Origin: Candidatus Ruthturnera sp.
Lineage (GTDB): Bacteria; Pseudomonadota; Gammaproteobacteria; PS1; Pseudothioglobaceae
Assembly: GCA_018648985.1 (NCBI GenBank)
Contig: JABGOT010000084.1
Coordinates: 1,470 to 34,479, forward strand
Length of the DNA: 33,010 bases
Direction of reading: 5' to 3'
This document shows, piece after piece, positions 1 through 33,010 of this stretch. A model generated the notes under the pieces. The model did not search any database and was not told the DNA's origin. It saw only the letters and a program-made list of their open reading frames with translations. How positions within the stretch are numbered: position 1 is the stretch's first letter; every line of letters starts with the position of its first letter. Both the position numbers and the translations under genes were made by a program.

Positions 1-84
1 TTCAAAATTAACACCTTGTGCCTTCAAAAACCTCTGTGCTTTTTTAATGGTATCGCAATTTTTGATGCCGTACATTTTGATCAT
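1..84 (-). CDS. Spx/ArsC-family reductase (YffB-like), partial, runs off window start
   Basis: Reverse complement reads M(IK)MYGIKNCDTIKKAQRFLKAQGVNFE, the N-terminus typical of YffB/ArsC-like proteins; start overlaps the stop of the next gene (ATGA). Confidence 0.8.
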   Translation of the reverse strand, partial: MIKMYGIKNCDTIKKAQRFLKAQGVNFE

Positions 85-710
85 AATTTCGTATTGTAGA
101 ATTCTAAAATTTCTTTATTCTCTTGATCAACGATAATACGCAAACCCTTGCCAGGATAGTGCCAGTACTCAACACCTGGCTCGACTAAGTTAACGCTTTC
201 TGGCTGCTTGAATAACCCTGTAATCGTATCAGATGATAAATCTGCACTCGGAATAAAAGTAAGTGACTCAATTGGCAAGGCAAACATAGAAGCTTCGCCT
301 GCTTTATTAAATGAGATTTTTTTATTGCCCGTTGGCATAACTTCATTCTCTTTAATATTGCTATTTAAATAATCAAATTGATCATTACTGAGCGCTAAAT
401 TTAAAATAACTTTTGCTGAAATGCCGCCAACTTTAGTGCTAGAAAAAAACACTTCTAAATTTTGTTTTTTATCTTTATCTTCAAACAAAGAAGCCTTAAC
501 TTCAGTACCAAAGAGACGCATAGACTCGGCCAATGTACTCTCGCCCATAGTTAGGTCAAAAACAACAGTTTTACCTTGGTCATTAATGTAGCTTTGCCAA
601 GGCATGGCTTGGTTATCAGGGATTTCAATATTGCGTGTGCTTAGATAAAATACACCATAAATCACAAAAGCGATTAATAAAATAATAACAACTACTCTGC
701 TTTCTTTCAT
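81..710 (-). CDS. hypothetical protein with N-terminal membrane anchor
   Basis: 209-aa ORF, N-terminal hydrophobic segment VVVIILLIAFVIYGVFYL; coupled by overlaps to both neighbours. Confidence 0.7.
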   Translation of the reverse strand: MKESRVVVIILLIAFVIYGVFYLSTRNIEIPDNQAMPWQSYINDQGKTVVFDLTMGESTLAESMRLFGTEVKASLFEDKDKKQNLEVFFSSTKVGGISAKVILNLALSNDQFDYLNSNIKENEVMPTGNKKISFNKAGEASMFALPIESLTFIPSADLSSDTITGLFKQPESVNLVEPGVEYWHYPGKGLRIIVDQENKEILEFYNTKL

Positions 711-1117
711 CGTTTAAATGGATCCTTATTGGCTTTGCTTCTTAGCCAATTGAGTGCCTTAAATGTTGGCTCGTGATTGATGAATTTAAGCTCTAGCTTG
801 CGCTTACCTGGAAACTCCATTAAAAATAAACCCAATAAAATAGAAATCACACCTTGACCTGGTGTTACCAACATAATAACGCCAGCAACCAACAGCACAA
901 AGCCAATTAATGTTCTAATAATAACAACAAGCAAATGACCAAAATGCTTTATTTCAACCTTATGTTGATTGGTATGTACGAAGTAATCAGTAGGAATTTT
1001 TCCTAACAAAAATGGCGTTAATAAAAGACTAACAACAAAAACAACTAAAGATACAACACCCATCAAAAAAAAGTATTGCTGATAGTCTGCTGTTATTTGA
1101 ATGATAGAATCTAACAT
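707..1117 (-). CDS. small integral membrane protein (PGPGW-type transmembrane protein)
   Basis: 136-aa ORF with several hydrophobic helices and the motif VTPGQGVISILLGLFLMEFPGKRKLE. Confidence 0.65.
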   Translation of the reverse strand: MLDSIIQITADYQQYFFLMGVVSLVVFVVSLLLTPFLLGKIPTDYFVHTNQHKVEIKHFGHLLVVIIRTLIGFVLLVAGVIMLVTPGQGVISILLGLFLMEFPGKRKLELKFINHEPTFKALNWLRSKANKDPFKR

Positions 1118-1548
1118 TCCAATAAAAAAGTGACTGGCCCATCATTGGTGAGTGAGACTTGCATATCAGCGCCAAAAATACCTGTGGCAACTGTGTTGTG
1201 TGCTTTTTGCATTTGATGCACAAAGTAGTCATACAGTGCTTTGGCTTCAACAGGTGGTTTGGCAGTAGAAAACCCTGGTCGTGTGCCTGACTTAGTGTCT
1301 GCTGCTAGCGTAAATTGCGAAACAAGCAATACGCCGCCATTGATATCACTCACTGACAAATTCATTTTATCGTCAGTATCGTAAAACACGCGGTAGGACA
1401 ACAAGCGCTTAATCATTTTATCCACTTCGGCAAGTTCATCGTATTTTTCAATACCAACAAATACTAACAACCCTTGATCAATCTGCCCAGTTATTTGAGC
1501 ATCTACCTCAACTTGAGCCTTGCTAACACGTTGAATTAAGGCTTTCAT
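1111..1548 (-). CDS. dtd: D-aminoacyl-tRNA deacylase
   Basis: MKALIQRVSKAQVEV...GGVLLVSQFTLAADTKSGTRPGFSTA...NDGPVTFLLE are Dtd hallmarks. Confidence 0.95.
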   Translation of the reverse strand: MKALIQRVSKAQVEVDAQITGQIDQGLLVFVGIEKYDELAEVDKMIKRLLSYRVFYDTDDKMNLSVSDINGGVLLVSQFTLAADTKSGTRPGFSTAKPPVEAKALYDYFVHQMQKAHNTVATGIFGADMQVSLTNDGPVTFLLEC

Positions 1549-1558
1549 GGTTAGAAGC

Positions 1559-3595
1559 TTACGAGCTTAGATGTGACACATCTGCCACAGATAAGAATAA
1601 AGATCTAATCCAGTTAAGTAGTGTTAGGCGCGCTTGCTTTAACGAGGCATCATCAGCATTAACCATAACTTGCTCAAAGAATGCGTCAATGGCATCTTTA
1701 AGACTAAGCAACTCGTTCATTGACTGAGTGTAATCACTACTACCATCAAGTTTGTTAGCAACTGTTTGTGTTGCTTCAAATAATGTTTTCTCTGCTGATT
1801 CTACCAATACACTGGTGTCAACTTCAATTCCTAAGTCTTGATGATCTTTAAGCATGTTGGCAATACGTTTGTTGGCTTCAATCAGGCTAGTTGATGCACT
1901 GTCATTAGTAAATTCGTTAAGTGCGCCAACCCTTAAGTGGAAATCATAAGGTGATTCTGGACGTACTGCTAACACCGCCTCAAACGCTTTACTACTGACT
2001 TTCTGTTCTTTGTAATAAGCACGCAAGCGATCCATCATAAACTGATAAATAGCATCTGCGCTTGATCTGTCAACCTCTGAAGCATGTAGTTCAAGTGACT
2101 GCGCAATAAGCGACTTCAGGTCAAGCTTAAGTTTGGCCTCCACCATTATTCTTAATAAACCTAATGCCATGCGTCGAAGGGCATAAGGATCTTTCGACCC
2201 AGTTGGCCCTTGGCCAATACCATATATACCAGTAATGGTATCAAGCTTGTCGGCAATTGCGACCACTAAACCTTCATTGGTACTTGGCAACGTATCACCT
2301 GCAAACCTCGGGTGATAGTGCTCACTAATAGCAGTTGCCACAGCGGCATCTTCACCATCATTATGTGCGTAGTAACCACCCATCACGCCTTGTAAATCAG
2401 CAAATTCACCCACCATGTCAGTCACCAAATCAGTTTTTGCAAGTAGCCCTGCACGCGCACTATGGTCTGCATTAGCGCCAATTACATTAGCAATATAGCC
2501 AGATAGTGACTCAATACGTTTGGCTTTATCACCCATAGACCCAAGTGATTTCATAAATAAAACATGCTCAAGCTTGGATAGGCGTGATTCTAATGAATTG
2601 GCTTTATCTTGCTCCCAGAAAAACTCTGAGTCAGTTAAGCGTGGTCTAATAACGCGCTCATTGCCATCGATGATTACTGATAAATCACTAGATTCGATAT
2701 TGGCTACCGAGATAAAAGCAGGTAACAGTTTGCCATTGTTATCCACCATGTGGAAATACTTCTGGTGTGATTTCATAGCAGAGATAAGCGCCTCTTCTGG
2801 CACATCTAAAAACCTTGCATCAAAGCCACCTGAAAATGCTCTTGGATATTCAACCAGAGCACAAACTTCCTCTAGTAATGATTCATCAATCACTGCATTT
2901 GACTGGCAATCAAGTGCGACTTGCATCACCTGCTCACGAATCATTTCTTTGCGTGCATCAAAGTCAACCTCGATCTGCGCTTTGTTTAATAAAGTTTGAC
3001 GGTAATCACCTGCATTAGCAATATCAAACGTTTGTTCGCCAGTAAAACGTAAGCCTCGAGTGGTGTTGCCACTACTTAAACCCATTACTGTTGCTTCTAC
3101 CACGTCACTACCTAGTATCATGATTAACCAATGCGTTGGACGCACAAAGTTAAAATCAAGATCACCCCAACGCATGGCACGGGTAATGGGTATTTTTTTA
3201 ATGGCGTTATCAACAATATCTTGTAATAAATCTTGCGTTTTTAGGCCTTTTTGCTCTTTGGTAAAAAAATAATAATCCGCTTTGCCAAAGGCTTTTTGTT
3301 CTAAGTCGGACTTATCAACACCACATGATTTTGCAAAACCTTCAACCGCTTGATCAGGTGCACTGACTGATGGGCCTTTGCGCTCAATAGTTTGGTCTTC
3401 TTGCTGCAGCTGAAGATCACTCACCAATACAGCTAAACGCCTTGGTGTGGCAAAAGACTCAGCCTTAGCATATGACAGATTAAGCTCAGATAATTGTGTA
3501 GTTACATTGCTCGTCAGTGCGCTGGATAATTGTTTTAATAACTTAGGTGGTAATTCCTCTGTGCCTAATTCTAATAAAAAATCTTGTGTACTCAT
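1559..3595 (-). CDS. glyS: glycine--tRNA ligase beta subunit
   Basis: 678 aa; [17 protein letters not shown]-terminus, [40 protein letters not shown]. Confidence 0.97.
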
Positions 3596-4299
3596 ACTAT
3601 TTGAAACCTTAATTTACCTTTGTTTAAATCGACCATCACTGAACGTGCGTAGAGCTTGGTTGGCACCACGTCAAATTTCTTATACACACCAGCAATGGAA
3701 ACCAATTGCGCATTAAAAGATTGAATAAAAATAGTGGCTTTATCATCGCCAGAAATACCAGCAAAAACCTTTCCTTGCACTTCCTTGTAAGCAGAAACAC
3801 TACCATATGACATTACTTCTGCATCTGACTTAACCTTGCCTAATAACACCAAATCACTGTCCATTGCCACCACTTGCGCTGATGAATAAACTTTATTAGC
3901 CACAATTTTAGGAGCTTGATAAACTTTATCCTGATGCGGGTTAGGCTCGTCATTAACGATTTTTTTAGGTTTTTTAGGTTTGCTTGGTGTGAGTGATTTA
4001 CCAAATACTGCCAAGCCCGAAAATTTAGCAAAATCAATCAGCTCTTGTTTACGTGAACGAATACCTACTGCCACCATGTCATTTTGAGTTAGTATTTCTA
4101 TTAGCACTGCCAATTCATTAGCTTGAAAGTGTTTATTTTCAATTTCAAGAATCACTGGCGCATGCTGAAATTGTTTTTTATTATTGTTGGCTAAATCAGC
4201 AATTTCAGTGAGTAAATCGTCAATGTTGTTGGTTAACACTCTGAGCGTATAAAGCGCTTCGGTTTGAGTTTTTACTTCGATTAGATTAGGTTTTTTCAT
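3592..4299 (-). CDS. minC: septum site-determining protein MinC
   Basis: C-terminal beta-helix motifs [54 protein letters not shown]. Confidence 0.93.
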
Positions 4300-4304
4300 C
4301 TAAT

Positions 4305-4700
4305 TTAATCCTTCCAGCTCTGCGTACAATCTAAAAAGAACCAGACGCGCTTCATGCCAGTATCACCACTCAGCATCAACTCTAACGGCGCTTTATGTTT
4401 AAATTTTTTGACTGGTCGTTTTAGCCAAATAGATGCGTATTCACGATTGGTCGGAAAGGTTGTACCCAACGACTCATGGATGCCTAAAATCATCTCACTG
4501 CGATTAATAGAAGTTTGGTTAAAATCAAAAGGCTTGTCGCCTCTTCTGTATAAATACAAATGTCTGGCTTTAATTGTTTCTGGCAAACCTAACAATGTAA
4601 TTTGATCTTGGTCGGCTAATTTCCATTGTTCCATAATCTGTGTCAACCGAACGGTAAGGTTGTTCTTTTGATCATCAGTAATGCTATCGAGATCTATCAT
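4305..4700 (-). CDS. Xre/MbcA/ParS-like (DUF2384-type) toxin-binding domain protein
   Basis: C-terminal ...LGTTFPTNREYASIWLKRPVKKFKHKAPLELMLSGDTGMKRVWFFL resembles the MbcA/ParS/Xre C-terminal domain (WL..P...F....PLELML.GD.G...V..FL); overlaps tolA end. Confidence 0.65.
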   Translation of the reverse strand: MIDLDSITDDQKNNLTVRLTQIMEQWKLADQDQITLLGLPETIKARHLYLYRRGDKPFDFNQTSINRSEMILGIHESLGTTFPTNREYASIWLKRPVKKFKHKAPLELMLSGDTGMKRVWFFLDCTQSWKD

Positions 4701-5560
4701 CAGTTCACCCTAAAATGAAACAAGATCTCACGATCGAATACGCTTTTATCTGGTGCAGGTGGCAATGGCGAGGCTTTGTATACTGCGCGCTCAATGGCAT
4801 CTTTAAAAGATTTTGACTTAGCGCCATTATCAACAACACAAGATTGGACATTTACACTTTGCACGTTACCATCAACATCTTGCAAGATATGAACATCACA
4901 TCCCCAGTTGTCTTTTGCACCTTGATAGCGCCACTGATTATGAACTCTAGAGGCGATTTGATTAATGTAATTAACCTTTAACTCATTTAAGATATCTTCT
5001 TGGGCGATTTCTCTATCTTGATCTTCTTCTGATTGAATTTCCTTTTTCAGCGCACGATTTTTTTGCTCTTTTTTAAACTTTTTATTTTCAGCTTTGCGTT
5101 GTTTTTCAATCTCTTGTTTTTTCTTTTCAGCAACTTTGGTTTTTTTCTCCGCTTCTTTGCGTTTCTTTTCCGCTACTGCTTTGGCTTTTTTCTCTTTTTG
5201 AGTTTTAGCTTTGAGTTGGTTGATTTTTCTTTGTTTTTGATAGCGTTGATCTTCTAACACTTTTAGGCGTTTTTCTTCACGCTGAATTTTTAACGCTTTG
5301 TTTTTTTGAATATCAACCAAGCGTTGTTTTTCTTTTTTAATTTCAGTTAGGTCAATCGTAACTGCTTTAGGGATGGACTTAGAAGCAGCTTTTTTAGGAG
5401 GCTCCTTGGGGATCTCCCAACGCTGAACATTAGAAAAAAATAAACCGATTATCAGTACAAGATGAAATACCACAGCCACCCAAAAAGCAATTGGATGGCT
5501 TTTAGCAATCTCAGGTAGTTTAACTTTTTTAATAAAATCTGTATTCATGCTACTTGGCAT
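4700..5560 (-). CDS. tolA: cell envelope integrity protein TolA
   Basis: N-terminal TM anchor, long Lys/Glu/Ala-rich helical region, C-terminal HNQWRYQGAKDNWGCDVHILQDVDGNVQSVNVQSC; adjacent to tolR. Confidence 0.9.
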   Translation of the reverse strand: MPSSMNTDFIKKVKLPEIAKSHPIAFWVAVVFHLVLIIGLFFSNVQRWEIPKEPPKKAASKSIPKAVTIDLTEIKKEKQRLVDIQKNKALKIQREEKRLKVLEDQRYQKQRKINQLKAKTQKEKKAKAVAEKKRKEAEKKTKVAEKKKQEIEKQRKAENKKFKKEQKNRALKKEIQSEEDQDREIAQEDILNELKVNYINQIASRVHNQWRYQGAKDNWGCDVHILQDVDGNVQSVNVQSCVVDNGAKSKSFKDAIERAVYKASPLPPAPDKSVFDREILFHFRVN

Positions 5561-6002
5561 CTGGTGATTCGGTCACAATACCGACTTTATCCACCCCGTT
5601 TTTTTGTAAGAAAGACATTAACGCAATGACCGAACCATAAGCAACTTCTCGGTCACCCCTGACAAAAACCTTCATCTGCGGGGAAAAACTCAATCTTGCT
5701 TGTACACGTGCGGCAATTCTACTAAGTGGTAAGCGTTCGCCTGAATCAACATCAGCACTTTCATCAGCCATTGAGTTAATAAAATACTCTCCAGCTCGGT
5801 TGATAGTGATAATAGTGGGCTGTTGCTCAGAAAAGTCAACCATTTTTGCCTCAGCAGCAGGTAGATCAACATCAATCCCTTGCTCGATAATAGGCGTGGT
5901 CATCATAAAGATTACCAATAGCACTAGCATTACGTCAATATAGGGAACAATATTGATTTGCGCATCGATAGCCGGTCTAGCGCGTTTTGGTAATTCAATC
6001 AT
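5550..6002 (-). CDS. tolR: TolR (ExbD family)
   Basis: INIVPYIDVMLVLLVIFMMTTPIIEQGIDVDLP; FVRGDREVAYG. Confidence 0.95.
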   Translation of the reverse strand: MIELPKRARPAIDAQINIVPYIDVMLVLLVIFMMTTPIIEQGIDVDLPAAEAKMVDFSEQQPTIITINRAGEYFINSMADESADVDSGERLPLSRIAARVQARLSFSPQMKVFVRGDREVAYGSVIALMSFLQKNGVDKVGIVTESPDAK

Positions 6003-6008
6003 TATTAA

Positions 6009-6677
6009 CTACTGTTGTCTCTGGAAAATAACAAATAATTCTTCAATAAAGGCGGTGTATTTATTGCCAATCGACTCTACTTGAGAAACTAAGCGATTGT
6101 AAGCAATGGTAGCTGGAATCGCAGCAAACAAACCAAACGCTGTCGCAATTAAAGCCTCAGCAATACCAGGCGCAACAATTGCGATAGTGGCTTGCTTAAC
6201 CGACGCTAGACCAATAAATGAATGCATAATTCCCCAAACGGTGCCAAATAAACCAATATACGGGCTAGATGACGCAATCATTGCCAATATGCTCAAACCA
6301 CCATCTAGACGATCAATTTCATTATTAGCAGTGGTGTTCATTGAACGGTAAGCACGTTCAGAATTCATAACAAGCGACTGATTAGAGGTTGACTTTGAGT
6401 GTGTAAACTCACCATAACCAGAGCCAAAAATATGCTCCATCGGTGTGCGGTCAGATACGATTTCAGGGATCTCAGTATGTAATTTGTCTAAATTTGTATC
6501 GGCTAAAAAGTGATTGTGAAAAACTTTAATATCGTTCTTAGCGTCCATTAAAGTTTTCTTTTTTGACAAGATCAGCGTCCAAGAATAAACACTCATTAAT
6601 ACCAAGATAAACATAACCACTTGCACCACAAAACCGGCGCTGAGGATTAGACTAATAATACTCAAACTGTTATCCAT
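6009..6677 (-). CDS. tolQ: TolQ (ExbB/MotA family)
   Basis: 222 aa; LSILAMIASSSPYIGLFGTVWGIMHSFIGLA...IAPGIAEALIATAFGLFAAIPATIAYN. Confidence 0.95.
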   Translation of the reverse strand: MDNSLSIISLILSAGFVVQVVMFILVLMSVYSWTLILSKKKTLMDAKNDIKVFHNHFLADTNLDKLHTEIPEIVSDRTPMEHIFGSGYGEFTHSKSTSNQSLVMNSERAYRSMNTTANNEIDRLDGGLSILAMIASSSPYIGLFGTVWGIMHSFIGLASVKQATIAIVAPGIAEALIATAFGLFAAIPATIAYNRLVSQVESIGNKYTAFIEELFVIFQRQQ

Positions 6678-7068
6678 TTATTTTCTCCAAAATGATTGAC
6701 GGAATACCGCAAGGTTTAAAACTATCTGCATGCAAACATGCCACGGTTATTTGTGCCTCAAATAATACCTTATTTTGCCCTGAAGGCGTTATTTTCTGTG
6801 AAAAAATCAGGCTTGCTCGACCCACTTTTTTAATTAAAGTTTGCACGCTTAGTAAATCATTAAATTTAGCTGGTGAATGGTAATCTGCATTAATTGATCT
6901 GACTGCAAAAATTACATTATGTGTTTCAATCAAATCATCTTGCTCAAAACCTAACCCTCTAAGATATTCACTACGTCCGCGCTCAATAAACTTTAAGTAA
7001 TTGGCGTAATACACAACCCCACCACTGTCTGTATCTTCGTAGTAGACTCTTACCTCTAAACTACTCAT
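6670..7068 (-). CDS. ybgC: acyl-CoA thioesterase YbgC (hot-dog fold)
   Basis: [32 protein letters not shown] motif. Confidence 0.93.
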
Positions 7069-8119
7069 TAAACAAGTCTTTGCTACTAGAATGCTTGGAT
7101 AAACCCAGGTGCTCGTAAGTTAAGTTAGTAGCACTTCGCCCTCTTGGAGTTCGGTGAATAAAACCCTGTTGAATCAAATAAGGTTCTACCATATCCTCCA
7201 GCGTACCTCGCTCTTCTCCAATTGCTGTAGCCAAAGTATCCAAACCAACAGGGCCACCTGCAAATTTATTGGTAATAATAGATAAATAATCACGATCAAG
7301 TTGCTCCAACCCAGCCTCATCTACTTTCAGTGCACTTAGCGCTTCATTGGCAATCTGTTGATGAATAATGCCATCGGCTTTTACATCAGCAAAATCACGT
7401 ACACGACGCAATAGTCGATTTGCAATTCGTGGTGTGCCGCGAGATCGTTTGGCAATTTCATGTGCACCACTTGGCTCAATCTCAATGCCTAGAATTTTGG
7501 CAGAGCGCTCTACAATTGTTTGTAAATCTTTGTCATTGTAAAACTCCAAACGCTGAACAATGCCAAAGCGATCACGCAGTGGTGAGGTTAGCATGCCGGC
7601 GCGAGTGGTGGCACCAATTAAAGTAAATGGGGGCAACTCTAGCTGCACAGAATGCGCGGCCACGCCTTCGCCCACCATAATATCGAGTTTGAAATCCTCT
7701 AATGCTGGGTACAGGATTTCCTCTACCACTGGATTTAAACGGTGAATTTCATCAATAAATAAAACGTCATAAGGCTCTAACTTAGTCAAAATCGCTGCCA
7801 AATCACCCGAACGCTCTAAAACCGGCCCTGAAGTTTGTTTTATTCCTGCACCCATTTGATTGGCAATAACATTGGCCAAAGTGGTTTTTCCCAAACCAGG
7901 AGGACCATAAATAAGACAATGATCAAGCGCATCTTGACGCTTTTTTGCTGCCTTAATAAACAATGCCATCTGCGATTTAACATCATCTTGGCCGATGTAT
8001 TCAGATAACGAATCTGGTCGGACTGATGTCATTACAATATCTTCACCGCCCTGATCTTGCCCCTCTAGAGAGCTGCTGTGTAGTGCTTGTCCACCTACTA
8101 AAGAGTCTTGTTCTATCAT
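7061..8119 (-). CDS. ruvB: Holliday junction branch migration DNA helicase RuvB
   Basis: [57 protein letters not shown]. Confidence 0.98.
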
Positions 8120-8141
8120 ACTGAATTGCTGAATTTTTCTA

Positions 8142-8654
8142 TCATTTTAACTCATTAACCTCGTTAATCAATAGCTTGATTTTAATCGCCTTTGTTAAAT
8201 GATTAAGACGCACAATTTTAGGATAGTTCACTCCGTTAATTTGTTGATAACTGATGATTTTTACCTGCCACTCATCATCAACAGATTGCTTGTGTTGAAA
8301 CAAAATAGGTGCTAATCTTTGAATTGGAAAATACCAGCCAAATTCATCACTCATCCACTGCTCTAAATTGGATTCAATTATCTTGCCATCTATCCACAAA
8401 CCTTGAGTATTTGATTTAATGTCAATCTGCCCCAGCCCAAGTGAAGCACTAAGCTTAAGAGTGTAATCTTGATTTTTAGCATTAATAACAAAACCAATGT
8501 TTTGATTACGATTGTCCATTGACATGCCCACCCTACCCTGTGCTTGCCACTGTGTGGGAATTATTAGCGATGACGCAGGCTTTATAGGCTTGCTTTCAAG
8601 TGTGGCACAGCCTTGTAAAAACCACCCAAATAATAATATTACCATCCATTTCAT
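8142..8654 (-). CDS. lolB: outer membrane lipoprotein localisation factor LolB
   Basis: 170 aa; lipobox [14 protein letters not shown], divergent to hemA as in other gammaproteobacteria. Confidence 0.8.
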
Positions 8655-8733
8655 AGAATGCTCATTCTAACACCGACTATGGCTCTCATTGTATAATCAA
8701 GCGTTTGTTTGAGTTTGTTTATTAATTTCTTCT

Positions 8734-9993
8734 ATGCAACGTATCGCAATTCTAAGTGTTAACCATCAACTCGCGCCGGTCGAAGTGCGTGAGAAAGTTG
8801 CGTTTGCATCTGGTGAATTAAACAATGCATTGACTCGGTTTAATCAAACCAAAGGTGTCGAGGCGTGTGCTATTTTATCCACCTGTAATCGTACTGAAGT
8901 TTATGCCGTCATCAACACAGACAATGCACAAGAAATACTTAGTGATTATTTATCCAACACACACAATATTGATCGATCAGAAATTGACCCTTATTTAAGT
9001 TATTTTGAAGGCGATCATGCGGTTGAGCATATTTGCCATGTAGCAACCGGACTAGACTCTTTAGTCTTAGGTGAACCGCAAATCTTAGGTCAGCTTAAAG
9101 ACGCTTACCACGCCGCTAAAGAGGCGAACACACTCAATAAATTATTAGAAAAATTATTCCAACACGCTTTTTCAACCGCTAAAAAAGTTAGAACCGATAC
9201 AGGGATTGGTTCATCTCCTGTTTCTGTCGCTTATTGCGCTGTCAAACTTAGTGAGAAAATTTTTGCCGATTTAGCAGAGCAAACTGTCATGCTGATTGGT
9301 GCGGGTGAAATGATAGAGTTATGCGCACAACACCTAAATCAAAAAGGTGTTAACAACATGATTGTTGCCAATAGAACAGTTGAAAATGCAGAAAAAATCG
9401 CCTCACTTTATGGCGCTACAGTCATTAGTCTTAAACAGTTTTCTAACTTGATTCATGAAGCAGATATTATTATTTCATCTACTGCTGCGTCAGTGCCAAT
9501 CATCGGCAAAGGTTTGGTAGAAACTGCACTTAAACTACGTAAGCACAAGCCTATATTCATGCTCGATATTGCCATACCACGTGATATTGAGCCAGAAGTA
9601 GCTCAGTTAGATGATGTATTTTTGTACACAATTGACGATCTTCAGCAAGTTGTTAATGAGAATATCGACTCTCGCCAACGAGAAAAGACATTGGCTGAAG
9701 AAATCATTGTTGGTCAAAATAAAAAATTTGATGACTGGCTAGCAACACTACCAAATGAACAAATTGTGCAAGCTTATCGTCAAAATGCTTACCAAATTAA
9801 AGAACTAGCAGTTGAGGCGGCACTCAAAAAACTTAAAAATGGTGGAGATTCAGCAGCCATTATTAGCCAATTAGCTGATCAACTAACCAACAAACTCTTG
9901 CATGCACCTTTTGGCAATATTAAACAAGCCTCTACTGAACAACTAAATCAGTGTGAGGGCTGTGTGCCTAAGAATAAAACCAAAAAATCATGA
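8734..9993 (+). CDS. hemA: glutamyl-tRNA reductase
   Basis: [46 protein letters not shown]-type nucleotide-binding motif. Confidence 0.97.
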
Positions 9994-11081
9994 ATGCTTC
10001 TATTTTAACCAAGCTTGAACAGCTATCCATGCGCCTAGAAGAAGTAGGCGCCATGCTGTCTGATCCCGAAGTAGCATCAGATCAAAAAAAATTCCGTGAG
10101 TTATCTATTGAGCATTCACAGCTCACCCCAGTCAATGAGCAGTTTTCTCAATACTTAGCCACCCAAGAAGACATTGAAGCAGCCGAAAGCATGTTGCTAG
10201 AAGATGACGACGAGATGAAAGCCATGGCTAAGGAAGAAATCTCAGAAGGTAAAGCAAAACTAGAACAGCTTGATTTAGAACTTAAAAAAGCACTACTCCC
10301 TAAAGACCCAAATGACTCTCGCAATATTATTATCGAGATAAGAGCAGGTACAGGTGGTGATGAAGCGTCAATCTTCTCGGGTGATTTATTTAGAATGTAT
10401 TCTCGCTATGTTGAAAAACAAAAATGGCAAATAGAAATATTAAGTTCTAACATTGGTGATCACGGTGGCTTCAAAGAGGTTATCGCTCGTATCAGTGGCG
10501 CTAATGTTTATGCAAAACTCAAATTTGAATCTGGTGCACATCGAGTACAACGCGTACCAGAAACTGAATCCCAAGGCCGTGTACACACCTCAGCCTGCAC
10601 TGTAGCGATCATGCCTGAAGTTGAGAATATTGAAGAGGTTGATATCAATATGGGTGATGTTCGTGTTGACACTTTTAGGGCGTCAGGTGCGGGTGGTCAG
10701 CACGTTAATAAAACTGACTCTGCTGTACGTGTTACTCATATTCCAACTGGCACTGTGGTCGAGTGTCAAGACGGGCGCTCGCAACACAAAAATAAAGCGC
10801 AAGCAATGTCAGTATTGGCATCTAGAATTCTCGATGCGCAGCAACAAGTACAACAAAAAGAACAAGCATCAGCTCGAAAAGAATTGGTTGGTAGTGGCGA
10901 TCGCTCACAACGTATTCGTACTTATAACTATCCACAAGGGCGTATTACCGATCATCGCATTAACTTAACGCTATACAAATTAGCTGAGATTATGGAAGGT
11001 GATTTAGAATCGATTATCGAGCCTTTGATTGTTGAACAGCAAACCAGCCAACTCACAGACCTGAACGACACACTAGCTTAA
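9990..11081 (+). CDS. prfA: peptide chain release factor 1
   Basis: [47 protein letters not shown] (GGQ motif), [19 protein letters not shown]. Confidence 0.98.
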
Positions 11082-11864
11082 ATTTTTAGGCGCTACCAGC
11101 TGAGAAAACACAAACAAAACACCCAGTGAAATTACAATCGCTGGACCTGTTGCCACATCATAATACATCGACCCACTCAGGCCAATAATTACCGCTACCA
11201 TTGAGATAAAAATTGACTGAAATACCATTTGACTGGGTGTATGAGCAAACACTCTGGCAATCGCAGGTGGAATAATCAGCAGTGAAGTGATGAGTAATAC
11301 GCCTACAATTTGTACCGAAACTGACACAGCAAGTGCAATCATTAACATAAATAGCAGCTGATAGAATAGGTGGTTAAGCCCTTCTGCTCTAGCCAATTCT
11401 TCGTTTAAAGTTAATAACAATAAACGCTGCCAAAAAACAGACATCAGCACTACAATCACTATTAATACCGCATACACCCAAATAATATCATCTCGAGTGA
11501 TGGATAAAATATCACCAAATAAGAGTGAGAAATAGTCGGTATTAGCACCGCCAACCAAGGCAAGAACAACAATACCTAATGAAAGTGCGATATGAGAAAA
11601 AATCCCTAAAATCGCATCATTAGATAAAAACTGTCGCTCTTGTAAAGTGACAATCAAAAAAGCAAAAATTGCACCTGTAATAATCAAACCAAAATGAATA
11701 CCTAAGCCGCTAGCCAAACCTAGAGATACACCTAGTAATGCACTGTGTGAGATCGATTCGGAAAAGTAGCTCATGCGCTTCCAAATCACAAAGCAACCGA
11801 GTGATCCAGCAATAATAGAAATACCCACAGCCGCCAGGACCGCTCTAAGAATAAAATCTTCCAT
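11073..11864 (-). CDS. znuB: zinc ABC transporter permease ZnuB (ABC-3 family)
   Basis: 263 aa polytopic; [51 protein letters not shown]. Confidence 0.9.
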
Positions 11865-11880
11865 CTAAATCAAAAAAATC

Positions 11881-12294
11881 CTATTGGCAACTCTTACACA
11901 AGCCATATAAATATAAGCAGTGATCAGTTAATTCATAACCGTGCTTTGTAGCCACATCATGCTGATGTTGCTCAATAACATCATCCGAAAATTCATCAAT
12001 TTTTCCACATTTAACACAGACCAAATGATCATGATGCTCAGAATTAGACAGCTCAAACACAGATTGGCCATTATCAAAGTTGAGTTTATTAATCATGCCA
12101 GACTCTTCAAACTGAGTCAGCACACGGTAAATCGTTGCCACACCCACTTCTTCACCCTGCATTACCAAAGTACGGTAAATATCCTCCGCACTCATGTGGT
12201 GCTCTTCACTGGTTTCTAAAATTTCTAAAATTTTGAGTCGTGGCAGTGTGACTTTGAGTCCGGCACTTTTTAAATCTTGAGCATCCATATCCAA
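11881..12294 (-). CDS. fur: ferric uptake regulator family protein (Fur)
   Basis: LKSAGLKVTLPRLKILEILE, HHMSAEDIYRTL, GVATIYRVLTQFEESGM, HHDHLVCVKCGKIDEFSDD. Confidence 0.92.
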   Translation of the reverse strand: MDMDAQDLKSAGLKVTLPRLKILEILETSEEHHMSAEDIYRTLVMQGEEVGVATIYRVLTQFEESGMINKLNFDNGQSVFELSNSEHHDHLVCVKCGKIDEFSDDVIEQHQHDVATKHGYELTDHCLYLYGLCKSCQ

Positions 12295-12351
12295 ATCCTT
12301 GATGTAAAATCAGTTAATATTTTTAATCATTTTAAATCAAAAAGCCAACCA

Positions 12352-13128
12352 ATGAATAAATTAACTTTGATTGTATTGTCATTACCATTCTTATCTGCGT
12401 GTTCACCTTCAATGCCAGAACTACCAGATTTACCAAGCTTGCCAAGCATGTCAGATATCGTTCCTACACCTTATAAAGCTGATATTTACCAAGGCTCTGT
12501 ATTAGAGCGCTTTAAAATCAACCAGCTTAAAGTTGGCATGTCTAAAGCACAAGTAAAAGACCTAATCGGCTCACCCAGTGTGATTGACCCATTTCATAAC
12601 AACCAATGGGATTATATTAACTACTCCACCCCTGGTGTAGGAAATGTTATTCATTATCGCTTAATACTTGCTTTTGATCATAACACCCTTACTAAAGTCG
12701 ACACCACAGGTATCGGCTCTTTGCCACAGCTTACTGATGAAGAAAAAGCCTTAGAGGATAAACGCATTGCTGAGGAAAAAGCCAGAGCGGAGGCGGCAGC
12801 TAAAGCTAAAGCAGAGGCGGAAAGAATCGCTAAAGAGAAGGCAATTGCAGCCGCTAAGGCTAAAGCAGAAGCCGAGAGAATTGCTAAAGAAAAAGCAGCG
12901 GCAAAAGCCAAAGCACTAGAAAACAAACGCATTGCTGAAGAAAAAGCCAAAGTAGCAGCGGCGGCAAAAGCTAAAGCTGAAAAAATTGCTAAAGAAAAAG
13001 AAGAAGCCAAGGCCAAGGCCAAAGCTTTAGAAGATAAACGCATTGCTGAAGAAAAAGCCAAAGCAGCGGCGGCGGCAGAAGCTAAACGCATTGAAGAGGC
13101 AAACAAGCCTTGGTATAAATTCTGGTAG
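12352..13128 (+). CDS. bamE: outer membrane assembly lipoprotein BamE (SmpA/OmlA) with long Ala/Lys/Glu-rich C-terminal extension
   Basis: Start set at 12352 (MNKLTLIVLSLPFLSAC signal/lipobox) rather than ORF-track 12277. VYQGSVL-like IYQGSVLERFKINQLKVGMSKAQVKDLIGSPSVIDPFHNNQWDYINY is BamE; ~130-aa KAKAEAERIAKEKA-type tail follows. Confidence 0.9.
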   Translation: MNKLTLIVLSLPFLSACSPSMPELPDLPSLPSMSDIVPTPYKADIYQGSVLERFKINQLKVGMSKAQVKDLIGSPSVIDPFHNNQWDYINYSTPGVGNVIHYRLILAFDHNTLTKVDTTGIGSLPQLTDEEKALEDKRIAEEKARAEAAAKAKAEAERIAKEKAIAAAKAKAEAERIAKEKAAAKAKALENKRIAEEKAKVAAAAKAKAEKIAKEKEEAKAKAKALEDKRIAEEKAKAAAAAEAKRIEEANKPWYKFW

Positions 13129-13145
13129 ATAGCCAGCCGAATACT

Positions 13146-13748
13146 GTGTCATCACTCAATGTTAACAACCTAAATTGTCAACGAGGCTACAATCAACTTT
13201 TTAGCGAATTATCCTTTAAGGTTAATGCTGGCGATGTCTTGCGTATTACTGGCACCAACGGCAGTGGAAAAACCTCTCTTTTAAAAATCCTAGCTGGTCT
13301 TAATGCAGCTGAAGAAGGCGATATTGCGCTTGACAACCACCCAGTTAAATCAGACGAATACCAAAGTGAAGTTTTTTATTTAGGCCATTTATCAGCGCTT
13401 AGCGCCGAACTTACCAGTATTGAAAACCTTGAATTCTTAACTGGGCTTAATAAATCCATTGATCAACACCTATTAGTTAAAGCGTTAGCACAAGTTGGCC
13501 TCAAAGGCTATGAAGACGAATACTGCGCCAAACTCTCAGCTGGGCAAAAACGCCGTGTTATTCTGGCTGGATTATTTGTATCAAACGCCAAAATTTGGCT
13601 GTTAGACGAGCCTTTTACAGCACTCGATCCGCAAGGCGTAAAAATTGTAGAAGAGCGCATTAGCAAACACTGTGCGCAAGGCGGGCTGTGCTTATTCACC
13701 ACCCATCAAGATTCTGCATTACCTAATCAAAAAGTATTGGCGCTATGA
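13146..13748 (+). CDS. ccmA: cytochrome c biogenesis ATP-binding protein CcmA
   Basis: 200-aa ABC ATPase: ITGTNGSGKTSLLKILAGL, LSAGQKRRV, WLLDEPFTALD; followed by ccmB. Confidence 0.92.
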   Translation: MSSLNVNNLNCQRGYNQLFSELSFKVNAGDVLRITGTNGSGKTSLLKILAGLNAAEEGDIALDNHPVKSDEYQSEVFYLGHLSALSAELTSIENLEFLTGLNKSIDQHLLVKALAQVGLKGYEDEYCAKLSAGQKRRVILAGLFVSNAKIWLLDEPFTALDPQGVKIVEERISKHCAQGGLCLFTTHQDSALPNQKVLAL

Positions 13749-14410
13749 ATATTTACCTGCAAACACTCAAGCGTGATTTACGTGTGGCGATTCGCAACCC
13801 ATCTAGCGTACTCAATCCATTGTTATTTTTTATCATTTCAGTGTCTTTATTCCCGTTGGCAATCAGCCCTGAAGCATCAGTACTTAAAGAAATTGCTGCT
13901 GGTATTATTTGGGTGGCAAGCATGTTGGCTGTACTATTATCTTTAAATGCTTTGTTTCATCATGATTTTGAAAATGGCGTGTTAGAGCAAATGGTAACTT
14001 CTCATCATTCATTACCACTGTTAATCTTATCAAAAATTACCGCTCATTGGATTCTTACTGGCATTCCAATTATCTTACTATCACCCTTACTAGGGTTGTT
14101 TTTATTTTTAGACAGTGAAAGCGTTAAAGTGTTAATGCTAACCCTATTACTAGCCACGCCAAGTTTAAGCTTAATTGGCGCTATTGGTGCCTCGCTAATT
14201 GTTGGGATTAAAAACTCAGGCATGTTGTTGTCGTTATTAATCTTACCTCTATATATTCCAATACTGATCTTTGCTTCAAGTGCAGTCTCTCAAGCGCAAT
14301 TTGGCTTAGATATTACTGGCCAGCTGTATTTCTTAGCAACTATTTTAGTGGTCAGTATTATGGCCATACCATTTGTCAGTAGCATTGCATTAAAAATAAG
14401 TTTGGAATGA
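13745..14410 (+). CDS. ccmB: heme exporter protein CcmB
   Basis: 221-aa polytopic protein; LKRDLRVAIRNPSSVLNPLLFFIISVSLFPLAISPE; overlaps ccmA stop. Confidence 0.93.
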   Translation: MNIYLQTLKRDLRVAIRNPSSVLNPLLFFIISVSLFPLAISPEASVLKEIAAGIIWVASMLAVLLSLNALFHHDFENGVLEQMVTSHHSLPLLILSKITAHWILTGIPIILLSPLLGLFLFLDSESVKVLMLTLLLATPSLSLIGAIGASLIVGIKNSGMLLSLLILPLYIPILIFASSAVSQAQFGLDITGQLYFLATILVVSIMAIPFVSSIALKISLE

Positions 14411-14434
14411 ACTTTACTTTGTAAAAATTTTCAT

Positions 14435-14440
14435 TATAAT
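14435..14440 (+). promoter_or_regulatory. putative -10 box of metK leader promoter
   Basis: TATAAT with weak upstream -35-like TTTACT; start predicted around 14447, just before the aptamer-like structure. Confidence 0.5.
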
Positions 14441-14449
14441 TTCGACCAT

Positions 14450-14521
14450 ACGCTGATTTATCCCAATTGCTAGCGTTATTACTCAAGTTAATTAAGGGTA
14501 ATTAAAACAAGCTAAAGCAGG
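14450..14521 (+). promoter_or_regulatory. SAM-II/SAM-V-like SAM riboswitch aptamer with inserted hairpin
   Basis: ACGCTGATTTATCCCAATTGCTAGCGT ... AAGCTAAAGCAGG has the order of SAM-II core elements (P1 ACGCT/AGCGT, GAUUUA, UUGC, GCUAAA); extra stem ATTACTC...GGGTAAT between; directly upstream of metK. Confidence 0.7.
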
Positions 14522-14536
14522 TGTTCTTCTTAGTTG

Positions 14537-14562
14537 AAAACCCTTCTTGACAAGGGTTTTTT
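14537..14562 (+). terminator. Rho-independent terminator/attenuator in metK leader
   Basis: AAAACCCTT-cttgac-AAGGGTTTT followed by TT; 9-bp perfect stem with U tract, ~10 nt before the metK RBS (AAGGAG). Confidence 0.8.
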
Positions 14563-14584
14563 AACGTTCATAAGGAGAACAAAA

Positions 14585-15718
14585 ATGATTTTTACTTCCG
14601 AATCTGTTTCTGCCGGTCACCCAGATAAAGTTTGTGACCAAATTTCTGATGCTATTTTAGATGCGGCATTAGCCCAAGATAAAAACTCACGCGTTGCAGT
14701 TGAGACTTTAGTTAAAGACAATCACGTAGTACTGGCTGGTGAGATTACCACTGGCGCTAGCATTAATTACAACCAAATCGTGCGCGATACGATTATTGGT
14801 ATTGGCTACGACAAAGAAGAATACGGCTTTAATGGTCACACTTGTGATATTACTAATTTATTAGGTGAGCAATCACAAGACATTGCCATGGGTGTTGATG
14901 AATCATCTGATCATGAACAAGGTGCAGGCGACCAAGGCTTAATGTTTGGTTATGCTTGTAATGCCACCGACGTACTGATGCCAGCACCTATTATATATGC
15001 ACACCGTTTGGTTGCCAAACAGGCAGAACTCATGAAAAATGGGGCATTGCCGTGGTTACGTCCCGATGCAAAATCACAAGTATCCTGTATTTACGATGGT
15101 CACAAAATTGTCGGCATTGATGCGGTGGTGCTTTCTACTCAACATGATGAAAGTGTCTCATTAGATGATTTACGCGAAGCTATTTTAGAAGAAGTGATTA
15201 AACCCGTTTTACCCAGCGAATGGTTAACGGATTCAACCACATTCCACATTAATCCAACCGGTCACTTTGTGATTGGTGGTCCGGTGGGTGATGCCGGCCT
15301 AACTGGTCGTAAGATTATTGTTGATACTTACGGTGGTATGGCGCGTCATGGTGGCGGCGCATTCTCAGGCAAAGACCCATCAAAAGTAGATCGTTCTGCT
15401 GCTTATGCAACACGCTACGTGGCTAAAAATATTGTGGCTGCCGGCTTGGCTGATAAATGTGAAATCCAAGTATCTTACGCCATTGGCGTGGCCGAGCCTA
15501 CTTCAATTAGTATTGAAACTTTTGGCACAGGAAAAATATCAGATGAAGCGATTGAAGTATTGGTAGCTGAGCATTTTGACTTACGCCCTAAAGGCCTGAT
15601 TGCGATGCTTGACCTTAAGCGTCCAATCTATCAACAAACGGCTAGTTATGGTCACTTTGGTCGCACTGAAGATACCATTAGTTGGGAAAAAACTGACCGC
15701 GCGCACTTACTGAAATAA
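14585..15718 (+). CDS. metK: S-adenosylmethionine synthetase
   Basis: Start at ATG 14585 ([27 protein letters not shown]) with AAGGAG SD; ORF-track start 14534 lies in the leader terminator. Confidence 0.97.
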
Positions 15719-15739
15719 CGATAAATTTATCAGATTTGG

Positions 15740-15745
15740 TATAAT
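15740..15745 (+). promoter_or_regulatory. -10 box of ahcY promoter (extended, TGGTATAAT)
   Basis: TATAAT preceded by TG; predicted start ~15752 coincides with beginning of SAH aptamer. Confidence 0.65.
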
Positions 15746-15753
15746 AGCCAAAT

Positions 15754-15816
15754 CGCCAAGGAGCGTTGCATTGGAGTTTACTTCCGATCAGGCTTGGTTA
15801 ATCAAAACGACGCTTA
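15754..15816 (+). promoter_or_regulatory. S-adenosylhomocysteine (SAH) riboswitch
   Basis: CGCCAAGGAGCGTTGCATTGGAGTTTACTTCCGATCAGGCTTGGTTAATCAAAACGACGCTT matches the SAH riboswitch pattern: P1 CCAAG/CTTGG, GAGCGYUGC, CAGGCU, and pseudoknot strand ACGCTT pairing with GAGCGT; upstream of ahcY. Confidence 0.9.
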
Positions 15817-15843
15817 TTTTTATTACGCTTTAAGGAGATAAAA

Positions 15844-17214
15844 ATGAGTAACAATACTCTAAACAATAACGATTATAAAGTTGCCGATATGGCATTGGCT
15901 GATTACGGCCGTAAAGAAGTAGAACTGGCCGAAGCTGAAATGCCAGCATTAATGGCGTTACGTACCAGCTACCGTGACACGCAACCCTTAGCAGGTGCTA
16001 AGATTTTAGGTTGTATTCACATGACCATTCAAACTGCTGTACTAATGGAAACTTTGGTTGATCTTGGTGCCGAAGTGCGCTGGTCAAGTTGTAATATTTT
16101 CTCAACTCAAGATCACGCAGCAGCAGCGATGGTGGCAGCAGACATTCCAACTTTTGCTTGGAAAGGTGAAACGGAAGAAGAGTTCTTGTGGTGTATTGAA
16201 CAAACGATTTTGTCTGATGGCAAACCTTGGGATGCCAATATGGTGCTTGACGATGGTGGTGATTTAACGCAGATGCTGCATGAAAAATACCCTGAAATGT
16301 TGAATGATATTCACGGCATTAGTGAAGAAACTACAACTGGCGTTCACCGCTTACTTGAAATGATGGAAGAAGGCACTTTAAAAGTACCAGCCATTAACGT
16401 AAACGACTCAGTCACAAAATCAAAAAATGACAACAAATACGGTTGTCGTCATTCATTAAACGATGCGATCAAGCGTGGCACTGACATGCTTATGTCAGGC
16501 AAAAAAGCACTGGTTATCGGTTATGGCGATGTGGGCAAAGGCTCAGCACAGTCGCTTCGTCAAGAAGGCATGATTGTTAAAGTATCTGAAATTGATCCAA
16601 TCTGTGCCATGCAAGCTTGTATGGATGGGTTTGAAATTGTATCACCTTATAAGCAAGGTAACAACACCGGTAAAACTGACGATATCAATAAGCGTTTACT
16701 AGCAACAACTGATCTTATCGTTACCACTACAGGCAACTACAATGTTTGTGATAATGCTATGCTACAAACGCTTAAAGCAGGCTCTGTGGTCTGTAATATT
16801 GGCCACTTCGATAATGAAATTGATACGCAATACATGCGTGACAATTGGCGTTGGGACGAGGTAAAACCTCAGGTTCACCGTGTATTCAGAACTGAGAATA
16901 AAAACGATTACTTGATCTTGCTATCTGAAGGTCGCTTGGTTAACTTAGGTAACGCAACTGGCCACCCTTCGCGCATTATGGACGGCTCATTTGCCAATCA
17001 AGTATTGGCACAAATGCATTTATTCGATGCTAAGTTTGCTGATTTGGGTGGTGACATCTATGTAGAAGTACTACCGAAAAAACTTGATGAAGAAGTAGCC
17101 GCTGGTATGGTTGGTGGCTTTGGTGGTGTGTTAACAACACTAACTGATGTTCAGGCTGATTACATCAATGTAAGTAAGGAAGGTCCATTTAAGCCAGAGT
17201 CTTATAAGTACTAG
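15844..17214 (+). CDS. ahcY: adenosylhomocysteinase
   Basis: [47 protein letters not shown], terminal FKPESYKY. Confidence 0.98.
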
Positions 17215-17230
17215 ATTCTAGTTAATATCT

Positions 17231-17260
17231 AAAAATGCGAGATTTTTCTCGCATTTTTTA
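17231..17260 (+). terminator. Rho-independent terminator downstream of ahcY
   Basis: AAAAATGCGAGA-tttt-TCTCGCATTTTTT, 12-bp perfect stem plus T tract. Confidence 0.93.
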
Positions 17261-17401
17261 TGTCATTTTAAAAATTTCCTAAATTTTTATTAGGATGCAT
17301 TAAAAACCATGTTTTAAGGCTTAAAAACGCCACTTTTATGCCAAAAATATAGGAAAATTAGTGCTTTTATTTGCCCATTTACAAAATTTCTGAATTTTTT
17401 T

Positions 17402-18394
17402 ATGCAAGATTTAATCAATCCAATTTTCCAATCACCAGAAAACCTTGAATCTGCCTTTGTTGATGGCTTAGACAATATGCTAGCCCAAGACGAACTTGGT
17501 GTTTTTATTTTAGTGTTGGCTAACGCACTATTTGACGACAAACTTTGGAAGTTATTAAAACCAAAATTAATCAAAAAATTTGAACACCTAAAATCTCAGC
17601 CTATTACTGGTGCAGATGACGATGTCGCTGTATTTAACAAACTCATTAAGCTTGACTTAAACGAACTGGAAGTCACCAAATGGCGTGAGATCGGTGGTTT
17701 CGAGGTACAATATAATCCACTACGAGCATTACGCCCACAACGACTATCTGGTGCCAAAACTCAGGGGATGAATGCTGAATTTGATGAAAATGGCTTTCAC
17801 TTTAACAAACCGTTTTTACAAAAAGAAATATTCTGGTCTGGGCAATTTTTCTCCAAAAATGTTTCATTGTTTTACAACAAGTTTCCTTTTGCTAATTTTC
17901 ACGGATTGGTTGTGGTTGAAAGTGAAAAACAACATCCACAACTATTAACTTATGAACTACATCAATTTGCTTGGATGATGACCAACACGGTGTCGCTTAA
18001 TATTCCTGGTTTTTCACTGGCTTATAATGCTTATGGTGCTTATGCGTCAGTCAACCATTTTCATTTACAATGCTTTGTTAGAGACAAAGCATTGCCGATT
18101 GAAAATGATGAAAAATACCCGCTGGTTAATTACACATTTCAAAGTGTTGGTGACGCCTGGGAATTCATTGAAGCACTGCATCGAGATGAGCAACCTTATA
18201 ACTTAGTTTATCAAAATAACAAAATTTTGTGCGTGGTTAGGCAACGCCAAGATGATTACACACATGCCGATTGGACGGCGGGTTATGCCTGGTATGAGGC
18301 TTGTGGCGGTGTGAGTACGTTTGATTTAGACAGTTTTAACAACCTCAAAGAGTTAGATTTGAAAGAAGAATTGCTAAAATTAAAAATAACTTAG
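17402..18394 (+). CDS. HIT-fold nucleotidyltransferase/phosphorylase-like protein
   Basis: 330 aa; GYNAYGAYASVNHFHLQCF-like segment (NHFHLQ = HxHxQ motif), FANFHGLVVVE, similar in layout to GalT/GDP-hexose phosphorylase (VTC2-like) branch. Confidence 0.6.
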   Translation: MQDLINPIFQSPENLESAFVDGLDNMLAQDELGVFILVLANALFDDKLWKLLKPKLIKKFEHLKSQPITGADDDVAVFNKLIKLDLNELEVTKWREIGGFEVQYNPLRALRPQRLSGAKTQGMNAEFDENGFHFNKPFLQKEIFWSGQFFSKNVSLFYNKFPFANFHGLVVVESEKQHPQLLTYELHQFAWMMTNTVSLNIPGFSLAYNAYGAYASVNHFHLQCFVRDKALPIENDEKYPLVNYTFQSVGDAWEFIEALHRDEQPYNLVYQNNKILCVVRQRQDDYTHADWTAGYAWYEACGGVSTFDLDSFNNLKELDLKEELLKLKIT

Positions 18395-18430
18395 TAATTT
18401 AGTAGATTACTTAAAATCGTTTTTTTTTTT

Positions 18431-18439
18431 TGCTATAAT
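18431..18439 (+). promoter_or_regulatory. extended -10 promoter TGCTATAAT
   Basis: TGnTATAAT after a T12 tract; start predicted at ~18446, first base of a perfect-spaced hairpin. Confidence 0.65.
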
Positions 18440-18445
18440 GGCTCC

Positions 18446-18573
18446 ATTGTTAAAAAGTCATGTTTTTAATAATACAGCTAGAAGGCTTAATATCTCCATA
18501 TATTATTTAACTGCCTTTTAGTTTTTTGGGGGTTTAAATTTAATTCTTCTCGGCTTTTAATCAAAGCCCCCAT
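18446..18573 (+). ncRNA. candidate structured RNA or glyQ leader with three consecutive hairpins
   Basis: HP1 ATTGTTAAAAA-gtcatg-TTTTTAATAAT; HP2 CTAGAAGGC...GCCTTTTAG; HP3 TGGGGG...CCCCCA; no plausible ORF; own promoter. Confidence 0.5.
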
Positions 18574-18658
18574 CTTTTAACTCTAAAGCTCTTTTCAAAT
18601 AAGTCATATACGCGCTATTGATGCGGTAAAATTTTTTGTTATTTTTCCTAAATTTCGT

Positions 18659-19558
18659 ATGTCAATTTCAGACTTAGATGCAACTGCATCGTTTCAAAAT
18701 TTAATCTTAAAATTACAGTCATTTTGGGCATCCAAGGGTTGTACATTACTACAGCCATTTGATATGGAAATGGGTGCAGGTACGTTTCACCCCGCCACTT
18801 TTTTGCGCGCCATTGGTCCTGAGCCGTGGAAAGCCGCTTATGTTCAGCCTTCTCGCCGCCCTACTGATGGGCGCTACGGTGAAAACCCAAACCGCCTTGG
18901 GCATTATTATCAATTTCAAGTATTACTTAAGCCTTCGCCTAAAGACATTCAAGATCTTTATTTAGAGTCTTTAACTGAGATTGGTATTGACCTCACCATG
19001 CACGATGTGCGTTTTGTGGAAGACAATTGGGAGTCGCCAACACTTGGTGCTTGGGGTTTGGGTTGGGAGATCTGGCTAAACGGCATGGAGGTTTCTCAAT
19101 TTACTTATTTCCAACAAGTCGGCGGCCTGCCTTGTAAACCAGTTGCCGGTGAGCTTACTTATGGATTGGAGCGCTTAGCTATGTATCTGCAAGGTGTTGA
19201 CTCTGTGTTTGACTTAGTGTGGGTAGAAGGTGTGAGTTACGGTGATGTATTCCATCAAAATGAAGTAGAGCAGTCAAAGTACAATTTTGAAATTGCAGAT
19301 ACTGATGTATTATTTAGACAGTTCGATGAAGCAGAAGCCATGAATGAAAAACTGATAGAAGAGTCGCTGCCTTATCCTGCTTACGAACAAGTAATGAAGG
19401 CATCGCATTTTTTCAACCTACTTGATGCACGCCATGCGATTAGCGTGACTGACCGTGCAAGGTTTATTCGCCGTGTACGTGCCATGAGCCAAAAAGTCGC
19501 GCAAGCGTATTATGATTCTCGTGAAGCACTGGGTTTTCCAATGTTGGAGAAAAAATAA
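18659..19558 (+). CDS. glyQ: glycine--tRNA ligase alpha subunit
   Basis: [69 protein letters not shown]. Confidence 0.98.
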
Positions 19559-19564
19559 CCCTGC

Positions 19565-20137
19565 ATGCAAATCTTTTCTAGACTTTATCAAAAAGCACTG
19601 GATTGGGCGCAGAGCAAATACGCCATTTATTGGCTTTCTATTGTTAGTTTTTTAGAGTCGTCAATCCTACCCTATCCACCGCCAGATGTGATTTTGGCGC
19701 CGATGTCACTCAAGCAACCAAACAAAGCTTATTATTACGCATTAGTTTGTACAATCACCTCAGTACTCGGTGGTTTAGCAGGTTATTTTTTAGGGGAAAT
19801 ATTACTTAATTTCCTACTTGGATACGGCTTAATCAAGGTAGAGATGATTGAGGTTGCAAAACAGTGGTTTGATCAATATGATATTTGGTTCGTTGGTTTG
19901 GCTGCATTCAGTCCACTACCTTACAAACTGGCCACGATTACGGCTGGAACCATGAATATGGCGCTGTTGCCATTTGTCTTGATTTCACTATTGGCACGTG
20001 GTGCTCGCTATTATTTAGTGGCTTTCTTGGTAAGAAAATTTGGCACTCAAGCCGACGTTTGGCTACAAAAGCATATCGATCGATTGGGTTATGTTTTGGT
20101 TGTTGTTGTGATTTTAGGAATTTGGTATGTTAATTAA
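19565..20137 (+). CDS. YqaA/DedA-family membrane protein
   Basis: 190-aa polytopic; SFLESSILPYPPPDVILAPM, FSPLPYKLATITAGTMNM. Confidence 0.85.
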   Translation: MQIFSRLYQKALDWAQSKYAIYWLSIVSFLESSILPYPPPDVILAPMSLKQPNKAYYYALVCTITSVLGGLAGYFLGEILLNFLLGYGLIKVEMIEVAKQWFDQYDIWFVGLAAFSPLPYKLATITAGTMNMALLPFVLISLLARGARYYLVAFLVRKFGTQADVWLQKHIDRLGYVLVVVVILGIWYVN

Positions 20138-20660
20138 ATTATTCACTCTTGCTTTTGTATCTATAACACTCAGCGGGTGTCTTTCATCCTCACCAAAGCC
20201 TGCCGTCATTATTGTTGAAAAATCAATCAACCAGCAAAATATTGATGAAACTCGCCTTGAAAGTAAGTCTGAAGTCATTGAAGAATCCAAGAAAACAACA
20301 AGCAAAAAAGAAGTGTCGACAAAAAGTTGGGATATTCCAGTGACTGGAAAAGTGGTAAAAACCTTCTCTAAAAAACACCAGGGTCTGACCTTTAACACTA
20401 AGCCTGGGCAAGCCGTTCGCGCTATTCGTGATGGTGTTGTTACCTATAGTGGTGACAACATAAAAGGCCATGGCAAGATGATTACCATCAAGCACCCACT
20501 GGGTTTTTATAGCTCATATACTCAAAATCAAAACCTTAACGTCGGCAATGGCGATGAAGTTAAAAAAGGGCAGATTATCGCCTTAACCGGTAATCATAAT
20601 TTTTACTTTGAAATGAAAAAATTTAAAGCGCCAATTAATCCACTCAAATACTTGAAATAA
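20127..20660 (+). CDS. lipoprotein with degenerate LytM/M23 domain (NlpD-like, no LysM)
   Basis: Lipobox LSGC; WDIPVTGKVVKTFSKKHQGLTFNTKPGQAVRAIRDGVVTYSGDNIKGHGKMITIKH...FYFEMKKFKAPINPLKYLK. Confidence 0.8.
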   Translation: MLIKLFTLAFVSITLSGCLSSSPKPAVIIVEKSINQQNIDETRLESKSEVIEESKKTTSKKEVSTKSWDIPVTGKVVKTFSKKHQGLTFNTKPGQAVRAIRDGVVTYSGDNIKGHGKMITIKHPLGFYSSYTQNQNLNVGNGDEVKKGQIIALTGNHNFYFEMKKFKAPINPLKYLK

Positions 20661-20677
20661 CAGCTAAAATACTGATT

Positions 20678-21703
20678 ATGAATGAATTTTTACAAAGTTT
20701 AACACCGATTCAAACTGTTGGAATCTTGCTTGGTATCGCCTTTATGGCACATATCATTTTAGCTGCCGTTCTTAAAAAAGTTATCTCTCACGTGAGTAAA
20801 ACCAAAATCCAATGGGATGACCATCTGATTAAAGCCATTTCTGCGCCACTCAAAGTGCTGATTTGGTTTGGTTGGATTTACTTCTCATTAGATGCTTTCA
20901 AAGGGCAAATTGAAGCACTTAATAAAGTGGTTGAATATATTGATATCGCCCCAATTTTTATTGTGACTTGGGGAATTGTTCGCATGGTTTCAGGCATGGA
21001 AAACTATATGCTTGAGCGAAAAACAAACGTTGATAACGACTCGGTAAGATTGTTCTCACGTTTAATTAAAATTCTAATTGTTATCGCCATTGCCTTAGGT
21101 ATTGCTCAGTACTTAGGTTTTTCAATTTCCAGCTTACTGACCTTTGGTGGTGTGGGTGGTATTGTGATGGGTTTTGCCGCTAAAGATATGTTGAGTAATA
21201 TTTTTGGTGGATTAATGATCCAAATGGATAAGCCTTTTTCAACCGGTGATTGGATTCGATCTAGCAAGTTTGAAGGCACGGTAGAAAAAATCGGCTGGCG
21301 TATGACCCGCATTCGAACCTTTGCTAAAAACCCAGTTTACATTCCTAATTCTATTTTTGCTTCAATCCCAATTGAAACACCTTCTCGTATGACTAATCGT
21401 CGCATTAAAGAAGTGATTGGCATTCGTTATGATGATATTGCACAAATACCCGCTATTGTTGATGAGGTAGAGGCTTTATTAAAAGCACATAAAGACATTG
21501 ATCAATCTGAATCTCTACGCGTGTATTTCAATTACTTTAACGCTTCGTCACTTGATTTTAATGTTTACGCCTTCACCAAGACTACCAGTAAAGACGAGTA
21601 CCAACGTGTGAAGCAGCAAATATTACTCGATGTGGCGGATATTATTGCCAAACATAAAGCTGAAATTGCCTACCCAACACAAACGCTACACATTCAAAAG
21701 TAA
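20678..21703 (+). CDS. MscS-family mechanosensitive ion channel
   Basis: [49 protein letters not shown]. Confidence 0.92.
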
Positions 21704-23028
21704 TGCCATTATCTAAACTACACATTCGCACTTTCGGGTGTCAGATGAATGAGTACGACTCTAATAAAATGAGTGACGTACTTAAGCACTCACATGGCTT
21801 AGAATTGACCGATGATGCGCTTGAGGCAGATGTACTCTTGCTCAACACTTGTTCTATTCGTGAAAAAGCCCAAGAAAAACTGTTTCATCAGCTGGGTCGT
21901 TGGCGCAAACTGAAAGAAAAAAATCCTAATTTAGTGATTGGTGTTGGTGGCTGTGTTGCCTCACAAGAAGGTGAGTTGATTTTAAAACGCGCACCTTATG
22001 TAGATATGATCTTTGGTCCGCAAACATTGCACCGATTACCCAATATGCTCAGTGATGCATTGGGTGATAAAGAAGTGAGTATCGATATCTCTTTTCCAGA
22101 AATTGAGAAATTTGACCATTTGCCTGAGCCAGAAACTAACAGTGTCACTGCTTTTGTTTCTATTATGGAAGGTTGTTCAAAATACTGCACTTTTTGTGTA
22201 GTGCCTTATACACGTGGTGAAGAGGTTTCACGCCCGTTTAATGATGTGATTAACGAAGTGCAAATCTTGGCCAATCAAGGTGTTAGAGAGGTAAATCTAC
22301 TCGGGCAAAATGTTAACGCCTACCAAGGTTTAATGGATGATGGTCAGAGTGCCGATCTAGCCCTACTCATTAATATTGTTGCTCAAATTGAGGACATTGA
22401 TCGCATTCGTTACACGACTTCTCACCCGGTTGAATTTAGTGACAGTTTGATCCAGGCGTATGCCGAAGTACCTGAGTTAGTATCACACTTACACTTACCA
22501 ATTCAAAGTGGGTCTGACAAGATCTTGACATTAATGAAGCGCGGCCATACTGCACTTGAATACAAGTCAAAAATCAGACGATTGCGTGAGATTCGCCCCG
22601 ATATTTCAATTTCTAGTGACTTTATTATTGGATTTCCTGGCGAGACCGATCAAGACTTTGACAACACCATGAAACTCATTAATGACATTACTTTTGATAA
22701 ATCCTTTAGTTTTATCTATTCTGCACGCCCTGGTACACCAGCAGCAAGTTACCCAGATGATGTGGATATGCAAATTAAAAAAGACCGTTTGTCATTGGTA
22801 CAAAAGACCATCGATGAATCTACCGAGGTCATTTCAAAATCAATGATTGGTAGTGTGCAAAAAGTTTTGGTTGAAAATAAAGCCAGAAAAGATGACAACC
22901 TATTCGGTAAAACTGAAAACATGCGTAACACTCACTTTAAAGGTGATGAGTCTTTGATTGGGAAAATTGTCAACGTTAAAATAACCGATGCACGTGGCAA
23001 CTCTTTAATAGGGAAGCTGATTGACTAG
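21703..23028 (+). CDS. miaB: tRNA-2-methylthio-N6-dimethylallyladenosine synthase MiaB
   Basis: [37 protein letters not shown] radical-SAM CxxxCxxC motif. Confidence 0.97.
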
Positions 23029-23265
23029 TTATAAACCGCCTCAAAAGGCTGAGTTTGAGGAATGCCAACAGGAAGAACGCTTAATGTTAAAAACTTTTCT
23101 TTACTAATTTCTATCCTGCAGGATGCTTTAGAAATTTGACAGTCTGTTGCCTTAATAAGACACTGTATTTTATCTTGTACAGAATTTTTATACTAATATC
23201 CGAAAACAATTAACGCTATCGAAACAATCATAGTCAGAATAAGTATTTTCTTATGCAAAGAGCTC

Positions 23266-23940
23266 TCAATAATTATCAATAATTAGCTTAATATCTTTTG
23301 CCATCTCTCTTGGTTTGTGAGGGGCTGGAAACCCTGCAAAAATTTGACCATCTGGTGATAACAAATAAAGCCAGGCAGTGTGATTGATTGAGTAGCTATT
23401 TACGCCGTCTGGCATTACTTGGCCATTAGGAATTAAAACCGTCTTCCCGTCAATTTCAATTGAACGCTCATAGTAAGTACCAAATGGCTTAATCAATCGA
23501 TCGATTTGACCTTGATCACCAGAAACACCCATAAAGTCTTTATCAAAATAGGTCATGTAAGTTTTAAGCACCTTAGGTGTGTCCCTTTTAGGGTCAAAAG
23601 TAATAGCAACAAATTCAGGTGTAGTCTGTAAGCTACTATCCTTTAATATCGTTTTTAGTGATACCATATCCATTAGAATGGTTGGGCATACATCGGGGCA
23701 ATGTGTGTAAATAAAGGTCACTAGCGTCCATTTGTCTTTTAAACGGGCGTTATTGTATGGGCTTTCATTGTGATCAATTAATGAAAAAATAGGTAATTTT
23801 CTATCTGTATTATGCAGAACGTGAGAAACCTTAAGTTCTTTCTTTAAGGATTGATAATTAGTATCAGTATTGATAGAAAACACCGAAACCCCTATTGAAA
23901 CAATAAAGGCAACAGTGATTAATAAAGTGGTTTTAGACAT
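23266..23940 (-). CDS. SCO1/SenC family copper-binding protein (cytochrome oxidase assembly)
   Basis: LVTFIYTHCPDVCPTILMDMVSLK (CxxxC), DPKRDTPKVLKTYM, conserved NHTAWLYLLSPDG. Confidence 0.92.
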   Translation of the reverse strand: MSKTTLLITVAFIVSIGVSVFSINTDTNYQSLKKELKVSHVLHNTDRKLPIFSLIDHNESPYNNARLKDKWTLVTFIYTHCPDVCPTILMDMVSLKTILKDSSLQTTPEFVAITFDPKRDTPKVLKTYMTYFDKDFMGVSGDQGQIDRLIKPFGTYYERSIEIDGKTVLIPNGQVMPDGVNSYSINHTAWLYLLSPDGQIFAGFPAPHKPREMAKDIKLIIDNY

Positions 23941-24437
23941 TAATGCGCATGATGATTGTGATCTATCATTATTTTACCCTTTCTCACAACAGCATGAACC
24001 ATCTGTGTCGTTCCATTATCAAACTTTAGGGTGATCATTACTACCTCACCCTCTTTAGGTACTGTATTTGGTCCAATCAACATAATATGCCAACTTCCAG
24101 GCTTTAAGCTCAAACCACCATTAGCATTAATTGGCATAAACTCTTGTTTGGTCATTTTCATTAGGCCATCTTGGTTAGTGGTTCTGTGTAACTCCACGCG
24201 CTGGTAGCCTTTTGCATACGCAGACAGTAATTTAACCGTGGCATTAGTATTGTTGCTAATTTGCATAAATAGACCTAACATCGGAGCATTAGGTGGTGCA
24301 GACCTAACCCACGGATCGTGTATCACCACACCTGTAGGTTGATGACTCATAGAGTGATTATGCTCCATTGCAGAAGCTGAGTTAAAGCTTGTTATTGCAA
24401 TAAGCGCTAAAATGGTTGTTTTTATTTTATTAAACAT
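23940..24437 (-). CDS. PCu(A)C-family periplasmic copper chaperone
   Basis: IHDPWVRSAPPNAPMLGLFMQISN...VELHRTTNQDGLMKM...MPINANGGLSLKPGSWHIMLIGP; His-rich C-terminus; start set at MFNKIKTT. Confidence 0.92.
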   Translation of the reverse strand: MFNKIKTTILALIAITSFNSASAMEHNHSMSHQPTGVVIHDPWVRSAPPNAPMLGLFMQISNNTNATVKLLSAYAKGYQRVELHRTTNQDGLMKMTKQEFMPINANGGLSLKPGSWHIMLIGPNTVPKEGEVVMITLKFDNGTTQMVHAVVRKGKIMIDHNHHAH

Positions 24438-24473
24438 GTGTTTTTCCTTTAAGTGAGGCCTTTGCATAAACTA

Positions 24474-24543
24474 GGGGTGATTAGAAAAAATCGTTATAAA
24501 TTATATATAAAACACTTGAATAAGTGGGGTGATTAGCAAAAAT
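24474..24543. repeat. pair of direct repeats GGGGTGATTAG(A/C)AAAAAT
   Basis: 24474-24491 and 24526-24543, 17/18 identical, 52 bp start-to-start, in the divergent PCuAC/phoH intergenic region. Confidence 0.9.
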
Positions 24544-24583
24544 TCAATTTTTACCCAATCAGAGCAGATGATAAAATAACACC

Positions 24584-25504
24584 ATGAAGATAACACTGGA
24601 TGTTCAAAACCTAGAACAATTAGCCAATATTTGTGGCTCACTAGATAAGCATTTAGAAGTTATTGCTAAAAGTCTTGATGTTGTCATTAATAATAAAGGG
24701 GCTGACTTTAGTATTACTGGTAATAGTGCAGCGCTAGCTGCAAAAGTATTAGAAGATTTACTGGCGTTGTCAAGCAAGCAAACTATTGGCCTTCATGATT
24801 TAGAGATGTGTATTAAGGCGCGAACGCACAATGACTTGCCAAGTCAAACTGTTAATATTAAAACACGACGAAAAATAATTCACGTACGTAGTGCCAATCA
24901 ACAGCACTACGTTAAAGCTATTACTAACAAAGACTGTACTTTCGGCATTGGGCCTGCAGGTACTGGTAAAACCTATCTTGCAGTTGCACGTGCCGTAGAA
25001 GCTTTAGAGCGCTCTGATGTACGCCGCATTGTATTGGTAAGGCCTGCAGTTGAAGCGGGTGAAAAATTAGGTTTTTTACCGGGTGATTTAACTGAGAAAG
25101 TTAACCCTTACTTACGCCCTATTTACGATGCGTTGTACGAGATGCTTGGCTTTGACAAGGTAACCAAACTACTGGATAAAAATGTAATTGAAGTGGCGCC
25201 ACTAGCTTTTATGCGTGGTCGAACATTGAATGAATCTTTTATCATTTTAGATGAGGCGCAAAATACCACCATCGAACAAATGAAAATGTTTTTAACACGT
25301 ATGGGATTCGGCTCAAAAATGGTGATTACCGGTGACATCACCCAGATTGACTTAGCGCGACCAAGTCAATCTGGATTGCTCCATACTATGAAAGTACTAA
25401 CAGACGAGGATCAAATCTCATTTTGTCATTTTGAGTCAAAAGATGTAGTTCGACACAAATTAGTACAGTGCATTGTTTTGGCTTATGAGCAATTTGAATC
25501 CTAA
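24584..25504 (+). CDS. PhoH-like protein (YbeZ)
   Basis: FGIGPAGTGKTYLAVARAVEAL, RIVLVRPAVEAGEKLGFLPGDL, FIILDEAQNTT. Confidence 0.95.
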   Translation: MKITLDVQNLEQLANICGSLDKHLEVIAKSLDVVINNKGADFSITGNSAALAAKVLEDLLALSSKQTIGLHDLEMCIKARTHNDLPSQTVNIKTRRKIIHVRSANQQHYVKAITNKDCTFGIGPAGTGKTYLAVARAVEALERSDVRRIVLVRPAVEAGEKLGFLPGDLTEKVNPYLRPIYDALYEMLGFDKVTKLLDKNVIEVAPLAFMRGRTLNESFIILDEAQNTTIEQMKMFLTRMGFGSKMVITGDITQIDLARPSQSGLLHTMKVLTDEDQISFCHFESKDVVRHKLVQCIVLAYEQFES

Positions 25505-26588
25505 TAAAGATACAAAAATTATTGTTGGCCTTTCGGGTGGTGTCGACTCCTCTGTTGCCACCCTATTGCTTTTAGAACAAGGTTATGAAGTCGAAGCCTT
25601 GTTTATGAAAAACTGGGAAGAAGACGATACTGACGGTGTTTGCACTGCAGAGAAAGATTTATCTGATGCACAAAAAGTAGCTGATAAGCTGGGTGTCAAA
25701 CTTCACACTATTAATTTTTCAGCTGACTATTGGGATGATGTGTTTGATCATTTCCTAAAAGAGCATAAAAAAGGTCGAACGCCTAACCCTGATGTTTTGT
25801 GCAATCAAAAAATTAAATTTAAGGTTTTTTTAGAACACGCTCTATCCTTAGGCGCAGACAAAATTGCCACAGGTCATTATGCAAGAATCCATGAAGACGG
25901 TGGCGTTTACCAATTACAAACTGGGCTTGATAATAACAAAGATCAAAGTTATTTTTTACACTTGCTTAACCAATACCAACTCTCGAAAAGTTTATTTCCA
26001 CTCGGTGAAATCAATAAAGATGAGGTAAGACGAATCGCCACTCAAAATGGTTTTGTCACGGCAGATAAAAAAGACTCCACCGGTATTTGTTTTATTGGTG
26101 AGCGTAATTTTTCAGAATTCTTACAAACCTACTTGCCTAAGCAGCAAGGTGATATTGTTGATCAAGATGGTCAGTTTATTAAGCATCATGAAGGCTTAGC
26201 GTTTTATACCATAGGCCAACGCAAAGGCTTGGAAATTGGCGGTGGATTTAGCACTTCAGGAGAGCCTTGGTTTGTGGCTGATAAACGCATTGAGAGCAAT
26301 GAATTAGTAGTTGTACAAGGCGATCACACGCTGTTGTATCATAACAATTTAAACGCATCAAATCCGCACTGGATTGAAAATCCCCCAATATTACCATTGG
26401 CATGCACGGCCAAAATACGGTACCGTCAACAGTCACAATCTTGTCTTGTTAGTTCGGCTGAAAATGGGCAGTTAAAAGTAACGTTTGACCAGCCACAACG
26501 CGCCATTACCCCAGGGCAATCGATTGTTTTTTATGATGATGATATTTGCCTAGGTGGCGGGATTATTGAAAGCAGAGGCAATGAGTAA
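25485..26588 (+). CDS. mnmA: tRNA-specific 2-thiouridylase MnmA
   Basis: IIVGLSGGVDSSVATLLLLEQGYEVEALFMKNWEEDD, DSTGICFIGERNFSEFL; start MSNLNPNKD at 25485. Confidence 0.97.
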   Translation: MSNLNPNKDTKIIVGLSGGVDSSVATLLLLEQGYEVEALFMKNWEEDDTDGVCTAEKDLSDAQKVADKLGVKLHTINFSADYWDDVFDHFLKEHKKGRTPNPDVLCNQKIKFKVFLEHALSLGADKIATGHYARIHEDGGVYQLQTGLDNNKDQSYFLHLLNQYQLSKSLFPLGEINKDEVRRIATQNGFVTADKKDSTGICFIGERNFSEFLQTYLPKQQGDIVDQDGQFIKHHEGLAFYTIGQRKGLEIGGGFSTSGEPWFVADKRIESNELVVVQGDHTLLYHNNLNASNPHWIENPPILPLACTAKIRYRQQSQSCLVSSAENGQLKVTFDQPQRAITPGQSIVFYDDDICLGGGIIESRGNE

Positions 26589-26590
26589 AG

Positions 26591-27196
26591 ATGAGTAAAT
26601 TAAAACAACAAACACTGGCACTTGCCTCTCTACTACAAACCACAACTTTGGTTGAGCAGCTTGCCTCTACTGGCACTTGTGATTCTAAAAGCAATGAGGT
26701 TAGCTTGAAAAGTATTATAAGTAACAGCACCAAAGTTGATGAAGTATTTTCATCACCCAAAGAGCTTTCTATCGGCCTGGGTGCATTAACCAAAGCTTTT
26801 GGAAAAAAGAGTAAATCGATGCAGAATGTGATTTTTTATTCTTTAGCACTGATTAATCTTGAAAAAAAACTAATGAAAGATCCAGCATTATTATCGCAAA
26901 TATCTGGTGAGATTGATCTAATCAAAAAACAAGATTTTTTTGAAATTGGACATTCAAATTCATTAGCACGCTTAGCTGAGCTTTATAAAACAACTTTAGG
27001 CGAGCTCAATCCAAGAATCATGGTCAGTGGCGAGCAAGTTTATTTGTCTAATCAGCACACAGCTAATCACATTAGAGCGCTACTGCTAGCAGGCATTCGA
27101 GCAGTTTCTTTGTGGAAGTCACAAGGGGGTCGAACTTGGCAATTGTTATTGAATAAGAAAAAGACACTTAAATTAGTAAACACTATGGACTTTTAA
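26591..27196 (+). CDS. hflD: high-frequency lysogenization protein HflD homolog
   Basis: 201 aa; QTLALASLLQTTTLVEQLA..., YSLALINLEKKL, RIMVSGEQVYLSN...HIRALLLAGIRAVSLWKSQGG. Confidence 0.9.
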   Translation: MSKLKQQTLALASLLQTTTLVEQLASTGTCDSKSNEVSLKSIISNSTKVDEVFSSPKELSIGLGALTKAFGKKSKSMQNVIFYSLALINLEKKLMKDPALLSQISGEIDLIKKQDFFEIGHSNSLARLAELYKTTLGELNPRIMVSGEQVYLSNQHTANHIRALLLAGIRAVSLWKSQGGRTWQLLLNKKKTLKLVNTMDF

Positions 27197-27248
27197 CGCT
27201 TAAGACTTTATAATTACGCGTTTTACTAATTTCAACTTTTTAAATACG

Positions 27249-27509
27249 ATGGCTAATTCAGCAGGTTCTAAAAAACGCGCAAGACAAGCAGTTAAACGCA
27301 ACAAACACAATTCACAAATTCGCGCTAAAGTTCGCACTTTCGTCAAGAAAGTAGCTTACGCATTAGACGCTGGCAATAAAGAAGAGGCTCAAGGTGGTTT
27401 TGCTGCAATGCAAAAGATGATTGATCAATCAGTAAGCAAAGGCTTAATGAATAAGAATCAAGCAGCTAGAAAAAAATCTCGCCTTAACGCACAGATTAAA
27501 GCACTATAA
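27249..27509 (+). CDS. rpsT: 30S ribosomal protein S20
   Basis: MANSAGSKKRARQAVKRNKHNSQIRAKVRTFVKKV. Confidence 0.98.
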   Translation: MANSAGSKKRARQAVKRNKHNSQIRAKVRTFVKKVAYALDAGNKEEAQGGFAAMQKMIDQSVSKGLMNKNQAARKKSRLNAQIKAL

Positions 27510-27535
27510 ACTAAAACGTTTACATTGCTATAATG

Positions 27536-27559
27536 AAGCCCTCTTTTGAGGGCTTTTTT
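27536..27559 (+). terminator. Rho-independent terminator downstream of rpsT
   Basis: AAGCCCTC-tttt-GAGGGCTTTTTT, 8-bp perfect stem with T tract. Confidence 0.92.
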
Positions 27560-27567
27560 ACGCTTGT

Positions 27568-28056
27568 ATGAAACAAATTAACGACGAAGACAAACAGCTA
27601 TTTAGATCAACAGTTGACGCTAATGCACCAACAGATAAAGATGGCGCTCGTAAAAATAATGCCTTAAAAAAACCAGCATTTACTGCATACAGTTATATCG
27701 TTGATGCCAATCTTGAAGGCTCTGAGGTTGTTGGTTATTCACAAAGCGGGGTTTCAATCAAAGTTATAAAAAAAATGAAACAAGGCAATCTTGATGTTAT
27801 ACCTGTTTTAGATTTACACGGTCAAACTGTTGTTGAAGCTTGTGAGTCATTATCAGCTTTTATGCATCATCATCAGTTTGAGCCTTTTATTCAAATCATT
27901 CACGGCAAAGGTTATCACTCTGAAAACGGTATGAGTATTTTAAAAACCCAAGTGGTGAGTTTTTTGAGTCAGCACCCGCAAGTGTTGGCCTTTAACTCTT
28001 GCCCTGATAAAGACGGCGGCACGGGTGCGGTGTTTGCACTATTAAAGCAGAATTAA
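27568..28056 (+). CDS. Smr-domain (putative DNA endonuclease SmrA-like) protein
   Basis: VLDLHGQTVVEACESL...FIQIIHGKGYHSENGMSILKTQV...GTGAVFALLK. Confidence 0.9.
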   Translation: MKQINDEDKQLFRSTVDANAPTDKDGARKNNALKKPAFTAYSYIVDANLEGSEVVGYSQSGVSIKVIKKMKQGNLDVIPVLDLHGQTVVEACESLSAFMHHHQFEPFIQIIHGKGYHSENGMSILKTQVVSFLSQHPQVLAFNSCPDKDGGTGAVFALLKQN

Positions 28057-28057
28057 T

Positions 28058-29458
28058 ATGTTTAACATTGATGAAATCTACACAGTCTCTGATTTTTTGT
28101 CACTGTGTAATAAAACCATTGAAAACAATATTCCCACTTGCTGGTTACAAGGTGAGATTTCTAATTTATCTCGCCCAGCCTCTGGGCATTGGTATTTTTC
28201 ACTTAAGGATAATCGCGGGCAGATTCGCTGCGCCCTATTTCGTCTCAACCAACGTAATATTAAATTCAACCCTGAAAATGGACTAGAAATACTAGTGCGT
28301 GCTGCACCCACTGTGTACGAAGCACGTGGTGATTTTCAGCTGATTATTCAGCATATAGAACCCGTTGGTGTTGGCAACTTGCAACTGGCCTTTGAACAGT
28401 TAAAAAACAAACTAAAAGACGAGGGTTTATTTGACGCTATCCATAAAAAACCACTCCCAGTTAAGGTTGACACTATTGGTGTTATTTCTTCATCAAATGG
28501 CGCGGTAATTCGCGATATTATTAAAGTACTCAACAAGCGCTATCCCTTTGCTGAAATTTTATTATTTGATTCCGTTGTGCAGGGTGAAGGCTCAGCAGAA
28601 AAACTCACTCAAGCTATTGAAGCTGCTGATCAGTCAAATCGATGCGATGTGTTAATTGTAGCGAGAGGTGGTGGCTCTTTAGAGGATTTATGGGCTTTTA
28701 ACGAAGAAGTGCTAGCTAGAGCAATATTCGACGCTAAAACGCCAATTATCAGCGCTATTGGTCATGAGACTGATACCACTATCGCTGACTTTGTTGCCGA
28801 TGTGCGTGCACCAACACCTAGTGCTGCTGCCATGCTAGTAACGCCAGACCGATTAGAGTTGTTATCTAAAGTGGTTAAGCTTTATAGCAACCTATCACAA
28901 TTAAGCCAACAAACACTCAATCAGCATCAATCAATACTCAATCAACTAAGTACAAGATTGCCTAGCCCAGATAGACAATTAAATTTACTCTCACAAAAGC
29001 TTGATGGTTTAAATGCGCATCTTAATTATCAAGTTAAAACTAAGCTGCGTTTAAACCAATCAAAATTATCAACTTTATTTGAGCAATTAAAGCAACACTC
29101 ACCCAGCGCTAAAATTAGCCACAATCAACAGCTAAATTATTTGGCCAAAACGCAACTACAGCAAAGTATTAAACGACTTGTTGTCCAGCAAAAAAATACA
29201 TTAAATGGCTTACATGAAAGATTAGAAAAATCCATCAACACAACACTAGATTGGCAAAAAAATAAACTCGCTCAACATATATTGGGGCTTGATCATCTAT
29301 CGCCACTCAACACTCTATCGCGAGGTTATAGTATTTCGACCACTCAAGATAATCAAGTACTACACTCAACTGCTGACGTTAAAATAGGCGAAGCAATGAC
29401 CACACGATTGAGTGATGGTAAAGTTTATTCCCAGGTTAAAAAAATTGAAAAAATTTAG
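28058..29458 (+). CDS. xseA: exodeoxyribonuclease VII large subunit
   Basis: CWLQGEISNLSRPASGHWYFSLKD, VISSSNGAVIRDIIKVLNKRYP, ARGGGSLEDLWAFNEE, SAIGHETDTTIADFVADVRAPTPSAAA. Confidence 0.97.
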   Translation: MFNIDEIYTVSDFLSLCNKTIENNIPTCWLQGEISNLSRPASGHWYFSLKDNRGQIRCALFRLNQRNIKFNPENGLEILVRAAPTVYEARGDFQLIIQHIEPVGVGNLQLAFEQLKNKLKDEGLFDAIHKKPLPVKVDTIGVISSSNGAVIRDIIKVLNKRYPFAEILLFDSVVQGEGSAEKLTQAIEAADQSNRCDVLIVARGGGSLEDLWAFNEEVLARAIFDAKTPIISAIGHETDTTIADFVADVRAPTPSAAAMLVTPDRLELLSKVVKLYSNLSQLSQQTLNQHQSILNQLSTRLPSPDRQLNLLSQKLDGLNAHLNYQVKTKLRLNQSKLSTLFEQLKQHSPSAKISHNQQLNYLAKTQLQQSIKRLVVQQKNTLNGLHERLEKSINTTLDWQKNKLAQHILGLDHLSPLNTLSRGYSISTTQDNQVLHSTADVKIGEAMTTRLSDGKVYSQVKKIEKI

Positions 29459-30272
29459 TTTACTGCTTTTATTGATACCCACTATTGTACTGGCCAACAT
29501 TCCGGTTAAAAATACACCAATACCAGGTGGTATTGCGGTGATTGATTTTGAATCAAATCATGCCAACCCAAAGGCATCCTACAACAAAGTTCCATTATAT
29601 GTACAGCACATTAAAGACCAACACTATCAAGTATTGGTTGGTATTCCACTAATGGAAAAATTAGGAAAAAAAACCATTAAAGTTCAGGATTTTTCCACTC
29701 GATTGTTGGATTTTGAAGTGACAAAACAAACCTATACTGAACAATACATTACCCTTAAAGGCAAAAATAAAAAATACGTAAATCCCAACTTGACGCATAT
29801 GGATCGCATCAAAAAAGAGCGCCCTATTTTGTCGAGTGCCAGAAAGATATTTTCTGATAAAAACTTATCTAGCGGGTTATTTATACGCCCTGTTAATGGT
29901 GTAACTACCAGCCCTTTTGGGCTTAAGCGTTTTTACAATGGTGAGGCACGCCGGCCACACACTGGGTTGGACTACGCAGGTGATATAGGCACGCCTATTA
30001 AGGCGCCTGCGGATGGAAAGGTGATTTTAGTGGGTAAATTTTTCTTTAATGGTAATGCTGTCTTTTTAGATCATGGACAGGGCTTAATCAGCGTATATAT
30101 TCACATGAATAACTATTTAGTTAAACAAGGTCAATTTGTTAAACAAGGTGATTCAATCGGCACTATTGGGCAAACTGGTCGTGCGACGGGTCCACACTTG
30201 CATTGGGGGGTTTACCTCAATCAAACGGTTGTTAATCCAAACCTACTACTAGGAAAAATTAATGAAATCTAA
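29439..30272 (+). CDS. M23-family peptidoglycan DD-metallopeptidase, secreted
   Basis: Intact HTGLD and HLHWG zinc motifs; signal peptide KKFSLLLLLIPTIVLA; start probably TTG 29439 overlapping xseA. Confidence 0.9.
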   Translation, partial: KKLKKFSLLLLLIPTIVLANIPVKNTPIPGGIAVIDFESNHANPKASYNKVPLYVQHIKDQHYQVLVGIPLMEKLGKKTIKVQDFSTRLLDFEVTKQTYTEQYITLKGKNKKYVNPNLTHMDRIKKERPILSSARKIFSDKNLSSGLFIRPVNGVTTSPFGLKRFYNGEARRPHTGLDYAGDIGTPIKAPADGKVILVGKFFFNGNAVFLDHGQGLISVYIHMNNYLVKQGQFVKQGDSIGTIGQTGRATGPHLHWGVYLNQTVVNPNLLLGKINEI

Positions 30273-30666
30273 CGTGTCTTTGTTGCGTCGTTTAGGGGCA
30301 ATTTCTTATGATATTTTTTTAGCCTTCTCACTGGCATTTTTTATTGTCGGCGCAATATTAATTGCATTTTTTGACAAACAAGCACAGACTGATTTACTTA
30401 TATTTGGTGTTTATTTAACCACTGTTTATTTCTATTTTACTTGGTCTTGGGTTAAGGGTAGGCAGACACTAGGTATGAAAACTTGGAAGTTTCAAATAGA
30501 GCAAAACAGTGGTAAAAATATCACGCACAAACAGGCTTTTATTAGATTTGTATTGGCCATAATATCATTTTCAGTAGTTGGGCTTGGGTTTATTTACCAG
30601 TTGTTTAACAAAGACAATCTTGCTTGGCATGATAAACACTCTGATACACGGCTAATAAAAAATTGA
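30262..30666 (+). CDS. RDD-family membrane protein
   Basis: LLRRLGAISYDIFLAFSLAF, WVKGRQTLGMKTWKFQI. Confidence 0.88.
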   Translation: MKSNVSLLRRLGAISYDIFLAFSLAFFIVGAILIAFFDKQAQTDLLIFGVYLTTVYFYFTWSWVKGRQTLGMKTWKFQIEQNSGKNITHKQAFIRFVLAIISFSVVGLGFIYQLFNKDNLAWHDKHSDTRLIKN

Positions 30667-30696
30667 CGTGTATCAATTTGGCTTTATAAAAAGCTG

Positions 30697-30705
30697 TGCT
30701 ATAAT
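30697..30705 (+). promoter_or_regulatory. extended -10 promoter TGCTATAAT upstream of small membrane protein
   Basis: TGCTATAATGC, followed by AAGGGGAGA SD and ATG 30739. Confidence 0.6.
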
Positions 30706-30738
30706 GCAATTATTATTTAATACAAAGGGGAGATAAAG

Positions 30739-30975
30739 ATGAGTTCAACAGTTGATAATAGCGCCAAAAAAGGCCATATCTTACTATTAAGCACACTGGT
30801 TGTTACTTTGGTTGCGCCACTGGCTTTAATTATACTTTCTTACATGGAAATTATTTCTGGCACTGCGCAGTATATTGCGGCATTTGGTGTTATTGCATCA
30901 ATGATTTACATTGTTGGTGGTAGTATTTTGATGGCTGTTCAAGATAAAAAAGATGGAATACTTGCTGACGGCTAA
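30739..30975 (+). CDS. small two-helix membrane protein, function unknown
   Basis: 78 aa; strong SD AAGGGGAG; two hydrophobic segments ILLLSTLVVTLVAPLALIIL and YIAAFGVIASMIYIVGGSIL. Confidence 0.8.
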   Translation: MSSTVDNSAKKGHILLLSTLVVTLVAPLALIILSYMEIISGTAQYIAAFGVIASMIYIVGGSILMAVQDKKDGILADG

Positions 30976-30994
30976 ACCTTAAGTGATTTAAAAG

Positions 30995-31351
30995 TTGAAA
31001 AAACAAACAACGAGACGCTCTAACAAGAGCGCTACAAAAAAGCCAAATAATCTATTTGGCTTTTTTTATCAATATTGGATTACTATTATTCTACTCGTGG
31101 TTTTAGCTACTTTGATACGTCAAAATTTTTTCATTAATCAATTTCCAACTTCTTTAGCCAGTAAGCAAGCTGTTATTGACCAGCACACACAGGTCAATCA
31201 AGCATTGAAAAAACAAAACACCATAAAAAAAACCGATCTAAAAGCAGAAACAGCCTCTAATATGGAAATTTTAGAATCACAAGCACGCTATCGATTTGGG
31301 CTAATAAAAGATGGTGAGACTTACCACCAGATTACGCTACAAAACCCTTGA
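30995..31351 (+). CDS. ftsB: FtsB-like septum formation initiator (divergent, extended N-terminus)
   Basis: One TM followed by coiled-coil and LESQARYRFGLIKDGETYHQ, the FtsB C-terminal signature; immediately upstream of ispD. Start TTG is uncertain. Confidence 0.75.
   Translation: MKKQTTRRSNKSATKKPNNLFGFFYQYWITIILLVVLATLIRQNFFINQFPTSLASKQAVIDQHTQVNQALKKQNTIKKTDLKAETASNMEILESQARYRFGLIKDGETYHQITLQNP
31036..31067 (+). terminator. terminator-like hairpin inside ftsB ORF
   Basis: AAAAAAGCCAAAT-aatct-ATTTGGCTTTTTTT, 13-bp perfect stem followed by T tract. Confidence 0.8.
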
Positions 31352-31398
31352 CTATACCTTGGGTATAATAAACCCATCTTTTTATTATTTGTCTTTTC

Positions 31399-32100
31399 AT
31401 GTCGACTGACCAGCACTTTCTGATTGTACCTGCTAGTGGTATTGGCTCACGTATTGGAGGTGATACCCCTAAGCAATATTTAAAGCTAAACAATGGCTTG
31501 AGTGTACTCGACCAAACCTTAAAATCTCTACTGAGTATTGATCAAATCAAGGGTTGTATTATCGCCATTGCCAAAAATGATACTCACTTCAAGCAATCAG
31601 AATTTTTCAATCATTCAAAATTACTCGCGACAGCGACTGGCGGAAAAGAGCGCTTTCATTCGGTAATATCGGCTTTAAACTCTCTAAAAACTTTTGCTAA
31701 AGACAATGATTGGGTGTTAGTTCACGATGCAGCAAGGCCTTGTGTAAAAACTACTGATGTAGTCAACTTAATCAACCAACTTAAAGATCACCCAACCGGC
31801 GGATTACTAGCCACTCGAGTAGTTGACACTATTAAAAAAGCAAACAATATCCAAGTTAAATCTACCTTAGACAGGTCTAATCTTTGGCAAGCACAAACAC
31901 CCCAAATGTATCGATTTGGTGTATTATCAAAAGCCCTGGATAACATTATAAAAAATGGTTTAAATATTACTGATGAGGCTAGCAGCATTGAAGCTTTAGG
32001 ACTTGAGTCTATATTGATTGAGGGTAGTAAAAGCAACCTAAAAATCACCACAGCAGAAGATTTAGATTTGGCTAACTTTTATTTAGAATCAAATAATTAA
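31399..32100 (+). CDS. ispD: 2-C-methyl-D-erythritol 4-phosphate cytidylyltransferase
   Basis: IVPASGIGSRIGGDTPKQYLKL, WVLVHDAARPCV. Confidence 0.96.
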   Translation: MSTDQHFLIVPASGIGSRIGGDTPKQYLKLNNGLSVLDQTLKSLLSIDQIKGCIIAIAKNDTHFKQSEFFNHSKLLATATGGKERFHSVISALNSLKTFAKDNDWVLVHDAARPCVKTTDVVNLINQLKDHPTGGLLATRVVDTIKKANNIQVKSTLDRSNLWQAQTPQMYRFGVLSKALDNIIKNGLNITDEASSIEALGLESILIEGSKSNLKITTAEDLDLANFYLESNN

Positions 32101-32577
32101 ATGAACATTAAAACCGGACTTGGGCAAGATTCTCATGCATTTGACAGTGTCAATGGCAAGCCGCTTATTTTGGGTGGCGTTGAATTTGACCATCCTCAAG
32201 GCCTACGTGGCAATAGTGATGCTGACGTTATTCTACACTCTCTCACTAACGCTATTTCTTCAATCACCGGACAAAATATTCTCGGTGTTAAAGCTGATGC
32301 GCTCTGCCAACAAGGAATTATCGATAGTGCCGAATACTTAAAGTTAGCGCTAAATGATCTTAATGGCTGGCATATCGAGCATATTGCCATTTCAATCGAA
32401 TGCTTGGTGCCAAAAATTTCACCAAAAATAGAAGTGCTTAAATCCAATATTGCTCATTTAATGAACACTAACATTGCTAATGTTGGCATCACCGCTACAA
32501 CTGGTGAAGGTTTAACTGCATTTGGTAGGGGTGAAGGCATTCAGGTCTTTAGTATTATCACCGTTTCAAAAGCGTGA
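32101..32577 (+). CDS. ispF: 2-C-methyl-D-erythritol 2,4-cyclodiphosphate synthase
   Basis: [55 protein letters not shown]. Confidence 0.97.
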
Positions 32578-33010
32578 ACAACTTCCGTTCTGCCTCTAAT
32601 TCTAGAATTCAAAATATTCATTTTATTGGTATTGGTGGCTCTGGAATGAGTGGCATTGCCGAGGTATTACATAACCTTGGTTATCAAATTTCTGGCTCAG
32701 ACATCAGCTCTAATTTAGTCACTAAAAGGTTACAAAAACTAGGTTGTAAAGTCAACAAAGGTCACCATGCTGATCATGTTGTTAATGCACAAACTGTGGT
32801 AGTTTCGAGCGCAATTGACCAAACCAACCCAGAGCTAATAAAAGCACATGAGCTTAATATTCCTACCGTTCCTAGGGCTGAGATGTTGGCTGATATTATG
32901 CGCTTTCGGTTTGGTATTGCAGTAGCTGGCACTCATGGAAAAACCACGGTTACCAGTCTGATTACTCACATACTTAATATTGCCAAACTTGACCCTACTT
33001 ATATTATTGG
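32574..33010 (+). CDS. murC: UDP-N-acetylmuramate--L-alanine ligase, partial at window end
   Basis: Translation from GTG 32574: [43 protein letters not shown]...[14 protein letters not shown]...[14 protein letters not shown]; overlaps ispF stop (GTGA). Confidence 0.95.

Follow-up and report, generated by a model that had tools for sequence, protein, structure and literature searches.

What might the outer-membrane Bam complex gain from a BamE lipoprotein with a long C-terminal tail? The question is raised by a gene at positions 12352–13128 (+) of the window, the whole stretch of 33,010 nt analysed here, whose 258 aa product was characterized by translation, Pfam, a structure model and Foldseek. 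As judged from its sequence, the protein is a true BamE lipoprotein (BamE/OmlA), because a Pfam search, a fold search and a divergent fur neighbour all point that way. The BamE (SmpA/OmlA) domain, PF04355, spans residues 48–115 (12493–12696, +) with an E value of 4.9e-18 and a score of 65.1 bits (cut-off 23.2), and the predicted fold agrees; the best Foldseek matches are all BamE chains of E. coli BAM complexes (7tt0_E, E 1.9e-07, target TM 0.76). The gene on the other side of the intergenic region (11881–12294, −) is fur (NCBIfam NF006999, 198 bits, cut-off 146), giving the fur–omlA/bamE arrangement. The protein is assigned to the Pfam family PF04355 and not to the narrower NCBIfam equivalog NF008585, which is the top BamE match there yet at 48.3 bits lies below its cut-off of 93. 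BamE is the sole Pfam domain above cut-off in the window protein, which is without a LysM or OmpA_C domain. The N-terminal region carries a lipobox, L-S-A-C (Cys17; 12391–12402, +), read from the sequence, with Ser at +2; Cys17 is unchanged across 27 aligned BamEs and the LSAC-S sequence, where +2 is not Asp, is fitting for a putative outer-membrane lipoprotein. BamD and BamC are both encoded in Thioglobaceae genomes, BamC in 49 of 50. The domain boundaries set by the profile search leave a tail of residues 129–258, as the original prediction had it.

This tail is genuine. Between the window's genome (G000) and the closest relative with the same tail (G003), it differs by seven synonymous changes and one non-synonymous change, where random change would be expected to yield about 248 : 854 synonymous to non-synonymous, i.e. 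approximately 3.4 to 1 in favour of the latter, and for this reason the tail is taken to be real coding sequence under purifying selection. An annotation or assembly error joining BamE to a second ORF could be imagined in a source genome that is a fragmented MAG (161 contigs, 79.8 % complete), but many independent genomes, drawn from several genera, have the same uninterrupted ORF, and one of these genomes, G028, is a single contig. A fusion created by a frameshift or assembly artefact, which the original prediction had named as the danger to its own case, was examined and is ruled out by these orthologues; we give the error explanation virtually no credence.

AlphaFold2, supplied with a shallow alignment of 27 sequences, predicts the BamE fold followed by a single unbroken helix over residues 129–250 (12736–13101, +), with pLDDT mostly 84–93. 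This Ala/Glu/Lys rod of approximately 122 residues would measure about 18 nm at 1.5 Å per residue; the single helix first proposed from the letters alone is thus retained, with its extent trimmed from some 130 residues and 19 nm. Pairs of residues at i and i+4 in the rod comprise 28 of opposite charge and four of like charge (z = 4.3), a pattern typical of the single alpha-helix type. A classical heptad coiled coil was considered and rejected, as the rod has 12 larger hydrophobic residues in 124 and no clear heptad. At the C-terminal end pLDDT drops to about 65 and the tip is predicted to be disordered, as expected of a docking peptide when unbound. At the DNA level, the 24 nt sequence AAACGCATTGCTGARGAAAAAGCC is present in exactly three copies, at 12760, 12925 and 13036 (0 expected in shuffles), and both Tandem Repeats Finder (period 111, 2.1 copies) and a repeat search identify a tandem duplication of a 111 nt (37 aa) unit at 12858–13086 (+), so the earlier claim of a three-copy repeat and growth by internal duplication is borne out. 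The idea that the tail originated recently by copying of the neighbouring tolA gene has in its favour only one 60 nt match (75 %, E 1.8e-6), which shared Lys and Ala codons could explain.

The last residues of the window protein, PWYKFW (13108–13125, +), place a PWY[KQ]FW motif at the exact C-terminus. Most long Thioglobaceae BamE tails end in PWY[KQR]FW, in some cases with LD or MD after it, and no part of the tail is better conserved, the linker sequence diverging greatly among relatives. The motif terminates BamE in 8 of 11 genera (g1, g2, g4, g5, g6, g7, g8 and g10), a count that ignores kinship and in which many of the genomes are MAGs; the BamE of G022 ends in WYKF. The linker leading to the motif is 102–131 residues long in 15 of 17 full-length BamEs, the outliers being 17 residues (G014) and 158 residues (G004), whereas the ten BamEs without the motif have 1–57 residues after the domain. 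Because the lengths are bimodal in this way, rod and tip are, on the sequences compared, coupled, and rod length is fairly constant. No long tail is found in g3, g11, most of the sampled g2 genomes and part of g5, and it is consequently dispensable; when presence and length were checked across relatives, the tail nevertheless proved recurrent in many Thioglobaceae. Scanning 83 family genomes for W-Y-x-F-W-stop gave, among the matches inspected, 19 that are BamE loci or unmistakable fragments of BamE tails, five small periplasmic rhodanese proteins (the rhodanese domain being tested in two of the five) and one secreted-protein fragment, besides short frames. The rhodanese proteins (L031, L039, L041, L048 and L060) have signal peptides and end in KPWY[KQ]FW like BamE, and the fragment (L052, L143; G001:C53), possibly an ABC substrate-binding protein, ends in TTKPWYQFW. 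On the Wimley–White scale, the free energy for moving the tip to a membrane interface comes to about −4.3 kcal/mol.

One relative, G023, carries a variant of this architecture, and it is the only one in which a LysM domain was seen in BamE. A single ORF fragment contains the end of BamE, a coil, a LysM domain (PF01476, E 2.2e-11, residues 112–154), a further coil and the terminus KKPWYQFW, and on a second contig the start of BamE continues into a slightly different LysM copy. The two copies (L038:3-764, G023:C80; and L027, G023:C67) perhaps represent two strains in one MAG. In G000, a search for LysM gave matches only in a different ORF, on contig C100. A LysM domain inside the rod fits a link to peptidoglycan. 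Literature searches for the motif string or for a BamE with LysM found nothing relevant.

The tail had been likened to domain II of TolA, and the window itself encodes the Tol proteins about 7 kb from bamE: a canonical tolA of 286 aa (4700–5560, −; TIGR02794, 73 bits, above cut-off), together with a tolR-like ORF (5550–6002, −) and a tolQ-like ORF (6009–6677, −), both assigned by eye from ORF and sequence. Of 50 family genomes, 46 yield a TolA match, which is above cut-off in 37, and the TolA rod region in the same genomes (129–164 aa) is comparable to the BamE linker. The analogy therefore holds for rod length but does not extend to substitution for TolA; the notion that the tail replaces a missing TolA or BamC was rejected since both are present in the family, and the window BamE does not show the combination of an N-terminal inner-membrane helix and a C-terminal domain III that defines TolA. 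Across genera, BamE linker length and TolA rod length are uncorrelated (rho −0.23, P 0.56, n 9); in G004 both are longer. TolA rod lengths differ mostly by steps of seven (129, 143, 157 and 164; window 4700–5560 and loci L378–L397), the spacing that a heptad coiled coil would give, and the BamE rods are without such steps. Some 4 kb from bamE, a LolB-like lipoprotein (8142–8654, −; assigned by eye) is flanked by ruvB-like and hemA-like ORFs.

Elsewhere in the class, sampled at about one genome per family, BamE extensions take other forms. Canonical BamE had been described as short, which holds for many, but among 70 BamEs of other families the extension after the domain is at least 50 aa in 25 and at least 100 aa in five. 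Amphipathic-looking hydrophobic segments occur in 26 of these 70 tails against a mean of 10.8 in shuffled tails. Given the frequency of such extensions and the excess over shuffles, BamE extensions are a general theme, of which the helical rod with PWYKFW is, in the sequences sampled, the Thioglobaceae form; no PWYKFW-type end, and no helical tail with such an end, was seen in the 70 BamEs inspected. A very degenerate class-wide version of the motif pattern was dropped because chance matches swamped it.

The motif itself is not confined to BamE. When 85,462 species genomes were scanned for PWY[KQ]FW-stop, with counts that are lower bounds, at least 117 matches were found, and at least 102 of these terminate ORFs 60 codons or more in length. 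Of the 102 ORF-terminal matches listed, 42 are BamD homologues from beta-, alpha- and gammaproteobacteria, as counted with an HMM and not by BLAST clustering, which merged unlike proteins. The other matches listed comprise Thioglobaceae BamE, cyclophilin-like marine archaeal proteins, a DivIC-like Parcubacterial protein and a miscellany. The cyclophilin-like proteins (by eye) are from Poseidoniales and end in PWY[QK]FW (L065, L067, L069, L133 and other marine archaeal loci); the Parcubacterial DivIC/FtsB-like septum protein (L165:1847-2221) ends in RPWYKFW; and two Rhodospirillales BamDs (L107 and L154) have, ahead of the terminal copy, a second motif of variant sequence (SPWYAIW, APWFKFW). 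Neisseria BamD, which is part of solved BAM complexes, ends in PWWRYW. None of 15 readable Thioglobaceae BamDs has the motif, their ends being ..SYPLYTPHYSLED-like. In the class-wide sample, two or more Trp residues are found within the last 12 residues of 10 of 90 BamDs versus 17 of 468 background ORFs (Fisher P 0.006, indicative only, as the criterion was chosen after the BamD ends had been seen). In an AlphaFold monomer model of BamD the motif is not packed on BamD, and the end has pLDDT 31–54. Since it ends rhodanese proteins within the family and BamD elsewhere, the tip is a transferable end. The suggestion that the aromatic end could serve as a docking motif has fared well; conserved in the family and common to BamD and a periplasmic rhodanese, it behaves as such a motif would.

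Because the PWYKFW tip also ends BamD in other bacteria, the rod and tip of SUP05/Thioglobus BamE suggest a tether from the Bam complex to another part of the envelope. Our working hypothesis, to which we assign a probability of about 0.42, is that a rod bearing a portable aromatic docking motif links Bam to peptidoglycan or the inner membrane. The lipid and the BamE domain would fix the base of the structure at BamA/BamD in the outer-membrane Bam complex; the rigid helix would project from the BamE domain through the peptidoglycan layer; and the tip would engage a membrane interface or a protein deeper in the envelope, for example at the inner-membrane face. In one lineage the inserted LysM domain would engage peptidoglycan directly, and the tether would keep Bam close to the cell wall or to inner-membrane export sites. 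That the motif binds a partner, which partner this is, and that the rod spans the periplasm, we infer. The tether is the simplest reading because it joins the rod, its constant length, the LysM variant and the portable tip; in its favour, long rod and tip co-occur, the motif is kept while the linker diverges, and the tail is under purifying selection. The fuller proposition that an undescribed relocatable motif, PW[YW]xFW, borne by BamD in many proteobacteria, has moved to the tip of a Thioglobaceae BamE rod and made of it a trans-envelope tether we consider unlikely as a whole.

The strongest facts against the tether are the G014 linker and the parallel with BamD; the tail's dispensability in several clades and the lack of correlation between BamE linker and TolA rod lengths also weigh against it. 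With only 17 residues between domain and motif, the G014 protein is too short to leave the outer-membrane side, and where BamD bears this motif, its position is presumably close to the outer membrane, for which reasons the partner of the tip may sit at that membrane. Both facts fit docking near the outer membrane: PWYKFW would be a Bam-complex motif with BamA, BamD or the outer membrane's inner leaflet as its binding site, transferred from BamD to BamE in Thioglobaceae, with the helix lying along the membrane or bending back to stabilize the complex. The BamD share of the motif matches, its absence from Thioglobaceae BamDs, the Neisseria terminus and the Trp-rich BamD ends all count for this alternative, which is nonetheless somewhat unlikely in our estimate, as it leaves unexplained the long helical linkers of 15 of the 17 BamEs, the LysM insertion and the motif on a soluble periplasmic rhodanese, and the motif is unpacked in the BamD model. 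The original idea of a link from Bam to peptidoglycan or the inner membrane thus gains from the TolA-like length and the LysM domain of G023, but its inner-membrane reach is weakened by observations pointing nearer the outer membrane. BamD participates in substrate recognition, and an aromatic C-terminus with Y-K-F within it, or ending WYKF as in G022, resembles the beta-signal (Y-x-F) of outer-membrane proteins; the tip might accordingly act as a pseudo-substrate that tunes assembly or stress signalling by filling a substrate or PDZ site in Bam, SurA or DegS. Nearly all ends, however, are F-W-COOH or F-W-(L/M)-D and not Y-x-F-COOH, and it is hard to see why a rhodanese should mimic an outer-membrane protein, which makes this improbable. 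We regard it as improbable to the same degree that the tail is a product of slippage-driven expansion and shrinkage with little function: the repeats in the rod, different duplications in other lineages and tails that are short or missing in several clades are what slippage would leave, but purifying selection, bimodal length and a conserved end are not. The motif may also be only generically sticky, which would count against the tether, as among the matches listed it ends unrelated proteins, some of them apparently cytosolic.

The tether hypothesis bears on how the activity of Bam is coordinated with the wall and with export at the inner membrane: a BamE that has its own rod and aromatic tip, plus the LysM domain of one relative, would, if the hypothesis is true, be a built-in link; the tip common to BamD and BamE offers a six-residue testable target. 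Mature peptidoglycan inhibits BAM (review, PMC13067283). In Caulobacter, Bam is anchored to peptidoglycan by Pal, a lipoprotein module (PMC2797634), and the Neisseria BAM complex contains RmpM (PMC6288298). The role proposed here, that of holding Bam to the wall, is shared with these, but Pal and RmpM are separate OmpA-domain proteins, whereas the putative tether is built into BamE, and only one relative has LysM. TolA domain II is likewise a charged helical rod, and in the same genomes its length is similar, but TolA is anchored in the inner membrane and has domain III, whereas the window BamE is a predicted outer-membrane lipoprotein with a peptide tip. BamDs of Polaromonas, Rhodospirillales, Woeseia and Neisseria share an identical or near-identical aromatic C-terminus (PWYKFW/PWWRYW), usually after a short linker past the TPRs, whereas in the window BamE it follows a long helix. 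The protein resembles BamE/OmlA/SmpA of E. coli, P. aeruginosa and N. gonorrhoeae in being a lipoprotein, in its BamE domain and fold and in the adjoining fur gene; E. coli BamE, however, stops shortly past the domain, extensions of 50–230 aa with amphipathic F/L/W-rich segments are present in some other gammaproteobacterial BamEs, and the window BamE adds a 122-residue helix and PWYKFW.

Follow-up and report, generated by a model that had tools for sequence, protein, structure and literature searches.

A probable small RNA gene with three covarying hairpins and two C/U-rich loops upstream of glyQ

What occupies the space between a 330-aa ORF and glyQ in this 33,010-nt stretch of DNA (the window, part of contig C55 in the 1.07-Mb draft genome G000): a free-standing RNA gene or the leader of glyQ? 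Comparison with relatives indicates that it is very probably a structured sRNA gene, most likely a free-standing one, belonging to a new family (no Rfam match) of a known kind, the trans-acting sRNAs. No ORF of at least 60 aa is present at the locus, in line with the first-pass annotation. The features, in window positions, are the following.

17402..18394, + strand: upstream ORF of 330 aa, from the ORF list, kept across the family
18411..18439, + strand: predicted RNA promoter, TTAAAA, 17-nt spacer with T tract, extended −10 TGCTATAAT
18443..18576, + strand: whole structured RNA, covariance model match of 137 bits
18446..18473, + strand: hairpin 1, 11 pairs
18476..18523, + strand: hairpin 2, 11 outer pairs
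18491..18501, + strand: hairpin 2 loop, UAUCUCCAUAU, with the anti-Shine-Dalgarno core CUCC at 18494–18497 (proposed seed 1)
18527..18572, + strand: hairpin 3, G-rich/C-rich stem of 9 outer pairs, then ATCTTTT
18544..18551, + strand: hairpin 3 loop, UUCUUCUC (proposed seed 2)
18620..18638, + strand: glyQ promoter-like motif GATGCGGTAAAATTTTTTG, −10-like TAAAAT at 18627–18632, between the RNA and glyQ (GATGCGGTAAAATTTTT)
18659..19558, + strand: presumed glyQ, glycyl-tRNA synthetase alpha subunit, 299-aa ORF, downstream neighbour

The 299-aa ORF is presumably glyQ, a name taken over from the earlier reading and from general knowledge, and was located in 81 of 83 genomes of the family, whose gene content suggests SUP05/Thioglobus-like marine sulfur oxidisers. 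The upstream neighbour had been labelled a HIT-fold gene; this label finds no support, as neither Pfam (E ≤ 0.001) nor NCBIfam (E ≤ 1) assigns the 330-aa ORF to a family.

The promoter scan pairs the extended −10 motif TGCTATAAT (18431–18439), present as first claimed, with a TTAAAA at 18411 across a 17-nt spacer (10/12 matches). The start predicted from it, at about 18446, coincides with the first base of hairpin 1, again as proposed. Comparison of the regions upstream of glyQ shows that the T tract and TGCTATAAT are retained in most relatives. Across the promoter (18396–18439) a run of 8–15 T separates the −35 position from the extended −10, and a T run followed by TATAAT occurs once in genome G028 and once in the searched part of G003, both times at the RNA. 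The 3′ end is less sharply defined (uncertain, about 18572–18580) and carries no strong terminator; a terminator-like scan match falls on the apical part of hairpin 3, which with the ATCTTTT that follows possibly forms a weak terminator. Transcription from this promoter to such an end would yield an RNA of about 130 nt (135 nt were folded).

The predicted RNA folds with a free energy of −33.2 kcal/mol, compared with −18.9 ± 3.2 kcal/mol for dinucleotide shuffles (z −4.41; none of 200 as good). All three hairpins of the first-pass annotation were recovered: hairpin 1 with its 11 bp, hairpin 3 with nine outer pairs, and the 11-pair outer stem of hairpin 2. The inner UAAUAU/AUAUUA pairing of hairpin 2 is formed in most relatives but absent from the window's own minimum free energy structure. 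Covariation points to the same structure. In a model-fitted alignment, which is biased towards the structure, compensatory changes affect 24 of 42 pairs and no shuffle out of 500 equals any measure, figures that are not probabilities because the shuffles leave kinship in. In that alignment 92.4% of cells are paired, and this drops to 42–52% when partners are slid by 1–3 columns. The changes are distributed over hairpin 1 (9 of 11 pairs, five of them also in a plain, sequence-only MAFFT alignment), the outer stem of hairpin 2 (7 of 11) and the modelled outer pairs of hairpin 3 (5 of 7). Across copies, G–U pairs outnumber A–C mismatches by 52 to 6; the + strand is therefore the RNA, and an RNA on the opposite strand was rejected. 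Predicted promoter, covarying structure and strand thus mark the element as a separate gene for a structured RNA.

A cmscan search against Rfam, the check proposed with the first annotation, was run over the whole window and, at relaxed E, over 18390–18670; no family reaches its gathering score at the locus, the best E value being 0.26. The earlier reader had recognised no 6S, T-box or glycine riboswitch there, and T-box and glycine riboswitch are ruled out by the lack of an Rfam match at the locus. 6S RNA is one long bulged rod. Like the RNA described here, 6S (RF00013) is a structured RNA with a gene of its own and of comparable length; it differs from the three hairpins in shape, has no match at the locus, and the genome's own 6S lies elsewhere (G000:C1:10177-10358).

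When 57 genomes were searched with the DNA sequence, matches to the region came from the same genus and from a small number of further genera in the family. The full element was located 5′ of glyQ in 13 genomes, which hold 14 copies and represent four genera, all of one family (G000, G001, G003, G005, G006, G007, G008, G017, G024, G028, G096, G097 and G102; the fragmented bin G008 contributes two copies). Trained on eight copies from two genera, a covariance model recovers the remaining ones at the glyQ position with E values of 2e-6 to 6e-16; in genera g2 and g5 it detects none. G015 retains hairpins 2 and 3, which a deletion has fused to the start of the upstream ORF, with the promoter gone; G098 and G101 hold decayed remnants, and no element is present upstream of glyQ in G002, G004, G011, G032 and G100. 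A second model run against 369 genomes of the class, under strict filters that scored few candidates, returns only the window's own copy. Since matches are limited to the family and absences and remnants occur within it, the RNA looks confined to this family and repeatedly lost. The G015 deletion (L007/L033) also removes most of hairpin 1 and apparently arose across a short TTTGATGA-like repeat; it captures the RNA while it is being lost. Weak model matches in G077 (L076) and G015 (L078) are chance-like, and a promoter-like match in G021, considered as a relocated copy, was rejected because the ORF behind it is unrelated. Searching the family for the loop motifs gave many chance matches and no second copy.

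The first-pass annotation proposed either a stand-alone sRNA or a leader for glyQ. As a cis-regulatory leader, the hairpins would be part of a 213-nt glyQ 5′ leader that senses glycine, tRNA or another signal, and wherever the RNA occurs, it does lie immediately 5′ of glyQ and points the same way. However, glyQ has its own promoter-like motif, which is retained in the RNA-less relatives L010, L018, L019, L044 and L050; this argues for a free-standing sRNA gene and against a glyQ leader. The leader reading is also at odds with the missing T-box and glycine riboswitch matches, with the lack of a clear expression platform beside the start codon and with the fold z-score, which falls to −2.7 once the sequence is extended to glyQ. 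It is thus improbable, and the sRNA half of the original proposal is the one retained, on account of the separate glyQ motif. The simplest and most likely reading of the sequence is that the RNA and glyQ are two adjacent units, with read-through from the RNA into glyQ that may occur. The segment just before glyQ (18620–18658) is short and U-rich, has no evident Shine-Dalgarno (TTTTTTGTTATTTTTCCTAAATTTCGTATG) and is kept across genera.

How might such an RNA act? Among the 14 copies the stems change and the loops UAUCUCCAU (hairpin 2) and UUCUUCUC (hairpin 3) hardly vary; in the former, TATCTCC and the following CAT are nearly invariant. Both loops are complementary to Shine-Dalgarno cores. We propose that a free-standing sRNA gene produces an RNA of about 130 nt from its own predicted promoter, that hairpin 1 would shield the 5′ end, and that hairpins 2 and 3 would display the two C/U-rich loops. 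These would base-pair with Shine-Dalgarno regions of target mRNAs, beginning with CUCC on GGAG, and so block ribosome entry. The candidate targets are an exported sulfur-globule-like protein gene, which is the best one, and a further gene whose product is of the same class. Blocking of Shine-Dalgarno regions by the loops is a fairly probable mode of action, and we hold with moderate confidence to the explanation as a whole, in which sulfur-globule-like genes are the best candidate targets of an sRNA with its own promoter.

Mechanistically, the closest known counterparts are the Neisseria sRNAs NmsRA and NmsRB (NgncR_162/163), by a likeness in layout and mode rather than by demonstrated homology. 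They likewise combine three stem-loops with two C/U-rich anti-Shine-Dalgarno regions, which pair around the Shine-Dalgarno of several mRNAs (PMC5362039). The RNA described here differs from them in sequence, genus and promoter. It is single copy, whereas NmsRA and NmsRB are tandem siblings, and both of its anti-Shine-Dalgarno regions lie in loops, whereas one of theirs lies between stem-loops 1 and 2; the NmsR targets are TCA-cycle genes, compared with the sulfur-globule-like candidates here. In Helicobacter pylori, RepG works by a C/U-rich loop and without Hfq. The RNA described here would resemble it in that both are sRNAs that use complementarity to act on the leader of an mRNA. The RepG site is a G-repeat in the tlpB leader (PMC8295292), in contrast to the proposed Shine-Dalgarno region, and the sequences are unrelated.

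Candidate targets were sought in all of G028 and in 671 kb of G003, using crude ORF calls and 475 orthologue pairs with consistent starts; the ranks given here refer to G028 and that part of G003 rather than to the window's own genome. ATGGAGATA is found in two of 1516 start regions of G028, and both genes encode exported Asn/Gly/Phe-rich proteins; ATGGAGA is held by the same two protein families in G003. The best G028 candidate, of 111 aa (MKKLLAIALVAASLSANAFFNNNDMPW..), matches perfectly over 13 nt and comes first of 1516 once accessibility is corrected for. Its leader reads ATATGGAGATAAGACAATG in G028 and TTTTTATGGAGATAATACAATG in the window's own genome. For the other gene, also sgp-like, the same correction gives no better than rank 24. 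No Pfam family matches the candidate proteins, and NCBIfam gives weak repeats only, below cut-off. They are called sulfur-globule-like because of their composition, signal peptide and tandem paralogues and because of the report on ‘Ca. Thioglobus autotrophicus', which has four putative sgp genes and in which three Sgp proteins differ in expression between oxic and anoxic growth (PMC6509183). Exported Asn/Gly-rich proteins (MKKIIAITTLVAATSASAFFGNNNNNGW..) are also encoded near G028:C1 ~134288-136500 and at 736999, by several nearly identical paralogues that share the leader AATAATCTAGGAGATTAAC across genera and lack ATGGAGATA.

Pairing of each loop with the leader from its own genome, calculated for 13 genomes (the truncated RNA of G015 included, G008 left out), gives −11 to −25 kcal/mol and is better than with swapped partners; p is 0.0006 when kinship is ignored, and the rank is 1 to 5 of 24 at one genome per genus. 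In G024, loop and leader have changed together (CCAUGUAU with AUACAUGG). The same data must be weighed against a second reading, that of a trans-acting anti-Shine-Dalgarno sRNA with other targets, for which the sulfur-globule-like match would be chance on a common GGAG core. The target statistics are modest enough to suit it: a match of 13 nt is attained by shuffled loops in 9 of 200 trials (20 of 300 if the core is preserved), and in two genomes 13 of 128 alternative cores perform equally well. The leader motif moreover persists in RNA-less genomes (G002, G004 and genus g2), and loop 2 is better matched by others, its best conserved match being a sulfide:quinone-reductase-like gene, with counts not clearly above those of shuffled loops. 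Chance sits less easily with the fact that both ATGGAGATA genes of G028 belong to one protein class and with the pairing signal between own and swapped partners. Other targets come close to an even chance; that the sulfur-globule-like genes are the true targets is a tentative proposal, somewhat short of even.

Compact hairpins with nearly invariant loops would also fit a protein site, and the RNA could be a decoy or part of a ribonucleoprotein whose loops are kept for a protein instead of an mRNA. The preference of loops for their own leaders would then be unexpected, and 6S RNA, as noted, sits elsewhere in the genome. A CsrA decoy in particular was rejected, since the window's copy has no GGA and CsrA has no match in G028 or the searched part of G003. 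We regard a protein-binding role as unlikely. With E. coli queries, tblastn finds no credible homologue of Hfq, CsrA or ProQ in the complete G028 or in the 671 kb of G003, and the control queries IF-1 and HU are found there by the same search; a weak Hfq-like fragment in G003 was rejected, its frame holding no credible Hfq ORF. Returning to the anti-Shine-Dalgarno sRNA, the most specific form of the proposal, in which an Hfq-independent, family-restricted RNA covers the ribosome-binding sites for sulfur-globule coat proteins and thereby sets their levels, is conceivable and rather doubtful.

Our literature search found no paper that deals with small RNAs of SUP05/Thioglobus or with their part in the formation of sulfur globules. 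The structure of the RNA is clear, its proposed seeds hardly vary and the target prediction is concrete; if the predicted target is true, RNA regulation would be tied to sulfur storage, and the control of that storage in largely uncultured sulfur oxidisers would become directly testable. Elsewhere in the window, an SAH riboswitch (RF01057; 15752–15822, 44.5 bits, E 2.8e-5) lies after metK and directly 5′ of an ahcY-like ORF at 15844, an ordinary known arrangement.
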